Below, one piece after another: positions 1 through 64,000 of a stretch of 64,000 nt of DNA. Numbering within the stretch: the stretch's first letter is position 1; each line of letters begins with the position of its first letter. The notes under the pieces were generated by a model. It was not told where the DNA came from, made no database searches, and saw only the letters and a program-made list of their open reading frames with translations. The translations under genes and the position numbers were made by a program. Source of the stretch: Saccharothrix sp. S26 (GTDB lineage Bacteria; Actinomycetota; Actinomycetes; Mycobacteriales; Pseudonocardiaceae); NCBI RefSeq assembly GCF_021390395.1, contig NZ_JAJUWT010000014.1, positions 62,001 to 126,000 on the forward strand. The letters are read 5' to 3'.

Positions 1-68
1 ACCACGGCGGCGGGGTCGGCGTCGAGCTTTTCGGCCTGGGCGGCGCGGACGAGCAGCGGGTTTTCCAT
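1..68 (-). CDS. N-terminus of a divergent gene, truncated by the window edge (possibly cupin family)
   Basis: An ATG at 68 on the minus strand opens a frame that is still open at base 1 (22 codons, beginning MENPLLVRAAQAEKLD). It is divergent from the LysR gene, 71 bp away, the classic arrangement of a LysR regulator and its target. The short N-terminus resembles small cupin proteins that often lie beside LysR genes, but too little is visible to assign a family. Confidence 0.5.
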   Translation of the reverse strand, partial: MENPLLVRAAQAEKLDADPAAV

Positions 69-125
69 GACGTCGAGACTCGTCGCCGGGCCGGGCCCGA
101 ACAACGGCGGAGATCGCATGGAACG

Positions 126-141
126 ATAACCTGACGGTTAT
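126..141. promoter_or_regulatory. Palindrome overlapping the LysR start codon, candidate autoregulatory operator
   Basis: ATAACC-TGAC-GGTTAT is a perfect 6-bp inverted repeat with a 4-base centre. It lies inside the divergent gap and its last bases are the first two of the LysR ATG at 140. GATAAC at 125-130 could also serve as a -10 hexamer for a leaderless LysR transcript. LysR regulators commonly bind inverted repeats at the divergent promoter and repress themselves. The operator role is an inference. Confidence 0.45.
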
Positions 142-979
142 GGAACGCCGTGACCTGGAGGTCTTCCTGGCGCTGGCCGAGGAGCTGCACTTCAGCCGCA
201 CCGCCGAGCGGCTCCACGTCTCCCAGGCGCGCGTCAGCCAATCCGTCAAGCAGCTGGAACGCCGCATCGGCGCGCCGCTGTTCGAGCGGACCAGCCGCCG
301 GGTCGCGCTCACGCCCATCGGCCGACGCCTGCGCGACGACCTGGCACCGGCCTACCAGCAGATCGTGGACGGCATAGCGCGCGCTGTGGAGTCCGCACGC
401 GGCACGTCGCTGCTGCGCGTCGGCTTCGAAGCACCTGCCGTCGCCGATCTCGTCGGCCACGTCCTCGACACGTTCCGCGCCCGTCACCCGGACAGCGAGG
501 TGCGCGTGCGCGAAGCGCCGTTCACCGACCCGTTCTCACTGCTCAGGGCTGACGAGGTGGACGTGCTGGTGACGTTGTTCCCGGTCGACGAGCCGGACCT
601 GACGCCCGGCCCGGTCGTCCTCGAAGAGCCGCTGGTGCTCGCCGTGGCCGACACGCACCCGTTCACGCGGCAGGAGGTCGTGACGCTGGAGGACCTGGCC
701 CGCGACACTGTCTTCCGCGCCGCCTACTGGCGTGACACGACCCCCGAGGGCGCGCCGATCAAGCGCGGCCGGGACGTCACGACCTTCCAGGAACTTCTCA
801 CCGCGATCGCCGACGGCGAGGGCGTCAGCCCGCTGGGCGCGCACGCGGCCGGCTACTTCGCCCGCCCCAGGGTCGCGTTCCTGCCGCTGGTGGGCGCGCC
901 CCGGCTGGCGTGGGGCATGGTCTGGCGCACGGCGGGCGAGACGGTCCGGGTGCGCGAGTTCGCGGCGGCCGCGCGCTAA
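140..979 (+). CDS. LysR family transcriptional regulator
   Basis: A 279-residue LysR-type regulator. The N-terminal winged helix-turn-helix (about residues 1-60) begins MERRDLEVFLALAEELHFS and carries the typical LHVSQARVSQSVKQLE recognition region and the PLFERTSRRVALTPIG wing. The remainder is a two-lobed periplasmic-binding-like effector domain (about 85-279). The length is slightly short for the family. It is transcribed away from the truncated gene at 68, which is its most likely target, with the palindrome at 126-141 as a probable operator. The effector cannot be told from sequence. Confidence 0.93.
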   Translation: MERRDLEVFLALAEELHFSRTAERLHVSQARVSQSVKQLERRIGAPLFERTSRRVALTPIGRRLRDDLAPAYQQIVDGIARAVESARGTSLLRVGFEAPAVADLVGHVLDTFRARHPDSEVRVREAPFTDPFSLLRADEVDVLVTLFPVDEPDLTPGPVVLEEPLVLAVADTHPFTRQEVVTLEDLARDTVFRAAYWRDTTPEGAPIKRGRDVTTFQELLTAIADGEGVSPLGAHAAGYFARPRVAFLPLVGAPRLAWGMVWRTAGETVRVREFAAAAR

Positions 980-988
980 CCTCGACCC

Positions 989-1114
989 GTGCTGTTGTTG
1001 CAGGAAGACCCCACGGGCATGTCGTCGCCGATCGCCACGGTCGCGGTGATCGCCGGGCTCGTCGCGGCGATCGTGGTCGGCCTGCGCGCGCTCTGGCACA
1101 ACCGCAAGCGCTGA
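989..1114 (+). CDS. Small single-pass membrane protein
   Basis: A 41-codon reading frame starting at GTG 989, ten bases after the LysR stop. It encodes a short polar N-terminus, one hydrophobic helix (about residues 15-33) and a basic tail ending WHNRKR, giving an inside-positive topology. Third positions are almost all G or C, as in neighbouring genes, which supports coding. There is no clear ribosome binding site, and an ATG at 1019 is an alternative start. The function is unknown. It may be co-transcribed with the LysR gene. Confidence 0.45.
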   Translation: MLLLQEDPTGMSSPIATVAVIAGLVAAIVVGLRALWHNRKR

Positions 1115-1121
1115 CCACCCG

Positions 1122-2342
1122 TCAGCGCACCCGCTGCAACGACGCGAACAGGCACGTCACCAGCAGGGGCAGCGCGGTGAACCCGATGACCAGGCCCAGC
1201 GCGGCGTAGGACCACGCGGTCACCACGATGCCCGCCGTGACGCCGCCGAGCGCGCCGCCCGCGTTCATGCACAGGTCGGACAGGCCCTGCGCGGCCGGCC
1301 GGTCCACCACGTCCACCGACTCGGTGAGCAGCGCCGAACCCGCCACCACGCCCGCCGACCAGCCGAACGCCAGCAGCGCCAGCCCGGCGGCCAGCTGCGG
1401 CGCGTCGTGCGACGGCGCCATGCCCGCGATGCCGGACGCGGCGACCACGAGCGCCGCGCCGATCGCCAGCACCGGCACCCGGCCGAGCCGGTCGGCCATC
1501 CACCCGAACAGCGGGCTGGCCGCGTACATCGCGGCGACGTGCAGGCTGATCACCACGCCCACGACCCGCAACGACGAGCCCGCGTGGTCCATGTGCACGG
1601 GGGTCATCGACATCAGGCCCACCATCGCGGTGTGGCACAGCGTCACGCCGCCCAGCGCGAGCTTCCCGGCGGGCGGCAGGGACCGCCACACCGCCACCGA
1701 CCGCTTGGTGACGGCCGGAGGCGCGACGACGGCGGACTTCGCCAGCGCCAGCGGGTCGGGCCGCAGGAACCGCAGGACGACCAGCGCGGCCAGGCCGAAC
1801 AGCGCGGCCGACAGCAGGTACGGCCCCGCGCCCACGGGCAGCCCCAGCCGCACGGCCGCCTGCCCCGCCGGGTCGGCCAGGTTCGGCCCGGCCACCGCGC
1901 CGATCGTGGCCGCCCACACCACCAGCGCCAGCGAGCGCGCTCGGCGGTGCGGTGGGGCCAGGTCCGCGCCCGCGTACCGGGCGGCGAGGTTCGCGCTGGA
2001 CGCCGCACCGAACAGCACGAGCGCGACCAGCAGCACCTGCCAGGAGCCGAGCACCACGGCGCACGCCGCCACCGCCGCGCCGCCCGCGCCCGCGCCGTAG
2101 CCCAGGACCAGCGCGGGACGGCGTCCGCTGCGGGCCGCCAACCGCGCCGCGGGCAGCGCGAACGCGGCCGCGCCGAGCACCGCGGCGGTCTGCGCCATCC
2201 CGCCGACCGCGTCGGAGTCGGCGAGCACGGCCGCGATCAGCGTGCTCACCGCCAGGCCGATGGTGACGCCGGCCGCGCCGAGGACCTGGGTCACCGCCAG
2301 CACCCGCAGGACCCTGCGCTGCACGACGTCGACCCCGGTCAT
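1122..2342 (-). CDS. MFS transporter
   Basis: A 406-residue major facilitator superfamily protein with about twelve hydrophobic segments in two halves. The loop between helices 2 and 3 has the pattern LPAARLAARSGRRPALVLGYG, close to the MFS motif A. The second half contains LFGWMADRLGRVPVLAIG, a repeat of the same motif. These features suggest proton-coupled export or uptake of a small molecule across the plasma membrane. The substrate is unknown. It lies 51 bp downstream of the Hsp70-like gene on the same strand and may be read from it. Confidence 0.9.
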   Translation of the reverse strand: MTGVDVVQRRVLRVLAVTQVLGAAGVTIGLAVSTLIAAVLADSDAVGGMAQTAAVLGAAAFALPAARLAARSGRRPALVLGYGAGAGGAAVAACAVVLGSWQVLLVALVLFGAASSANLAARYAGADLAPPHRRARSLALVVWAATIGAVAGPNLADPAGQAAVRLGLPVGAGPYLLSAALFGLAALVVLRFLRPDPLALAKSAVVAPPAVTKRSVAVWRSLPPAGKLALGGVTLCHTAMVGLMSMTPVHMDHAGSSLRVVGVVISLHVAAMYAASPLFGWMADRLGRVPVLAIGAALVVAASGIAGMAPSHDAPQLAAGLALLAFGWSAGVVAGSALLTESVDVVDRPAAQGLSDLCMNAGGALGGVTAGIVVTAWSYAALGLVIGFTALPLLVTCLFASLQRVR

Positions 2343-2393
2343 GATCTTGACTGTGCCAGGCGGGACCGGGCCCTACCAGCCACCGTCCGGGTC

Positions 2394-4289
2394 TCAGGTG
2401 CCGGGTTGGACCGCAGCCTCGAAGAAGTCGGCCACCTGGTCGGCGGTCAGCTCCTCGCCACCGCTCCTGGTCACGATGCCCAGCAGCGGCAGGTCGTCGG
2501 CGGTGAACACGAGCAGCCCCAGCCCGCCGTCCGCGGCGGCCCGGTACTTGCCGGTCAGGCCGTTGCCCGCCCACCGCGCCTCGACCATGTCTGCCTTGAG
2601 CGAGCGCACCACGGCCTCCGCGCCGTGCTGCGCGCCGATCACCGTCTCGGTGAGGACGTACTGGACCGAGTAGTCGTCCTTCACCGCGCAGCTGACCACG
2701 GTGCCCTTGATGCCGTCGACGCCGCCCACGCCGGGCGTGCCGCCGGCCTTGCACGTGCTGGTGTCCGGGACCGTGCCCGCGAGCAGGCGCAGGCACTCGG
2801 TGAAGCCCTTGTCGTCCTGCTGGGTGTCGCTCTTGCACTCCTGCGCGCTGGGCACGTCCACCCCGCTGAACGCGAAGATCCCGCCGACCACGGCCGCCAC
2901 GAGCACCACCACCGCGCCCGCCGCGATCAGCAGCGTCTTGCGGTCGGGCTTCTTCTTCGACCCGGCCCGCGGGCGCGTGCCGACGGACGGGAAGTTGAAC
3001 TGCTGCGGCCCGGTCTGCGGGTAGACCTGGTAGGGCCCGCTGACCGCCGGGTTGACCTGGTACGCGCCGCTCGCGCTCGGGTTGACCTGGTAGGGGCCGC
3101 TGACCGCCGGGTTCACCGGGTGCGCGCCGCTGACCGCGGGGTTGGCCTGGTACCCGGCGGGCGGGGTCACCGGCTTGGTGACGACCGTGTCGGGCTCCCT
3201 GGGCCTGGTCGGCTCCTGGGAGCGCGGCGTCACGCCGTTCTTGGGCACGTGGTGCGCGCCCAGAGCGACCGCCGTCTCGGGCTGGTCCAGGCTCGTCGGC
3301 ACGATCCGCACCTGCTCGGCGATCATGTTCGCGACCAGCGGGATCCGGCTCGCCCCGCCCACCAGGTAGATGCCCGCGAGCTGGTTGGGCGCCATGCCGG
3401 TGGAGCGGATCGTGGACTCCAGCAGCTCCACGCTGCGCATCATGCTCGGCCGGACCAGCGCTTCCAGGTCGGAGCGGTTGACCAGCACGTCCTCGAACGG
3501 CTCCGGCATCGGCACCTCGGTGTGCGCGTGCCGCGACAGCGACTCCTTGGCCGCGCGCACGTCCTCCTGCAACGTGCGGCGGGCCCGGCGGTCGGCGGTC
3601 GACTCGGGGCGCAGCAGCCGCTGCCAGGCCGCCGGGTCGCGGTGCGAGACCTGCCGGCCGACGTGCTCCAGCAGCGCCTGGTCGACGTCCAGGCCGCCCA
3701 GGTCGGGCAGGCCGTCCTCGGCGAGCACGGTGAAGCCGCTCTGGGTCGCGCCGACGATGGCCACGTCGAACGTGCCCGCGCCCAGGTCGTAGACCGCCAG
3801 CGCCTGGCCGACGGACAGCGAGGCGTAGTGCGAGGCGGCGGCGACCGGCTCGGGCACCAGCACGACCTCGGCGTTCACGCCCGCCAGGCGGGCCGCGGAC
3901 AGCAGCACGTTGCGGCGCGTCGGGCCCCACTGCGCGGGGTGGGTGAGGCGGACCTCGTCCAGCGGCTCGCCGCCGAGCTGGCGGGTGGTCTCGTCCAGCA
4001 CGCGGCGCAGCACGGCGGCCAGCGCGTCGGTGACCGGGACCACGTTGTCGCCCAGGAGCAGCACGCCGTCGTCCACCCGGCGCTTGGGGTTGGGCTCGAA
4101 GCGGGCGGGGTCGAGGCGGGCGCGGCGCTCGGCGTCGCGGCCGACGACCAGCGTGCCGTCCTCCTCGCAGTAGACGGCCGACGGCATGGTGGCCGAGCCG
4201 TCGACCTCCACGACCCGGGGCGGCCGCCCGTGCGCGGCGAGCACCGCGACGGTGTTGGAAGTGCCCAGGTCGACGGACAGGACGCGCAC
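2394..4289 (-). CDS. Membrane-anchored Hsp70-like (DnaK-type) ATPase
   Basis: The 631-residue product starts at GTG 4289, chosen because AAGGGG lies five bases upstream and the first phosphate motif DLGTSNTV follows at once. The N-terminal two thirds is an actin/Hsp70 ATPase fold with phosphate-2 (DLGAGTFDVAIVG) and adenosine (VGGASRIP) motifs. There is no DnaK substrate-binding domain. A proline-rich linker with five 10-residue repeats, a transmembrane helix (LLIAAGAVVVLVAAVVGGIF) and a roughly 160-residue outer domain with several cysteines follow. It is therefore more likely a membrane ATPase or sensor than a soluble chaperone. Its partners are unknown. Divergent from lhr. Confidence 0.88.
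   Translation of the reverse strand: MRVLSVDLGTSNTVAVLAAHGRPPRVVEVDGSATMPSAVYCEEDGTLVVGRDAERRARLDPARFEPNPKRRVDDGVLLLGDNVVPVTDALAAVLRRVLDETTRQLGGEPLDEVRLTHPAQWGPTRRNVLLSAARLAGVNAEVVLVPEPVAAASHYASLSVGQALAVYDLGAGTFDVAIVGATQSGFTVLAEDGLPDLGGLDVDQALLEHVGRQVSHRDPAAWQRLLRPESTADRRARRTLQEDVRAAKESLSRHAHTEVPMPEPFEDVLVNRSDLEALVRPSMMRSVELLESTIRSTGMAPNQLAGIYLVGGASRIPLVANMIAEQVRIVPTSLDQPETAVALGAHHVPKNGVTPRSQEPTRPREPDTVVTKPVTPPAGYQANPAVSGAHPVNPAVSGPYQVNPSASGAYQVNPAVSGPYQVYPQTGPQQFNFPSVGTRPRAGSKKKPDRKTLLIAAGAVVVLVAAVVGGIFAFSGVDVPSAQECKSDTQQDDKGFTECLRLLAGTVPDTSTCKAGGTPGVGGVDGIKGTVVSCAVKDDYSVQYVLTETVIGAQHGAEAVVRSLKADMVEARWAGNGLTGKYRAAADGGLGLLVFTADDLPLLGIVTRSGGEELTADQVADFFEAAVQPGT
3003..3152 (-). repeat. Five 30-bp tandem repeats encoding the linker of the Hsp70-like protein
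   Basis: Tyrosine or histidine codons recur every 30 bp (3150, 3120, 3090, 3060, 3030 on the plus strand). They encode variants of YQVNPAVSGP that lead into the transmembrane helix. The repeats are in frame, so copy-number change would alter linker length without breaking the gene. Confidence 0.85.
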
Positions 4290-4364
4290 GGTGACCCCTT
4301 CGGTTCGAACGGAGTGATCGTGCCACAACCGAAAAATGTCGGACCCCTGGTTCAGTATGTGGGG

Positions 4365-7300
4365 GTGGATGTTCTGGCCTCGTTCTCCCCCGCGACCCGG
4401 CAGTGGTTCGCCGGGGCCTTCGCCGCGCCCACGGCGGCGCAGGCGGGCGCGTGGGAGGCGGCGGCCGCGGGTGAGCACGCGCTGGTCATCGCGCCCACCG
4501 GGTCGGGCAAGACGCTGGCCGCGTTCCTCTGGGCGCTGGACCGGCTGGCGTCGGAGCCCAAGCCCGCCGAGCCCAGGCGCCGGTGCCGGGTGCTGTACGT
4601 CTCGCCGCTGAAGGCGCTGGCGGTGGACGTGGAGCGCAACCTCCGCGCACCGCTGGCGGGCATCCGGCAGGCCTCGCACCGGCTGTCGCTGCCCGAACCG
4701 GACATCACCGTCGGCATGCGCACGGGCGACACCCCCGCGGACGCCCGGCGCGCGTTCGCCCGCACACCGCCGGACGTGCTGGTCACCACGCCCGAGTCGC
4801 TGTTCCTGGTGCTCACCTCGGCCGCGCGCGACTCGTTGCGCGGTGTCGAGACGGTGATCGTCGACGAGGTGCACGCGGTCGCGGGCACGAAGCGCGGCGC
4901 GCACCTGGCGCTGTCGCTGGAACGGCTGGACGCGCTGCTGGAGCGGCCCGCCCAGCGGATCGGGCTGTCCGCGACCGTGCGGCCGGTCGAGGAGGTGGGC
5001 GCGTTCCTCGCGGGCGGTCGTCCGGTGCGGGTCGTGCAGCCGAAGACGGCCAAGACGATCGAGGTGCGCGTCGAGGTGCCGGTCGAGGACATGTCGACGC
5101 TCGGCGAGCCGACCGGCGAGGTGTCGGGGTCGGCGGCGGGCGCGGAGCAGCGGACGTCGATCTGGCCCTCGGTGGAGCAGCGGGTGCTGGAGCTGGTCCG
5201 GCAGCACCGGTCGACCATCGTGTTCGCCAACTCGCGGCGGCTGGCCGAGCGGCTCACCGCGCGGCTCAACGAGCTCGCCGAGGAGGCCGCGGAGCTGGAG
5301 CGGTTCCCGGCCGAGGCACCCGGCCAGTCCGGCGTCACCACCCAGCGCTCGGCCGCGATCGCCCGCGCCCACCACGGCTCCATGTCGCGCGAGCAGCGGG
5401 TGGTGGTCGAGGAGGAGCTGAAGTCCGGCCGGCTGCCGTGCGTGGTGGCCACGTCGTCGCTGGAACTGGGCATCGACATGGGCGCGGTCGACCTGGTGGT
5501 GCAGGTGGAGGCACCGCCCACGGTGGCGTCCGGCCTGCAACGCGTCGGCCGCGCCGGGCACCAGGTGGGCGCGGTGTCGCGCGGGGTGATGTTCCCCAAG
5601 TTCCGGGGCGACCTGGTGTCGTGCGCGGTGGTGGCCGAGCGGATGCGCGACGGCGCGATCGAGGCCGTCCGGTACCCGCGCAACCCGCTGGACGTGCTGG
5701 CGCAGCACGTCGTGGCGATGGTGGCGATGGAGACGTGGACGGTCGAGTCGCTGTCCGGGCTGGTCCGGCGGGCCGCGCCGTTCGCCGCGCTGCCGGAGTC
5801 GGCGTTGCAGGCGGTGCTGGACATGCTCGCGGGCCGGTACCCGAGCGAGGAGTTCGGCGAGCTGAGGCCCCGCATCACGTGGGACCGGATCACGGGCGAG
5901 CTGCGCGGCAGGCCGGGTGCACAGCGGCTGGCGGTGACCTCCGGCGGCACGATCCCCGACCGCGGCCTGTTCGCGGTGATGACGCCGCCGTCCGAGCGCG
6001 GCCCCGGCTCGCGGGTCGGCGAGCTGGACGAGGAGATGGTCTACGAGTCGCGGGTCGGCGACACGTTCCTGCTGGGCACGTCGTCGTGGCGGGTCGAGGA
6101 CATCACCCACGACCGGGTGATCGTGGTGCCCGCGCCGGGTCAGCCCGCGCGGATGCCGTTCTGGAAGGGCGACGCGCCGGGCCGTCCGCTGGAGCTGGGG
6201 CGGGCGTTGGGGAAGTTCCTGCGCGAGGTGTCCACGATGGAGGACGCGAAGGCCGCCGAGCGGACCGCGTCGGCCGGGCTGGACGCGTGGGCGACCTCGA
6301 ACCTGCTGGCCTACCTGGGCGAGCAGCGTGAGGCGACCAGGCACGTGCCCAACGACCGGGTCGTGCTGGTGGAGCGGTTCCGCGACGAGCTGGGCGACTG
6401 GCGGCTGGTGGTGCACTCGCCGTTCGGCGCGCAGGTCAACGCGCCGTGGGCGCTGGCGATCGCGGCCCGGCTGCGGGAACGGCGCGGCATCGAGGTGCAG
6501 GCGGCGCACTCGGACGACGGGATCGTGATCCGGCTGCCCGACGCGGTCGACCTGGACGGCGCGCAGGTCGTGGCCGGTGCGGACGACGTGCTGCTCGACC
6601 CGGAAGAGGTCGAGCAGGTCGTGGTGGCCGAGGTCGGCGGCTCGGCGTTGTTCGCGGCCCGGTTCCGGGAGTGCGCGGCGCGGTCGCTGCTGCTGCCCCG
6701 GCGTGATCCGCGCAAGCGCTCGCCGTTGTGGCAGCAGCGGCAGCGGGCGGCGCAGCTGCTGTCGGTGGCGGCGAAGTACGAGAGCTTCCCGGTCGTGCTG
6801 GAGGCCATGCGCGAGGTCCTGCAGGACGTGTACGACGTGCCGGGGCTGCGGGAGCTGATGACCGACATCCGGGCCCGGCGGGTGCGCGTGGTGGAGGTGG
6901 AGACCCCGTCGCCGTCGCCGTTCGCGCGCAGCCTGCTGTTCGGCTACGTCGGCATGTTCCTCTACGAGGCGGACGCGCCGCTGGCCGAGCGGCGGGCGGC
7001 GGCGTTGTCGCTGGACTCGGCGTTGCTGGCGGAGCTGCTGGGGTCGGAGGCGATCCGGGAGCTGCTCGACCCGGAGGTGGTCGAGGAGGTCGAGCGCAAC
7101 CTCCAGCGCCTCGCGCCCGACCGGCACGCGCGTGACGTCGAGGGTGCGGCGGACCTGCTGCGGTTCCTGGGCGACCTGTCCGAGGCCGAGGCGCTGGCCC
7201 GGGGCGTGCGGCCGGAGTGGCTGGCCGACCTGGTGGCGCAACGGCGCGCGATCCGGGTGCGCATCGCGGGCGAGGACCGGGTGATCACGATCGAGGACGC

Positions 7301-8909
7301 GGGCCGGGTGCGTGACGCGTTGGGCGTGGCGCTGCCGGTGGGCGTGCCGGAGGTGTTCACCGAGCCGGTGGCCGACCCGTTGGGCGACCTGCTGTCGCGG
7401 TACGCGCGGACGCACGGGCCGTTCCCCGCGGTGGAGGCGGCGGAGCGGTTCGGGCTGGGCGTGGCCGTGGTGACCGGCGTGCTGGAGCGGATGGCGGCAA
7501 CCGGGCGGCTGGTGCGCGGCGAGCTCAGACCCGGTGGCACGCACACCGAGTACTGCGACGCCGAGGTGCTGCGGCGGTTGCGGCGGGCGTCGCTGGCCCG
7601 GTTGCGGGCCGAGGTGGAGCCCGTGGAGCCCGCCGCGCTGGGCCGGTTCCTGCCGTCCTGGCACGGGGTGGGTCGGCGGCTGCGGTCCGCGCCGACCGTG
7701 GACGACGTGTACTCGGTGGTCGAGCAGCTCGCGGGCGCGCCGTTGCCCGCGAGCGCGGTGGAGTCGCTGGTGCTGCCCGCGCGGCTGCCCGGCTACCGCC
7801 CCGCGCTGCTGGACGAGCTGACCGCGTCCGGTGAGGTGACGTGGACCGGGTGCGGCTCGCTGGCCGGTGGTGACGGCTGGATCGCGTTGGCGCCGACGGA
7901 CGTGGCCGACCTGCTGCTGCCCGACCTGGTGCCGGAGGCGATGCCGGACTCGTCGCTGCACACCGCCGTGGTGGAGGCGTTGGGCGGCGGCGCGTTGTTC
8001 TTCCGGCAACTGGTCGACCGGGTGTCGTTGCACGGTCCGACGACCGACACCGAGGTCGTCGGCGCGCTGTGGGACCTGGTGTGGGCGGGTGTCGTCACGA
8101 ACGACACCCTCGCGCCGCTGCGGGCGCTGGTCGCGGGTGGCGGCACCGCGCACAAACCCCGGCGGACCGCGCCACGCGGCCGGTACGCGCGGATGCGTGC
8201 GGCCAGACCGGACCTGCCCAGCCGCACCGGGCCGCCGACCGTGGCGGGCCGGTGGTCGCTGGCCGTCGTGCCGGTCACCGACGCGACCCGGCGGGCACAC
8301 GCGCGGGCCGAGGCGTTCCTGGAACGGCACGGCGTGCTGACGCGGGGCGCGTTGGACACCGAGCGGGTGACCGGCGGGTTCAGCGCCGTGTACCGGGTGC
8401 TGCGGGCGATGGAGGAGTCCGGGCAGGTGGTGCGCGGTTACGTGGTCGAGGGGCTGGGCGCGGCGCAGTTCGCGGCCCGGGGCGCGGTGGACCGGCTGCG
8501 CGCGTCGTCCCGCCCGCCCGGCCAGGAGCACACCGCCACACCGGAAGCCGTGGTCCTGGCCGCCGCCGACCCGGCCCAGCCCTACGGCGCCGCGCTGCCG
8601 TGGCCGGACCTGTCGGGCGAGGGCAAGCACCGGCCGGGCCGCAAGTCCGGCGCACTGGTCGTGCTGGTGGACGGCCAGGCCACGCTCTACGTGGAGCGGG
8701 GCGGCCGGTCGCTGCTGTCGTTCACCGAGCAGGAGGACGCCCTGCGCGCCGCCGCCCAAGCCCTGAGCCGAGCCGTGCGCGACGGCTGGCTGGGCCAACT
8801 GGCCGTGCAGCGGGCGGACGGCGAAGTGGCCCTGGGTTCCCACCTGGCCGGCATCCTCCAAGAAGCAGGCTTCCGCGCCACCCCCAAGGGCCTGCGACTA
8901 CGCGCATGA
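4365..8909 (+). CDS. lhr: Lhr-type DEAD/DEAH-box ATP-dependent helicase
   Basis: A very large superfamily 2 helicase of 1514 residues, the normal size for full-length Lhr. GTG 4365 gives the usual N-terminus VDVLASFSPATRQWF; GTG 4359 is an alternative. Motifs appear in order: Walker A APTGSGKT (about 44-51), the DEVH box in VIVDEVHAV, SAT motif III in GLSATVRPV, and motif VI QRVGRAGHQ. The long C-terminal half is the Lhr-specific extension of winged-helix, beta-barrel and CTD modules. Lhr translocates 3' to 5' on single-stranded DNA, unwinds DNA and RNA:DNA duplexes, and is tied to DNA repair. It is divergent from the Hsp70-like gene. Confidence 0.95.
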   Translation: MDVLASFSPATRQWFAGAFAAPTAAQAGAWEAAAAGEHALVIAPTGSGKTLAAFLWALDRLASEPKPAEPRRRCRVLYVSPLKALAVDVERNLRAPLAGIRQASHRLSLPEPDITVGMRTGDTPADARRAFARTPPDVLVTTPESLFLVLTSAARDSLRGVETVIVDEVHAVAGTKRGAHLALSLERLDALLERPAQRIGLSATVRPVEEVGAFLAGGRPVRVVQPKTAKTIEVRVEVPVEDMSTLGEPTGEVSGSAAGAEQRTSIWPSVEQRVLELVRQHRSTIVFANSRRLAERLTARLNELAEEAAELERFPAEAPGQSGVTTQRSAAIARAHHGSMSREQRVVVEEELKSGRLPCVVATSSLELGIDMGAVDLVVQVEAPPTVASGLQRVGRAGHQVGAVSRGVMFPKFRGDLVSCAVVAERMRDGAIEAVRYPRNPLDVLAQHVVAMVAMETWTVESLSGLVRRAAPFAALPESALQAVLDMLAGRYPSEEFGELRPRITWDRITGELRGRPGAQRLAVTSGGTIPDRGLFAVMTPPSERGPGSRVGELDEEMVYESRVGDTFLLGTSSWRVEDITHDRVIVVPAPGQPARMPFWKGDAPGRPLELGRALGKFLREVSTMEDAKAAERTASAGLDAWATSNLLAYLGEQREATRHVPNDRVVLVERFRDELGDWRLVVHSPFGAQVNAPWALAIAARLRERRGIEVQAAHSDDGIVIRLPDAVDLDGAQVVAGADDVLLDPEEVEQVVVAEVGGSALFAARFRECAARSLLLPRRDPRKRSPLWQQRQRAAQLLSVAAKYESFPVVLEAMREVLQDVYDVPGLRELMTDIRARRVRVVEVETPSPSPFARSLLFGYVGMFLYEADAPLAERRAAALSLDSALLAELLGSEAIRELLDPEVVEEVERNLQRLAPDRHARDVEGAADLLRFLGDLSEAEALARGVRPEWLADLVAQRRAIRVRIAGEDRVITIEDAGRVRDALGVALPVGVPEVFTEPVADPLGDLLSRYARTHGPFPAVEAAERFGLGVAVVTGVLERMAATGRLVRGELRPGGTHTEYCDAEVLRRLRRASLARLRAEVEPVEPAALGRFLPSWHGVGRRLRSAPTVDDVYSVVEQLAGAPLPASAVESLVLPARLPGYRPALLDELTASGEVTWTGCGSLAGGDGWIALAPTDVADLLLPDLVPEAMPDSSLHTAVVEALGGGALFFRQLVDRVSLHGPTTDTEVVGALWDLVWAGVVTNDTLAPLRALVAGGGTAHKPRRTAPRGRYARMRAARPDLPSRTGPPTVAGRWSLAVVPVTDATRRAHARAEAFLERHGVLTRGALDTERVTGGFSAVYRVLRAMEESGQVVRGYVVEGLGAAQFAARGAVDRLRASSRPPGQEHTATPEAVVLAAADPAQPYGAALPWPDLSGEGKHRPGRKSGALVVLVDGQATLYVERGGRSLLSFTEQEDALRAAAQALSRAVRDGWLGQLAVQRADGEVALGSHLAGILQEAGFRATPKGLRLRA

Positions 8910-9113
8910 CCGAAAGATCAAAGACCCACCATCCCCCGACCCGAGATCACCCGAAAGAGCACCGCCCCCCGGGAACTTTCGACCACACCATTCAAGTTGC
9001 CGGAATGAAAGGAGGCGGCAGCGCACGGCGACCCAATCACCCGACGAACCACGACCCCCGCCACCGACCACAACGCCCTCCCGCGCCCCGCAGCCAACCT
9101 CCCGCGCCCCGCA

Positions 9114-9153
9114 CCGGGCTCACGCGACTTGCGCCGGGCTCACGCGACTTGCG
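9114..9153. repeat. Two adjacent identical 20-bp direct repeats
   Basis: CCGGGCTCACGCGACTTGCG occurs at 9114-9133 and again at 9134-9153 with no spacer. A degenerate third copy (CACACGCGACCTGCC) follows near 9185. The repeats lie in the non-coding gap. Their function is unknown. Confidence 0.85.
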
Positions 9154-9203
9154 CGAACAGCGGGTGCGACCTCCGCGAGCAAGCACACGCGACCTGCCAG
9201 AGC

Positions 9204-9253
9204 GGCTTCGGGCGACCGGCGGCGGGCTAAGCGGTCACCCGTCGCCCGAAGCC
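9204..9253 (-). terminator. Hairpin downstream of acdS
   Basis: GGCTTCGGGCGAC (9204-9216) is the exact reverse complement of GTCGCCCGAAGCC (9241-9253), a 13-bp stem with a 24-base loop. It lies just past the 3' end of acdS on the minus strand. There is no T-run, as is normal in high-GC actinomycetes. The right arm is part of a 14-bp tandem repeat (9238-9251, 9252-9265, partial 9266-9275). Confidence 0.45.
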
Positions 9254-9276
9254 CGTCGCCTGAAGCCCGTCGCCCC

Positions 9277-10272
9277 TCAGCGGAACAGGGAGCTGTAGGC
9301 GTTGAGGGCCGGTTGGCCGCCCAGGTGGGCGTACAGGACCGTGGCGTCGCGCGGGATCTCGCCGGTCGAGACCAGCTCCACCAAGCCCGCCAACGACTTG
9401 CCCTCGTACACCGGGTCGGTGATCATGCCCTCCAGTCGGGCGCCGAGCTTCATCGCGTCCAGGGTGGACTCCCCCGGCACGCCGTAGATGCCCTCGTGGA
9501 ACCGGTCGTCGAGGATGACGTCGTCGTCGGTCACCTCGACGCCCAGCAGGCCCGCCGTGTTCTTGGCGATGCGCGTGACCTGGTCGCGCGTGTCGCACGG
9601 CTCGGCGGAGGCGTCGATGCCGATCACCCGCCGGTCGCTGCCCGCGAACCCGGCCACCATGCCCGCCTGCGTGCTGCCGGTCACCGAGCACACGACGATC
9701 GTGTCGAACCGCACGCCCAACTCGGCCTCCTGCCGCTCGACCTCGGCCGCCCAGCCGGCGAACCCGAGGCCGCCCAGCGGGTGGTCCGACGCGCCCGCCG
9801 GGATGGCGTAGGGCTTGCCGCCCGCGGCGCGCACGTCCTCGATGGCCTGCTCCCACGCGGGTTTGACGCCGATGCCGAAGCCCGCTTCCACCAGCCTCAC
9901 CTCGGCGCCCATCAGGCGGCTGAGCAGGATGTTGCCCACCCGGTCGTAGACGGCGTCCGGCCAGTCGACCCAGCTCTCCTGCACCAGCACGCACTTCAGC
10001 CCGGCGCGCGCCGCGGCGGCGGCGACTTGGCGCGTGTGGTTGGACTGCACCCCGCCGATGGACACCAACGTGTCGCACCCCGTGGCCAGCGCCTCGGCCA
10101 CCAGGTACTCCAGCTTGCGCGTCTTGTTGCCGCCGTAGGCCAACCCGGAGTTGCAGTCCTCGCGCTTGGCCCACACCCGCGCGCCACCGAGGTGCCTGGT
10201 CAGCCGTTCCAGCTCGTGCACCGGGGACGGGCCGAAGGTCAGCGGGAAGCGGTCGAAATCGGCCAGTGCCAT
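9277..10272 (-). CDS. acdS: 1-aminocyclopropane-1-carboxylate (ACC) deaminase
   Basis: A PLP enzyme of 331 residues that opens ACC, the plant ethylene precursor, to 2-oxobutanoate and ammonia. It has the PLP lysine K50 in [10 protein letters not shown] and S77 in QSNH. It also has the residues that separate true ACC deaminase from D-cysteine desulfhydrase: Y289-E290 in DPVYEGKS and L317 in [13 protein letters not shown]. The start at ATG 10272 has GAGGAG seven bases upstream and lies one base beyond the GntR stop, so the two genes should be translationally coupled. An upstream start at 10287 would overlap GntR and is less likely. Cytosolic. The pair suggests a plant- or rhizosphere-associated life. 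Confidence 0.93.
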
Positions 10273-10273
10273 G

Positions 10274-10924
10274 TCAGTTCTCCTCAACCGGGACCGACAG
10301 CAGGTCGGCCAACGTCGCCCAGTTCCGCTCGACCAGCCGCGCCGCGAGGTCGGCGTCGGCCGCGGCGAAAGCGGTGATGATCTCGTCGTGCATGGCCACC
10401 GAGTGGCGGCCGGTCGGCGCGGCGAACCGCAGCCGTTCCAGGCGGCGGACGAGCGGGGTGTACCGCTCGATGGTGGCCGTCACGGCGAAGTTGCCGGCCC
10501 GCCGCACGGCCACCGCGTGGAACTCGTCGTCCGCGGCCAGCGCGGCGGGCACGTCACCGGTGGCCAAGGCGCGGGCGAACGTCGTGTTCGCGGCACGCAT
10601 GGCGTCGAGGTCGGCCTCCACGACGCTCGGCACGGCCAGCCGGGCGGCGAGCGCGTGCATGGACTGCACGACCACGTGCGCGTCCCGCACCGCCGCCGTG
10701 TCCAACGGCGTGACGCGCGTGTAGCTGTGCGGCTTGCTCTCGACCAACCCCTCGTCGGTCAGCCGGGCCAACGCCTCGCGCACCGGCGTCCGGGACAACC
10801 CCAGCCGTTCGGCCAGTTCCACGTCCTTGATCGGCACGCCCGGCGCCAGGTCGCCGCCCAGGATCGCCTCGCGGATCGCGCGCAGCGCCTGATCCCGGAA
10901 CAACGCCCGACTAATATATTGCAT
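10274..10924 (-). CDS. GntR family (FadR/FCD type) transcriptional regulator
   Basis: A regulator of 216 residues. The N-terminal winged helix contains [23 protein letters not shown], the GntR recognition helix. The C-terminal part (about 80-210) is an all-helical FCD effector domain. It is the first gene of a two-gene unit with acdS and probably controls ACC use in response to ACC or a related acid. The region around the start (10905-10930) is unusually A/T rich and may hold the promoter or operator. The ATG could also lie a few codons downstream. Confidence 0.92.
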
Positions 10925-11011
10925 ACTGCCGGACTGTAGACCGATGTCCCCGTGATCGCCAGGCCGGGCGGTGTCCGGGCTCAGTTGAAGCGATCAGGTA
11001 AGGAAGTAGGC

Positions 11012-12235
11012 ATGACCACGCCGCTGGAGCCCACCCCGATCCACGTGCCCGACGAGGTCCTCGACGACCTGCGCGCCCGGCTCGCGTCGACCCGGCCGCC
11101 CCTGGACGAGGGGAACGAGGACTGGTCCTACGGCGTGCCAAATGGTTACCTGCGCGAGCTGCTGGCCTACTGGCGCGACGGCTACGACTGGCGCAAGGCC
11201 GAGGCCGCCATCAACGCCTACGCGCACTACGAGGTGGACGTCGCCGGCGTCCCGGTGCACTTCATGCGCAAGCCCGGCCGCGGCCCCCGGCCGATCCCGT
11301 TGATCCTCACGCACGGCTGGCCGTGGACGTTCTGGCACTGGTCGAAGGTGATCGACCCGCTGGCCGACCCGGCCGCGTTCGGCGGCGACCCGGCGGACGC
11401 GTTCGACGTCATCGTGCCGTCCCTGCCCGGCTTCGGCTTCCCCGGCCCGCTCACCGGCTTCCCGGACGTGAACTTCTGGAAGGTCGCCGACCTCTGGCAC
11501 ACCCTGATGACCGAGATCCTCGGTCACGACAAGTACGCCGCCGGTGGCTGCGACATCGGCGGGATCGTCTCCAGCCAGCTCGGTCACAAGTACGCCGACG
11601 AGCTGTACGGCATCCACATCGGCTCGGGGCTGCCGCTGGACTTCTTCACCGGTCCCCGCGCCTGGGACTTCGCCCGGAACCGGCCGCTCACCGCCGACCA
11701 GCCCGCCGACGTCCGCGCCCGCACCATCGAGCTGGACCGCCGCTGGGCGTCCCACCTCACGGTGCACATGCTCGACGGGGCCACCCTCGCCCACGGGTTG
11801 AGCGACTCGCCCGCCGGACTGCTCGCCTGGCTGCTGGAGCGCTGGAACGCGTGGAGCGACAACGGCGGCGACGTCGAGTCCGTCTTCACCAAGGACGACC
11901 TGCTCACGCACGCCACGATCTACTGGGCGAACAACTCCATCGCCACCTCGATGCGCTACTACGCCAACGCCAACCGCTACCCCTGGACGCCGTCGCACGA
12001 CCGCACCCCGGTCGTGCAGGCCCCGGTCGGCCTGACGTTCGTCACGTTCGAGAACCCGCCGGGCGTCCACACCGCCGAGGAGCGCGTGCGGGCGTTCGAG
12101 AACGGGCCGCTGGCCGGGTGGTTCAACCACGTCAACGTCAACGCCCACGACCGCGGCGGGCACTTCATCCCCTGGGAGAACCCCGACGCGTGGGTGGACG
12201 ACCTGCGCCGCACCTTCCGGGGCCGCAGGCCCTGA
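11012..12235 (+). CDS. Epoxide hydrolase, alpha/beta hydrolase fold
   Basis: The 407-residue product begins at ATG 11012, preceded by AAGGAAGTAGG. The first 110 residues are the epoxide hydrolase N-terminal domain found in microsomal-type enzymes. The hydrolase core follows, with the oxyanion motif HGWPWTFWHW (101-110), the nucleophile D181 in GGCDIGG, and the C-terminal base in DRGGHFIPWE. The usual nucleophile motif is GGDWG, so the local sequence is slightly unusual but the aspartate is in place. It converts epoxides to vicinal diols. The natural substrate is unknown. It is divergent from the GntR-acdS unit, 87 bp away, and could share its control region. Confidence 0.9.
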   Translation: MTTPLEPTPIHVPDEVLDDLRARLASTRPPLDEGNEDWSYGVPNGYLRELLAYWRDGYDWRKAEAAINAYAHYEVDVAGVPVHFMRKPGRGPRPIPLILTHGWPWTFWHWSKVIDPLADPAAFGGDPADAFDVIVPSLPGFGFPGPLTGFPDVNFWKVADLWHTLMTEILGHDKYAAGGCDIGGIVSSQLGHKYADELYGIHIGSGLPLDFFTGPRAWDFARNRPLTADQPADVRARTIELDRRWASHLTVHMLDGATLAHGLSDSPAGLLAWLLERWNAWSDNGGDVESVFTKDDLLTHATIYWANNSIATSMRYYANANRYPWTPSHDRTPVVQAPVGLTFVTFENPPGVHTAEERVRAFENGPLAGWFNHVNVNAHDRGGHFIPWENPDAWVDDLRRTFRGRRP

Positions 12236-12259
12236 CCGGCGGGGCCGTTGGACCAGGGA

Positions 12260-13387
12260 TCAGCCGCGCAGTGCCGGCACGCCGCCCCACGACGGTTCGA
12301 GCACGTGCAGCAGCCACGGCTGCGGGGAGTCCTCCGGCACGTCACGGTCCGGGTGGACCATCGCGAGCATGAGCGCGGGCACGCGCGGCAGGCCCACGGC
12401 GACGACCTCGCCGTCACCCGCCAGCCACGTCGTCCCCGTGTCGGCGATGTTGGCGATCAGGTCCGGGTTGGGCAGCGGGAACCGCACCACGGCCGTGCCG
12501 CCCGGCAGTTGGGCGAGACCGGCCACCTCGTGGCCGGACTCCCAGGGGAAGAGGGTGATCGGAACCGGGGTCCACCCGGTGGCGGACTCGGCGGCCGCCA
12601 CCGCTTCGCGGTAGAGCTTGTCGATGAGCAGCGTGCTCGGCGTCATCAGGCCGGCGGCGACGATCAGGAGCCCACCGACCACCAGCCCGGCCGGCGTCAG
12701 CGGCCACAGGCTCAACGCCACGAGCACCGCGCCGACCGCGCCGCCGGCCGCGCACCACACCCAGGCGCGCGTGCCCCACCGGAAACCGCGCAACGCCCGT
12801 GCCACGGCCGGGTCGTCCAGCGGTCGGCCGATCAGGTGCGGTTCGCGTTCGCGGGGGCGTGCCTCGCCCTCGCCGGTGTCCACCCGCAGCGGGAACAGCC
12901 GGCACAGGCCCGCGACCCGCACCACCGCCCGGCCGTGCTCGTCCGGCCCGCACAGGAACACCTCCTGCCGGTCGAGCACCAGGTCCAGCCCGTCGGGCAG
13001 CGCACCGCGCAGGACGGTCGTCCCCTCCTCGGCGAAGATCAGGATCCGGTCCTCGTCCCACGTGCCGCCGCCGGCGACGACGGTCGCGGGGACGCGACGC
13101 CACGGTCGGTCGAGCAGCCCCCGCCGGCGTGGCGCGGTCTCGATCCGGTGCGCCAGCGGCAGCATGGCGAAGATCAGGCTGAACAGCAGGAGCACCACGA
13201 CGGTCGCCACCGTGCCGGGGGTGGCATCGGGGAAGACGAGGAGGCTCACCGCGACGGCCAGGAGTCCCACGGCGACCGCGGCGGACCCGCGCGCGTAGGG
13301 GCGGAACTGGTCGAGGACCAGGCCGGTGGACCAGTCCTCGACCGCCGGGACGTCCGTGCGAGGTTCCAGGTACGCGGGTCGCACCAC
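12260..13387 (-). CDS. Conserved hypothetical membrane protein with four TM helices
   Basis: The likely product has 375 residues from GTG 13387 (or GTG 13384), preceded by GGGTGGG. Two hydrophobic helices lie near residues 30-75 and two more near 215-260. Each pair is followed by a soluble domain of about 110-130 residues rich in arginine and acidic pairs. I recognise no catalytic motif. The reading frame stays open upstream to 13579 across the VOC gene, but that part has no start signal. The two-helix plus soluble-domain duplication is reminiscent of PH-like bacterial membrane proteins. This is only a suggestion. Confidence 0.75.
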   Translation of the reverse strand: MVRPAYLEPRTDVPAVEDWSTGLVLDQFRPYARGSAAVAVGLLAVAVSLLVFPDATPGTVATVVVLLLFSLIFAMLPLAHRIETAPRRRGLLDRPWRRVPATVVAGGGTWDEDRILIFAEEGTTVLRGALPDGLDLVLDRQEVFLCGPDEHGRAVVRVAGLCRLFPLRVDTGEGEARPREREPHLIGRPLDDPAVARALRGFRWGTRAWVWCAAGGAVGAVLVALSLWPLTPAGLVVGGLLIVAAGLMTPSTLLIDKLYREAVAAAESATGWTPVPITLFPWESGHEVAGLAQLPGGTAVVRFPLPNPDLIANIADTGTTWLAGDGEVVAVGLPRVPALMLAMVHPDRDVPEDSPQPWLLHVLEPSWGGVPALRG

Positions 13388-13479
13388 CGTTGCCCACCCC
13401 CAGACAGACCGGATCCTGGTCGCGCAGAGTACCCAATCGGCACGAATCGGACCGCGGATTTCGGCGACGCGGTGGGCGG

Positions 13480-14190
13480 TCAGCGCGGGGTGAGGACGCA
13501 GAACTCGTTGCCCTCCGGGTCGGCCAGCACCACCCACGGCACGTCGACCTGGCCCACGTCCGCCCGCACCGCGCCCCACGCCTCCAGCCGGGCCACCTCG
13601 GTGCGCAGGTCGCCGTCGGCGGGCGGCGCGAGGTCGAGGTGCAGCCGGTTCTTCACCGACTTCGGCTCGGCCACCTTCACGAACTCCAGCGACGGCCCGG
13701 CCTGTTGGGTCAACGACGCGAAGTCGTCGTGCTCGCGCGTCACCGGCAGCCCGGTCAGCCCGGCCCAGAACGCCACCTGCGCCCGCGGGTCGCGCGCGTC
13801 CACCACGACCGCCGCCACCGGTCCGGTGTGCGAGTACTCGTCACGCTGCTCCAGCACGCAGAACTCGTTGCCCTCCGGGTCGGCCAGCACCACCCACGGC
13901 ACGTCGCCCTGCCCGATGTCGGCCGGTCGCGCGCCCAGGTCCACCGCCCGCGTCACGATCGCCTCCTGGTCCTGCGGCGAGGTCGACGCCAGGTCCAGGT
14001 GGACCCGGTTCTTCACCACCTTGGGGTCCTGGACGGGCACGAACACCAGCTGCTGCCCGTCGGCCAGCGCCACGTCCACCTCGTCGGAGTTCTCGTCGGT
14101 GATGGGCGTGCCCAGCAGTTCCGCGTAGAACCGGCCCAGCGCGGCGGGATCGGCTGAATCGACCACGACGTCGTGCCACCTCGTTGCCAT
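13480..14190 (-). CDS. Two-domain VOC (glyoxalase/bleomycin resistance-like) protein
   Basis: A 236-residue protein made of two vicinal-oxygen-chelate domains in tandem (about 1-115 and 120-236). Each domain ends with DVPWVVLADPEGNEFCVL, identical in both halves, and each has a KNRLHLDL or KNRVHLDL segment carrying the metal-ligand histidine. VOC proteins of this size act as glyoxalases, dioxygenases or antibiotic-binding proteins. The substrate here is unknown. ATG 14190 is 23 bp from the divergent PhoD gene start, a very short shared promoter region. Confidence 0.9.
   Translation of the reverse strand: MATRWHDVVVDSADPAALGRFYAELLGTPITDENSDEVDVALADGQQLVFVPVQDPKVVKNRVHLDLASTSPQDQEAIVTRAVDLGARPADIGQGDVPWVVLADPEGNEFCVLEQRDEYSHTGPVAAVVVDARDPRAQVAFWAGLTGLPVTREHDDFASLTQQAGPSLEFVKVAEPKSVKNRLHLDLAPPADGDLRTEVARLEAWGAVRADVGQVDVPWVVLADPEGNEFCVLTPR
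13496..13906 (-). repeat. Identical 51-bp blocks in the two halves of the VOC gene
   Basis: Bases 13496-13546 and 13856-13906 are identical over 51 positions, exactly 360 bp (120 codons) apart. They encode the last strand of each VOC domain. The two halves elsewhere differ clearly, including at synonymous positions, so the identity suggests recent gene conversion or strong constraint. Confidence 0.9.
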
Positions 14191-14213
14191 GGTCCGAAGG
14201 TAACGTCTGCCCA

Positions 14214-15788
14214 ATGGCTCAGCTGGTTCTCGGTCCGGTGCTGCGGCACGTCGACTCCACCTCGGCGACGGTGTGGGTCGAAACGGACGCCGCGTGCGAG
14301 GTCGCCGTCGCGGACCACCGGGCGGAGACGTTCCAGGTCGGCGAGCAGCACTTCGCCCTGGTGGTGGTGGAAGGGCTCACGCCCGGCACGACGACGCACT
14401 ACGACGTGCGCATCGACGGTGACGTGGTGTGGCCGCGGCCGGACTCGCCGTTCCCGTCACCGCGCATCCGGACCACGCCGGTGCGGCGGCTGCTGTTCGG
14501 GTCGTGCCGCGCGGCCAAGGGCGAGGGCACGCCGGACAAGCTCGGACCGGACGCGCTGGACGCGTACGCGTTGCGGATGAAGGACGAGCCGGAGGACCGG
14601 TGGCCGGAAGCGCTGGTGCTGCTCGGCGACCAGGTCTACGCCGACGAGCCGACGCCGCGCATCCGGGAGTGGCTGGCCGAGCGCAGGCCGGAGCCGGCGG
14701 GCGAGGTGGTGTCGTTCCGGGAGTACGCGGAGCTGTACCACGAGTCGTGGGCCGACCCGGAGATCCGCTGGCTGATGTCCGTGGTGCCGACGTCGATGAT
14801 CTTCGACGACCACGACGTGCGCGACGACTGGAACACCTCGCGGACGTGGCGCGAGCAGATGGCGGCCAAGCGCTGGTGGCCGGAGCGCATCCGGGCCGGG
14901 CTCGCGTCGTACTGGGTCTACCAGCACCTGGGCAACCTCAGCCCGCAGGAGCTGGCGGCCGACGAGCTGTACGCGAAGGTGCGGTCCACCGGCGGTGACG
15001 TGCAGGCGCTGCTGGAGGACTTCGCCGAGCGGGCCGACCAGGAGGTCGACGGCGGCAAGTCGACGCGGTGGAGCTACCGGCGCGACTTCGGCCGGGTGCG
15101 GCTGCTGGTGATCGACACGCGCAGCGGGCGCATCCTGTCCGGGCCGCGCCGGCTCATGGTCGGCGACGGCGAGTTCGACTGGATCGAGGCCAACGCGGTC
15201 GGTGACTTCGACCACCTGCTGATCGGCTCGTCGCTGCCGTGGCTGATGCCGCACGGGTTGAGCCACTTCCAGTCGTTGAACGAGCGGATGGCCGGCCTGC
15301 CGGGGTGGCGCGGCCGGGTGGGCGAGAAGGTGCGGCAGGTCGCGGACCTGGAGCACTGGCCCGCGTTCCGGGCGTCGTTCGAGCGGCTGGCCCGGCTGCT
15401 GGAGCGGATCTCGAAGTCCGACGACGCGCCCGGCACGGTGTGCGTGCTGTCGGGGGACGTGCACCACAGCTACGCGGCGCGGGCGACGTTCGCCACGTCG
15501 GTGGACGCGAAGGTGTACCAGCTCGTGTGCTCGCCGGTGCACAACGATCCGCCGTGGGTGTTCCGGCCCGCGTTCCGCCTGTCGTGGTCGAAGCCGATCG
15601 CGCGGGTGCTGCGGTGGTGGGCCGACCGGCGGGGCATCTCGCCGGACCCGGTGGCGTGGCACAAGCTCAGCGGCCCGCACTTCGGCAACTCGGTGGGCGT
15701 GCTGGAGATCGACGGTCGCGCGGCCCGGTTCCGGTTGGAGACGGCGACCGGTGACGGGTTGGCGGAAGTCGCCTCGTTGGCGCTGTGA
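14214..15788 (+). CDS. PhoD-like alkaline phosphatase D family metallophosphoesterase
   Basis: A 524-residue protein starting at ATG 14214. An N-terminal fibronectin-like domain (1-90) precedes the PhoD-like metallophosphatase domain. Metal-site motifs appear in order: GSCR (96-99), LGDQVYAD (138-144), FDDHDVRDDWN and SGDVHHSYAARATF, all with expected ligands. There is no Tat or Sec signal peptide, unlike secreted PhoD, so this version should be cytoplasmic. A phosphodiesterase or phosphomonoesterase activity is likely; the substrate is unknown. It is divergent from the VOC gene and ends at a strong hairpin. Confidence 0.9.
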   Translation: MAQLVLGPVLRHVDSTSATVWVETDAACEVAVADHRAETFQVGEQHFALVVVEGLTPGTTTHYDVRIDGDVVWPRPDSPFPSPRIRTTPVRRLLFGSCRAAKGEGTPDKLGPDALDAYALRMKDEPEDRWPEALVLLGDQVYADEPTPRIREWLAERRPEPAGEVVSFREYAELYHESWADPEIRWLMSVVPTSMIFDDHDVRDDWNTSRTWREQMAAKRWWPERIRAGLASYWVYQHLGNLSPQELAADELYAKVRSTGGDVQALLEDFAERADQEVDGGKSTRWSYRRDFGRVRLLVIDTRSGRILSGPRRLMVGDGEFDWIEANAVGDFDHLLIGSSLPWLMPHGLSHFQSLNERMAGLPGWRGRVGEKVRQVADLEHWPAFRASFERLARLLERISKSDDAPGTVCVLSGDVHHSYAARATFATSVDAKVYQLVCSPVHNDPPWVFRPAFRLSWSKPIARVLRWWADRRGISPDPVAWHKLSGPHFGNSVGVLEIDGRAARFRLETATGDGLAEVASLAL

Positions 15789-15791
15789 GGG

Positions 15792-15836
15792 GTGCGCCCG
15801 CCGCCGGACGGGGTCGGGGACCGGCGGCGGGCGCAC
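15792..15836. terminator. Bidirectional hairpin terminator
   Basis: A perfect 16-bp stem (15792-15807 with 15821-15836) and a 13-base loop fill the gap between the convergent PhoD and maleylpyruvate-isomerase-like genes. It should end transcription from both sides. Confidence 0.85.
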
Positions 15837-15838
15837 GT

Positions 15839-16606
15839 CTACTTGGTGGCCAGCCTCAGCAGCGCCCACAGCTGCGCGATCGCGTCGTGGTCGCCCGTGG
15901 TCGGGGGCAGGTCGCGGTCCGGGATGCGGCCCCACAGCCAGCGGTAGACCTGCATCGGCGTGCCGCTCACCCCGCCGTTCGCCGACGCGGCCTCCTCGTC
16001 GTCGGCGACGAGCCGGGCCACCGCCGGGTCGGGGCCGGTGGTGGCCAGCCACACCTTCCCGCCCGCGCGGATCGCCACCGTCCCCTCACGCGTGCCGCGC
16101 ACGCCCAGGATGTCCAGCCGGTGCCCGAGCCACAGCGTGAGGATCTCGTCCACGCCGTCCTCGGCCACGTCGTCGTCCACGGGGTCGACCGGCAGCCCGG
16201 CCGCGGCCTGCACGTCCATCCGGTGCACGGTCGACTCGTGCGCCAGCCGCCGCGCCCAGAAGTTGTGGTTGCGCTCGGCGGGCCACCACGTCTCGCACGG
16301 GTCGTCCGGCCCGTGCGCCCGCAACGCGCGCACCAGCGGCGGCACGCCCGCGCGGACGTACTCCGACAGCTCCTGCCCCGGCTCCGGGTCCTGCTGCCAC
16401 ACCAAGGGCTGGCTGCCTTCCCTCAGCCACGTCGACACCATCCGGTACGTGCTGCCCACGTGCCGGGCCGTCTCCCCGAGGTTGAGCCCGGGGCACGCGG
16501 GCACCTGGCGTTCCGGGCGCTGTCCCTCGGCCGACGCCGCCAGGCGCTCGGCTTCGGCCTCCAGCACGTCGATCAGGCGGTCGTAGGCGAGAAGTCCCCT
16601 GCTCAC
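15839..16606 (-). CDS. Maleylpyruvate isomerase family mycothiol-dependent enzyme-like protein
   Basis: The 255-residue product starts at GTG 16606, which overlaps the upstream TGA as GTGA. It has the DinB-like four-helix bundle of mycothiol-dependent maleylpyruvate isomerases. The putative metal histidines lie in GETARHVGSTYRMV, in FWARRLAHESTVHRMD, and near the N-terminus of the bundle. A C-terminal SCP2-like domain (about 150-255) carries the family pattern around RAGGKVWLATTG. Such enzymes use mycothiol for thiol transfer or isomerisation. The real substrate of this paralogue is unknown. It is coupled to the HEPN gene. Confidence 0.85.
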   Translation of the reverse strand: MSRGLLAYDRLIDVLEAEAERLAASAEGQRPERQVPACPGLNLGETARHVGSTYRMVSTWLREGSQPLVWQQDPEPGQELSEYVRAGVPPLVRALRAHGPDDPCETWWPAERNHNFWARRLAHESTVHRMDVQAAAGLPVDPVDDDVAEDGVDEILTLWLGHRLDILGVRGTREGTVAIRAGGKVWLATTGPDPAVARLVADDEEAASANGGVSGTPMQVYRWLWGRIPDRDLPPTTGDHDAIAQLWALLRLATK

Positions 16607-17016
16607 AGTCCGTCCTCGTACATGATCTCGTCGACCAGCTCGGTGAACTGCGCCGCTTGGCGCACCAGGTCGTCGGCTGCGCGCTGGGTGACCTGCCTGG
16701 TGATGCCCGCCAGCACGGCCGCGCGCGTCGCCGAGCACTCGGCGAAGAACGCGGCCCACTCGCGCAGCTCCGGCGCGAGGGAGGGCAGCAGGACCCACAC
16801 GCTGGTCGGCTTGGCCCGGCCCCGGTGGGGTCGGCCCCTAGCCGCCAGCACGGCCGCCGCGGCCCGCATCGCGGCCAGGTAGGCCGTGGCGAAGCGGGTG
16901 GGCGGGCTCGGGTCGCGTTCGGCCTCGGCCAGGCACTCGCGGGCTTGGCCGAGCAGGGTCACCGCCGACGCCGGTGGCAGGGGGAGGGGAATGCGGCGGG
17001 GGAAGGTCTGAGTCAT
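16603..17016 (-). CDS. SAV_6107-type HEPN domain protein
   Basis: A 137-residue helical protein from ATG 17016, with GAGGAGG seven bases upstream. It matches in length and pattern the small actinobacterial HEPN-domain family named after SAV_6107: a conserved stretch of alanine-rich helices (YLAAMRAAAAVLAARGRP) followed by SVWVLLPSLAPELREWAAFFA. HEPN proteins are often RNases or toxin partners, but I do not see a clear Rx4-6H catalytic motif, so an enzymatic role is not supported. Its 4-bp overlap with the next gene implies a shared function. Confidence 0.8.
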   Translation of the reverse strand: MTQTFPRRIPLPLPPASAVTLLGQARECLAEAERDPSPPTRFATAYLAAMRAAAAVLAARGRPHRGRAKPTSVWVLLPSLAPELREWAAFFAECSATRAAVLAGITRQVTQRAADDLVRQAAQFTELVDEIMYEDGL

Positions 17017-17198
17017 CTCGCGGCCTCCTCGCGGCGTCGGGACAGCGACGACCGCCGCGGGGAGACGGCGGCACTTGGTGGTGGGGCGCTTCCCCCGCCC
17101 CACCACCAAGGCATTGCTCGAACAAACGTTCGAGCCAGACCAGACTATCCTGCCGGCCCGGAACTCCTCAAGCCGACCGTCCGTGGTCTCATGAACGG

Positions 17199-17774
17199 GT
17201 GAGCGCACTCGACCACCCCGGCATCCGCAAGGTGGCCACCGCCCTGTCCGAGGCCGGCCACCACGAAGCGGCGAACGGGATCCGCGTGTTGGCCGACGCC
17301 GTCCGCACCGCCGCCGCGGCGGCCGAGGCGGTGGGCGTGCCGGTCGGCGCGATCGCCAACAGCCTGCTGTTCGCCGCGGTCCGCGACGGTGTGGCCGCAC
17401 CCCTGCTCGTGCTCACCTCCGGCGCGCACCGCGCGGACACGGCCAAGCTGGCCGTGCTGGCGGGCGCCGACTCGATCGAACGCGCCACGCCCGCGTTCGT
17501 GCGCGAGCACACCGGGCAGGTCATCGGCGGCGTCTCCCCCGTGGGGCACCCCGCGCCGATCACGACGTTCGTCGACGTGGCGTTGGCGCGGTACGAGGTG
17601 GTGTGGGCCGCGGCCGGGCACCCGCACGCCGTCTACCCGACGACGTACGCGGGGCTGCTCGACCTGACCGGCGGCACGCCCGCCGAGGTCGCCCAGTCCG
17701 AGGCCACCCAGTCCGCAAGCGCCCAGTCCGCAAGCGCCCAGTCCGCAAGCGCCCGGGCCGAGGTCGCCCGGTGA
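17199..17774 (+). CDS. YbaK/EbsC-family aminoacyl-tRNA deacylase-like protein
   Basis: A 191-residue protein with the YbaK/ProX fold: residues 1-165 contain the ADAVRTAAAAAEAVGV, TAKLAVLAG and IGGVSPVGHPAPITTFVD blocks typical of the family. These proteins clear mischarged aminoacyl-tRNA (for example Cys-tRNA-Pro). GTG 17199 is the likely start, with no strong ribosome binding site. The last 25 residues are a low-complexity AQSAS repeat that is not part of the fold. It overlaps the downstream acetyltransferase by GTGA. Confidence 0.88.
   Translation: MSALDHPGIRKVATALSEAGHHEAANGIRVLADAVRTAAAAAEAVGVPVGAIANSLLFAAVRDGVAAPLLVLTSGAHRADTAKLAVLAGADSIERATPAFVREHTGQVIGGVSPVGHPAPITTFVDVALARYEVVWAAAGHPHAVYPTTYAGLLDLTGGTPAEVAQSEATQSASAQSASAQSASARAEVAR
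17709..17753 (+). repeat. Three perfect 15-bp tandem repeats at the 3' end of the YbaK gene
   Basis: CAGTCCGCAAGCGCC is repeated exactly three times (17709, 17724, 17739) and encodes the AQSAS tail. Degenerate copies lie just upstream. The repeat is in frame and is a likely site of slippage, changing tail length by five residues per copy. Confidence 0.9.
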
Positions 17775-18331
17775 CCGCCGCGCCGTCGCAGCGGATCGTC
17801 GCGTTGTCCAGCCGGGAGTTGAACTCGCGGCTGGACGAGGCGCTCGCGCTCTACGTCAGCGCGATGGAGTACCCGCCCGGCACGGCCGAGCAGCGCGCGC
17901 CCATGTGGTTGGCGCACATGCTGCGGGAAGGCTGGCGGTGCGTCGTGGCGCTCGGCGAGCAGGACGAGCTGATCGGCATCGGGTACGGCTACCGCGGTTC
18001 GATCGGCCAGTGGTGGCACGAGCAGGTGCGCCACGGGCTGACCCTGGTGTCCGGGCCGAAGGCCGTCGAGGAGTGGATGCGCGACTACTTCGAGCTGACC
18101 GAGCTGCACGTGCTGCCGAGCGCGCAGGGACGCGGGGTCGGTGAGCAGTTGCTGCGCAACCTGGTCGAGGGCGTGCCCAGCTCACGGGTGCTGCTGTCCA
18201 CCCCGGAGGGCCCGAGCAAGGCGTGGCGGCTGTACCGGCGGATGGGTTTCGTGGACGTGCTGCGGCACTACCAGTTCACCGGCGACCCCCGGCCGTTCGC
18301 CGTGCTGGGTCGCACGCTGCCGATCACCTGA
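17771..18331 (+). CDS. GNAT family N-acetyltransferase
   Basis: A 186-residue GCN5-related acetyltransferase. The acetyl-CoA motif A is visible as LTELHVLPSAQGRGVGEQLLRNL, with the pyrophosphate loop QGRGVG, and motif B as YRRMGFVDV. GTG 17771 overlaps the YbaK stop, so translation of the two is coupled, giving a plausible tRNA- or amino-acid-related pair. The acceptor substrate is unknown. A strong hairpin follows seven bases after the stop. Confidence 0.9.
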   Translation: MTAAPSQRIVALSSRELNSRLDEALALYVSAMEYPPGTAEQRAPMWLAHMLREGWRCVVALGEQDELIGIGYGYRGSIGQWWHEQVRHGLTLVSGPKAVEEWMRDYFELTELHVLPSAQGRGVGEQLLRNLVEGVPSSRVLLSTPEGPSKAWRLYRRMGFVDVLRHYQFTGDPRPFAVLGRTLPIT

Positions 18332-18337
18332 CCGGCA

Positions 18338-18365
18338 GTCCCTTCCTCCCGGGGGAGGAAGGGAC
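18338..18365. terminator. Bidirectional hairpin terminator
   Basis: GTCCCTTCCTCCC (18338-18350) pairs with GGGAGGAAGGGAC (18353-18365), with almost no free loop. It sits between the convergent GNAT and CHAP genes. Confidence 0.85.
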
Positions 18366-18372
18366 CCGGCCG

Positions 18373-18999
18373 CTAGAACGGTGAGACGAAGCCGGATGCC
18401 TGGAGGTACTTGCCGGCGTTGAGGCCCTCGATCTTGCGCAGCTTCGAGTAGACGACCCGGTCGCCGAAGTTGCCCTCGACGGTCCGCACGTGGGTCGCCT
18501 TGCGGCCGGTCCGGTCGTACTTGACCTCGACCACCAGGCCGACGTGCGCGTGCATGTCCGGGTAGTTGCCGTAGACCACGGCGTCACCGGGGGCGACATC
18601 GCGCTCGGCGATGTCCTTCCACCGGCCGTTGAGCTTGCCCCACTTCTGCCAGTAGGTGGCCCAGTGGCCCTGGTCCAGCACGGACGCGCCGGGGGCGGGG
18701 CGCATCGAGGGCCGGTCCGGCACGCCGCCGGTCGTCCACGCCCAGTTGACGAACACCCCGCACCACTCCGCCGGGCGCAGCACGCCCTGGCCGGGCAGCT
18801 GGTACTGCGGCGGGTAGTAGTTGCCGTTGCCCTCGCGCCGGCCGACCTCGCGCAGGGCGTGGTCGACGATGTCCTGCCGGATGCGCCACTCGGCCTGGTC
18901 GCCGAGCGACTGCTCCTGGGCGTACGCCGGTGCACCACCGGCGAGCAGCGCACCGGCCAGCAGCGCGCCGAGCGCGGCCCGCTTCGCACGTCCGGTCAT
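18373..18999 (-). CDS. Secreted CHAP-domain protein (putative peptidoglycan amidase/endopeptidase)
   Basis: A 208-residue protein. The N-terminus MTGRAKRAALGALLAGALL followed by AGGAPAYAQEQ is a signal peptide with a probable cleavage after AYA. The mature part is a CHAP/NlpC-like fold: the catalytic cysteine in AEWCGVFVNWAW, histidine in MHAHVGLVVE and a polar residue in VEGNFGD. Such enzymes cut peptidoglycan stem peptides or cross-bridges outside the cell. It is transcribed alone, between two hairpins. Confidence 0.85.
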   Translation of the reverse strand: MTGRAKRAALGALLAGALLAGGAPAYAQEQSLGDQAEWRIRQDIVDHALREVGRREGNGNYYPPQYQLPGQGVLRPAEWCGVFVNWAWTTGGVPDRPSMRPAPGASVLDQGHWATYWQKWGKLNGRWKDIAERDVAPGDAVVYGNYPDMHAHVGLVVEVKYDRTGRKATHVRTVEGNFGDRVVYSKLRKIEGLNAGKYLQASGFVSPF

Positions 19000-19043
19000 C
19001 AGGTCCCCCCTACGGTCGTTCGCCCACCATCCAACACCGGCGA

Positions 19044-19074
19044 CGGTGACCTCGGCGTGAAACCGAGGTCACCG
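19044..19074 (-). terminator. Hairpin terminator after the DUF885 gene
   Basis: CGGTGACCTCGG (19044-19055) pairs with CCGAGGTCACCG (19063-19074) around a seven-base loop. It lies just past the DUF885 stop on the minus strand and upstream of the CHAP gene. Confidence 0.75.
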
Positions 19075-19081
19075 GGACGGG

Positions 19082-20761
19082 TCAGAGCTCCGCGAGCCGT
19101 TCACGAAGAGTGTCCAACCCCATGGCGCCCATCTCCAAGGCATCGCGGTGGAACGCCTTCAGGTCGAACGCGTCGCCGTGGCGGGCGCGGGCGTCGTCGC
19201 GGGCGGCCAGCCACAGGCGCTCACCGAGCTTGTACGACGGCGCCTGGCCGGGCCAGCCCAGGTAGCGGTCGATCTCGTCGTGCACGTGGGCCGGGTCGGT
19301 GATGGTGCGGGTGAGCATGAACTCCAGGCCGAGGTCGGGGGTCCAGCGCTCGCCCTCGTGGAAGCCGGTGCCCTTGGGGATCTCCAGCTCCAGGTGCATG
19401 CCGATGTCGACGATGACGCGGGCCGCGCGGAACAGGTGCGCGTCGAGCATGCCCAGCAGGTCGCCGTCGTCCTCGAGGTAGCCGAGCTCGCGCATCAGCC
19501 GCTCCGCGTACAGCGCCCAGCCCTCGCCGTGCCCGGACACCCAGCACATCAGGCGCTGGAACTCGTTGAGCTTGTCCGCCTGGTAGACGGCCGTGGCGAC
19601 CTGGAGGTGGTGCCCCGGCACGCCCTCGTGGTAGACGGTCGTGACCTCGCGCCAGGTGGGGAACTCCTCCTTGTCGTCCGGCACGGACCACCACATGCGG
19701 CCGGGCCGGGAGAAGTCCGGCGTGGGGCTGCTGTAGTACGCGCCGACACCGCCGCCGGGCGGCGCGATCCGGCACTCCAGCTTCATCAGCTCGTCCGGCA
19801 GGTCGAAGTGCACGCCGCGCACGTCCTGGAGCGCCTTGTCGGACAGCTCCTGCATCCACGACCGCAGGCCGTCCTTGCCGTGCACCAGGTAGCGGGGGTC
19901 GGCGTCCAGCGCGGCGGCGGCCTCGGCCAGGGTCGCGCCCGGCTTGATCCGGTTCGCGACCTGCTTCATCTCGGTCTCGACGCGGGTGAACTCCTCCCAG
20001 CCCCACTCGTAGGCCTCGGCGAGGTCGAGCCGGGAGCCGGTGAAGTAGCGGGACTGCAACCGGTAGACGTCCTCGCCGACCGCGTCCTTCCTCGGGGCCT
20101 TGGGCGCGAGGTCGGCGCGCAGGAACGCGGCCAGGTCGCCGTAGGCCTCGGCGGCGGCCTTGGCGCCCGCCTCCAGCTCGGTGCGCAGCGCGCCGTCCGC
20201 GGGAGCGTCGGCGATCAGGGCGGCGAAGAACGACTTGCCGCCGGCCCGACCCGCCCACGTGTCGCACTGCTCGGCGACCTTGGCGACCTGCCGCAACGCC
20301 GACACGTGCCCCTTGTCGGCGGCGTGGGCCAGGCCCGCGCGCAGGTTCGCCACCGCTTCCGGCACGGCGATGAGCCGCTTGGCGATCACGGCCCAGTCGT
20401 CGGCGGTCTCGGCGGGCATCTGGTCGAACACCTCGCGCATCGACTGCACGGGGCTCGCGATGACGTTGAGGTTGCCCTCCATCTGGCCGGCCTCGTGCAG
20501 CTCGACCTCCAGGCCGACCCGCTCCAGGAACACCGCCTTCGCGTCGGCCTCCGACTTGTCCGCGGGCTCGGCGGCGCCGATCGCGGCCAGCGCGCGGCGC
20601 GCGAGCTCCTCTCGGGCGGCGTGGCCCTCCGGCGAGTAGTCGGTCAGCCGGTCGTCGTGGCCGGGCTTGCCGATGAACGTCGCGGCCACCGGGTCCGCCG
20701 CCGCGTAGTCGGCTACGAACTGGTTGCTGATGCCGTGCACGCCGGCGGAGGAGGTTGACAT
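19082..20761 (-). CDS. DUF885 family protein (predicted zinc metallopeptidase-like)
   Basis: A 559-residue protein with the DUF885 architecture. The key motif VYHEGVPGHHLQVA is an HExxxGHH variant of the zinc site, followed by a conserved GEGWALYAERLMRELGY helix that supplies the third ligand. No signal peptide is seen, so it should be cytoplasmic. Members are annotated as peptidase-like, but few have been tested. ATG 20761 is used; GTG 20770 is a close alternative and neither has a good ribosome binding site. It is divergent from lppM. Confidence 0.88.
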   Translation of the reverse strand: MSTSSAGVHGISNQFVADYAAADPVAATFIGKPGHDDRLTDYSPEGHAAREELARRALAAIGAAEPADKSEADAKAVFLERVGLEVELHEAGQMEGNLNVIASPVQSMREVFDQMPAETADDWAVIAKRLIAVPEAVANLRAGLAHAADKGHVSALRQVAKVAEQCDTWAGRAGGKSFFAALIADAPADGALRTELEAGAKAAAEAYGDLAAFLRADLAPKAPRKDAVGEDVYRLQSRYFTGSRLDLAEAYEWGWEEFTRVETEMKQVANRIKPGATLAEAAAALDADPRYLVHGKDGLRSWMQELSDKALQDVRGVHFDLPDELMKLECRIAPPGGGVGAYYSSPTPDFSRPGRMWWSVPDDKEEFPTWREVTTVYHEGVPGHHLQVATAVYQADKLNEFQRLMCWVSGHGEGWALYAERLMRELGYLEDDGDLLGMLDAHLFRAARVIVDIGMHLELEIPKGTGFHEGERWTPDLGLEFMLTRTITDPAHVHDEIDRYLGWPGQAPSYKLGERLWLAARDDARARHGDAFDLKAFHRDALEMGAMGLDTLRERLAEL

Positions 20762-20866
20762 GAGCCGCACGTTACCGGCGGGCCGTGTCCCTCCAACAGG
20801 TAATTAGCCACGCTCACGATCGTGTGGTTGCGGTCAACTTTTGACCGTGGCCGGCAGGATGGCCGG

Positions 20867-21523
20867 GTGTCCAGGGCCCCCGCGCTGCTCGTGCCGGTCT
20901 TCCTCCTCGCGCTGTTCTCGCTGACGGGGTGCGTCCGGCTGCACGCCGCCATGGCGTTGTCCACCGACGACCGCGTGTCCGGTGAGATCGTCGCCGCCAC
21001 CCCGCCGACCGCGGACAACGACCCCGGTCCGCAGCTCAAGGTGCCGAACGAGCTGGCCAGCAGGGTCAGCACCAAGCCGTACAAGGTCGACGACTACGTC
21101 GGCACGCAGCTGTCGTTCAGCGGGCTGACCTTCGACGAGGTGCGGTCGCTGTCCGCGGCGACCAGCGCGTCGTCCAGCCGGTACCAGCTGACGTTCCGGC
21201 GGTCCGGCGACCTGGTGACGTTGTCGGGCTCGGTCGACCTGACCCAGGTGCCGCCCGAACGCGCCGACATCCAGGTCAAGATCAGCTTTCCGGGTGAGAT
21301 CGTGGACACGAACGGGTTGGAGGAGGACAACGCGACCATCTCCTGGGCCCCGAAGCCCGGCCAAGCCTCGATGCTGAACGCGACCGTCCGCTACCCGGGC
21401 GCGAACTCGGTGTCGTACTTCGGCTGGACCATGCTGGTGGCCGTCCTGACCGGCGCGGCCGCCCTGATCGTGGTCATCCTGGCCATCGTCGCCCACCGCC
21501 GCCACCAGGTGGAGAGCGCTTGA
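20867..21523 (+). CDS. lppM: LppM-family lipoprotein
   Basis: A 218-residue protein from GTG 20867, preceded by AGGATGG. The signal peptide ends in the lipobox LTGC (acylated cysteine about residue 22). The outer domain is followed by a C-terminal transmembrane helix (TMLVAVLTGAAALIVVILAIV) and a basic tail. This two-anchor layout and the position next to metF match mycobacterial LppM (Rv2171). In mycobacteria LppM affects phagosome behaviour; in a presumably free-living actinomycete its role is unknown. Convergent with metF, 16 bp apart. Confidence 0.85.
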   Translation: MSRAPALLVPVFLLALFSLTGCVRLHAAMALSTDDRVSGEIVAATPPTADNDPGPQLKVPNELASRVSTKPYKVDDYVGTQLSFSGLTFDEVRSLSAATSASSSRYQLTFRRSGDLVTLSGSVDLTQVPPERADIQVKISFPGEIVDTNGLEEDNATISWAPKPGQASMLNATVRYPGANSVSYFGWTMLVAVLTGAAALIVVILAIVAHRRHQVESA

Positions 21524-21539
21524 CGACGGCGGCGCGGGG

Positions 21540-22427
21540 CTAGACGGCGCGGGCCGGGACCAGGCCCAGGCGTCCGACGATCTCCCTGGTCGCCTTCGAC
21601 CGGTTGAACGTGTAGAAGTGCAGGCACGGCACGCCCTCGGCGAGCAGCCGCTGCCCCATCTCGGTCACCAGGTCGATGCCCGCCTTGCGGAAGCCCGCCG
21701 GGTCGTCGGCGTACGGGTCGAGGCGGCGCGCCACCACGTCCGGCACCGAGGAGCCCGACAGCTCGATCGTCTTGGCCAGCGTCCGCGGCGTCGTCAACGG
21801 CATCAGGCCCGGGATCAGGACGGTGTCGCAGCCGCGGGCGGCCACCCGGTCGCGCAGGCGCAGGAAGTCCTCCGGCTGGAAGAACAGCTGGGCGATCGCG
21901 AAGTCGGCGCCGGCGCGCAGCTTGCGCACCAGGTACTCGGTGTCGGAGTCGAGGTCCGCCGACCGCGGGTGCCCGTACGGGGACGCGGCCACGCCCACGC
22001 AGAAGTCGCCCAGCTCACGGCACAGCCGGACCAGCTCCTCGGCGTAGGTCAGCCCCTCCGGGTGGGCCACCCACTCGCCGTTCGGGTCGCCGGGCGGGTC
22101 GCCGCGCACGGCCAGGATGTTGCGCACGCCGACGGCGGCGTACCAGCCGATCACGTTGCGCAGCTCGGCCACCGAGTGGTTGACCAGCGTGAGGTGCGCC
22201 ATCGGCAGCAGGGTCGTCTCCTGCGCGACCCGGCCGGTGGTGCGGATGGTCCGGTCGCGCGACGAGCCGCCCGCGCCGTAGGTGATGGACACGAACGCCG
22301 GGTCGAAGGGCTCCAGCTCGCGGATCGCCCGCCAGAGGATGGTCTCCTCGGCCTCGTCGCGCGGGGGGAAGAACTCGACGGAGAACACGGGTGAACCCGT
22401 GCGCAAGCGTTCGACCACCGACGTCAT
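21540..22427 (-). CDS. metF: Methylenetetrahydrofolate reductase
   Basis: A 295-residue (beta/alpha)8 barrel flavoenzyme reducing 5,10-methylene-THF to 5-methyl-THF for methionine synthesis. Family signatures include FSVEFFPPRDEAEE with the catalytic glutamate, the FVSITYGAGGSSRDRTI block, NILAVRGDPPGD and the FAIAQLFFQPEDFLRLRDR strand. ATG 22427 gives the standard N-terminus. In the mycobacterial order this is the position of Rv2172c. Divergent from the prenyl synthase gene, 105 bp apart. Confidence 0.93.
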   Translation of the reverse strand: MTSVVERLRTGSPVFSVEFFPPRDEAEETILWRAIRELEPFDPAFVSITYGAGGSSRDRTIRTTGRVAQETTLLPMAHLTLVNHSVAELRNVIGWYAAVGVRNILAVRGDPPGDPNGEWVAHPEGLTYAEELVRLCRELGDFCVGVAASPYGHPRSADLDSDTEYLVRKLRAGADFAIAQLFFQPEDFLRLRDRVAARGCDTVLIPGLMPLTTPRTLAKTIELSGSSVPDVVARRLDPYADDPAGFRKAGIDLVTEMGQRLLAEGVPCLHFYTFNRSKATREIVGRLGLVPARAV

Positions 22428-22532
22428 GCCGCACAGCCTAGAGGTAGGTCCGAGGCGTGGAAGATGGCTGTCACCAGATGGGACCAGCCCCCCGGTTGGG
22501 CAACCCGAAGCGGCAGAGGTGACGATAGACGG

Positions 22533-23600
22533 GTGCCGCCCCACCCGTTGGACCTCGAACTGCCCAAGCACGTCGACGAAGCGCTGGCCGCTTATCTGGC
22601 CGACCGCCGGGCACTGGGTGAGCGCATGGAGGAGAACTTCACCAGCGCCGTCGACGCGCTGGCCGACTTCGTCCTCGGCGGCGGCAAGCGGATCCGGCCC
22701 ACGTTCGCGTGGTGGGGCTGGCGGGCCGCGGGCGGCGACCCCGACGGCGAGTTGGCCGAGTCCGTGCTCACGGCGGTCAGCTCGCTGGAGCTGATCCAGG
22801 CGTGCGCGCTCGTGCACGACGACCTGATGGACGCCTCCGAGACCCGTCGCGGCATGCCGACCGTGCACGTCCGGTTCGCCCGCAGGCACCGCGACCAGGG
22901 CTGGCTCGGCGAGCCCGAGCGGTTCGGGCTGGCCGCGTCCGTGCTGATCGGCGACGTGGCGCTGGCCTGGGCCGACGACATGCTCTTCGCCGCGGGCCTG
23001 CCCACCGACGCCCTGCAACGGCTGAGCCTGCCGTGGCGGGACATGCGCACCGAGATGCTCGCCGGCCAGTACCTCGACGTGCTCACGCAGGCGCGCGGTG
23101 ACGCCTCGCCGGACGCGGCGCTGCGCATCGACCGGCTCAAGACCGCCGCCTACACCGTCGAACGGCCGCTGCACATGGGCGCGGCGATCGGTGGGGCGTC
23201 ACCCGAGCTGGTGGACGGCCTGCGGTCGTTCGGCACCGACATCGGGGTGGCGTTCCAGCTGCGCGACGACCTGCTCGGCGTGTTCGGCGACCCGGCGGTG
23301 ACCGGCAAGCCCGCCGGTGACGACCTGCGCGAGGGTAAGCGGACGCTGCTGGTCGCGCTGGGCATGCAGTTCGGTGCGGACGTGCTGCACGAGGCGCTGG
23401 GCAGGCCCGACCTGGACGTGGCCACGGTCGACGAGGTGCGCGCGCGGTTGCGCGAGGTCGGCGCGGTGGACGCGGTCGAGGAGCGGATCGCCGAGCTGAC
23501 CGAGTCCGCGCTGCGGGCGCTGGACCGGTCGCCGATCGCCGAACCGGCCGGTGAGCGGCTCGCGGAGCTGGCCATCAGCGCCACGAAGCGGACCTCCTGA
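22533..23600 (+). CDS. crtE: Geranylgeranyl diphosphate synthase (polyprenyl synthetase)
   Basis: A 355-residue trans-prenyltransferase. The first aspartate-rich motif is LVHDDLMD and the second is LRDDLLGVFGD; GGKRIRP and the KPAGDDLREGKRTLL loop are also present. It condenses IPP with allylic diphosphates, most likely to GGPP for the carotenoid genes that follow two bases downstream. It occupies the place of mycobacterial idsA2 (Rv2173). GTG 22533 is preferred because the upstream extension from ATG 22464 lacks family similarity, though ATG 22464 has a GGAAG. First gene of crtE-crtI-crtB. Confidence 0.92.
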   Translation: MPPHPLDLELPKHVDEALAAYLADRRALGERMEENFTSAVDALADFVLGGGKRIRPTFAWWGWRAAGGDPDGELAESVLTAVSSLELIQACALVHDDLMDASETRRGMPTVHVRFARRHRDQGWLGEPERFGLAASVLIGDVALAWADDMLFAAGLPTDALQRLSLPWRDMRTEMLAGQYLDVLTQARGDASPDAALRIDRLKTAAYTVERPLHMGAAIGGASPELVDGLRSFGTDIGVAFQLRDDLLGVFGDPAVTGKPAGDDLREGKRTLLVALGMQFGADVLHEALGRPDLDVATVDEVRARLREVGAVDAVEERIAELTESALRALDRSPIAEPAGERLAELAISATKRTS

Positions 23601-23602
23601 CG

Positions 23603-25096
23603 ATGCGCACGGTCACCGGCCGCACGGACCACGTCGTCGTGGTCGGCGCGGGGCTGGCGGGGCTCTCCGCGACGTTGCACCTGCTCGGCGCGGGACGCCG
23701 GGTCACCGTGGTCGAGCGCGACGCCGTGCCCGGCGGTCGGGCCGGGCGGCTGGACCTGGGCGGCTACCGGTTCGACACCGGGCCGACCGTGCTGACCATG
23801 CCGGAGCTGGTGGACGAGGCGCTGGGCGCGGTCGGCGAGTCGCTGGCCGACCGGCTGACCCTGCGGCCCCTGCACCCCGCGTACCGGGCCCGCTTCGCCG
23901 ACGGCAGCACGCTGGACGTGCACTCCGACGCCGAGGCGATGGAGGCCGAGGTGCGCCGGTTCGCCGGTCCGCGCGAGGCCGCCGGGTACCGGGCGCTGCG
24001 CCGGTGGCTGACCGAGCTGTACCGGGTGGAGCGGGAGCGGTTCATCGGGTCGAACTTCGACTCGCCGTTGTCGCTGCTCACGCCGGAGCTGGCGAAGCTG
24101 GCCGCGTTGCGCGGGTTCGCCCGGCTGGGGCCGTCGGTGGCGCGGTTCGTGCGCGACGAGCGGTTGCAGCGGGTGTTCTCGTTCCAGTCGCTGTACGCGG
24201 GCGTGCCGCCGCGCAAGGCCCTCGCCGCGTACGCCGTCATCGCGTACATGGACACGATCGCGGGCGTGCACCACCCCGAGGGCGGGATGCGGGCGTTGCC
24301 GGACGCGTTGGCCGCGGCCGCCCGGGACGCGGGCGCGGACCTGCGGTTCCAGACGCCGGTGGCGTGGCTGGAGCGCATCGGCGGCCGGGTCACGGCGGTG
24401 CGCACCGCGCACGGTGAGCGCATCCCGTGCGACGCGGTGGTGCTCACGCCGGACCTGCCGATGTCGTACCGCCTGCTGGGCCACCGCCCGCGCCGACCCG
24501 TGCCGGTCACGTGGTCGCCGTCGGCGGTCGTGCTGCACGCGGGCGTGGACCGGACGTGGCCGGAGCTGGCGCACCACACGCTGCTGTTCGGCCGGGAGTG
24601 GGACCGCACGTTCGACGAGCTGACCCGCCGCGGCACGTTGATGAGCGACCCGTCGTTGCTGGTCACCGCGCCGCCGGGGCAGGGGATGTTCGTGCTCGCG
24701 CCCGTGCCGAACCTGCGCGTCGGCCCGATCGACTGGGAGCGCGTGGGCCCGGCCTACCGCGACGAGCTGGTGGGCGTGCTGGAGCGGCGCGGGCTCACCG
24801 GGTTCGGCGCGGCGATCGAGGTCGAGCAGCTCGTCACGCCGAAGGACTGGGCCGCGATGGGCCTGGCCGCGGGCACGCCCTTCTCGGCCGCGCACACGTT
24901 CGCCCAGACGGGGCCGTTCCGGCCGCGCAACCTCGTGCTGGACAACGCGGTGCTGGCCGGGTGCGGCACCACGCCGGGCGTCGGCGTGCCGCCGGTGCTG
25001 ATCTCGGGTCGGCTGGCCGCCCAGCGGATCACGGGGACCGCCGCGGCGCGGTCGCGACGGCAGTCGCAGCCGCGGCGGGCGCACACCCGGCGCTGA
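23603..25096 (+). CDS. crtI: Phytoene desaturase, CrtI type
   Basis: A 497-residue FAD-dependent desaturase. The N-terminal dinucleotide fold is VVVVGAGLAGLSATLHLLGAG with the second signature PGGRAG and YRFDTGPTVL. The C-terminal CrtI signature PGVGVPPVLISGRLAAQRI near residues 465-480 is clear. It converts phytoene stepwise to neurosporene or lycopene at the membrane. The start lies two bases after the crtE stop. The basic tail (RSRRQSQPRRAHTRR) is unusual but not disruptive. Confidence 0.94.
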   Translation: MRTVTGRTDHVVVVGAGLAGLSATLHLLGAGRRVTVVERDAVPGGRAGRLDLGGYRFDTGPTVLTMPELVDEALGAVGESLADRLTLRPLHPAYRARFADGSTLDVHSDAEAMEAEVRRFAGPREAAGYRALRRWLTELYRVERERFIGSNFDSPLSLLTPELAKLAALRGFARLGPSVARFVRDERLQRVFSFQSLYAGVPPRKALAAYAVIAYMDTIAGVHHPEGGMRALPDALAAAARDAGADLRFQTPVAWLERIGGRVTAVRTAHGERIPCDAVVLTPDLPMSYRLLGHRPRRPVPVTWSPSAVVLHAGVDRTWPELAHHTLLFGREWDRTFDELTRRGTLMSDPSLLVTAPPGQGMFVLAPVPNLRVGPIDWERVGPAYRDELVGVLERRGLTGFGAAIEVEQLVTPKDWAAMGLAAGTPFSAAHTFAQTGPFRPRNLVLDNAVLAGCGTTPGVGVPPVLISGRLAAQRITGTAAARSRRQSQPRRAHTRR

Positions 25097-25210
25097 CGTG
25101 CTGTGCGACGATGTGGCCGCGATGTCCGCGACCCCGCCCCCGCCCAGATCGAGCGCCGCACGTGTCGACCCGGTGCGGCCGCGGGCTGCCCACCCGCCCG
25201 GCAGGCACGC

Positions 25211-26098
25211 GTGACCGACCTGGCCGCGGCCTACGCCCGGTGCCGGGAGCTCAACGCCCGCCACGGCCGCACGTTCTTCCTCGCCACCCGCCTGCTCACG
25301 CCCGCGCAGCGGCCCGCCGTGCACGCCCTGTACGGGTTCGCGCGGTGGGCGGACGAGATCGTGGACAGCGGCGCCTCCACCGACCCCGCCGGTGACCTGG
25401 AACGGCTGGAGGCCCAGCTCGGCGACGAGCTGGCGGGGCGGCCCACGGGCCACCCGGTGCTCGCCGCCCTGGTCGACACCGTGCGCCGCCACGCGATCGA
25501 CCCGGCGCTGTTCAGCGACTTCCTGGCGTCGATGCGGATGGACCTGACCGTCACCTCGTACCCGGACTTCGCCGCGCTGGAGCGGTACATGCACGGCTCG
25601 GCGGCGGTGATCGGGCTGCAACTGCTGCCCGTGTTCGGCACGGTCGTGCCGCGGGCGCTGGCCGAACCACCGGCCGCCGCGCTGGGCCGGGCGTTCCAGT
25701 TGACGAACTTCCTGCGCGACGTGGGCGAGGACCTCGACCGGGGCCGGGTCTACCTGCCGCAGGACGTGCTGGCGGCCTACGGCGTGGACCGGGAATTGCT
25801 GGTGTGGTGCCGGCGGACCGGGAAGGCCGACCAACGGGTGCGGCGGGTGATGGGGCACCTGGTCGCGCGCACGCTGGCCGAGTACCGGGAGGCCGAGACG
25901 GGCGTGCCGATGCTGCGCCCCGTGTCCCGACCGTGCGTGCGCACCGCGCTCACCCTGTACCGGGGGATCCTGGACGAGATCGCGGCGGCCGACTACCAGG
26001 TCCTGGACCACCGGGTCGTGGTGCCGACCTCGCGTCGGCTGGCGGTGGCCGTGCCGGGTTTCGCCCGAGCCCTGCTGGCCCGCGCCACCGGGCGCTGA
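25211..26098 (+). CDS. crtB: Phytoene synthase
   Basis: A 295-residue head-to-head prenyl synthase that joins two GGPP to phytoene. The two aspartate-rich sites are [13 protein letters not shown] and [18 protein letters not shown], the latter being the squalene/phytoene synthase signature. GTG 25211 is used; the frame is open further upstream with no homology. A short 30-codon frame (25122-25214) ends in the GTGA overlap with this start. Third gene of the carotenoid operon, 114 bp after crtI, followed by a hairpin. No lycopene cyclase is in the window. Confidence 0.93.
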
Positions 26099-26112
26099 GG
26101 CGGAGAACACGA

Positions 26113-26151
26113 CGTCCGGACGACTCCCCGGCTGGGGGAGCCGCCCGGACG
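26113..26151. terminator. Bidirectional hairpin terminator
   Basis: A 17-bp stem with two mismatches (26113-26129 with 26135-26151) and a five-base loop separates crtB from the convergent Rv2175c-like gene. Confidence 0.75.
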
Positions 26152-26182
26152 CGGTTCGGTCGTCAGGGTGGTGCGGTGCTCG

Positions 26183-26557
26183 TCAGAAGCCCAGGGCCTG
26201 TGCCCGCCGCTTCACCTCGCGGCCTCGGTCGCCGCGCAGCGCCTCGATGGGCGTGCCGGGCAGGGTCTCGTCCTCGGTGAACAGCCACCGCAGGATCTCT
26301 TCGGTCGAGAAGCCGGAGTCGCGCAGCACCGTGATGGTGCCGGGCAGCCCCTTCACCACGCCTCCGGCGGCGAGGAACTGGGCGGGGACGACGAGGACAC
26401 CGTCACGGCGCTCGGCGAGCAGTTGACCGTCGCGCAGCAACTGGTGGACTCGGTTGATCGGCAGGCCAAGACGCTCGGCGACCTCGGGGAGGGGCAGGAC
26501 CTCCAGGTCGGGAGCCAGCACATCCGCAGCGGCAGGAATCGCACTCACGTGCGTCAC
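26183..26557 (-). CDS. Rv2175c-like helix-turn-helix DNA-binding protein
   Basis: A protein of about 124 residues from GTG 26557 (GTG 26548 possible). A helix-turn-helix is visible in VAERLGLPINRVHQLLRDGQLLAERRDGVLVVP, followed by the family-specific C-terminal helices GTITVLRDSGFSTEEILRW. The ending REVKRRAQALGF matches the mycobacterial protein. In Mycobacterium tuberculosis Rv2175c is a substrate of the neighbouring kinase PknL, which controls its DNA binding. The divergent pairing with pknL is kept here. Confidence 0.9.
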   Translation of the reverse strand: MTHVSAIPAAADVLAPDLEVLPLPEVAERLGLPINRVHQLLRDGQLLAERRDGVLVVPAQFLAAGGVVKGLPGTITVLRDSGFSTEEILRWLFTEDETLPGTPIEALRGDRGREVKRRAQALGF

Positions 26558-26651
26558 GATGCCACAACGACGTGAACGATGCCCTGCGCCAACCGGGTGG
26601 TGGCGGTACACCCACGGGTCGGCTTGCGGACACCCCCTGTTTCACCGCACT

Positions 26652-26682
26652 TTGACACGGATCCCACACGCGCGCGTGGGAT
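26652..26682. promoter_or_regulatory. TTGACA box with adjacent inverted repeat in the Rv2175c/pknL gap
   Basis: TTGACA at 26652-26657 is followed four bases later by ATCCCAC-N8-GTGGGAT (26661-26682), a 7-bp inverted repeat. The site lies in the 175-bp divergent region. It is a candidate operator for the neighbouring DNA-binding protein or a transcript hairpin. A separate TACGAT at 26719-26724 is positioned as a -10 for a leaderless pknL mRNA. Confidence 0.4.
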
Positions 26683-26732
26683 GCTCCAGCGCACAGCATC
26701 GGTCGGCACCACCCACCGTACGATCCACGGCT

Positions 26733-28793
26733 GTGGAAAGGTCGGCGACGAACGTGATCGGCGGGCTGCTCGAACAACGCTACCGGGTTGGCGCCCTGGT
26801 GGCGCGCGGCGGCATGTCCACCGTCTACCGCGGTGTGGACACCCGCTTGGAGCGGACCGTGGCCATCAAGGTCATGGACCCCCGGTTCTCCGCCGACCCG
26901 CAGTTCGTCGCGCGGTTCGAGCGGGAGGCGCGCGCCGCGGCGAAGCTGCACCACCCCGGTGTGGTGCAGGTGCACGACCAGGGCGTGGACGAGGACCGCG
27001 TCTACCTGGTGATGGAGCTGGTCGAGGGCGGCACGCTGCGCGACCTGCTCAACGCGCGCGGCAAGCTGGACGTGCCGCTGGCCCTCAGCGTCATCGAGAA
27101 GGTGCTCTCGCCGCTGGCCGCCGCGCACCGCGCCGACCTCGTGCATCGGGACGTGAAGCCGGAGAACGTGCTCATCGGACCCGGCGGCACGGTGAAGGTG
27201 GCCGATTTCGGCCTGGTCCGCGCCGTGTCCACGGCCGGGGTGACCAGCGACACCATGATCCTGGGCACGGTCGCCTACCTGTCACCCGAGCAGGTCACCA
27301 CGGGCACCACGGACGCGCGCAGCGACGTGTACTCGGCGGGAGTGCTGCTGTACGAGATGCTGACCGGCACGCCGCCGTACGTGGGCGACAACGCCATCTC
27401 GGTGGCCTACCGGCACGTGAACGACGAGGTGCCGGCGGTGCCGGACGTGCCCGCCGAGGTGGCGGAGCTGGTGCGCCGGGCGACCCGCAAGGAGCCGTTC
27501 CTGCGGCCGGCGGACGCCGAGTCGTTCCTGTCCGAGGTGGAGACCGCGCGCGCCAAGCTCGGCATCGCCGCCGTGGACGTGCCGCTGCCGATCGGCGCGG
27601 CGCCCGCGGAAGAGGCCACCGAGCACGTGCCGGCGCCGGTGAGCCCGGCCGAGCAGACCGTGCGGGTCGAGCCGGTGCGGGTGGGCGCGGGCGCGCCGTT
27701 CGCCGACCCGACCGTGCCGGTGCACCGGCCGAACCCGCTGGTGCCGCCGGTGTCCGGCCCGCAGGGCACGAGGGCGATCCCCCGCGCGGCACTGCTCGCG
27801 CCGCCCGAGCCGAAGCCGGTGGGGCCGCCGCCGCCCGGGAGCAGACCGCGTCCCAAGAGACCGCCGAAGAAGAAGACGCCCGAGCAGCTCTACGAGGAGA
27901 TGCGGGCGCGCAGCAAGCGGCAGTTCATCACCTGGCTCAGCGTGGTCGTGGTGGCCGCCCTCCTCATCGGCATCACCAGCTGGTGGCTGGTCATCGGCCG
28001 GGTCACCACCGTGCCGGACCTGGTCGGCAAGGACGAGGCCGCGGCCACGTCGATGCTGGACGAGGCGTCGTTGACCAAGACCGTGCGCCGGGAGAACCAC
28101 GACACCGTGCCCAGCGGGCAGGTGATCAGCAGCGACCCGCCGTCCGGGACCAAGGCGCACAACGGCGACCTGGTGCGGTTGGTCGTGTCCGCGGGCAGGC
28201 CGGTGGTGCCCCAGGTCAACGCGGGCGTCGAGGTGGCCGCCGCCGAGCAGGAGATCACGTCGGTCGGGCTGAAACCGCAGCTCAACCCCGCCGAGGACGC
28301 GTTCAGCGACCGCGTGCCCAAGGGCAAGGTCGTCACGTTGAAGCCCACCCCGGGCACGCCGGTGCCGATCGGCTCGGCGGTGACGATCGTGCTGAGCAAG
28401 GGCTCGCAGCCCAAGCCGGTGCCCAGCGTCACGGGCAAGACGAAGGACGAGGCGTTCGCCGAGCTCAACGCGGCCGGGTTCGACCCGGTCGAGGGCCCGA
28501 GGGAGTTCTCCGACAAGGTCGAGGGCGGCCGCGTCATCCGCACCGACCCGCCGGCGGGCACGAACATGCCGCCGGGCAACCGGCAGGTGACCGTGGTGCT
28601 GTCGGCCGACTCGGTGACGGTGCCGCAGGTCGAGGGCAAGTCGGTCAAGGAAGCGAAGAAGATCCTGGAGGACGCGGGCCTGAAGGTCGACGTCCAGTTC
28701 AACAACCGGGACCGGGCGCGCGTGGTGAACCAGTCCATCCGGGCCGGTGAGCGCGTGCCGAAGGACACCAAGATCACGATCATCGGCGTGTAG
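26733..28793 (+). CDS. pknL: PASTA-domain serine/threonine protein kinase, PknL type
   Basis: A 686-residue membrane kinase. The kinase domain has the ATP lysine K46 in RTVAIKVMD, HRDVKPENVLI (138-148) and DFG (158-160). A proline-rich juxtamembrane region leads to one transmembrane helix (about 396-420) and four extracellular PASTA repeats (VPDLVGKDEAAA, VPQVNAGVEVAA, VPSVTGKTKDEA, VPQVEGKSVKEA). PASTA domains bind muropeptides, so the kinase couples cell-wall state to phosphorylation of targets such as the Rv2175c-like protein. GTG 26733 would be leaderless; GTG 26754 is an alternative. Mycobacterial PknL has fewer PASTA repeats, as I remember. Confidence 0.94.
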   Translation: MERSATNVIGGLLEQRYRVGALVARGGMSTVYRGVDTRLERTVAIKVMDPRFSADPQFVARFEREARAAAKLHHPGVVQVHDQGVDEDRVYLVMELVEGGTLRDLLNARGKLDVPLALSVIEKVLSPLAAAHRADLVHRDVKPENVLIGPGGTVKVADFGLVRAVSTAGVTSDTMILGTVAYLSPEQVTTGTTDARSDVYSAGVLLYEMLTGTPPYVGDNAISVAYRHVNDEVPAVPDVPAEVAELVRRATRKEPFLRPADAESFLSEVETARAKLGIAAVDVPLPIGAAPAEEATEHVPAPVSPAEQTVRVEPVRVGAGAPFADPTVPVHRPNPLVPPVSGPQGTRAIPRAALLAPPEPKPVGPPPPGSRPRPKRPPKKKTPEQLYEEMRARSKRQFITWLSVVVVAALLIGITSWWLVIGRVTTVPDLVGKDEAAATSMLDEASLTKTVRRENHDTVPSGQVISSDPPSGTKAHNGDLVRLVVSAGRPVVPQVNAGVEVAAAEQEITSVGLKPQLNPAEDAFSDRVPKGKVVTLKPTPGTPVPIGSAVTIVLSKGSQPKPVPSVTGKTKDEAFAELNAAGFDPVEGPREFSDKVEGGRVIRTDPPAGTNMPPGNRQVTVVLSADSVTVPQVEGKSVKEAKKILEDAGLKVDVQFNNRDRARVVNQSIRAGERVPKDTKITIIGV

Positions 28794-28798
28794 ACGGC

Positions 28799-28832
28799 GG
28801 TGGCCCCCGACTCGTGGGAGTCGGGGGCCACC
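28799..28832. terminator. Bidirectional hairpin terminator
   Basis: A perfect 15-bp stem (28799-28813 with 28818-28832) and a four-base loop lie between convergent pknL and aroG. Confidence 0.9.
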
Positions 28833-28865
28833 GGTCGCTTCACGCGACCCGCGCACGCGGGCGGT

Positions 28866-30257
<1,392 letters not shown>

Positions 30258-30260
30258 TTA

Positions 30261-30311
30261 AAGATAGCCGTCCACACTCAGAGACGGACTCGGGTCCGAC
30301 CTGTGCATTAT
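30261..30311. promoter_or_regulatory. Divergent leaderless promoters for aroG and the DUF2891 gene
   Basis: On the minus strand TATCTT (30266-30261) ends six bases before the aroG GTG. On the plus strand CATTAT (30306-30311) ends seven bases before ATG 30319. Both spacings fit transcripts that start at the start codon. No clear -35 boxes are visible. Confidence 0.45.
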
Positions 30312-30318
30312 GTGGACC

Positions 30319-31335
30319 ATGCCGGACACCCGATTGGATGACGACACGGCGGCCAGGCTGCTGTCGACCGCCGTGGAGAACGTCCGGCGGGACTACCCGG
30401 CGCACTGGTCGCACGTCGTGAGCGGCGAGGCCGACCTGGTGCCGCTGCGCGTGCTGCACCCGATCTTCGCCGGGTCGTTCGACTGGCACTCGTGCGTGCA
30501 TCAGACCTGGTTGGCGGTCCGGCTGCTGCGGGTGCGGCCCCGGATCGAGGGCGCGGAGCAGGCACGCCGGGTGCTCGACGCGCTGATCACGCCGGAGCAC
30601 GCGCGGACCGAGGCGGCGTTCTTCGACGGCCCGAGCGGCGGGTTCTGGGAGCGCCCGTACGGGTGGGCGTGGCTGCTGGTGCTCGATGCGGAACTCCGCA
30701 CCTGGGACTCGCCGTGGGCGGCGGCGCTGCGGCCGTTGAGCGAGGTGCTGCGTGACCGGTATCTCGCCAAGGTGGCCGGTGCGCGGCTGCCGGTGCGCAC
30801 CGGCACGCACGGCAACACCGCGTTCGCGACCGGGCTGGTGCTCGACGCGGCACGGGCGGTCGGTGACCAGGAGCTGGCGGCCGCGTGCGAGCGGGCCGCG
30901 TTGCGGTGGCACCGGGAGGACGTCGGGTACGGCGGGTTCGAGCCGGACGCGGCGGACTTCCTCTCCCCCGCGCTGACCGAGGCGGACCTGGTGCGGCGGG
31001 TGCTGCCGCCGGAGGAGTTCACCGGGTGGTTCGAGGCGTTCCTCCCCCACTTGGAGGACTCGCGCTGGAAGGTGCTGCGCGAGCCCGTGCCCGTGGACGA
31101 CCCGGGTGACGCGTACGGCTCCCACCTGGTCGGGTTGGCGTTGTCGCGGGCGTGGCAGTGGCGGTCCGTCGCCGCCGCGCTGCCCGCGGACCACCGGTAC
31201 GCCGACCTGGCCCGCACGGCGGCCGAGGCGCACCGCGAAGCCGGCCTGCGGTACGTGTTTGGGCACGGCTACTACGCCGAGCACTGGCTGGGCACGTTCG
31301 CCGCCTACCTGCACCTCGGCGCGTTCACGGGCTGA
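30319..31335 (+). CDS. DUF2891 family protein
   Basis: A 338-residue soluble protein. Conserved DUF2891 blocks are visible: HPIFAGSFDWHSCVHQTWLAVRLLR near residue 45, FFDGPSGGFWERPYGWAWLLVL, and a histidine-rich C-terminal HGYYAEHWLGTFAAYL. The pattern of alpha-helical pairs with aromatic residues suggests an alpha/alpha barrel related to glycan enzymes, but no activity is established for the family. ATG 30319 is chosen from the -10 spacing; ATG 30310 is in the same frame. Its last 11 bases overlap the convergent SARP gene. Confidence 0.82.
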   Translation: MPDTRLDDDTAARLLSTAVENVRRDYPAHWSHVVSGEADLVPLRVLHPIFAGSFDWHSCVHQTWLAVRLLRVRPRIEGAEQARRVLDALITPEHARTEAAFFDGPSGGFWERPYGWAWLLVLDAELRTWDSPWAAALRPLSEVLRDRYLAKVAGARLPVRTGTHGNTAFATGLVLDAARAVGDQELAAACERAALRWHREDVGYGGFEPDAADFLSPALTEADLVRRVLPPEEFTGWFEAFLPHLEDSRWKVLREPVPVDDPGDAYGSHLVGLALSRAWQWRSVAAALPADHRYADLARTAAEAHREAGLRYVFGHGYYAEHWLGTFAAYLHLGAFTG

Positions 31336-33040
31336 GGCAGGCGGCCGCGGCGGCCCGGCACCGGCCCTCCTCCAGCGGTCGGCGCATCGCCGCGAACCGC
31401 TCGGCGGCTTCCAGGAACAACGCCGCCGCCTGCCCGCGCTGCCCCTCCGCGCGCCGCACCTCGGCCCGCACCTCCCACAGCGCCGCCGTCCACGGGCCGC
31501 CCTGCCACAGGCCGCTGATCCGCTCGGCCTCCGCCAGGTGCGGCCGGGCGCGGCTCGGGCTGCCCGCGTGCGCGCACGCCGTCGCCGCCGCGATCCGGAA
31601 GCCCATCGAGCACGGGTCGCACACGTGCGACGCCCGGGCGAGCCACCGTTCCGCCTCACGGATCGCGCCGAGCGCACCGCCGAGGGTGTCGGCGGCGAGC
31701 ACGCGCACCCCGTGCACCCGGATGACCAGGTGCGACGGGATGCGTGAGGCGTGGGCCAGGGGCAGCGCCGCGTCGAGGTCGGCGCGCGCCGCGGCACGGT
31801 CGCCGAGCCGGACCCGGGCCTCCGCCCGCCGTTCCAGCGCCAGGGACCGGGCCGAGACGCACCCGGCGCGTCCGGCCTCGGCCAGGGACTCGCCCAACGT
31901 GGCCACGGCGGTGTCGAGGTGCCCGGACAGCAGCGCGAACTCGCCCAGCAGCAGGCACGCCAGCGCCCGTCCCGCCGCGGAACCGGCCCGTGACGCGATG
32001 GCGAGCAGGTCGCGGCCGAACGACTCCGCGCCCTCGTGCCCCTCCGGCCCGTACAGGTAGAACTCCTGGAAGCACAGGTGCGCGTCGTAGACCTCGGGCC
32101 GCGGCGGGTGCCGCACGGAGTCGGCGAACTCCTCCCGGAACAGCCGGTGCCACGTGCCGCGGGCGTGCGCGACGAGCGCGAGCAGGGTCGAGGCCTCACC
32201 CAGCTCGTGGCCGAGGTCGGCGTCCAGCGCCAGCAGGCGCGCCTGCCTGGCCAGCCGTTCGGCTTCGGCGAGGCGCCGCCGCCCGAACGCGACCAGGCCG
32301 TTCGCCAGCGCGACCGCCGCCCGCTGCGCCGGTGACGGCGGCTCGGCCGCGTCGAGGGCCAGCGCCGACTCGTACAGCGCGACGGTCTCCGCGTCCGGGC
32401 CGACCCCGATCCGCTCCCGCAACGTGCGCCGCAGCCGTTCGAACTGGCGCAACGCCTCACGGCGACGACCCGCGGCCAGGTGCTGCCGCATCACCGCGCG
32501 GTGCGCCTGCTCGTCGGTCTCGTCCAGCTCCAGCAGGCGCTCCCAGTCGCCGGCGGCCCGCAGCAGCGCGACGTAGCGGCCCTCGACCTTCTCGTGCGGT
32601 TCGGCGACCCAGCACTCGTAGCGGTCGTCCACGAGCAGGCCACCGCGGTACTCGGCGGCGGCTCGCGCGCACTGGGCCGCGTCACCCGAGGCCAGCGCCT
32701 CGTCCGCGGCCCGGTCGAACCGGTCCAGGTCCACGTCGAGGGCGCCGCCGGGCCACAACGTCAGCAGCCGCCCCTCGCAGCGGACCGCGTCGGCACGGCC
32801 CAGCGCGCGCCGCGCGTAGTACACGGCCTTGCGCAGGTTCGCCCCGGCCGCGTCGGCGGGCAGGTCGGGCCACAGCCGGTCCATCACCTGCTCGCGGTGC
32901 AGCCGGTGGTCGGGCGCGACGGCCAGCAGCTTCACCACGTCGGCCGCGCGGCGGTTGCGCCACACGTCACCGGGGACGGGCTTGCCGTCGACGGTGACGG
33001 TGAACCTGCCCAGCACTCGCACCTGGCAGGTGGCCGGCAT
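31325..33040 (-). CDS. SARP/AfsR-type transcriptional activator with BTAD domain
   Basis: A 571-residue regulator. Residues 1-95 are an OmpR-like winged helix (VRVLGRFTVTVDGKPV ... LREQVMDRLWPDLPADAAGANLRKAVYYARRAL). Residues 100-240 are the bacterial transcriptional activation domain (ending GRRREALRQFERLRRTLRERIGVGP). The remaining 330 residues are TPR-like helical repeats with no ATPase motif. It is divergent from the DUF4242/cupin pair, and a heptamer repeat of the SARP type lies in the gap, so these are its likely targets. It is too far from any antibiotic cluster to call pathway-specific. Confidence 0.92.
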   Translation of the reverse strand: MPATCQVRVLGRFTVTVDGKPVPGDVWRNRRAADVVKLLAVAPDHRLHREQVMDRLWPDLPADAAGANLRKAVYYARRALGRADAVRCEGRLLTLWPGGALDVDLDRFDRAADEALASGDAAQCARAAAEYRGGLLVDDRYECWVAEPHEKVEGRYVALLRAAGDWERLLELDETDEQAHRAVMRQHLAAGRRREALRQFERLRRTLRERIGVGPDAETVALYESALALDAAEPPSPAQRAAVALANGLVAFGRRRLAEAERLARQARLLALDADLGHELGEASTLLALVAHARGTWHRLFREEFADSVRHPPRPEVYDAHLCFQEFYLYGPEGHEGAESFGRDLLAIASRAGSAAGRALACLLLGEFALLSGHLDTAVATLGESLAEAGRAGCVSARSLALERRAEARVRLGDRAAARADLDAALPLAHASRIPSHLVIRVHGVRVLAADTLGGALGAIREAERWLARASHVCDPCSMGFRIAAATACAHAGSPSRARPHLAEAERISGLWQGGPWTAALWEVRAEVRRAEGQRGQAAALFLEAAERFAAMRRPLEEGRCRAAAAACLSP

Positions 33041-33076
33041 GGCGGCACCCTACGTCCGGTCCGGCGATGCCGCCGT

Positions 33077-33110
33077 GGGAACGGTTTGGGAACGCCACGC
33101 CGCCTAGCGT
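33077..33110 (+). promoter_or_regulatory. SARP box and -10 element for the DUF4242/cupin operon
   Basis: The heptamer GGGAACG occurs at 33077-33083 and again at 33088-33094, an 11-bp period (7-bp repeat with a 4-bp spacer). That is the spacing known for SARP regulators. TAGCGT at 33105-33110 is in position for the -10, ten bases further on. The site lies between the divergent SARP gene and the operon starting at 33143. Confidence 0.65.
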
Positions 33111-33142
33111 GTCCCGATCCACTGCGAGTCGGGAGGTCACCC

Positions 33143-33391
33143 ATGTTGTTCATGGACGTGCACAACCACCTGCCGGAGGGCGCCGGTCCCGGCGACGTGG
33201 CCGAGGCGCACGCCGCCGACCTGCGCACCCAGGACCGGTACGGCGTGCGGTACCTCAACTACTGGGTCGACGAGCAGGCCGGGAAGGTCTTCTGCCTGGT
33301 CGACGCGCCCGACGCGGAGTCCGCGCACCGGGTGCACCGCGAGGCGCACGGGCTCGTGGCGGACGAGATCTACCCGGTGGTGCAGGGCTGA
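33143..33391 (+). CDS. DUF4242 domain small protein (SCO4226 nickel-binding type)
   Basis: An 82-residue protein with GGGAGG seven bases before ATG 33143. It has the DUF4242 pattern LFMDVHNHLPEG ... DLRTQDRYGVRYLNYWVDEQAGKVFCLVDAPD, the ferredoxin-like fold described for the nickel-binding protein SCO4226. Metal binding here is inferred only from family resemblance. First gene of a two-gene operon with a cupin, probably activated by the adjacent SARP. Confidence 0.85.
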   Translation: MLFMDVHNHLPEGAGPGDVAEAHAADLRTQDRYGVRYLNYWVDEQAGKVFCLVDAPDAESAHRVHREAHGLVADEIYPVVQG

Positions 33392-33407
33392 GGCACGAGG
33401 AGAGGTG

Positions 33408-33770
33408 ATGACGATGTCCGTCCTGGCGTCGAAGAGCTTCACGGAGCCGGACGAGGTGCGGGAGTTCCCGCACGGCCACGTGGACCTGGTCACCGTCGGT
33501 GACACGACGGTCGGCAGAGCGGAGTTCGAGCCGGGCTGGCGGTGGTCGCAGGACGTCAAGCCCATCGCCGGCACCGACTCCTGCCAGGCCGCCCACACCG
33601 GCTACATCCTGTCCGGCCGGATGCACGTCGTCATGGACGACGGCGCGGAAGGCGAGGCGGGACCGGGTGAGGCGATGACGGTGGAGCCGGGCCACGACGC
33701 CTGGGTCGTCGGCAACGAGCCGTGCGTGATGGTCGACTTCACCGGCCTGAACGACTACGCCAAGAAGTAG
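33408..33770 (+). CDS. Small cupin-domain protein
   Basis: A 120-residue single-domain cupin. Motif 1 reads CQAAHTGYILSGRMHVVMDDG and motif 2 GEAMTVEPGHDAWVVGNEP; the usual three-histidine set is incomplete, so metal binding is uncertain. ATG 33408 follows GAGGAG by five bases; ATG 33414 is an alternative. The gap from the DUF4242 gene is 16 bp. The function is unknown, and its pairing with a SARP suggests a regulated small-molecule or stress role. Confidence 0.85.
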   Translation: MTMSVLASKSFTEPDEVREFPHGHVDLVTVGDTTVGRAEFEPGWRWSQDVKPIAGTDSCQAAHTGYILSGRMHVVMDDGAEGEAGPGEAMTVEPGHDAWVVGNEPCVMVDFTGLNDYAKK

Positions 33771-33785
33771 CCGCGCGAACGCGGG

Positions 33786-33815
33786 AGCGCCCCCGGACCG
33801 CGGTCCGGGGGCGCT
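33786..33815. terminator. Bidirectional hairpin terminator
   Basis: A perfect 30-base palindrome (15-bp arms 33786-33800 and 33801-33815) lies between the convergent cupin and phosphofructokinase genes. Confidence 0.9.
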
Positions 33816-33832
33816 CGTCGTGCGGGTCCGGC

Positions 33833-34858
33833 TCAGCCGAAGAAGACCTCGGCCTCCTGGTAGCGCTCCAGCGGGACGGTCTTCAGCTCCGCGGTGGCCT
33901 CGGCCAGCTTGACCCGGACGATGTCCGTGCCGCGCAGCGCGACCATGACGCCGAAGTCGCCCTCGGCGACCGCGTCCACCGCGTGCAGGCCGAACCGGGT
34001 GGCGAGCACGCGGTCGTAGGCGGTGGGGATGCCGCCGCGCTGGACGTGGCCCAGCACGACCGCGCGGGACTCCTTGCCGGTCCGCTCGGCGATCTCCTCG
34101 GCCAGCCAGGTGCCGACGCCGCCCAGCCGGACGTGGCCGAACGCGTCCTTCTCGCCGGAGTGCAGCACCTCGCCGCCGCCCTCGGGGATCGCGCCCTCGG
34201 CGACCACGATGATCGGGGCGAACTGGCGCTCGAAGCGCCGCTCCACCCACTCGACCACCTTGTCGACGCTGAACTTGCGCTCCGGCACGAGGATCACGTT
34301 CGCGCCGCCGGCCAGGCCCGAGTGCAGCGCGATCCAGCCCGCGTGGCGGCCCATGACCTCGACGACCAGCGCGCGGTGGTGCGACTCGGCGGTCGTGCGC
34401 AGCCGGTCGATCGCCTCGGTGGCGATGTGCACGGCGGTGTCGAAGCCGAACGTGTAGTCGGTCGCACCCAGGTCGTTGTCGATGGTCTTCGGCACGCCCA
34501 CGACGCCGATGCCGTCGTCGGTCAGCCGCTTGGCGACACCGAGGGTGTCCTCGCCGCCGATGGCGATCAACGCGTCGACCTTGTTCGCGGCGAGGGTCTC
34601 GCGGATGCGGTCGACGCCGCCGTCGACCTTGTACGGGTTGGTGCGCGACGAGCCGAGGATGGTGCCGCCCCTGGTGAGGATGTCCTCGACGTCATCGAGC
34701 CCGATCGGCTTGGTCAGGTTCTCGATCGGACCCTGCCAGCCGTTCCGGAAGCCCACGATCTCCCAGCCGTGTGCCTCGATGCCCTTGCGGACCACACCGC
34801 GGATGACCGCGTTGAGGCCGGGGCAGTCGCCACCGCCGGTGAGCACACCAATGCGCAT
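33833..34858 (-). CDS. pfkA: 6-phosphofructokinase, predicted PPi-dependent
   Basis: A 341-residue group III phosphofructokinase from ATG 34858, which places GVLTGGGDCPGLN at the N-terminus. Two specificity residues are readable: GGED has D at position 104 and PKTIDND has K at position 124. ATP-dependent enzymes have G104, and the D104/K124 pair is the signature of PPi-dependent enzymes, such as that of Amycolatopsis methanolica. The catalytic TIDND and MGRHAGW motifs are intact. It therefore probably interconverts fructose-6-phosphate and fructose-1,6-bisphosphate reversibly with pyrophosphate. It is not part of the mycobacterial order. Confidence 0.93.
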   Translation of the reverse strand: MRIGVLTGGGDCPGLNAVIRGVVRKGIEAHGWEIVGFRNGWQGPIENLTKPIGLDDVEDILTRGGTILGSSRTNPYKVDGGVDRIRETLAANKVDALIAIGGEDTLGVAKRLTDDGIGVVGVPKTIDNDLGATDYTFGFDTAVHIATEAIDRLRTTAESHHRALVVEVMGRHAGWIALHSGLAGGANVILVPERKFSVDKVVEWVERRFERQFAPIIVVAEGAIPEGGGEVLHSGEKDAFGHVRLGGVGTWLAEEIAERTGKESRAVVLGHVQRGGIPTAYDRVLATRFGLHAVDAVAEGDFGVMVALRGTDIVRVKLAEATAELKTVPLERYQEAEVFFG

Positions 34859-34938
34859 TTGCTTAGCCAATCTCTTCTCGTGGCGTTGGTCACCCAAGCC
34901 TGACACGTGCTGGATCGGTGCAGCAAGCGAGGGTCCAC

Positions 34939-35451
34939 CTACCGGACCGCGAAACCCTTCCGCAGGCGCTCGTTCTCGATCACCTTCCAGCGGGCGAGGT
35001 TGTGCCGCGCGTCGGCCAGCGCGTCGTGCGCGTCGGCGGGTGCCTGCGGCAGGCGCGGCTTGCCCACGTCCTCCCAGCGTTGGCGCAGGTCGCGGGTGAA
35101 CCGGGGCAGGCAGCGCGGCAGCGCGGGCATCGGGCCCCACAGCTGCGCCAGCGCCACGTGGTCGTAGGCGGCGAACCACGCCCACAGCTCGATGTCGTCC
35201 CGGTTGGCCTTGGGCCCGCCGAGGAAGTCGAGCAGGTCGGCGCGGATCCGCTCGCGGCTGCGCCACGCCCGGTCGGCGGGCGGCGGCAGCTGGTTCAGCA
35301 CGTTCGCGCGCACCCACGGACCGGCCTTGGCGGGGTCGAACTCGGTGGACACGGCGTAGAACTCGCGGCCTTCCTCGTCGACCACCCCGATGGAGACGAG
35401 GTCGATCGTGACCCCGTCCTCGATGAACTCACAGTCGTAGAAGAACCGCAC
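34939..35451 (-). CDS. DEDDh 3'-5' exoribonuclease (Rv2179c type)
   Basis: A 170-residue RNase with MRFFYDCEFIEDG at its N-terminus, giving the DxE metal pair, and DAHDALADARHN near residue 142 giving the H and D of the DEDDh set. ELWAWFAAYDHVALAQLWG supplies the middle aspartate. The Mycobacterium tuberculosis homologue Rv2179c is a founding member of this RNase T-related family that trims single-stranded 3' overhangs. The GTG start at 35451 is standard for the family. It is followed by pfkA 80 bp downstream and preceded by plsC 22 bp upstream, so it may share plsC transcripts. Confidence 0.92.
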   Translation of the reverse strand: MRFFYDCEFIEDGVTIDLVSIGVVDEEGREFYAVSTEFDPAKAGPWVRANVLNQLPPPADRAWRSRERIRADLLDFLGGPKANRDDIELWAWFAAYDHVALAQLWGPMPALPRCLPRFTRDLRQRWEDVGKPRLPQAPADAHDALADARHNLARWKVIENERLRKGFAVR

Positions 35452-35473
35452 CCCACCAGCCTAGGGGTGCCGA

Positions 35474-36208
35474 TCAGCCCGCCTTCGCCTCGGGCAGCCG
35501 ATCGACGGCTTTCGCCTGCTTCTCCTCGCCCTTGGGCGCTTCCTTGGCCTTGGCCGCGTACACGTCGACGTACTCCTGGCCGGACAGCTCCATCAGGGCG
35601 TACATGATCTCGTCGGTGATCGACCGCAGCACGAACCGGTCGCCGGACAGGCCCTCGTAGCGGGAGAAGTCCAGCGGCTTGCCGATCTTGATCCGGATCG
35701 GGTACGGCTTCCACATCTTCGAGCCGATGGGGTTGGCCTTGTCGGTGCCGAACATCGCCACCGGGATCACCGGCGCGCCGGACTCCAGCGCGATCCACGC
35801 GACGCCGACCTTGCCCTTGTACAGGCGGCCGTCGGGCGAGCGGGTGCCCTCGGGGTAGATGCCGAGCAGCTTGCCCTCGCGCACGATCCGCACGCCGGTG
35901 TCGAGCGCGCCCTGGGCGGCCGACGCGCTGGACCGGTCGATCGGCACCTGGCCGACGCCGTAGAAGAACCAGCGCTGGAGCTTGCCCTTGAGGCCCCTGC
36001 CGGTGAAGTACTCGATCTTGGCCGGGAAGGTGACCCGGCGTGACAGCTTCAGCGGCAGGAAGAACGAGTCGGAGACCGCGAGGTGGTTGCTCGCCAGGAT
36101 CGCGCCACCCTCCTTGGGGATGTTCTCCGCGCCCTCGATGATCCGGGGTCGGAAGAACAGCTTCAGGAGCGGCCCGAGAAAGATGTGTTTCATCAACCAG
36201 TAGAGCAC
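35474..36208 (-). CDS. 1-acyl-sn-glycerol-3-phosphate acyltransferase family protein
   Basis: A 244-residue PlsC-type acyltransferase. The NHLAVSDSFFLPL block is a variant of the NHxxxxD catalytic motif with the histidine and aspartate in place; YPEGTRSPDGRLYKGKVG is the substrate-binding block. GTG 36208, with GAGGAGG eleven bases upstream, gives the usual MLYWL-type start and a membrane-associated N-terminus. It acylates lysophosphatidate or a related glycerolipid at the inner membrane. It has a paralogue at 62094-62762 with the same ELSGQEYVD ending. Equivalent to mycobacterial Rv2182c. Confidence 0.9.
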   Translation of the reverse strand: MLYWLMKHIFLGPLLKLFFRPRIIEGAENIPKEGGAILASNHLAVSDSFFLPLKLSRRVTFPAKIEYFTGRGLKGKLQRWFFYGVGQVPIDRSSASAAQGALDTGVRIVREGKLLGIYPEGTRSPDGRLYKGKVGVAWIALESGAPVIPVAMFGTDKANPIGSKMWKPYPIRIKIGKPLDFSRYEGLSGDRFVLRSITDEIMYALMELSGQEYVDVYAAKAKEAPKGEEKQAKAVDRLPEAKAG

Positions 36209-36409
36209 CGCTGGGAGCGCCTCCTCGACGTGCTTGATCCCCGACGCCAGCCTACGGAGCCGACCGCGAAAGGCACAACGAACCCGCGCGGTGAAGCGGT
36301 ACGGTCCCAAGGTCCACCGGCTGCCGTAATCCGCAACACAACGGGCTCGTGGGACGATGGACACTGGCAGAGGATTGGCCTTCACGACCCGGAGGGCTGG
36401 AGCACGCCG

Positions 36410-36892
36410 ATGAACTCCCGACGCGACTCGACCGACGGCCCGGAGGACGTCGACGCGACCTTCGCCGAGATCGTGGCGGGTCTGGAACGCGAAGGCGTGG
36501 GCAAGCAGGCCTTCCTCGACGAGGTCGAACCGGACGAGGGCGACGAGGCCGAGCCGTCCCGCCCCGTGCGGCCGGAGGGCCAGCCCGCCGTGGCCACGGC
36601 GGACGACGACCCCGACGCGTACCCGGACTCGGACTCGGACGACCCGAACGACCACTACGTGCCGCCGGACCCGCCGCCGCTGCCCGCGTTGCGGCCGGGC
36701 ACGATCGCGGCCCTGCTGCTGATCCTGCTGGGCGTGGTGCTGCTGCTGTTCCCGGGCCTGTTCGGCCTGACCGGCGCGATCGGCACCCCGCTGGCCCTGA
36801 TCGTGATGTGCTCGGGCGCGGGCTGGCTGATCCTGCGCATGCGCAACACCCCACCCCCGGACTCGGGCTGGGACGACGGCGCCGTCCTCTAA
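36410..36892 (+). CDS. Conserved small membrane protein
   Basis: A 160-residue protein from ATG 36410, with TGGAG seven bases upstream. The first 100 residues are acidic and soluble, starting with a conserved-looking helix (DVDATFAEIVAGLEREGV). Two transmembrane helices follow (about 102-121 and 125-146), ending at RMRNTPPP. No catalytic motif is seen. It is divergent from plsC and ends five bases before the first repeat element. The function is unknown. Confidence 0.78.
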   Translation: MNSRRDSTDGPEDVDATFAEIVAGLEREGVGKQAFLDEVEPDEGDEAEPSRPVRPEGQPAVATADDDPDAYPDSDSDDPNDHYVPPDPPPLPALRPGTIAALLLILLGVVLLLFPGLFGLTGAIGTPLALIVMCSGAGWLILRMRNTPPPDSGWDDGAVL

Positions 36893-36896
36893 CCCC

Positions 36897-37085
36897 TCGC
36901 GCGAGTCCTACCTCCAGAACGCGAGAGTCCTACGTTCAGAACGCGAGAGTCCTACGTTCGCGCACCCCGAGTTGAACGCTCAGAACAGTCGATCTTGTTC
37001 TGAGCGTTCAACTCGGGGGTTCTGAACGTAGGACACGCGTGACGCGAACGTAGGACTCACGCGGGGTGGAGGTAGGACTCTCGGG
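36897..37085. repeat. Composite inverted-repeat element built of 22-bp units (locus A)
   Basis: This convergent gap is filled by copies of a unit close to CGCGAGAGTCCTACGTTC. Forward copies lie near 36901 (degenerate), 36919-36940 and 36941-36962; reverse copies near 37020-37040, 37041-37062 and 37067-37085 (degenerate). The inner copies are 22 bp apart. Between the arms is a perfect 23-bp stem-loop (36965-37018). The outermost copies match each other (CCTACCTCC/GGAGGTAGG), so the whole 190 bp is one nested palindrome. The same unit recurs at 47.4 kb. Confidence 0.9.
36965..37018. terminator. Perfect 23-bp stem-loop at the centre of repeat locus A
   Basis: Bases 36965-36987 and 36996-37018 are exact reverse complements with an eight-base loop. 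The arms contain GAGTTGAACGCTCAGAAC. It should act as a bidirectional terminator for the convergent genes. A version of one arm (GAGTTCAACGCTCAG) reappears at 47476-47490. Confidence 0.8.
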
Positions 37086-38018
37086 TCAGGCGGTGGTCAG
37101 GAGGCGGATCGTGTAGCCCTCGGCGTCACGGCTCATGGTCACGTCGCGGCACGTCCGGTGCGTCAGCCACAGGCCCACGCCGGCGGTCGCGGTGCGGTCG
37201 GTCGGGACCAGGCCCGCCAGCGGTGACGTCGGCCCCTCGCCCCGATCCGTCACGGCCACCAGCACGTGCGCCGGCCCCGTCCACGCCCGCAGCCGCACGG
37301 GCGGCCGGCCGTGCGAGTGGGCGTTGGTCACGGCCTCGCTCGCCGCGTACACGATGTCGTCCACCTCGTCGCGCCCCAACCGCGCCCCGCCGCACGCCGC
37401 CGTCACCGCGCGCCGGGCCTGCGCCGGGGTCGGGTCGGTCAGCTCCACCACCGGCCGCCCCGCCTCGTACGCCGTCGGCCCGGAGGACGGCAACGCCCAC
37501 GACGACCGGTACCGCGCGTTCGGCAGGTGAGACCCGTCCGTCCCGGCCGTCCACGGGTGCGTCCGCACCACGTCCGCCAGCACCCGCGCCGGCGTGGTCC
37601 GCAGGTCGTACGGGCACAGACCCCACAGCGGGTACTCGTCGAACACCTCGTTCACCGCCGCCTCGTACCGCGCCCACCAGTCCCACGCCGCCCCGACGCC
37701 GGGGTGCGGCACGTCGCCCACCACCCGGATCTGCGCCGCGCCCGCGTACTCGGCGAACAGCTTCCGGTAGCCCAGGATCGCCTCGGTCGGCCGGTCGTAC
37801 TGGTCGCCGCCGGGCAGGAACACGACGCCGGACGGATCGGCCACCGCGTCGCGGATCAGCCGCTCGTTCGCGTCACGGCACGCCACCACCACCGGCTCGC
37901 ACGCCGCCACGCCCTCGTCCACGAACGGCACGACGACCGACCGGTAGTCGTCGTCGCTGCCGTAGAACGCGGTCTCGTGGAAGTACCCGACGTGCCCGTA
38001 CGCCGCACCGGTCCTCAT
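37086..38018 (-). CDS. RsbA-like anti-sigma regulator (MEDS plus HATPase domains)
   Basis: A 310-residue protein from ATG 38018. The N-terminal half (about 1-165) is a MEDS sensor domain, recognisable from HVGYFHETAFYGSDDDYRSVVVPFVDEG and LCPYDL. The C-terminal part (about 190-310) is an HATPase_c domain of the RsbW type, with EAVTNAHSHG as the N box and TAGVGLWLTHRTC as the G2 region. Such proteins bind and phosphorylate anti-anti-sigma factors in stress-response networks. No sigma factor lies nearby, so the partner is elsewhere. Confidence 0.87.
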   Translation of the reverse strand: MRTGAAYGHVGYFHETAFYGSDDDYRSVVVPFVDEGVAACEPVVVACRDANERLIRDAVADPSGVVFLPGGDQYDRPTEAILGYRKLFAEYAGAAQIRVVGDVPHPGVGAAWDWWARYEAAVNEVFDEYPLWGLCPYDLRTTPARVLADVVRTHPWTAGTDGSHLPNARYRSSWALPSSGPTAYEAGRPVVELTDPTPAQARRAVTAACGGARLGRDEVDDIVYAASEAVTNAHSHGRPPVRLRAWTGPAHVLVAVTDRGEGPTSPLAGLVPTDRTATAGVGLWLTHRTCRDVTMSRDAEGYTIRLLTTA

Positions 38019-38115
38019 CGGCGCGCCACGGGTTCGACGCGGGACTCGCGGACGTGGTGGTCTCGCGGTCCCCTGGTGGCGGTCCGCATCCCGCGATGCT
38101 ACGCGGACGGTGAGG

Positions 38116-39087
38116 TCAACGGGGTCTGCCGTTGCGGGCTGTGCTCGCCGCCACGTCCCGGGCGAGCGTGGCCACCCCGACAATCCCGGCGTCGTCACCG
38201 AGCTGCGCGGTCCGGATGCGGGCCAGCGGCCGGTGCCCCGCGCCGGTCACCACGGCCGCGTACCGCTCCCGCGCGTCGTCCAGGAACAGCGGCGCGGACT
38301 CCGACACCCCGCCGCCGATCACCACGACCTCCGGGTCGTACACGTCGGCGACCAGCGCCAACCCGTCACCCAGCCACCGCGCCAGGTCGGCCATCGCGCG
38401 TTGCGCCAAGGGGTCGCCGTCCCGCGCCGCGCCCGCCACCCGACGCCCGGTGACCGCACGCGGGTCGCCCATCGCCTCCCGCGCCAGCACGGTCGACTGG
38501 CCGGGGTGGCGGGCCAGCAGCTCGACCGCCGTCGTGCTCAGCGCCGTGCCGCTGCAGTACCGCTCCCAGCAGCCGTTCTTGCCGCACGGGCACGGCCGCC
38601 CGTCGGGCACGAGCCGCAGGTGACCGAGCTCGGGCGCCACGCCGTGCGCGCCGCGGAACACCTGCCCGTCCAGCAGCAGCGCGCCGCCGATCCCGGTGCC
38701 GATGGCGACCAGCGCCGCGATCTTCGCCCCGCGCGCCGCGCCGAACCGGTGCTCGGCCAGCGCGGCGGCGTTCGCGTCGTGCTCCAGCACCACGGGCATG
38801 CCGACGCGCTGCGAGATCCGCTCCGCCACGGGTGCCTGCCGCCACGCCAGGTGCGGCGCGAACCGCACGGTGCGCAGGTCGGAGGCCACGAACCCGGCCA
38901 CGGCCAGGCCGACGCCCGCGATCCGGTGCCGGGACGCGAGCTCCGCGACGGCCGAGCCGATCGCCTCCTCCAGCGCCTCTTCACCGCTGGGCGTGGCCGC
39001 ACGCGCCGTGTCGAGCACCGCGCCGTCGCCGTCGACCACGCCCGCGCGCACGCTGGTCCCGCCGACGTCGACGCCGACAGTCAGCAC
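38116..39087 (-). CDS. ROK family sugar kinase (glucokinase type)
   Basis: A 323-residue ROK kinase. It has the phosphate motif VGVDVGGTSVRAG at the N-terminus, the catalytic aspartate in LEHDANAAALAE, the sugar-binding GHLRL, and the zinc motif CPCGKNGCWERYCSG. These predict ATP-dependent phosphorylation of glucose or a related hexose. GTG 39087 has GGGG five bases upstream and overlaps the upstream gene by seven bases. It is the last gene of the six-gene operon running from 42260. A 97-bp gap separates it from the RsbA-like gene. Confidence 0.92.
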   Translation of the reverse strand: MLTVGVDVGGTSVRAGVVDGDGAVLDTARAATPSGEEALEEAIGSAVAELASRHRIAGVGLAVAGFVASDLRTVRFAPHLAWRQAPVAERISQRVGMPVVLEHDANAAALAEHRFGAARGAKIAALVAIGTGIGGALLLDGQVFRGAHGVAPELGHLRLVPDGRPCPCGKNGCWERYCSGTALSTTAVELLARHPGQSTVLAREAMGDPRAVTGRRVAGAARDGDPLAQRAMADLARWLGDGLALVADVYDPEVVVIGGGVSESAPLFLDDARERYAAVVTGAGHRPLARIRTAQLGDDAGIVGVATLARDVAASTARNGRPR

Positions 39088-39428
39088 TGCGACCCCTGGT
39101 CGCGCCGCACCACCGGGATGTGCTGGACGCGCGGCTTGTCCGGCCTCGGCGACTCCTCCGCCGGGGCGGGCGGCGACGCGGGCTCGGCCAGCGCCGCCCG
39201 CAGCACCGCGATCAGCCCGGCCACGTGCTCGGCCGCCTTGGCGGCCAGCTCGGACCGGTCGCCGCGGGCCAGCGCCACCGCGTTGCACAACGGGCACCAG
39301 CCGCACGTCCTGGTGTCGTGGTCGCCCTCGGCGGCGGCCACCCGGTGCAGCCACGGCTGCGCGCGCTCGGCGGCGGCGTCGAGCAGCAGGCGCAGCTCTT
39401 CGGCGAGCTTGGAGTCCACGGGCCTCAC
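39081..39428 (-). CDS. Small conserved protein with a CxxCxxC motif
   Basis: A 115-residue protein. GTG 39428 makes a GTGA overlap with the ArsA-type gene; GTG 39419 is an alternative. The centre contains TCGWCPLCN, three cysteines that could bind zinc or an iron-sulfur cluster, flanked by helices rich in Ala and Leu. The C-terminal 35 residues are proline-rich and probably disordered. No family function is known to me. Its tight coupling to the ArsA ATPase on one side and the ROK kinase on the other suggests a shared process. Confidence 0.78.
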   Translation of the reverse strand: MRPVDSKLAEELRLLLDAAAERAQPWLHRVAAAEGDHDTRTCGWCPLCNAVALARGDRSELAAKAAEHVAGLIAVLRAALAEPASPPAPAEESPRPDKPRVQHIPVVRRDQGSQC

Positions 39429-40618
39429 CGCATCCACAGATCGGGGTCGGGTGCGAACCGCACCGCCAACCCGGTGTCGTCCAGCTCCGCGCCGGTCACC
39501 AGGCAGCGCCTGAGCAGCGACGGCAGCGCGATCAACCGGCGCCTGCCGTCCACGGTGACGGCCAGGTCGTCGCCCACCCGCGCCAGGTCGAGCGACGAGT
39601 CGCCGATCGGCAGCGCGATGCGCAACGCGTACTCCTGCTCGCCGGTCCGCTCGACCGACAGCAGCGGTTCGTCGGCGGCGACGCCGTCCAGCGGGTCGCG
39701 GCCCTGGTAGAGACCTTCGGCGAGGTCCAGCAACGCGGCCGGGCCGACCGGTTCGGCGGCCCGGTGCGCCACGGTGGACACCGACCCCAGGTCGGCCAGC
39801 TCGGCGAGCACCGCGTCCTGCTCGGCACGGCGGGTGCGCAGCCAGTCGGCGGCCGGGCCTCGGTCCGCGCCGGGGTCCGGCACGACCCGGTTGGCCACCA
39901 CGCCGTCGACCCGGATGCCCTGCAACGCGAGCGCCGTCACGGTCCGCCGGGTCTCCGCCGCGACCACTCGTTCGGGGGTCAGCACCAGCCGCACGGTGGT
40001 CGTGGGCGAGGTCAGCAGGCCGCGCAGGTGCTCCAGGTCCTCCGCCAGCCGGCCGAGCGCGTCGGCGGTGGCGTCCCACTTCTCGACCGCGCCGCTGCCC
40101 GCGACGCCGGCCAGCAGCCCGCGCACCACCCGGCGGTGGGTGGGGAACAGCCGTTCCAGGTAGGAGGCGAACGCCTCGGGCAGCGCCAGCAGCCGCAACG
40201 TCTCGGCGGTCGGACCGCAGTCGACGACCACCACGTCCCACGGCCCGCTGCCGGCCAGCCGCTGCACCTCCGACAGCGCGAGCAGCTCCTCGATGCCGGG
40301 CAGCACGGTCAGCTCCTCGGCGTCCAGCTCGTCCACGCCCGCGCCCGCGAGCACGGTCCGCAGGTGTCCGCGCAGGTCGCGCCACGCGTGGTCGACGAGC
40401 GCGCGGGGGTCGATCTGGGCCGCGTGCAGGCCCCCTTCGACCTCGCCGACGTGCCCGGACAGCGGCACGCCCAGCGCGTCGCCGAGCGAGTGGGCCGGGT
40501 CGGTGGACACGACCAGCGCCTTGCGCCCTCCCGCGGCGAGCGCGGTGGCGGTGGCGGCGGCCAAGGTCGTCTTGCCGACCCCGCCCTTACCGGTGAAGAG
40601 CAGCAGGCGGGCGCTCAT
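39425..40618 (-). CDS. ArsA/GET3-family ATPase
   Basis: A 397-residue P-loop ATPase from ATG 40618. It has the deviant Walker A FTGKGGVGKTT (residues 7-17), STDPAHSLGDALG as the switch I/A-loop, and VVVDCGPTAETLRLL as the Walker B/switch II block. The C-terminal 100 residues add a small beta-rich domain common in actinobacterial homologues. Eukaryotic GET3 inserts tail-anchored proteins and ArsA drives arsenite export. No arsB or arsR is near, so an arsenic role is not supported. It corresponds to mycobacterial Rv2184c. Confidence 0.88.
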   Translation of the reverse strand: MSARLLLFTGKGGVGKTTLAAATATALAAGGRKALVVSTDPAHSLGDALGVPLSGHVGEVEGGLHAAQIDPRALVDHAWRDLRGHLRTVLAGAGVDELDAEELTVLPGIEELLALSEVQRLAGSGPWDVVVVDCGPTAETLRLLALPEAFASYLERLFPTHRRVVRGLLAGVAGSGAVEKWDATADALGRLAEDLEHLRGLLTSPTTTVRLVLTPERVVAAETRRTVTALALQGIRVDGVVANRVVPDPGADRGPAADWLRTRRAEQDAVLAELADLGSVSTVAHRAAEPVGPAALLDLAEGLYQGRDPLDGVAADEPLLSVERTGEQEYALRIALPIGDSSLDLARVGDDLAVTVDGRRRLIALPSLLRRCLVTGAELDDTGLAVRFAPDPDLWMR

Positions 40619-41052
40619 CCAGCGTTTTCCACCCGGCGCTTGAGCTCCTTGAGCGCGGTGTCCATGATCATCTTCTCGGCCTTGCGGCGGAACAGGCCGA
40701 TCATGGGGACGACCAGTTGCACCGACAGCGTGTAGGTCACCTCGGTCGAGCCGTCCTTGGGGGTCAGCCGGTAGCTGCCCTCCTGCGACTTCTGCATCTG
40801 GCCCTTGACCAGGTGCCACGAGATGCGGTCCGGCGACCACTCGTCGTAGGCGAGCACGTACTCGTCCTTGATCGGGCCCTGGTCGATGTTGAACCTGACC
40901 TGCGCCGCGCGCCCGTCCGCCCCGGTCTCCAGCACCTCGGTGCGCTTGATCCCGTTGGCCCACTCGGGGTAGGCGTCGAAATCGGCGATGACCGCCGCGA
41001 TCTCCTCGGGCGTCGCGTCGATGACGATGGACTGGGTGGACTCGTCGGCCAT
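40615..41052 (-). CDS. SRPBCC (START-like) protein, Rv2185c type
   Basis: A 145-residue single-domain polyketide cyclase/START-like protein: IVIDATPEEIAAVIADFDAYPEWANGIK at the N-terminus, a central STEVTYTLSVQLVVPMIG strand pair and the long C-terminal helix KAEKMIMDTALKELKRRVE. The fold has a hydrophobic cavity for a lipid or polyketide. It overlaps the ArsA ATPase gene by ATGA. The order SRPBCC then ArsA is the same in mycobacteria, which supports a joint role, perhaps in lipid handling. The ligand is unknown. Confidence 0.9.
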   Translation of the reverse strand: MADESTQSIVIDATPEEIAAVIADFDAYPEWANGIKRTEVLETGADGRAAQVRFNIDQGPIKDEYVLAYDEWSPDRISWHLVKGQMQKSQEGSYRLTPKDGSTEVTYTLSVQLVVPMIGLFRRKAEKMIMDTALKELKRRVENAG

Positions 41053-41079
41053 GTCGGGCAGGCTACCCGGTGGTTCGGC

Positions 41080-41868
41080 TCACCAGCGCAGCACGTGGGG
41101 CGTGCCGGTGCGCTGGAAGTGGCCGACGTTGACGCACTCGGTCCAGCCCACCCGCACCCGGCGCGCCATCGGCTGGTGCACGTGCCCGAACACCGACCAC
41201 CGGGGTCGGTCGCGCTCGATCACCTTCAGCAACGACGTCGAGCCCAGCTCGGGACGGCGGGCCACCACGTCGTAGGTCAGCTCGGCCACCGCGGGCGGCA
41301 CGTGGGTGCACAGCACGTCGACCTCGCCCAGCCCGGCCAGCGCCGCGCCGAACTCCTCCTCCGTGCGCAGGTAGGGCCGCCACGGGCCGCGCCGGTTGGG
41401 CACGAAGCCGGGGTGCAGCAGCGCGCCGCCCGCGAACCCGAACCGCAGCCCGCCGATCTCGGCCACCTGGCCGTCCAGCACGTGCACGCCGTCGCGGGCG
41501 AACAGCGGCCACAGCTCGGGGCTGTCGACGTTGCCGGGGGTGGCGTAGGTCGGCGCGCTCATCACCGCGAACATGGCGGCGTACTGCTCCATGATCGCCT
41601 CTTGGACGACGTCGGCGGCGTTGTCCAGGCTGTCCCACAGCGACCGCATGTAGCGGACCGTCTCCGCGCCGAACCGGCCGCGCCGCAGCCGGGCGAACAC
41701 CTCGACCTTCTCCGCGCCGAACACCCGGCCCAGGATGCCCTTGCCGTGGTCGTAGTAGTCGACGAAGTCGACCAGGTCACCGAGCACGACCAGCGCGTCG
41801 GCGCCGTCACCGGCGCGGGCGAGGGCCTCCGCGTTGCCGTGGACATCCGAGACGACGTGAACGCGCAC
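41080..41868 (-). CDS. Calcineurin-like metallophosphoesterase
   Basis: A 262-residue metallophosphoesterase. Metal-binding motifs are SDVHGN (8-13), LGDLVDF, GNVD, a central CTHVPP and the C-terminal FGHVHQP. It is cytosolic with no membrane helix. GTG 41868 lies 11 bases after the stop of the upstream gene; TTG 41877 is possible. A phosphodiesterase function is likely but the substrate is unknown. It lies between two SRPBCC-type genes in the operon and is 27 bp from the next. Confidence 0.9.
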   Translation of the reverse strand: MRVHVVSDVHGNAEALARAGDGADALVVLGDLVDFVDYYDHGKGILGRVFGAEKVEVFARLRRGRFGAETVRYMRSLWDSLDNAADVVQEAIMEQYAAMFAVMSAPTYATPGNVDSPELWPLFARDGVHVLDGQVAEIGGLRFGFAGGALLHPGFVPNRRGPWRPYLRTEEEFGAALAGLGEVDVLCTHVPPAVAELTYDVVARRPELGSTSLLKVIERDRPRWSVFGHVHQPMARRVRVGWTECVNVGHFQRTGTPHVLRW

Positions 41869-41879
41869 AAGACCCAAAT

Positions 41880-42260
41880 CTACGGCAGCGCGGGCGGCAC
41901 CCCGGGCGGCCTGCCGTCCTCCAGGAGCAGTTTGAGGCCGAGCGACACCTGCTTGGCGGCCAACTGGCGGCGGCGCACCTCACGGCGTATCCGCTTGTCG
42001 GAGGCATCGCCCGGCAAGTCGGCACGCAGGAAGTAGTGCAGCACGGTGCCGTCCAGGACCGGCTCCAGCCACACCTCCATCGTTCCGACCAACGCGCCGC
42101 CGACCGTCCAGCGCAACCCCTCAGTGCCCCGATCGGCGTACACCTCGAGGGACAGGTCGGGCCAGAACCGGGCCCACGCGGCGGGCGGCGCGAAGGCGTC
42201 GGCGAGGACCGCCGGGGGCACTGCGAGGAAGGTCTCGTCCACCACGTCGACACTGGGCAC
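41880..42260 (-). CDS. SRPBCC-like small protein, first gene of the ArsA operon
   Basis: A protein of about 126 residues from GTG 42260; GTG 42278 adds six residues, and neither has a clear ribosome binding site. The pattern VDVVDETFLAVPPAVLADAFAPPAAWARFWPDL and the final basic helix resemble polyketide-cyclase-like proteins and the mycobacterial gene in the same position (Rv2186c, from memory). It heads the minus-strand operon and is divergent from fadD15. Confidence 0.72.
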   Translation of the reverse strand: MPSVDVVDETFLAVPPAVLADAFAPPAAWARFWPDLSLEVYADRGTEGLRWTVGGALVGTMEVWLEPVLDGTVLHYFLRADLPGDASDKRIRREVRRRQLAAKQVSLGLKLLLEDGRPPGVPPALP

Positions 42261-42371
42261 GGATCGGAAGAGTGCCACGACACGGTTACGGAAACAGGGG
42301 CCGGCCTGGTGTATCGCCGGAATCACAGGCTAGGTTTCCCCACCGGTAACAAACAACGTCCGGAGGTCGAC

Positions 42372-44180
42372 GTGCGCGAGTTCAGCGTCCCCGCCACCGC
42401 CACTGTGGCTGCCGAGGAGAACCTCACCGACATGGTGTGGGCGAACGCGGAGCGCTTCGGCAACGCCGTCAGCTTCCGCCGCCGCGTCGACGGGACGTGG
42501 GTGGACGTCACCGCCCGCGACTTCGCCGCGCAGGTCCTCGCGGTCGCCAAGGGCCTGGTCGCGGCCGGGTTGCAGCCAGGCGAGCGCGTCGGCCTGATGT
42601 CCAAGACCCGCTACGAGTGGACCCTCCTCGACTTCGCCATCTGGCACGCGGGCGGGGTCGTGGTCCCGATCTACGAGACGTCCTCGGCCGAGCAGGTCGA
42701 GTGGATCCTGTCCGACTCCTCGGCCAAGGCCGTGTTCGTGGAGACCTCCGAGCACCGCGCCACGGTCGACTCCGTGGTGGCGGGCCTGCCCGAGGTGCGG
42801 CACGTGTGGCAGATCGACGGGCCGTCCGGTGACGCGGCGGGCGCGATCGACGAGCTGACCGCGCTGGGCGCGTCGGTGTCCGACGACGACGCGCGCGCCC
42901 GGCGCAAGGTGGTCGGCGCGGACGACACCGCGACCATCGTCTACACCTCCGGCACCACCGGCAGGCCGAAGGGCTGCGAGCTGACCCACCGCAACCTGCT
43001 GTCCGAGGTACGCGGCGGCATCACCGCGTTCCCGCAGCTCATGCAGGCGGGCAACTCGCTGCTGGTGTTCCTGCCGCTGGCGCACATCCTGGCCCGCGCC
43101 CTGGCGGTGTGCGGTGTGTACACCCGCGTCACGATGGGCCACACGGCCGACGTGAAGAACCTGGTCGCGGACCTGCAGTCGTTCCGGCCCACGTTCGTGG
43201 TGGCCGTGCCGCGCGTGTTCGAGAAGGTCTACAACGGCGCGAAGCAGAAGGCGCACGCGGCGGGCAAGGGCAAGATCTTCGACGCCGCCGAGGCGACCGC
43301 GGTGGCCTACAGCCAGGCGCTGGACGCGGGCGGCCCGGGGCTGGGCCTCAAGCTCAAGCACGCGCTGTTCGCCAAGCTCGTCTACAGCAAGCTCCAGGCG
43401 GCGCTGGGCGGCCGGTGCACCAACGCGGTGTCCGGCGGCGCGCCCCTCGGCGAGCGGCTGGCGCACTTCTTCCGCGGCATCGGCGTGCCGGTGCTGGAGG
43501 GTTACGGCCTGACCGAGACGAGCGCGGCGGCGTGCGTGAACACGGCGGCGGCGTTCCGGGTGGGCACGGTGGGCCGTCCGGTGATCGGCACCTCGGTCCG
43601 CATCGCCGAGGACGGCGAGATCCTGATCAAGGGCGACATCGTGTTCCGCAGCTACTGGAACAACGAGCAGGCCACCGCGGAGGCGCTGGAGGACGGCTGG
43701 TTCCACTCCGGCGACATCGGCGAGCTGGACGACGACGGCTTCCTCCGGATCACCGGCCGCAAGAAGGAGATCATCGTCACCGCCGGCGGCAAGAACGTCT
43801 CGCCGGCCGTGCTGGAGGACCGCCTGCGCGCCCACCCGCTGATCAGCCAGTGCATGGTCGTGGGCGACGCGCAGCCGTTCATCGGCGCGCTGATCACGAT
43901 CGACCCCGAGTTCTTCCCGGCGTGGAAGGAGCAGAACGGCAAGCCCGCGTCGGCGACCGTGGCCGAGCTGGTGGACGACGAGACGCTGCGCGCCGAGATC
44001 CAGTCGGCCGTCGACGAGGCCAACCAGGCGGTGTCCAAGGCGGAGGCGATCAAGAAGTTCCGCATCCTGCCGGTGGACTTCACCGAGGCGGGCGGCGAGA
44101 TGACCCCGAGCCTGAAGCTGCGCCGCGCGGTCGTGGCGAGCACCTACAAGCAGGACATCGAGGCGATCTACGCGGGCTGA
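42372..44180 (+). CDS. fadD15: Long-chain fatty-acid-CoA ligase
   Basis: A 602-residue AMP-forming ligase. GTG 42372 has GGAGG six bases upstream. The ANL-family signatures are intact: the P-loop IVYTSGTTGRPKGCE (about residue 192), GYGLTETSA, the aspartate in WFHSGDIG, GRKKEIIVTAGGKNVSP and the C-terminal catalytic lysine in MTPSLKLRR. It activates long-chain fatty acids to acyl-CoA through acyl-AMP for lipid synthesis or degradation. Position matches mycobacterial fadD15 (Rv2187). A hairpin follows. Confidence 0.94.
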   Translation: MREFSVPATATVAAEENLTDMVWANAERFGNAVSFRRRVDGTWVDVTARDFAAQVLAVAKGLVAAGLQPGERVGLMSKTRYEWTLLDFAIWHAGGVVVPIYETSSAEQVEWILSDSSAKAVFVETSEHRATVDSVVAGLPEVRHVWQIDGPSGDAAGAIDELTALGASVSDDDARARRKVVGADDTATIVYTSGTTGRPKGCELTHRNLLSEVRGGITAFPQLMQAGNSLLVFLPLAHILARALAVCGVYTRVTMGHTADVKNLVADLQSFRPTFVVAVPRVFEKVYNGAKQKAHAAGKGKIFDAAEATAVAYSQALDAGGPGLGLKLKHALFAKLVYSKLQAALGGRCTNAVSGGAPLGERLAHFFRGIGVPVLEGYGLTETSAAACVNTAAAFRVGTVGRPVIGTSVRIAEDGEILIKGDIVFRSYWNNEQATAEALEDGWFHSGDIGELDDDGFLRITGRKKEIIVTAGGKNVSPAVLEDRLRAHPLISQCMVVGDAQPFIGALITIDPEFFPAWKEQNGKPASATVAELVDDETLRAEIQSAVDEANQAVSKAEAIKKFRILPVDFTEAGGEMTPSLKLRRAVVASTYKQDIEAIYAG

Positions 44181-44201
44181 GGCGGCGCGACCCGACACAG
44201 A

Positions 44202-44233
44202 CGAGTGGCCCGCACCGAAGTGCGGGCCACTCG
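44202..44233 (+). terminator. Hairpin terminator after fadD15
   Basis: A perfect 14-bp stem (44202-44215 with 44220-44233) with a CGAA tetraloop begins 21 bases past the fadD15 stop. A weaker 8-bp hairpin follows at 44282-44303. Confidence 0.85.
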
Positions 44234-44248
44234 ACCCCCAGTGATCGC

Positions 44249-44344
44249 GTATCCGCTGACGCGGACCCGAGAAGTTCTGTTGTCCCGGTCCCCCAACCGG
44301 GACTTCCATAGAGTGCCGGAGCGCGCTGTCGTATCGCTGACGCG
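44249..44344 (+). repeat. Direct repeat upstream of the AfsR-type gene
   Basis: GTATCCGCTGACGCG (44249-44263) and GTATCGCTGACGCG (44331-44344) differ by one inserted base and are 82 bp apart. They lie in the 235-bp gap between fadD15 and the AfsR-type gene. TAGGCT near 44374 could be the -10. The repeats are possible regulator-binding sites; this is an inference. Confidence 0.4.
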
Positions 44345-44415
44345 ACGATGACTCGTGCCGTCAGCGGCCGCTTTAGGCTGTGCCGCGGCGAGGCGGAACG
44401 AGGGGACGCAAACGG

Positions 44416-47376
44416 ATGGGCGCTGGGCCGTGGTTCGGTCTTCTCGGCCCGCTTGAAGTGCGCATACAGGGTCGACCGGTGCCCGTTCGGGCGGGCAAGC
44501 ACCGGGCGTTGCTGGCCGCCCTGTCGCTGCGCGCCGGCCGGGTCGTCTCAATTGGCGAGCTGGTGTCCTTCCTGTGGGGCGGCGACCCGCCCGCGCGCAC
44601 GCGCGGCACGTTGCAGACCTACGTCATGCGGCTGCGGCAGCTGCTGGGCGACCCGTCGCTGATCCGGACCACTTCGGACGGCTACCGGTTGGTGGTGCCG
44701 CCGGAGCAGGTGGACGTGCACCGGTTCACCACCACGGCGGGCCTGGCGCGGCAGGCGGCGCAGTCCGGGCACCTGGCCGATGCCGCCGAGCTGTACGCCG
44801 AGGCGGTGGCGCTGTGGCGGGGGCCGGCGCTGTCGGACGTGCCGTCGGCGGTGTTGCGCGACGACGAGGTGCCGCGGCTGGCCGAACGGCTGCTGGTCGT
44901 GCACGAGGAGCGCAACGACGTCGAGCTGGCGCTGGGCAACCACGAGCGGCTGGTGCCGGTGCTGCGGTCGTTGACCACGGACCACCCGTTGCGGGAGCGG
45001 TTCTGGGCGCAGCTGATGGTGGCGCTGTACCGGGGCAGCAGGCAGGCGGAGGCGCTGGAGGCGTTCCGGGTGGTCGACCGGCTGCTGGGCGAGCAGCTCG
45101 GCATCGAGCCGGGCCCCGCGCTGCGCGAGCTGCACCAGGCGATCCTGGTCGGCGACCCGAGCCTGGCCGCGCCGACCGAGCGGGCCGACCCGGACGTGCC
45201 GGACCAGTTGCCGCCGGACGTGCCGGGGTTCGTGGGGCGGGCCGAGCTGGTGGACCGGATCTCCCGGCTGATCGCACCGGACGGGCCGCGCACGGCGGTG
45301 CCGATCGTGGCGCTGACCGGCGTGTCCGGGGTGGGCAAGACGGCGTTGGCGGTGCACGTGGCGCACCGGCTGCGCGACCGGTTCCCGGACGGTCGGCTGT
45401 ACGTGGACCTGCGCGGGTACGCGCCCGGCCCGGCCACCCCGGTGGTGGAGGTGCTGACCCGGTTCCTGCGGGCGCTGGGCGTGCCGCCGGAGCAGATCCC
45501 GGTGGACTCCGACGAGCAGAGCACCCTGTTCCGGTCCCTGCTGACCGGGCGGCGGATGCTGCTGGTGCTGGACAACGCCGCCGCGCCGGACCAGGTGCGC
45601 CCGCTGCTGCCCGGCGCGGCGAGCTGCCCGGTGCTGGTGACCAGCCGGGACGACCTGCGCGGGCTGATCGCCGTGGACGGCGCCCGGCGGGTCGGGCTCG
45701 ACGTGTTCGAGCCGCACGAGTCGCTGGCCCTGCTGCGCACGTCCGGCGAGGCGGCGCGGGAGCTGGCGCGGCGGTGCGGGCACCTGCCGTTGACGCTGCG
45801 CATCGCGTCGGCGTCGGTGGCGGGCGGCTCGGTGACGCGGTACCTGGAGAAGCTGGGCGACCGCCATCCGCTCGACCTGGCGCACGCCGCCCTCACGCCG
45901 GGCGCACGGCGGCTGTTCGCGCTGCTCAGCGTGGTGCCGGGGCCGGACTTCAGCACCGAGGCGGCGGCGAACGCGGCCGAGCTGACCGTGCCGGAGGCCG
46001 CCGCGCTGCTCGGGCAGCTCACCGCGGCACGGCTGGTGAGCGCCGACGGCGGCCGGTACGCGTTCCACGACGAGCTGGCGCGGTACGCCGCCGAGAGGGC
46101 GGAGGCCGGGCACGAGGACGTGGCGGCGGCGCGGGTGCGGCTGCTGGAGTTCTACGTGCGGGCCGTGGACCAGTGCGCCGAGCTGCTGTACCCGGACCTG
46201 ATGCGGTTGCCGACGCCCGCGGGCCGGGCGGTGCGGCTGCCGCGGCTGGAGACGGCGGCGCAGGCGCGGGCGTGGCTGGACGCGGAACGGGCGAACCTGA
46301 CCGCGGCGATCCGGTCGGCGGCCGAGCGGGGTCCGGCCGCGATGTCGTGGCGGCTGGCCGACGGGCTGCGCGGCTACCTGTGGATCGGCAAGCACGTCAC
46401 CGAGTGGCTGTCGACCGCGCAGTACGGGCTGGACGCCGCGCACGAGCAGCGTGACGTGGCCGGTGAGGCGGCGATGCACCAGAACCTGGGCACGTTGCAC
46501 TGGCGGCTGGGCGACTTCGACACGTCCGTGGCGCACTACACGCGTGCGGTCGAGCTGCACCGGATGCGCGGCGACCTGGCGTCGGAGGCGGAGGTGCGCG
46601 GCAACCTCGGCGTGGTGCGGCTGGAGGCGGGCGACCTCGGGTCGGCGCGTGACGACCTGGAGACGTGCCTGGCGTTGAAGCGCGAGTCCGGCGGGCCGCG
46701 CTCGGGTGAGACGGGCGTGCTGACCGGGTTGGGCGTGCTGGCGATCGAGACCGGTGAGCTGGCCGAGGCGGTGGACCTGCTGGGCGAGGCGCTGGTCATC
46801 AGCGTGGAGCACGGGTTGCGGGGCAGCGAGATCACCGCGTTGACGCTCCTGGGCGTGGCGTCGCAGCTCATGGGTGAGCCGCAGCGCGCGCTCACGCACC
46901 TGTCCGAGGCGTTGCGCCTGGCGACGGAGGCGGGGTTCCGCGAGGCCGCGGCACGGGTGCTGGAGAGCACCGCGTCGGTGCGGTTGGACCTGGGTGAGCA
47001 CGCCGAGGCACTGCGGCTGGCCGATCGGGCGTTGGCGGAGTTGAGGGAGGACGGCGATCAGCGGATCACGACGAACGTGCTGGTCGTGATGGCCTCGGCC
47101 AACTGCGGCCTCGGTTCGCCGCGCACGGCCGACGAGCAGTTCCAGCAGGCGTTGTCCAAGGCCCGGCGGATCGGCTACCTGCCCGGCGAGGCCCGTGCCC
47201 TGGTCGGTCTGGCGGGCGTGCGCCGGCTGCTGGGCCAGACCGCCGAGGCCAAGGCCCTGGCCGCCCAGGCGGTGGACCTGACGTCCCGCCTGGGCCTGCG
47301 CATCACCGAACGCCACGCCCGCGCCGAACTGGCCGCCGTCGACCTCGCCCTGGGCGACGACCCGGCCCGAACGTAG
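44416..47376 (+). CDS. AfsR-type regulator with SARP, NB-ARC and TPR domains
   Basis: A 986-residue regulator from ATG 44416, with GAGGGG ten bases upstream. Domains in order: OmpR-like winged helix (1-95, FGLLGPLEVRIQGRPVPV), BTAD (100-245, ending RVVDRLLGEQLGIEPGPALRELH), an NB-ARC/STAND ATPase (about 265-560) with Walker A LTGVSGVGKTALA and Walker B in MLLVLDNAA, and about eight TPRs (about 640-975). AfsR in Streptomyces integrates Ser/Thr kinase signals to control secondary metabolism. This gene is unlinked to a biosynthetic cluster here. Its stop codon TAG is formed by the first copy of the 22-bp repeat. Confidence 0.94.
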   Translation: MGAGPWFGLLGPLEVRIQGRPVPVRAGKHRALLAALSLRAGRVVSIGELVSFLWGGDPPARTRGTLQTYVMRLRQLLGDPSLIRTTSDGYRLVVPPEQVDVHRFTTTAGLARQAAQSGHLADAAELYAEAVALWRGPALSDVPSAVLRDDEVPRLAERLLVVHEERNDVELALGNHERLVPVLRSLTTDHPLRERFWAQLMVALYRGSRQAEALEAFRVVDRLLGEQLGIEPGPALRELHQAILVGDPSLAAPTERADPDVPDQLPPDVPGFVGRAELVDRISRLIAPDGPRTAVPIVALTGVSGVGKTALAVHVAHRLRDRFPDGRLYVDLRGYAPGPATPVVEVLTRFLRALGVPPEQIPVDSDEQSTLFRSLLTGRRMLLVLDNAAAPDQVRPLLPGAASCPVLVTSRDDLRGLIAVDGARRVGLDVFEPHESLALLRTSGEAARELARRCGHLPLTLRIASASVAGGSVTRYLEKLGDRHPLDLAHAALTPGARRLFALLSVVPGPDFSTEAAANAAELTVPEAAALLGQLTAARLVSADGGRYAFHDELARYAAERAEAGHEDVAAARVRLLEFYVRAVDQCAELLYPDLMRLPTPAGRAVRLPRLETAAQARAWLDAERANLTAAIRSAAERGPAAMSWRLADGLRGYLWIGKHVTEWLSTAQYGLDAAHEQRDVAGEAAMHQNLGTLHWRLGDFDTSVAHYTRAVELHRMRGDLASEAEVRGNLGVVRLEAGDLGSARDDLETCLALKRESGGPRSGETGVLTGLGVLAIETGELAEAVDLLGEALVISVEHGLRGSEITALTLLGVASQLMGEPQRALTHLSEALRLATEAGFREAAARVLESTASVRLDLGEHAEALRLADRALAELREDGDQRITTNVLVVMASANCGLGSPRTADEQFQQALSKARRIGYLPGEARALVGLAGVRRLLGQTAEAKALAAQAVDLTSRLGLRITERHARAELAAVDLALGDDPART

Positions 47377-47490
47377 AACTCACGTGTCCCGAACGTAGGA
47401 CTCTCGCGTTCCGAACGTAGGACTCGCGCGAGAGTCCTACGTTCAGGTCGCGAGAGTCCTACGTTCAGGACCGGTGAGTTCAACGCTCAG
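47367..47490. repeat. Array of 22-bp repeat units between convergent genes (locus B)
   Basis: Five copies of the unit seen at 36.9 kb: three in reverse orientation (47367-47386 degenerate, 47387-47408, 47409-47430) and two forward (47427-47448, 47449-47470), each pair 22 bp apart. CGAACGTAG in the first copy includes the AfsR-type stop codon. The array ends with GAGTTCAACGCTCAG (47476-47490), which resembles one arm of the locus A central hairpin and includes the PimB stop codon. The unit orientation is outward here and inward at locus A. Folded, the array forms a long double hairpin. Confidence 0.9.
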
Positions 47491-48617
47491 GTGTTGATCA
47501 AGGCGGCCAGGCGGTCGGCCAGGTCGTCCCAGCGCCAGTTCGCGGTCACCCACTCACGGCCCGCCGCACCCATCTTCGCGGCCGTACCCGGGTCGGCCAG
47601 CAGGGCGGCGACGGCGTCGGCCACCTCCGCCACCTCACGCCCGTCCACCACGCGCCCCGTCACGCCGTCGCGCACGGTCTCCGGCGCGCCGCCCGAACGC
47701 CCCGCCACGACAGGCAGCCCGGTCGCCGACGCCTCCAGGTACACGATCCCCAGCCCCTCGACGTCCAGCCCGCGACCGCGCGTCCGGCACGGCATGGCGA
47801 ACACGTCACCGGCGTTGTAGTGCGCGGGCAGCTCCTCCCACGGCACGGACCCGGTCAGCACCACGTGCTCCGACACGCCGACCGACGCCGCCAACCGCTC
47901 CAGCGCACCCCGGTGGGGACCACCGCCCACCAGCAGCAACGCCGCACCCGGCACCTGCCGCCGGATCTCCGGCAACGCCCGCACCAGCACGTCCTGCCCC
48001 TTGCGCGGCACGAGCCGCGACACGCACACCACCACCGGCCGGTCGCCCAACCCGTACCGGGCCCGCAGCTCGGACCGCGCGGCCGCGTCGGGCGCGAACA
48101 CCGACGTGTCGACCCCGGACGGCAGGTGCTCCAACGCCGCCATGGGCCCGAACGCCGCCGCGAACCGCGACCGCGTGTACCGGCTCACGAACGTCACCAC
48201 GTCCACGTCCGACCCGATGCGCCGCAGCGCCTGCCGCGCGCCCGGCAGCATCGACCACCCGACCTCGTGCCCGTGCGTCGACGCCACCACGCGGGACGCC
48301 CCGGCGGCACGCAGCCGTGACGTCATCAACGCCAACGGCGCCGCCGCCCCGAACCACACGGCGTCACAGCGCGCTCCACGCAGGATGTCCGACGCCCGCC
48401 GCACGACGTCCGGCGTGGGCAGCATCAACGTCCCGGGATGCCGCACCACCTCGAACGGCTGCACGGCGTCGAACTCGGGGTGCGAGCCGGACGACGCCCG
48501 CCACGACGGCGCGTACACCACCAGCTCGGGCAGCCGCACGGCCAACGCGTGCAGGTAGGACTGGATTCCGCCGGGCCGTGGCGGGAAGTCATTGGTCACC
48601 AGCAAGGTCCGACGCAC
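47487..48617 (-). CDS. pimB: GDP-mannose-dependent glycosyltransferase, PimB type
   Basis: A 376-residue GT-B fold family 4 glycosyltransferase. It opens LLVTNDFPPRPGGIQSYLHALA with the acceptor-binding glycine loop; the donor-side motifs are CVSRLVPRKGQDVLV and EGLGIVYLEASATGLPVVAG, with the family ExxxxxxxE pair. The strong match of pattern and position to mycobacterial Rv2188c (PimB) predicts transfer of the second mannose to phosphatidylinositol monomannoside at the inner leaflet. GTG 48617 is the start. Its stop codon overlaps repeat locus B. Confidence 0.92.
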   Translation of the reverse strand: MRRTLLVTNDFPPRPGGIQSYLHALAVRLPELVVYAPSWRASSGSHPEFDAVQPFEVVRHPGTLMLPTPDVVRRASDILRGARCDAVWFGAAAPLALMTSRLRAAGASRVVASTHGHEVGWSMLPGARQALRRIGSDVDVVTFVSRYTRSRFAAAFGPMAALEHLPSGVDTSVFAPDAAARSELRARYGLGDRPVVVCVSRLVPRKGQDVLVRALPEIRRQVPGAALLLVGGGPHRGALERLAASVGVSEHVVLTGSVPWEELPAHYNAGDVFAMPCRTRGRGLDVEGLGIVYLEASATGLPVVAGRSGGAPETVRDGVTGRVVDGREVAEVADAVAALLADPGTAAKMGAAGREWVTANWRWDDLADRLAALINT

Positions 48618-48626
48618 GCGACCACG

Positions 48627-49880
48627 TTACGGGAACGTGCGCCGCAGGAAGTCCTGCCACCCGCGCACCAGCGCCGCGGTGTCCCCGCCGGTGGCCTCCA
48701 GCAGCACGCCGTCCACTTCGGACGCCCGTACCCGCGCCAGCCGCCGGTGCAGCGCCACCAGCCCCGGCTCGCCCAGCGTCGACGCCAGGTACAGGTTCAC
48801 CGACCACGCCTGCTGGTAGGCCAGCTCCATCGCGTCACCGCGGAAGTCGGCGTCCGAAGGCAGCGCGGTCGGCAACGCCCGCCGCACCCGCGCGGCCAGG
48901 TGCGGCGCGGCCTTCTCCGGCGGCACGTCGCTGCGCCGGTAGCCCACGTAGTCCGCGAACCCCTCCAGCACCCACATCGGCGCGCCGTCCACGGTGTCGC
49001 CGCGCGTGGCGACGTGGGTGATCTCGTGCCGCAGCAGCACCCGCAACGCCAGCGGGGACAACGCGCCCGCGCTGTCCGGGTTGAGCACCACCCGCTGGCC
49101 GCGTGCCGTGCGCGTGTCGGGGTCGACCCGGTCGGCCACCGCGACGCCCGCGATAGCGCCCGTGGCGAACCCGGGCCCGACCAGCGCGACCATCTCGTCC
49201 GGGCTCGCGGGGACCAGCACGGCCACCTGGCGCGCCCACGCCTGGCCCCACACCTCGGTCACCGCCGTCACGGCGCCGTCCAACTCGGCGAGCGCCCGTG
49301 ACGCCAACGCCTCGCCGCCGGGGTGGCTGAGCACGAACCCGCCGGTGCCGGCGCGCACCTGGCACGGCCCGAAGTCCCACGGCCCGCGCCACGTGCGCTT
49401 GCCCAGCGGCTCCAGCGCCGTGTCGGAGTTGAGGTACCAGCGGCCGTCGTGCCGGGTGAACAGGTAGGCCATGACCTGGCTGCTCGGCTCCACGTCCACG
49501 CCGCCGAGCCGGTACGACAGCCGCACGTCCGGTGCCCACACCTCGTCCGCGGCGGGCAGCTCCAGCCCGGTCGGGGCGTCGGCGGCACCGTCGAGCCGGT
49601 ACTCCCACTCGGCCAGCGGCACGCCGGCGAGGTTGCGGAACAGGTCGAGCTGCCGTTGCCGGAACCCGGCGTCGGCCCGCGGGTCGAGGTCGGCGGCGAA
49701 CGCGGCCTCGTCGCGCTCCAGCACCGCCCGCGCGCGCCGGTCGAGCAGCGCCCGGACGGCGTCGGGCCGGGAGGTGGCGGCCGAGGCGGCGGGCGGGGTC
49801 GCCGGGACGACGGCCGTGACCAGTCCGGCGAGGAACGTCACGGCCACCACCACGGCCAGCACGACCCTGATGCGGCTCAC
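48627..49880 (-). CDS. Secreted HExxH protein (predicted zinc metallopeptidase-like)
   Basis: A 417-residue protein. The N-terminus has a signal peptide or anchor (VVLAVVVAVTFLAGLVTAVV) with a likely cleavage after ASA. Near residue 290 LLRHEITHVATRG is an HExxH zinc site, followed by MWVLEGFADYVGYRRSD, supplying the glutamate ligand in the gluzincin order. This is the peptidase MA-like arrangement. It should act outside the membrane. The substrate is unknown. It lies nine bases upstream of pimB and may be co-transcribed with it. Confidence 0.83.
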   Translation of the reverse strand: MSRIRVVLAVVVAVTFLAGLVTAVVPATPPAASAATSRPDAVRALLDRRARAVLERDEAAFAADLDPRADAGFRQRQLDLFRNLAGVPLAEWEYRLDGAADAPTGLELPAADEVWAPDVRLSYRLGGVDVEPSSQVMAYLFTRHDGRWYLNSDTALEPLGKRTWRGPWDFGPCQVRAGTGGFVLSHPGGEALASRALAELDGAVTAVTEVWGQAWARQVAVLVPASPDEMVALVGPGFATGAIAGVAVADRVDPDTRTARGQRVVLNPDSAGALSPLALRVLLRHEITHVATRGDTVDGAPMWVLEGFADYVGYRRSDVPPEKAAPHLAARVRRALPTALPSDADFRGDAMELAYQQAWSVNLYLASTLGEPGLVALHRRLARVRASEVDGVLLEATGGDTAALVRGWQDFLRRTFP

Positions 49881-49944
49881 GGGCCTCCAAAGTCATCGGC
49901 AGGGCCACCCCTGTGTCAAGGATGGCCCTGCCGGATGAAGGTTG

Positions 49945-50988
49945 TCAGCCCGCGATGCGGCGCATCGCGTAGATGCTGCCGGGGCTCTCCAGCGGCACGA
50001 CCTTGACCGGGACGCCGTCGGTGGACGCGTGCACGACCCGCGCGTTGTCCACCGCCATGGCCACGTGGTTGCCGCCGTTGTAGATGATCAGGTCGCCCGC
50101 CGTGACCTCGCCGCGGCTCACCGGCCGCCCGGCACCCGCCTGGCCGCCGGAGGTGCGCGGGATCGTCACGCCCGCGTAGGCGTAGGCCTTCGACGTCAGG
50201 CCGGAGCAGTCCCAGCGGTCCGGGCCGGTCGCGCCGTACAGGTACATGTCGCCCTGCTGCTCCAGCGCGAACTGCAACGCGACACCCGCCGCACCCGCGG
50301 GCACGTTGGTGGCGGTGACCTTCGGGCCGGTGCTGGTCAGCGTGGTGCGCTCGGCGGCGGTCAGCCGGTTGAGCTGGTCCTTGACCTCGGTGATCTGGCC
50401 CTGGAGCTCGGTCTGCCGCTTCTTGATGTCGTCGGCGATCCGGTTCGCCTCGTCGGTGGCGGCCTGGGCGCGGCTCTGGGCGTCCGCCGCCTTCTGCCGG
50501 GCGTCCTCGGCGGCGTCGACCGCGCCGGAGAGCCGTTCGAGGGACTCGTTGTTGTCCGACGCGAGCACGCCGAGCGCGGACATGCGGTTCAGGAAGTCCT
50601 GCTGGGAGTCCGACACCAGCAGCGCCGACAGCTGGTTGAACCGCGCGCCCTCGAACGACGCCTCGGTCAGCTTGTCGACCTGGACCCGGAAGGTCTCCTC
50701 GTCCGCCTTGGCCTGGTCGCCCGCCTGGGTCGCCTGCGCCAGGTCGGCGTTGGCCTTGTCCAGTTCGGCCTGGTTGGCGTTGCGCTGCTCTTCGGCGCGC
50801 AGGAGCTCTTCGTTGAGCTTGGTCGCCTGCTCGGCGAGCTCGTTGTACTTCTTCAGCGCCTCGGAGGCGTTCGCGGGGGTGTTCGGCTGAGCTCCGGCGG
50901 GTACGGGCATGACGCCCACCGCGGCAGCGGCCACCGCCGTGGCCGCCATCGCCCCGCGCAGGCCGCGCTTGAGTCGTTGCGACGCCAC
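49945..50988 (-). CDS. NlpC/P60 peptidoglycan endopeptidase with coiled-coil domain
   Basis: A 347-residue secreted protein from GTG 50988. A signal peptide (about 1-33, cleavage after AGA) is followed by a long coiled coil (about 40-215) like the inhibitory helices of RipA. The C-terminal NlpC/P60 domain has the catalytic triad C261 (DRWDCSGLTS), H308 (GGNHVAMAV) and H320 (VVHASTDG). It cuts between D-Glu and the diamino acid in stem peptides during cell separation or growth. GAAGGAG lies twelve bases before the GTG. Matches mycobacterial Rv2190c. A structured leader precedes it. Confidence 0.93.
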   Translation of the reverse strand: MASQRLKRGLRGAMAATAVAAAAVGVMPVPAGAQPNTPANASEALKKYNELAEQATKLNEELLRAEEQRNANQAELDKANADLAQATQAGDQAKADEETFRVQVDKLTEASFEGARFNQLSALLVSDSQQDFLNRMSALGVLASDNNESLERLSGAVDAAEDARQKAADAQSRAQAATDEANRIADDIKKRQTELQGQITEVKDQLNRLTAAERTTLTSTGPKVTATNVPAGAAGVALQFALEQQGDMYLYGATGPDRWDCSGLTSKAYAYAGVTIPRTSGGQAGAGRPVSRGEVTAGDLIIYNGGNHVAMAVDNARVVHASTDGVPVKVVPLESPGSIYAMRRIAG

Positions 50989-51009
50989 AGTCGCGTGTGT
51001 CTCCTTCGT

Positions 51010-51110
51010 CTGAACCCGCCTGGCCGGTCGGGCGCGTGACGCGACCCGACACACCTCTGGTGAGAGATTCCGGCTCGGCTCCCCGACAGGCCGATTCGGC
51101 GGTGAACCCG
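51010..51110 (-). ncRNA. Candidate c-di-AMP (ydaO-type) riboswitch in the NlpC/P60 leader
   Basis: The leader of the NlpC/P60 gene contains, in transcript order, GCCGAATC (51100-51093), GGGGAGCC (51084-51077), CCGGAATC, a small hairpin, and a CCCGACCGGCCAGGCGGG segment near the end. This order resembles the ydaO class core (GCCGAAUCC, GGGGAACC, GGGUGAAUC, CCCGACAGCU). ydaO riboswitches are known to control Rpf and NlpC/P60 genes in actinobacteria. The match is by eye and not exact. The rest of the 298-bp gap holds a 9-bp inverted repeat (51163-51171 with 51213-51221) and the promoters. Confidence 0.4.
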
Positions 51111-51286
51111 CGTCGCGGCCCAGGATGGACCACTGCCCGCCGCGAGATCTCGGCTAGGTTACGAAAAGTGAGTCCCGGCGTCCACTAGCAGGGCACGGAA
51201 ATCACTCATAGTTCACTTTTCTTCACGATCGGCCTAGCTGTGACCTGGTCGTGTAACCCCCGGTGGTGTTAAAAACACGATCTGCG

Positions 51287-52636
51287 TCACACCCGCCCCA
51301 AACGAGCCAGGAGCACGGCGGACGGCACCGGGTGCGCGCCCCGCCGTCGGACGGAATCGGCCACCGCCCGGTCGGACGTCACCACGACCACCGGACGGCC
51401 CTCGGGCTCGGCGGTCACCAGCGCCCGGATCACGTCGTCGGCCAGCACGCCGGGATCGCTGAACAGCACCCGCACCCCGCGCGGCGCGGACGTCGGCACG
51501 GCCACCACGCCCGCGCCGTCGAACACCAGCGTCACCTCCGCGCCGGTGCGCGCCGCCAGCACCGCCAACTGGTGCACCAGCCGGTCCCGCTGGTCCGACA
51601 GCGACAGCTCCGGGTAGCCGGTCTTGGTGACGTTGTAGCCGTCCACGATCAAGTGCACGGCGGGCAGCGCCAGCAGCCGGTCCAACGCCGCCGGGTCCTC
51701 CACCCGGCCGACCGCGCCCTGCGCCGCGCTCGCACCGCGCACCAGGTCCGCCGGCCGGGGGCCCGCGCCACCCAGGGCCAGCTCGCGGCGCAGGCCGTTC
51801 ACCGCGCCGTCCAGCGTGTCCACCAGCAGGGCCAGCCGCACCTCGTCGGCCTGCCGCGCCTCCTTGGCGGACTGGCGGGCCACCTCGGCGTCCGACTCGG
51901 CCCGCTGCGCCTTGGCGCGCTCGTGCTCGGCGCGCTCGCGTTCGCGGTCCCGTTCGGCGGTCAACCGGCGCAACGCGGCCTCGGCCTCGGCGCGCACCCG
52001 TTCCACCTCGGCCGCCGCCGACTCGGCCCGGTCCTTGGCCTCGCGCAACCGCACGCCCTGCTCGCGCAACCGTTTGCGCAGCCGTTCCAGCTCCGCTTCG
52101 GACGCCTCGCGGATCTTGTCCACCGCGCCGCCCGCCTCGGCCCGCTCGGCCTTGAGCCGCTCCAGCTCGACCTCGAGCCGTTCCGCCCGCTGCACGGCCA
52201 GGTCGCGCTCGGAGCGCAGCGCCGCGTCCGCCGCGCGCCTGCCGACCAGCTCGATGAAGTGGGACGCGACCTCCTCGCCCTGCAGGATCGCCGCCGCACC
52301 CGCCGCCACCGGGTCGGGCGCGGTCACCTCCAGCACCGCCGGCCGGTTGCGCCGCAGCCACTCGACCACGGCGGCCCGGAAGTTCGTCGACGACTTCAAC
52401 CCGCCGATGAGGGCGGGCGCACCCAACCGGGCCCGCTTGGTCGGCGCGAACCGCGCCACCGCCCGCAGCGACTGCGGGACGTCCACCTTCGGCAAGTCCC
52501 CCAACGCGTCCGCGCTCAACTCGGCGAGCCGCGCGCGCAGCGGCTCGGGCAGGGCGGACCAGTCCACAGTGGACTCGACGGCCTGGTCGGACGCCAGGTC
52601 GTCGTCGCCGGCCGGTGGCTCGATCGGGTCTTGCAC
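51287..52636 (-). CDS. NYN-domain RNA-binding/nuclease-like protein with coiled coil
   Basis: A 449-residue protein. Residues 1-130 are a helical domain, residues 130-270 a long charged coiled coil (ERDRERERAEHERAKAQRAE), and the last 150 residues a NYN (PIN-like, YacP type) domain beginning VHLIVDGYNVTKTGYPELS with LVFDGAG and VTSDRAV supplying acidic residues. YacP-type NYN proteins include the ribosome-associated RNase Rae1, so an mRNA-cleaving or RNA-binding role is possible. Actinobacterial members with this long N-terminal extension have not been characterised, as far as I know. Confidence 0.87.
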   Translation of the reverse strand: MQDPIEPPAGDDDLASDQAVESTVDWSALPEPLRARLAELSADALGDLPKVDVPQSLRAVARFAPTKRARLGAPALIGGLKSSTNFRAAVVEWLRRNRPAVLEVTAPDPVAAGAAAILQGEEVASHFIELVGRRAADAALRSERDLAVQRAERLEVELERLKAERAEAGGAVDKIREASEAELERLRKRLREQGVRLREAKDRAESAAAEVERVRAEAEAALRRLTAERDRERERAEHERAKAQRAESDAEVARQSAKEARQADEVRLALLVDTLDGAVNGLRRELALGGAGPRPADLVRGASAAQGAVGRVEDPAALDRLLALPAVHLIVDGYNVTKTGYPELSLSDQRDRLVHQLAVLAARTGAEVTLVFDGAGVVAVPTSAPRGVRVLFSDPGVLADDVIRALVTAEPEGRPVVVVTSDRAVADSVRRRGAHPVPSAVLLARLGRV

Positions 52637-52778
52637 CCGTACAGGCTAGCTGTGCTAATGGCCGCTGCTCCGCGGACGGCGGGTCGGTCGCCGGGAAGTC
52701 GTCCGCACGTGGTCTCAGGGTGGGTGTGGAGCGGCGACCGATCAACACTGTCGGTGCGTCCCGTTAACGTGCCGCCCG

Positions 52779-54482
52779 ATGACTACTCAGCTCACGTTCG
52801 ACGAACTGGGCACACCGCTGCGCGAGACCACGTTCGTCGTGTTCGACCTCGAGACCACCGGTGGCCGGGCCGACGAGGACGCGATCACCGAGATCGGCGC
52901 GGTCAAGGTGCGCGGCGGGCGGGTGATCGGCGAGTTCGGCACCCTCGTCGACCCCGAGCGGGGCATCCCGCCGCAGGTGGTGGCGTTGACCGGGATCACC
53001 CAGCTGATGGTGACCGGCGCGCCCCGGCTGACCACGGTGCTGCCCGCGTTCCTGGAGTTCGCCGCCGGCGCGGTGCTCGTGGCGCACAACTCGGGCTTCG
53101 ACGTGGGGTTCATCAAGGCCGCCTGCGCCCGGCTCGGCTACACCTGGCCCAAGCCGACGGTCGTCTGCACGGTGAAGCTGGCGCGCCGGGTGCTCAGCCG
53201 CGAGGAGGCCCCGAGCTGTCGGCTGTCGGCGCTGGCCCACCTGTTCGGCGTGTCCGTGCAGCCCAACCACCGGGCGCTGATCGACGCCCGCGCGACCGTC
53301 GAGGTGCTGCACCACCTGCTGGAACGCGTCGGCTCGGTCGGCGTGCACTCGCTGGAGGAGCTGGTCGCCTACCTGCCCGAGGTGACGCCGGCGCAGCGGC
53401 GCAAGCGGACGCTGGCCGCCCACCTGCCCTCCACGCCGGGCGTGTACCTGTTCCGCGGGCCGTCGGAGGAGGTGCTGTACGTCGGCACGGCGTCCGACCT
53501 GCGCCGGCGGGTGCGGCAGTACTTCACCGCGAGCGAGGGGCGCAAGCGGCTGCGGGAGATGGTGTCGCTGGCCGTGCGGGTGGACGCGGTGGAGTGCGCG
53601 CACTCGTTGGAGGCGGAGGTGCGGGAGCTGCGGCTGCTGACCGCGCACAAGCCCGCCTACAACCGCCGGTCCAAGAACCAGGGGCAGGCGTGGTGGCTCG
53701 TGCTGACGGACGAGGCCTTCCCACGCCTCTCGGTGGTCCGCACGCCGCGTGAGGGGGCACTCGGCCCGTTCCGGTCCCGGCGGCTGGCCGAGACGGCCCT
53801 GGAGGCGATGCTGGAGGCCGTGCCGCTGAGGGCGTGCTCGATCCGGATCCCGGCGCGCAACGCCTCCGCCACGCCGTGCGCGCTGTTCGAGCTGGGCCGG
53901 TGCAAGGCGCCGTGCGCGGGACGGCAGTCGGTGGACGACTACTCCCCCGCCGTCTCGGCCTTCCGGCGGCTCGTGGCCGGGGCGGACGTGGCCCCGCTGC
54001 GGGGGCTGACCGAGCAGATCGACGCGCTCGCCCTGGCTCACCGGTTCGAGGACGCCGCCACCCGCCGTGACCGGATGTCGTCGTTGGTGCGGTCGTTGGA
54101 CCGGGCGCAGCGGCTCGCGGGTCTGGCGGCGTTGCCGGAGGTGGTGGCCGCCCGTCCGGACGGCTCGGGCGGGTGGGAGTTCGCCGTGGTGCGGCACGGC
54201 CGGTTGGCGTCGGCGGGGGTGGCGCGGCGGGGCACGCGGCCGATGCCGGTGGTCGACGCGCTGGTGGCGTCGGCGGAGACCGTCGTCCCGGGTGAGGGCC
54301 CGCTGTTCGGCGCGCCCGCCGAGGAGGTCGCCGTGGTGCTGCGGTGGATCGACCGACCGGGCACCCGGCTGGTCTACTGCGACCGCCCGTGGACCTCGCC
54401 CGCGCACGCCGCCGGCGCGTGGCGGGACTGGGTGGCCCGCGCCGAGGCCGGTCGAGACCAGTACCGGGTGGCGGGCCACTAG
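52779..54482 (+). CDS. DEDDh exonuclease fused to a UvrC-like GIY-YIG endonuclease
   Basis: A 567-residue protein. Residues 15-180 are a DnaQ-like exonuclease (FVVFDLETTGGRADEDAITEIG, HNSGFDVGF, HRALIDARAT). Residues 205-290 form a GIY-YIG nuclease (STPGVYLFRGPSEEVLYVGTASDLRRRVRQYF). The rest resembles the UvrC/Cho linker with CALFELGRCKAPCAGRQS, a cysteine-bearing loop, but lacks the RNase H and HhH parts of full UvrC. The fusion is known in actinobacteria (Rv2191) and is presumed to act in an alternative nucleotide-excision or interstrand repair route. ATG 52779 start. Divergent from the NYN gene. Confidence 0.92.
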   Translation: MTTQLTFDELGTPLRETTFVVFDLETTGGRADEDAITEIGAVKVRGGRVIGEFGTLVDPERGIPPQVVALTGITQLMVTGAPRLTTVLPAFLEFAAGAVLVAHNSGFDVGFIKAACARLGYTWPKPTVVCTVKLARRVLSREEAPSCRLSALAHLFGVSVQPNHRALIDARATVEVLHHLLERVGSVGVHSLEELVAYLPEVTPAQRRKRTLAAHLPSTPGVYLFRGPSEEVLYVGTASDLRRRVRQYFTASEGRKRLREMVSLAVRVDAVECAHSLEAEVRELRLLTAHKPAYNRRSKNQGQAWWLVLTDEAFPRLSVVRTPREGALGPFRSRRLAETALEAMLEAVPLRACSIRIPARNASATPCALFELGRCKAPCAGRQSVDDYSPAVSAFRRLVAGADVAPLRGLTEQIDALALAHRFEDAATRRDRMSSLVRSLDRAQRLAGLAALPEVVAARPDGSGGWEFAVVRHGRLASAGVARRGTRPMPVVDALVASAETVVPGEGPLFGAPAEEVAVVLRWIDRPGTRLVYCDRPWTSPAHAAGAWRDWVARAEAGRDQYRVAGH

Positions 54483-54525
54483 CATGTTGGTCGGTCGATA
54501 CCCCGACGACTTGTGGAGGACCGCT

Positions 54526-54810
54526 GTGATCACCGCGATCGTGCTGATCCAGGCCGCCGCCGAGACCATCCCGGACGCGGCGCAGGCGATCGCCGACATC
54601 GAGGGCGTCACCGAGGTCTACTCGTGCGCCGGCGACGTCGACCTGATCGCCCTGGTCAAGGTCGCCCGGCACGAGGACCTGGCCGACCTGGTGCCCGGCC
54701 ACATCTCCAAGGTGCCCGGCGTGCTGAACACGGACACCCACATCTCGTTCCGGTCGTACTCGAAGCGCGACACGGACGCGGCCTTCGCCATCGGCCTGGA
54801 AGACGCCTGA
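54526..54810 (+). CDS. Stand-alone Lrp/AsnC ligand-binding (RAM) domain protein
   Basis: A 94-residue protein from GTG 54526, with GGAGG six bases upstream. It has only the ferredoxin-like ligand-binding half of Lrp/AsnC regulators: ITAIVLIQAAAETIPDAAQAIADIEGVTEVYSCAGDVDLIALVKV, with no helix-turn-helix. Such stand-alone domains bind amino acids and form octameric rings or modulate full-length regulators. It follows the DEDDh/UvrC gene by 43 bp and may share its transcript. Confidence 0.88.
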   Translation: MITAIVLIQAAAETIPDAAQAIADIEGVTEVYSCAGDVDLIALVKVARHEDLADLVPGHISKVPGVLNTDTHISFRSYSKRDTDAAFAIGLEDA

Positions 54811-54854
54811 CCGCACCGGGCTCGCCCCGCTTCGCCACCACACCGGACGACCTC

Positions 54855-54998
54855 GTGGTCAGCCTCGACGTCACGGTGTGGTGCCCGCGCTCTCACCGCA
54901 CGTCCCAGTGGCCCGACGAACCGACCGACCAGGCCCAGCACCGCCTGTTGGACACCGTGGCGCGTTCACTGAGATGGACCGTCGACCGGAACTCCTAG
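54855..54998 (+). CDS. Possible small protein
   Basis: A 47-codon frame starting at GTG 54855. About nine tenths of its third positions are G or C, as in real genes of this genome, and it fills an otherwise empty 184-bp gap. There is no ribosome binding site and no family is recognised. Its stop overlaps the stop of the convergent HAD-like gene. It could be spurious. Confidence 0.25.
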   Translation: MVSLDVTVWCPRSHRTSQWPDEPTDQAQHRLLDTVARSLRWTVDRNS

Positions 54999-55486
54999 GC
55001 GCTGCGCAACCACTCCTCCAACGCCAGGAAGTCGGCGTCCGCCAACCCCTGCCGGTGGTCGACCCGGAGCAGCAGGGCTCGTCCCCGGTGGTACTCGGCC
55101 ACCCAGACCCGGTCGACGTCGGTGATCTCGTCGTCGACCCACGCGAACGGACGCCCCGCCGCCCAGTCGACCAGGGCCGGCGTCTTCCAGTGCAGCCCGG
55201 CACGCCCGTCCCGCTCGTCCGCCTCGGACGGTTCGGGCCATACCACCACGGCGAGTTCCGGCAGCCCGAGCCGCGGTGCGACGACGTCGTTCGCCTCTCC
55301 CCTCCACGTCGTCGCCCAGACCACCTCACAGGGCAACGCGGCCAACCGCGGTCCGTGTGCCGGGTCGACCCTGGTCAGCAGCGGGTTGTCGCCGGTCGAG
55401 GCGCCGTAGGTCGGGTACCGGTCCGCGCCGAACGGGATCAGCGGCCCGTCCACGTCGAGGAAGAGCAGCGGTCGGGAATCGGGCAC
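54995..55486 (-). CDS. HAD-like hydrolase family small protein
   Basis: A 163-residue protein from GTG 55486. The N-terminal LLFLDVDGPLIPFG is a HAD-type motif I with the two aspartates, followed by CEVVWATTWRGEAND as motif II and FAWVDDEITDVDRVW as the acidic motif IV. The spacing resembles the short Cof-like HAD-domain proteins of actinomycetes. A phosphatase function is plausible; no substrate can be named. It is separated from qcrB by a strong terminator, so it needs its own promoter. Confidence 0.83.
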   Translation of the reverse strand: MPDSRPLLFLDVDGPLIPFGADRYPTYGASTGDNPLLTRVDPAHGPRLAALPCEVVWATTWRGEANDVVAPRLGLPELAVVVWPEPSEADERDGRAGLHWKTPALVDWAAGRPFAWVDDEITDVDRVWVAEYHRGRALLLRVDHRQGLADADFLALEEWLRSA

Positions 55487-55513
55487 GGGGGTGACGGTAG
55501 CGCCGCGGGCATG

Positions 55514-55549
55514 GGAAGGCCCCGCACCCGATCGGGTGCGGGGCCTTCC
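55514..55549 (-). terminator. Strong hairpin terminator of the ctaE-qcrCAB operon
   Basis: A perfect 36-base palindrome (18-bp arms) starts 12 bases past the qcrB stop on the minus strand. It should end the highly expressed respiratory operon before the HAD-like gene. Confidence 0.9.
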
Positions 55550-55561
55550 GGCGTCCAACGG

Positions 55562-57232
55562 TCAGTCCTCCGGCTGGGACGGCTTCCCGGCCAGTTCGCC
55601 CGCCGGCTTGTTCTCGGCGGTCAGGGAGTCCGCGGCGACACCGCGCTCGGCCCGCGCACGGCCCAGGGCGGCGGTCTCCTCCGGCGGGTCCGGGGTCAGG
55701 AAGCTGCCCGGCACCGGGTGCCCGGCCGAGCCCAGCTTGTTCATCTTCTTCGGCACCGACGCGCCCTGGTAGGCCAGCGGCAGCGGGTGGCCGTGGTCGT
55801 CCACCGGGCCCAGCGGCTGGTGGACCTCGATGAACTCGCCGTGCGGCAGGCGCTTGATGATGCCCGTCTCGACACCGTGCTCCAGCACCTCGCGGTCCGC
55901 GCGCTGCAACCCGATGCAGATGCGGTAGGTGATGAAGTACGCCACCGGCGGGACGAGGAGCATGCCGATGCGGCCGATCCACGTCATCGCGTTCAGCGAG
56001 ATGTCGAACTTCATCGCGATGATGTCGTTGCCGCCCGAGAGCAGCAGCACCATGAAGTACGAGATCGCCATGACACCCAGCGACGTGCGGACCGGCACGT
56101 CGCGCGGGCGCTGGAGCAGGTTGTGGTGCGCGTAGTCCTTGGTCATCTTGCGCTCGATCCACGGGTACACCGCGGCCAGGCCGGTCAGCAGCGGCAGACC
56201 GAGCATGAACGGCATGAACGGCGCCGGGATCGTGTAGTTGCCCAGGTAGAGCTCCCACGCGGGCCACAGGCGGATCAGGCCGTCGGTCCACCCCATGTAC
56301 CAGTCGGGCTGCACGCCGGCCGACACCTGGGCCGCGTTGTACGGGCCGAAGTTCCAGATCGGGTTGATCTGGAAGACGCCGCCCATGATCGCCGTGACGG
56401 CCACGACCACGGCGAAGAACCCGCCGCCCTTGGCCGCGAACACCGGCATGATGCGCACGCCGACGACGTTGGTCTCCTTGCGGCCCACGCCCGGGAACTG
56501 CGTGTGCTTCTGGTACCAGACCAGGCCGACGTGCACCGCGATCAGCGCCAGGATGATGCCCGGGATGACCAGGATGTGCAGCGTGTAGAGCCGCGGGATG
56601 ATCTCCGTGCCGGGGAACTCGCCGCCGAACGCGAGCCAGTTGATCCACGTGCCGACCACCGGGAACGAGATCAGCAGCGCCGCCATCACCCGCAGGCCCG
56701 TGCCGGACAGCAGGTCGTCGGGCAGCGAGTAGCCGAGGAAGCCCTCGATCGCGCCCAGCATGAACAGCACGATGCCGATGACCCAGTTGATCTCACGCGG
56801 GCGCCGGAACGCGCCGGTGAAGAAGATCCGGAACATGTGCACGACGATCGCGCCCATGAACAGCAGCGCCGACCAGTGGTGGACCTGGCGGACGAACAGG
56901 CCGCCGCGCACCTCGAACGAGATCTGCAGGGTCGACTCGAACGCCCGGGACATCTCGATGCCCTGGAGGTTGACGAAGCTGCCGTTGTAGACGACCTCCT
57001 CCATGGAGGGGTCGAAGAACAGGGCCAGGTACGTGCCCGACAGCAGCAGGACGATGAAGCTGTACAGCGCGATCTCGCCGAGCAGGAACGACCAGTGGGT
57101 CGGGAAGACCTTGTTCAACTGCTTCCGCATGCCGGAAGCCATGTGGAACCGGTCGTCAGCCCACTTGGCGGCGCCACCCGCCACCCGGGCGCCCGCGCCC
57201 TGCCGTTTCGTCGGCGTGGTGATGCCGCTCAT
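55562..57232 (-). CDS. qcrB: Cytochrome bc1 complex cytochrome b subunit
   Basis: A 556-residue membrane protein, longer than mitochondrial cytochrome b because of the actinobacterial N- and C-terminal extensions. Heme-ligand histidines lie in [21 protein letters not shown] and in [19 protein letters not shown]. The quinol-site motif is QPDWYMGW, the actinobacterial form of PEWY. It oxidises menaquinol in the bc1-aa3 supercomplex and is the target of telacebec-type inhibitors in mycobacteria. ATG 57232 overlaps the qcrA stop by ATGA. Confidence 0.97.
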
Positions 57233-58353
57233 GACTTACGCTCCCAGAACGCCGGACCCACGGCCTCGATGAAGTCGCCGCGGGCAATCAAGTATCCGTC
57301 CTCGTCAACCGTGATCGGAAGCTGCGGCAGGGCGCGGGTCGCCGGACCGAACCGGGGCTTGCCGTAGTGGAAGACGTCGAACTGCGACTGGTGGCAGGGG
57401 CACAGGAGCAAGCCGGTCTGCTGCTCGTACAGCGAAGTGGGGCACCCGAGGTGGGTGCAGATCTTCGAGTACGCGTAGAAGTCGCCGTAGTTGAAGTCCT
57501 CCTGGCCGGCGCGCTTGACCACCGACTGGCCGGGGCGCAGGCGGATGAGCATGACCGGGCTGTCGGCCCGCTTCAACGCGTGGACCAGGGCTTCTTCGTC
57601 GTCACGCTCCGACTCGCGGAACGGGAACACCGTTTCGAAACCACCGGCGTCGAGGTCTTCCGGGCGCACCAGCGCGACCTCGTGGAAGTTGCCCGTGTGC
57701 CGGCGCAGGTACACCTTCTCGCCGTTCTCGGACTTCCACGCGGTGTGCCAGAGCGAGTCCTTGGAGTCGCTGTGCGCCCACGGGTTCCTGATCAGACCGC
57801 CCAGCGGCACGGCCAGCACGCCGAGGCCGAACACGCCGGCGCCCAAGCCCGCGGTGCGCTTGATCAGCGACCGGCGGCCGATGGTGGAGCGGTCGCCCGC
57901 GTCGGCCAGCTGGGCCACGACCGTGGCCTTGTCGACCTCGGTCGACCCGCCGTCGTGGCGCTGCTGGACGGCCAGCTCCTCGGGGATGAACTTCTTCGTG
58001 TACAGCAGCGCGCCGATGCCGAGGCCGAGGATGGACAGGCCCAGCGTGAGGCCGATGACCGGCGTGTACAGGCTGTAGAGGAAGTGCTCGTCGTTGTGCG
58101 GAGCCTCGTACTTCCACGGCCACCAGATGAACGCCACGAGGAACGCGATGCCGGACAGCGCGGCGATGGTGAACCACAGGGCCACCAGGCGCTCGGCGCG
58201 CTTCTCCGCGCGGGTGCCCTTGACGGGCCACCGGTCCTCGTAGTGGACGAGATCCACGCCGTCCATGGCGGTACCGAGCTTGACCAGCTCGTCCCGGCTC
58301 ATCCCGGCGAGTTCCGCCTCGTCGGGCAGCTCGTTCGGCTTCACGCCGCTCAT
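57229..58353 (-). CDS. qcrA: Cytochrome bc1 complex Rieske iron-sulfur subunit
   Basis: A 374-residue protein with three N-terminal transmembrane helices, two near residues 55-120 and one near 175-195 after a twin-arginine-like RRSLIKR. The C-terminal Rieske domain binds the 2Fe-2S cluster through CTHLGC and CPCHQSQFD. Three helices rather than one is typical of actinobacterial QcrA. It passes electrons from menaquinol to QcrC. It overlaps both qcrC and qcrB by four bases, so the operon is translationally coupled. Confidence 0.96.
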
Positions 58354-59159
58354 GCCTTGGCTCCGATCCAGAGGGTCACGCCGATCAGGGCGGCGATACC
58401 CACGATGAACGCGATCAGACCCTCCGATACCGGCCCGAGGCCGCCGAGGGGGGCGCCGCCGGGGTTGTTGTTCCCGTCGGTCACCGACTTGATGTAAGCG
58501 ATGATGTCTTCCTTCTCCTCCGGCGTGAGCTGCCGGTCGGAGAACTTCGGCATGTTCTGCGGGCCCGTGAGCATCGCGGTGTAGAGCTGCTCCTCGGTCA
58601 CCCCGTCGAGCTCGGGCGCGAACTTGCCGGACGACAGCGCCCCGCCGCGGCCGGTGAAGTTGTGGCACGCCGAGCAGTTGAGCCGGAACAGCTCGCCGCC
58701 GCGGGCCGGGTCGTCGCCGCGCAGCGCCTCACCGCGCTCCTCGGGGGTCTGCGGGCCGCCGCCGCGGGACTGGATGAACGCGCCGATCGCGTCCACCTCC
58801 TCCGGCGTGAACTTGGCGGGCTTGCGCTGGGCCTGCGCCTCCTGGCGGGCCATCGGCATGCGACCGGAGGAGACCTGGAAGTAGACGGCCGCCTCGCCCA
58901 CGCCGATCAGGCTGGGGCCGCGGTCCTCGACGCCGTCGAGGTTCTTGCCGTGGCAGCTGATGCAGGTGTTGTTGTAGAGCTGCTCGCCCAGTCGCACCTG
59001 CGCCGGGTCGTCCTGCGCCTGCGCGGTCTGCGGCTGCGGCGCGAGGGCGCTGAACAGGAAGCCCGCGGCCAGCAGCGCGAAGCCCAGCGCGAGCAGGCCC
59101 GAGATCCGCCTGCGCAGCTTGGTGCTGCGCTTCCGGGCCCGTGTGGTGTTGGTGGTCAT
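58350..59159 (-). CDS. qcrC: Cytochrome bc1 complex diheme cytochrome c subunit
   Basis: A 269-residue membrane-anchored cytochrome with two heme-binding sites, CISCH (66-70) and CSACH (about 165-169). It has an N-terminal signal/anchor helix and a C-terminal transmembrane helix (GLIAFIVGIAALIGVTLWIG). Actinobacteria lack soluble cytochrome c, and this subunit links the bc1 complex directly to the aa3 oxidase. It lies 44 bp after ctaE. Confidence 0.97.
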   Translation of the reverse strand: MTTNTTRARKRSTKLRRRISGLLALGFALLAAGFLFSALAPQPQTAQAQDDPAQVRLGEQLYNNTCISCHGKNLDGVEDRGPSLIGVGEAAVYFQVSSGRMPMARQEAQAQRKPAKFTPEEVDAIGAFIQSRGGGPQTPEERGEALRGDDPARGGELFRLNCSACHNFTGRGGALSSGKFAPELDGVTEEQLYTAMLTGPQNMPKFSDRQLTPEEKEDIIAYIKSVTDGNNNPGGAPLGGLGPVSEGLIAFIVGIAALIGVTLWIGAKA

Positions 59160-59203
59160 GTGTGCGGCAACCCTTGCTGGTGTGAGTTCGGGGTTCGAGC
59201 TGG

Positions 59204-59812
59204 TCAGGGCACGATGTAGATGACGGCGAACAAGCCGATCCAGACGACGTCGACGAAGTGCCAGTAGTACGACACGACGATCGCGGAGGTCGCCTGCGCG
59301 GGCGTGAACTTGCTCAGCTTCGTGCGGACCAGCAGGTAGCCGAACGCGATCAGGCCACCGATCACGTGCAGCCCGTGGAAGCCGGTCGTCAGGAAGAACA
59401 CCGTGCCGTAGGCCGAGCTGGGGATCGTGGTGCCCTCGTGCACGAGGGTGACGTACTCACCGGCCTGACCCGCCACGAAGATCGCGCCCATGATCAGCGT
59501 CACGACGTACCAGCGGCGCAGGCCGAACACGTCACCGCGCTCGGCGGCGAACACGCCCCACTGGCACGTGAACGAGGACGCCACCAGGATGATCGTGAAG
59601 AACAGTGCGTAGGGCACGTTCAGCTCGGTCGGCTCTGGTGGCCAGTGCCCTTCGTTCTGGGCCTTCACCGTGAAGAACATGGCGAAGAGCCCCGCGAAGA
59701 ACATGAGCTCACTGGACAGCCAGACGATCGTGCCGACGCTGACCATGTTCGGGCGGTTCAGCGAGTGCACGCGCTGGCCGATTGAGGGCGCTGCCGTTGT
59801 CACACGACGCAT
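59204..59812 (-). CDS. ctaE: Cytochrome c oxidase subunit III
   Basis: A 202-residue integral membrane protein with five transmembrane helices, the bacterial short form of subunit III. It contains [18 protein letters not shown] and [21 protein letters not shown], with the conserved glutamate and histidine of the family, and ends in [17 protein letters not shown]. It stabilises the proton-pumping core of the aa3 oxidase. First gene of ctaE-qcrC-qcrA-qcrB. ATG 59812. The divergent gap of 84 bp holds its promoter. Confidence 0.96.
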
Positions 59813-59896
59813 TATTGCTTGCAGGTTTTCGCCCCGCCCATCGGGTCCGGGGCACGTACGCAGGTCATCTGGGTCACACGCACGGTGAGGACGGTC

Positions 59897-60289
59897 ATGG
59901 GGTTGTTGAGCCGGTTGCGTGATCGACGCGCGCGCAGGGGTGTACCCGCACTGGAGATCGATTCACCCGGCCTGTCGGTCGTGGTCGAGGCGTTCGACAT
60001 CGCCGAGGCCGACTCGGCCGCGCTGGCCAGGTCGCCGCGGTGGCGACCGGAGGAGCCCGCGGTGCTGCGCCACCACCTCGACCTGCCGCCTGACCAGGTG
60101 GAACGGGCGCGCGAGCTGCTCGCACCGGACGGGTGGGAGCTTCGTCACGACGGCCGCTGGCACGCGCTGCGGGTGCAACGGCTGGACGCGTTGCACTGCG
60201 CTCAGGAGCGGGCCCGGATGGCGGGGCTGGCCCAGCGCCTGGGCGGCGACTGGATCGGGTGGGACGCACTTCAGGTCACGCATAGTTAG
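59897..60289 (+). CDS. Conserved hypothetical protein
   Basis: A 130-residue soluble protein from ATG 59897, with GTGAGG six bases upstream. It has a basic N-terminus ([15 protein letters not shown]) and a body containing [23 protein letters not shown] and [23 protein letters not shown]. The second half resembles a small alpha/beta regulator fold, but I recognise no family. It is divergent from ctaE and 53 bp from the next gene. Confidence 0.8.
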
Positions 60290-60342
60290 CCGGATAACAT
60301 CTGGACCCACCTGGCACCCCGACCCGCCGGAGGATCGCGCCG

Positions 60343-60753
60343 ATGAGCACGCAGACGACCAGGATCCTGGTGTTCAGCCACCGCCCCGAGGTGCGTGAGA
60401 CGATCATCACTGCGGTGGGTCGCCGTCCCGCCCCTGACCTGGGCCGCGTCGAGTACGTCGAGGTGGGCGGGATCGCCGACGTCCTGTACGAGATGGACAA
60501 GGGCGGCGTCGACCTGGCGATCCTGGACGGCGAGGCGCAGCCGACCGGGGGCATGGGCCTGTCCCGGCAGCTGAAGAACGAGATCGCCGACTGTCCCCCG
60601 ATCGTGGTCGCGGTGCGCCGCAAGGACGACCGGTGGCTGGCGACGTGGTCGCAGGCGGACGCGGTGCTGGTGCACCCGCTCGACCCGCTGGCGGCCGCCG
60701 AGACCGTGGCCGAGGTGCTGCGCTCGACGGCGTTGCCCGTGGTCCGGGGCTGA
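60343..60753 (+). CDS. Response-regulator-receiver-like protein lacking a DNA-binding domain
   Basis: A 136-residue single-domain protein from ATG 60343, with CGGAGG upstream. It has the alternating strands of a CheY-like receiver: TRILVFSHRPEVRETI, VDLAILDGEAQPTGG with D at the phosphoacceptor position of strand 3, PPIVVAVRRKDD and ADAVLVHPLDP. The acidic pocket after strand 1 is missing (HRPE), so it may not be phosphorylated. No kinase is nearby. Located seven bases before trpD. Confidence 0.8.
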   Translation: MSTQTTRILVFSHRPEVRETIITAVGRRPAPDLGRVEYVEVGGIADVLYEMDKGGVDLAILDGEAQPTGGMGLSRQLKNEIADCPPIVVAVRRKDDRWLATWSQADAVLVHPLDPLAAAETVAEVLRSTALPVVRG

Positions 60754-60760
60754 TGTCGCC

Positions 60761-61813
<1,053 letters not shown>

Positions 61814-62093
61814 GCCCTCGGATCGGTCGGGCTCCTCGGCCGGGAGATCGCCGTAGCGGCCCCTGGCGAGCCGTGGACGACCTCTGGTGCCTGAGGTCAC
61901 GTCGTGCGTCCCGTGGACGGCTGCGGCGATCCTGGTGAACGAGCGGTGGCGGCGTTGGGGCATCGGTCTCGAACGGCCGGGCGGGGTCCGCGGTGGACCG
62001 GGTTGCATGAACGAACCGACCTGCCGGTGCGACCGACCGAGACGACGGCCACCTTTTCACCGCCGCGCAACAGGGGCGGGTCATGCTGTTCCC

Positions 62094-62762
62094 ATGCTCT
62101 ACACGGTGATGAAACGAGTGGTGGCGCCCACGGCGCGGCTGGTCTACCGGCCGACGGTCGAAGGGCTGGAGAACGTGCCCGCCGACGGTCCGGTGATCCT
62201 CGCGCCGAACCACCTGTCGTTCATCGACAGCATCGTCATCCCGATGGTGGTGCCGCGCCGCGTCTCGTTCCTCGCCAAGGCCGAGTACTTCGAGGGCAAG
62301 GGCGTCAAGGGCGCCCTCTCCCGCTACTTCTTCGGCTCGCTGGGCCACGTCCCCGTGCGCCGGGGCCTCGGCCGGGCCGCCAGGGCCTCGCTGGACACCG
62401 CCAAGGACATCCTGGACCGCGGCGGCGCGTTCGCCATCTACCCGGAAGGCACGCGCTCGCTGGACGGCCGGCTGCACCGCGGCCGCACCGGCGTGGCCCG
62501 GATGGCGCTGGAGTCCGGCGCGCCGGTCGTCCCGGTCGGGCTCATCGGCACCGACCAGGTGCAGCCGGTGGACCGCAAGCTGCCCCGAGTGCGCCCCATC
62601 ACGGTCCGGTTCGGGGAGCCGCTGCGCTTCGACCGGTACGCGGGCATGCAGGAGTCGCTGCCGGTGCTGCGCTCGGTCACCGACGAGATCGTCTACCGCA
62701 TCCTGGAGCTGTCCGGGCAGGAGTACGTCGACAGCTACCAGAACTCGTCCGCCGCGGCCTGA
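62094..62762 (+). CDS. 1-acyl-sn-glycerol-3-phosphate acyltransferase family protein (second copy)
   Basis: A 222-residue PlsC-like enzyme from ATG 62094. It has the NHLSFIDSIV (NHxxxxD) catalytic block, the YPEGTRSLDGRLHRGRTG block and the VPVGLIGTDQVQPVD strand. It shares the closing VTDEIVYRILELSGQEYVDSY with the PlsC at 35474, so the two are paralogues. The 280-bp region before it (61814-62093) holds no gene I can support and probably contains the promoter. A strong hairpin follows. Confidence 0.9.
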   Translation: MLYTVMKRVVAPTARLVYRPTVEGLENVPADGPVILAPNHLSFIDSIVIPMVVPRRVSFLAKAEYFEGKGVKGALSRYFFGSLGHVPVRRGLGRAARASLDTAKDILDRGGAFAIYPEGTRSLDGRLHRGRTGVARMALESGAPVVPVGLIGTDQVQPVDRKLPRVRPITVRFGEPLRFDRYAGMQESLPVLRSVTDEIVYRILELSGQEYVDSYQNSSAAA

Positions 62763-62771
62763 CGCCCGACG

Positions 62772-62813
62772 ACGAAGGGGCCCACCTCGCCGCGGCGAGG
62801 TGGGCCCCTTCGT
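62772..62813. terminator. Very strong bidirectional hairpin terminator
   Basis: A perfect 42-base palindrome (21-bp arms, 62772-62792 and 62793-62813) separates the second plsC from the convergent ctaF. Confidence 0.92.
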
Positions 62814-62828
62814 TCAGCGTCGGGACGC

Positions 62829-63245
62829 TCAGTCGTGGCTCGGACCGGTGTGGTACTCGAACACCAGACCGCCCACGGCGATCAGCACCATCGCGATGGC
62901 GATCACCAGCAGCCACACGTGCCAGAACGCCAGCGCCACGCCCGCGGTCGCGGCGGCCGCCGCCAGGCCGATCGGCCAGTAGCTGCCGGGGCTGAAGAAG
63001 CCCAGCTCACCGGCACCGTCGCTGACCTCGGCATCCGCGTTGTCCTCCGGGCGCACCTCGATGCGCCGGGCGACGAAGCGGAAGTAGGTGCCGACGATCA
63101 GCGCCAGGCCGCCGGTCAGCGCGAGCGCCACCGTGCCGGTCGGCTCGACGTGCCCGGTGTCGGCCCAGGTCCAGTAGCCGTACACGACGGCCATCAGGAA
63201 CGAGAACCCCATCACCAAGTCGAAAATGCGGGCTTCGACCTTCAT
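62829..63245 (-). CDS. ctaF: Actinobacterial cytochrome c oxidase subunit IV
   Basis: A 138-residue membrane protein with four predicted helices (LVMGFSFLMAVVYGYW, VALALTGGLALIVGTYF, PIGLAAAAATAGVALAFWHV, LVIAIAMVLIAVGGLVF) and a central acidic loop. It matches actinobacterial subunit IV, which has no eukaryotic counterpart and packs on the aa3 oxidase in the supercomplex. It starts 12 bp after ctaC. Confidence 0.95.
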   Translation of the reverse strand: MKVEARIFDLVMGFSFLMAVVYGYWTWADTGHVEPTGTVALALTGGLALIVGTYFRFVARRIEVRPEDNADAEVSDGAGELGFFSPGSYWPIGLAAAAATAGVALAFWHVWLLVIAIAMVLIAVGGLVFEYHTGPSHD

Positions 63246-63257
63246 CGCAGCGTCCTC

Positions 63258-64000
63258 CTACTTCCCACCGTCGGACGCCTCGCGGACAGTCCGGTCGGTG
63301 TCGAAGGGCTTGGTCGTCACGGCGTGCGGCGTGCACAGCTCACCGCAGTTCAACTCGGTCAGCGCCTCGGCGGCCGTGTAGGGCTGCCCGGTGTCGGGGT
63401 TGGTCTGCACGCGCAGGTCCATGTACCGGTCGTAGTCGGCCGACTCCAGCGCCCTGACCTCGAAGTTCATCACGGCGTGGTAGACGCCGCACAGCTCGGC
63501 GCAGCGGCCGACGAACGACCCGGTCCGGTCGATCTGGTCGATCTGGAACGCGTTGTCCTGGTTGTTCTTCTCCGGCTCGGGGAAGACGTCCCGCTTGAAG
63601 TGGAACTCCGGCACGTAGAACGAGTGGATGACGTCGGTCGACCGCAGGTTGAAGCGGATCGACTTGCCCTGCGGCACCACCAGGAGCGGGATCTCGCCGG
63701 ACGTGCCGACGGTGCTCACCGGCAGGCCCGAGGCCTCGGTCTTGTGCTGGGGGTACTGGAACTCCCAGTTCCACTGGAACGCGATCACGTCGACCGTGAC
63801 GTCGGGCGTCTTGCTCTTGTCCGTGACGTAGTTCTGCGTCACGGCGGTGAAGTAGAACAAGACCGCGACGATGATCGTCGGCACGACCAGCAGCACGAGC
63901 TCCAGCGGCAGGTTGTAGGCGACCTGTCGGGGCAGCTCTTCGCTCTTCTTGCGGTGGAACGCGACCGACCAGAGGATCAGGCCCCACACGATCACGCCGA
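63258..64000 (-). CDS. ctaC: Cytochrome c oxidase subunit II, N-terminus beyond the window
   Basis: The visible 247 codons run off the right edge; the signal peptide and start of the first helix are missing. Two transmembrane segments precede the CuA domain. That domain has FQWNWEFQYP, DVIHSFYVPEFHFK and the CuA loop CAELCGVYHAVM with both cysteines, histidine and methionine. It accepts electrons from QcrC. An actinobacterial insertion (CGELCTPHAVTTKPFD) near the C-terminus holds two additional cysteines. Cotranscribed with ctaF. Confidence 0.95.
   Translation of the reverse strand, partial: GVIVWGLILWSVAFHRKKSEELPRQVAYNLPLELVLLVVPTIIVAVLFYFTAVTQNYVTDKSKTPDVTVDVIAFQWNWEFQYPQHKTEASGLPVSTVGTSGEIPLLVVPQGKSIRFNLRSTDVIHSFYVPEFHFKRDVFPEPEKNNQDNAFQIDQIDRTGSFVGRCAELCGVYHAVMNFEVRALESADYDRYMDLRVQTNPDTGQPYTAAEALTELNCGELCTPHAVTTKPFDTDRTVREASDGGK

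Follow-up and report, generated by a model that had tools for sequence, protein, structure and literature searches.

What kind of element fills the gap between two convergent genes with little other than short repeated units, and which of the two genes would it serve? The gap in question (element A, 36897-37085) lies in the window, i.e. the whole stretch of 64,000 nucleotides of Saccharothrix sp. S26 DNA analysed here, and consists almost entirely of 22-bp units, four of them facing another four. The original prediction saw six copies filling the gap, three forward and three reverse, the inner ones phased at 22 bp, arranged around a perfect 23-bp hairpin, and took the entire 190 bp as one nested inverted repeat. 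The six copies are indeed there, in 22-bp phase within each arm (Table 1). However, the gap holds eight, since the arms of the hairpin contain the seventh and the eighth in phase: in both 23-bp arms the core GAGTTGAACGCTC stands exactly 22 bp past the third unit. Thus the hairpin does exist, perfectly paired around an 8-nt loop, but it is not separate from the units, as its arms carry the terminal, or cap, units of two arrays. The inverted repeat is real as well (88-nt arms, 81% complementary), but it is one arrangement of a simpler object. The basic object is a directional array, and a nested palindrome arises because convergent genes often bear one array each, face to face. Element A would then be two facing copies of a directional 3'-end element, each belonging to the gene that precedes it.

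Table 1. Features of element A and position of element B (numbering of the window)
Feature	Positions	Strand	Remarks
Left convergent gene	36410..36892	+	start approximate
TAA stop of left gene	36890..36892	+	followed by CCCC and the array, whose first core is 10 nt away
Forward unit 1 (opens the array; ACCTCC variant)	36899..36915	+	core 36903-36915
Forward unit 2	36921..36937	+	exact consensus
Forward unit 3	36943..36959	+	exact consensus
Forward cap unit core GAGTTGAACGCTC	36969..36981	+	22 bp behind unit 3; part of hairpin arm 36965-36987
Spacer between the two caps	36988..36995	.	8 nt; hairpin loop
Reverse cap unit core	37002..37014	-	part of hairpin arm 36996-37018
Reverse unit 3	37024..37040	-	
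Reverse unit 2	37046..37062	-	
Reverse unit 1 (first unit of right gene, ACCTCC variant)	37068..37084	-	core 5 nt behind TGA stop
Right convergent gene	37086..38018	-	MEDS sensory domain and HATPase_c_2 ATPase
Element B, inside-out	47369..47488	.	three units in reverse, followed by two forward ones with a forward cap

No U-tract was seen in element A on inspection by eye. In the Rfam scan of 36400-37600 nothing reached its gathering score, the sole match being mir-969 with 28 bits against a cut-off of 61. The longer frame of the left gene (36083-36889) has no match in Pfam, and a search of plasmid records gave no match.

Abundance and location of the repeat

In the window, 11 matches to a 15-mer pattern with up to three mismatches were found against 1.18 expected, a count that none of 100 shuffles reached; five of the 11 belong to the second element, B (47369-47466). 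The unit is not unique to these two places. Over the complete genome of 9,076,694 bases (54 contigs), a 17-mer pattern with up to two mismatches matches 446 times, 243 forward and 203 reverse, and the reversed pattern used as a control gives no match in the same genome.

A check of whether copies are confined to convergent gaps gave a negative answer. Among 25 clusters in 864 kb of the own genome, 16 lie in convergent gaps, 6 in co-directional gaps and 1 in a divergent gap, while the 2 intragenic ones are single matches with three mismatches. Given that gaps of at least 30 bp in the same 864 kb number 86 convergent, 256 co-directional and 142 divergent, clusters occupy 16 of the 86 convergent gaps versus 7 of the 398 others (p 2e-8; the gene calls come from our own codon-model script and not from a published tool). 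When gaps are scanned for repeats of any period, 22 stands out, together with 44, and period 22 is present in 19 of 83 convergent, 7 of 240 co-directional and 1 of 140 divergent gaps.

Structure of the arrays

The arrays follow a grammar: a stop codon, TGA or TAA, usually CCC, a first 22-bp unit, further units in phase and a cap unit. The cap is of a distinct type, GA[AG]TT.[AG]AC, which forms the last unit in 52 of the 61 arrays of three or more units, none of the 61 first units and 6 of the 123 middle ones; these counts combine pieces of the own genome, G003 (syntenic stretch), G022 and G018, so that orthologues among them are not independent. Altogether 40 elements comprise 13 facing pairs (><), 5 back-to-back pairs (<>), 3 facing pairs with a further < array and 19 lone arrays. 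Because the scripts applied differing unit thresholds, 'lone' arrays can have weak partners; C3:313263, for instance, is lone in the hairpin analysis and paired in the cluster survey.

The phase is near exact. Of the 101 intervals measured inside chains of the own genome, 100 are 22 bp long, as are all 30 in G003. In G251, a member of another genus, 54 intervals are 21 bp and 13 are 42 bp, with one each at 43 and 23. If all neighbouring cores 14-31 bp apart are counted, 104 of 118 in the own genome lie at 22 bp and 154 of 166 in G251 at 21 bp. Adjacent units in these three genomes share an identity of 0.69-0.76 (0.69 in G251), and a spacing that precise despite such divergence of the units suggests that spacing matters, although duplication by itself would initially yield equal spacing too. 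Arrays reach 6 units in the own stretches and 13 uninterrupted units in G251. By eye, gaps L086-L090 of G251 are packed with long rows of units in 21-bp phase.

The core of the unit is a near-dyad, GARY-N5-RYTC, whose centre is not dyad symmetric: A8 and C9 are conserved without matching partners. In G251 either half-site can take the form GAAC or GAGT, and the four possible combinations, each of which is found, account for 71 of 119 units. A hairpin within each unit was considered as a rule and rejected, because the half-site forms in G251 combine freely.

Association with stop codons

Arrays mostly begin right behind stop codons. Array starts facing a sense stop number 53, of which 44 are located at -2 to 17 nt and 37 at 4-11 nt from it; the remaining nine are farther off, and 10 of 63 outer starts face something else. 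For comparison, of 111 strand readings of array-free convergent gaps, 21 have their strongest hairpin beginning at 4-11 nt, and the median is 32. The choice of stop codon is biased as well. The 44 anchored arrays follow TGA in 34 cases, TAA in 10 and TAG in none, versus 535 TGA, 38 TAA and 143 TAG among 716 other stops. CCC stands directly behind 31 of 40 array stops (four of the 44 starts overlap the stop and leave no intervening bases) versus 60 of the 716 others. These counts include orthologous rows, which are not independent, the own genome contributing 23 of the 44 starts; taken alone, it has TAG at 0 of 23, and CCC at 17 of the 19 starts where any bases separate the stop from the core. 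Of 11 lone arrays in co-directional gaps, 7 are in sense orientation.

Hairpins and strand composition

Among convergent gaps 30-500 bp long, 65 of the 96 that lack an array contain a strong hairpin (8 of 81 when such gaps are shuffled), whereas 4 of the 20 with an array contain one outside it (p 1e-4). This difference is partly built in because array gaps have little space for a second hairpin: the median length of their non-array sequence is 13 to 17 bases, and that of array-free gaps is 73.5. Array gaps are mostly devoid of any other terminator hairpin. One array of the own genome, C3:329491, is preceded by a conventional GC-rich hairpin directly behind the gene.

The folding of the arrays themselves depends on their arrangement. 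Elements A and B fold strongly on both strands (z of -15.8 and -12.7), and together with one more facing pair they span -12.7 to -15.8. Of seven lone arrays, four lie at z -0.2 to -2.9 on either strand and three at -3.2 or lower, one of the latter with a conventional hairpin alongside. Since lone arrays are common (19 of the 40 elements), fold weakly in these four of seven cases and have no strong hairpin outside the array in six of seven convergent gaps, a long hairpin cannot be the general basis of whatever the arrays do.

The match of the copies across the centre of element A, outer with outer, which the original prediction noted, is present but not specific to the element. Same-rank identity of facing arms is 0.787, and it is 0.770 with the right arm drawn from a different element. 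The former identity is reached in 60 of 1000 permutations of 29 >< elements, or 125 of 1000 without caps, and for seven <> elements 928 of 1000 permutations reach the observed value. Pooling all elements gives 0 of 1000, a figure set aside because it combines two architectures. Facing units of the same rank are therefore not significantly more alike, and selection on arm pairing leaves no clear sign; we rejected it on these figures. Nor did the permutation test detect significant arm-to-arm covariation beyond shared unit types.

The sense strand of the arrays has more C than G in 8 of 9 sets (0.34/0.26 in the own genome versus 0.37/0.35 behind array-free stops) and folds less well than the antisense strand in 7 of 9. 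Its content of YC dinucleotides in the own genome, 14.9 per 78 nt, compares with about 14 predicted from composition.

Conservation among relatives

Sequence matches to element A occur in 16 of the 25 genomes of the genus, in two of them weakly. Array-positive members are, for example, G000-G003, G005, G015, G018 and G022, and array-negative ones G004, G006, G009, G011, G012, G014, G016, G017 and G023. The units are also present in the genomes of S. luteola NEAU-S10 and S. deserti BMP B8144. The gap itself was sought in these 25 genomes and, where both its flanks were readable, contains unit variants of their own in G022, G005, G003, G002, G008, G013 and G020; G001 and G015 match across it as judged from sequence matches, G018 retains two reverse units and G007 has none. 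The right flank was unmatched in G006, G010, G017, G019 and G023, and the comparison left out G009, G011, G016, G024, G021, G014, G004 and G012. G023 (L108), a relative without the array, has a different tandem repeat of about 15-17 bp, by eye, behind the stop of the left gene.

Along about 150 kb of synteny the own genome has 8 array gaps. Of these, 7 contain units in G022 as well as in G003; in G018, 6 could be read and 4 contain units. Among gaps of this stretch with both flanks found, no relative has an array where the own genome lacks one. The eighth array is confined to the own genome relative to G022, G003 and G018; it was the sole place for a test of an empty site or a target duplication, and the gaps of the relatives did not align cleanly there. 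Between relatives the unit sequences, the unit number and even the orientation change, and the position of the gap is kept. All this looks like inheritance in place with a fast turnover of units, not like recent transposition. The Y1_Tnp domain (RAYT, PF01797) is absent from the own genome (G000) and from 20 of the 25 genus genomes, being present in the other 5.

A pattern of two units is present in 9 of 397 genomes drawn from across the order, which represent 5 of 85 genera, each of them in the family of the window, and among 396 genomes drawn from across the phylum it finds the own genome only; these counts are lower bounds, because the pattern misses other unit types such as G003-like and g8 arrays. 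Among the places listed, the spacing is 22 bp in g1 and g53 and 21 bp in g38, g48 and g10. Pieces of seven genomes of g8, g10, g38, g48 and g53 contain 40 array starts, 19 of them at -2 to 20 nt from a sense stop, and G232, G078, G110 and G033 share an identical junction, TGA-CCCGC-GAGT; neither of the two array starts in G173 is anchored to a stop. Scanned with the alternative period, pieces from other genera yielded 0 to 2 arrays per genome. These regions were chosen for holding matches, and the rates in them are not genome-wide. The IMG/VR contigs L031, L032 and L033 contain one exact 17-mer of the unit apiece.

Possible function

We infer that transcription stops at the arrays, and give a probability of about 0.5 to their being the termination or 3'-end signal of the preceding gene. 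The reasons are the location of arrays at 3' ends, their anchoring to stop codons and the replacement of ordinary hairpins, and the same reasons make the terminator the best supported of the three readings offered originally (a bidirectional terminator, a protein-binding array and a MITE-like mobile repeat). Positions retained in relatives despite changing unit sequences, the strong folding of A and B and the excess of C over G on the sense strand also count in favour of termination. As to the means, where arrays face each other the transcript of either gene could fold into a long hairpin. At a lone array the stop would need Rho, acting on ribosome-free sense RNA in which C exceeds G, or else a local hairpin or a DNA-bound protein. 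Several observations speak against termination: some lone arrays fold weakly, some are antisense, some array starts lie away from sense stops, facing arms show no significant covariation, inside-out elements touch the stops with their caps, and YC content is close to what composition gives. Moreover, neutral repeats tolerated at 3' ends would show part of the same pattern.

Could the DNA itself be what is read? A putative protein might bind as dimers to GARY-N5-RYTC on one face of the helix every two turns (21 or 22 bp), making the array a roadblock, a boundary or a supercoil site behind genes. We regard this as possible, though doubtful. Near-exact spacing of divergent units fits it well, as do the two half-site forms that G251 combines freely, the existence of lone arrays with no strong hairpin alongside and the occurrence of both orientations. 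However, equal spacing would follow from unit duplication anyway, the middle of the core lacks dyad symmetry, and DNA binding alone would leave the anchoring to stop codons unexplained. A broader speculation, which we hold just as tentatively, is that the arrays may represent a new bacterial 3'-end element, stop-anchored, directional, helically phased and capped, where a predicted protein would halt RNA polymerase, or couple the stop of translation to the stop of transcription, with no terminator hairpin involved; the sequence of the sites and their phase, 21 or 22 bp, would have diverged between genera along with the protein that reads them.

The termination reading also has to be set against explanations that give the arrays no role. 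A repeat of REP or MITE kind, moved by a transposase and retained mainly at gene 3' ends, where it is harmless, would account for the high copy number and the patchy presence across genera and within the genus; its location would resemble that of described REPs (PMC3733652), and caps that extend into the last codons of opposing genes would suit it too. We nevertheless find it unlikely. Arrays are shared by position with G022 and G003, and largely with G018, relatives show none of their own where both flanks were found, and the one array confined to the own genome yielded no clean empty site; a recently mobile MITE, as proposed originally, is thus poorly supported. In addition, most genomes of the genus, including the own one, lack the RAYT domain, unit number, orientation and termini vary, and random insertion would not be expected to respect stop codons. 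Even less probable, in our opinion, are neutral tandem repeats produced by slippage at 3' ends and simply tolerated. The fast turnover of unit number and orientation between relatives is what slippage would give, and the other tandem repeat in G023 after the same left gene is in line with it. But a cap fixed at one end of the array, a stop junction common to genomes of several genera, the bias among stop codons and the scarcity of off-phase spacing are all difficult to obtain in that way.

Relation to known elements

The original prediction was aware of no described element of this sequence. Our literature searches, at the level of listings and several with loose terms, found no description of the repeat; among the matches listed, papers in which parts of the unit sequence are printed deal, by title, with unrelated organisms or subjects. 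The known kind to which the arrays belong is that of high-copy intergenic repeats at gene 3' ends, such as REP and BIME. REPs are described as numerous short intergenic repeats that favour positions downstream of genes, where the neighbours are convergent or unidirectional, and that vary in orientation and clustering (PMC3733652); in these respects the arrays are like them. The arrays are set apart by being tandem, directional and capped, with a phase of 21 or 22 bp and an anchor at the stop codon, in a genome that lacks RAYT. The conserved GTAG or CGTC tag of REPs, on a palindromic unit of 20-40 bp, does not apply either: no unit by itself forms a complete palindrome, and the GTAG letters on its reverse strand vary among relatives (by eye). 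A MITE would be expected to have constant termini, a target-site duplication and empty sites in relatives; the varying termini and unit numbers of the arrays speak against that kind.

With intrinsic bidirectional terminators the arrays share the inverted repeat between convergent genes, the strong folding of both strands (A and B) and the place that ordinary hairpins otherwise occupy; they differ in the repeated units, the many one-sided arrays and the missing U-tract of element A (by eye). Sal boxes, bound by TTF-I, and the sites of Reb1 are directional sites for terminator proteins, about 20 bp long and located behind genes, some in arrays. They resemble our arrays in size, direction and location, but they are eukaryotic. 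Rho utilisation sites are not known to contain a repeat unit or a cap, or to keep a fixed phase. Ribosome-free RNA right after a stop, rich in C over G and less structured on the sense strand, would resemble such a site; however, the arrays do have unit, cap and phase, and their YC content is not above composition.

To our knowledge, it is not settled how transcripts of high-GC actinobacteria are ended in the absence of U-tract terminators. The present element is high in copy number, has a readable grammar and stands behind stop codons in gaps that lack other hairpins; it makes termination, Rho dependence and a possible terminator protein testable in ordinary soil strains, and a termination role would also account for a class of conspicuous repeats in such genomes.

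Repeat sequence within gene ends

Among caps that face an opposing gene, 12 of 25 contain its stop codon, at -9 to -2 nt, and by eye cap sequence can form the last codons of that gene. In element B, as in other inside-out elements, the caps and not the first units touch the gene stops. Its outermost units contain the stops of both convergent genes: the TAG (47374-47376, plus strand) of the gene at 44479-47376, a BTAD / NB-ARC / TPR regulator, and the TGA (47487-47489, minus strand) of a glycosyltransferase gene, which ends within the opposite cap. Both gene ends are thus partly written by the repeat.
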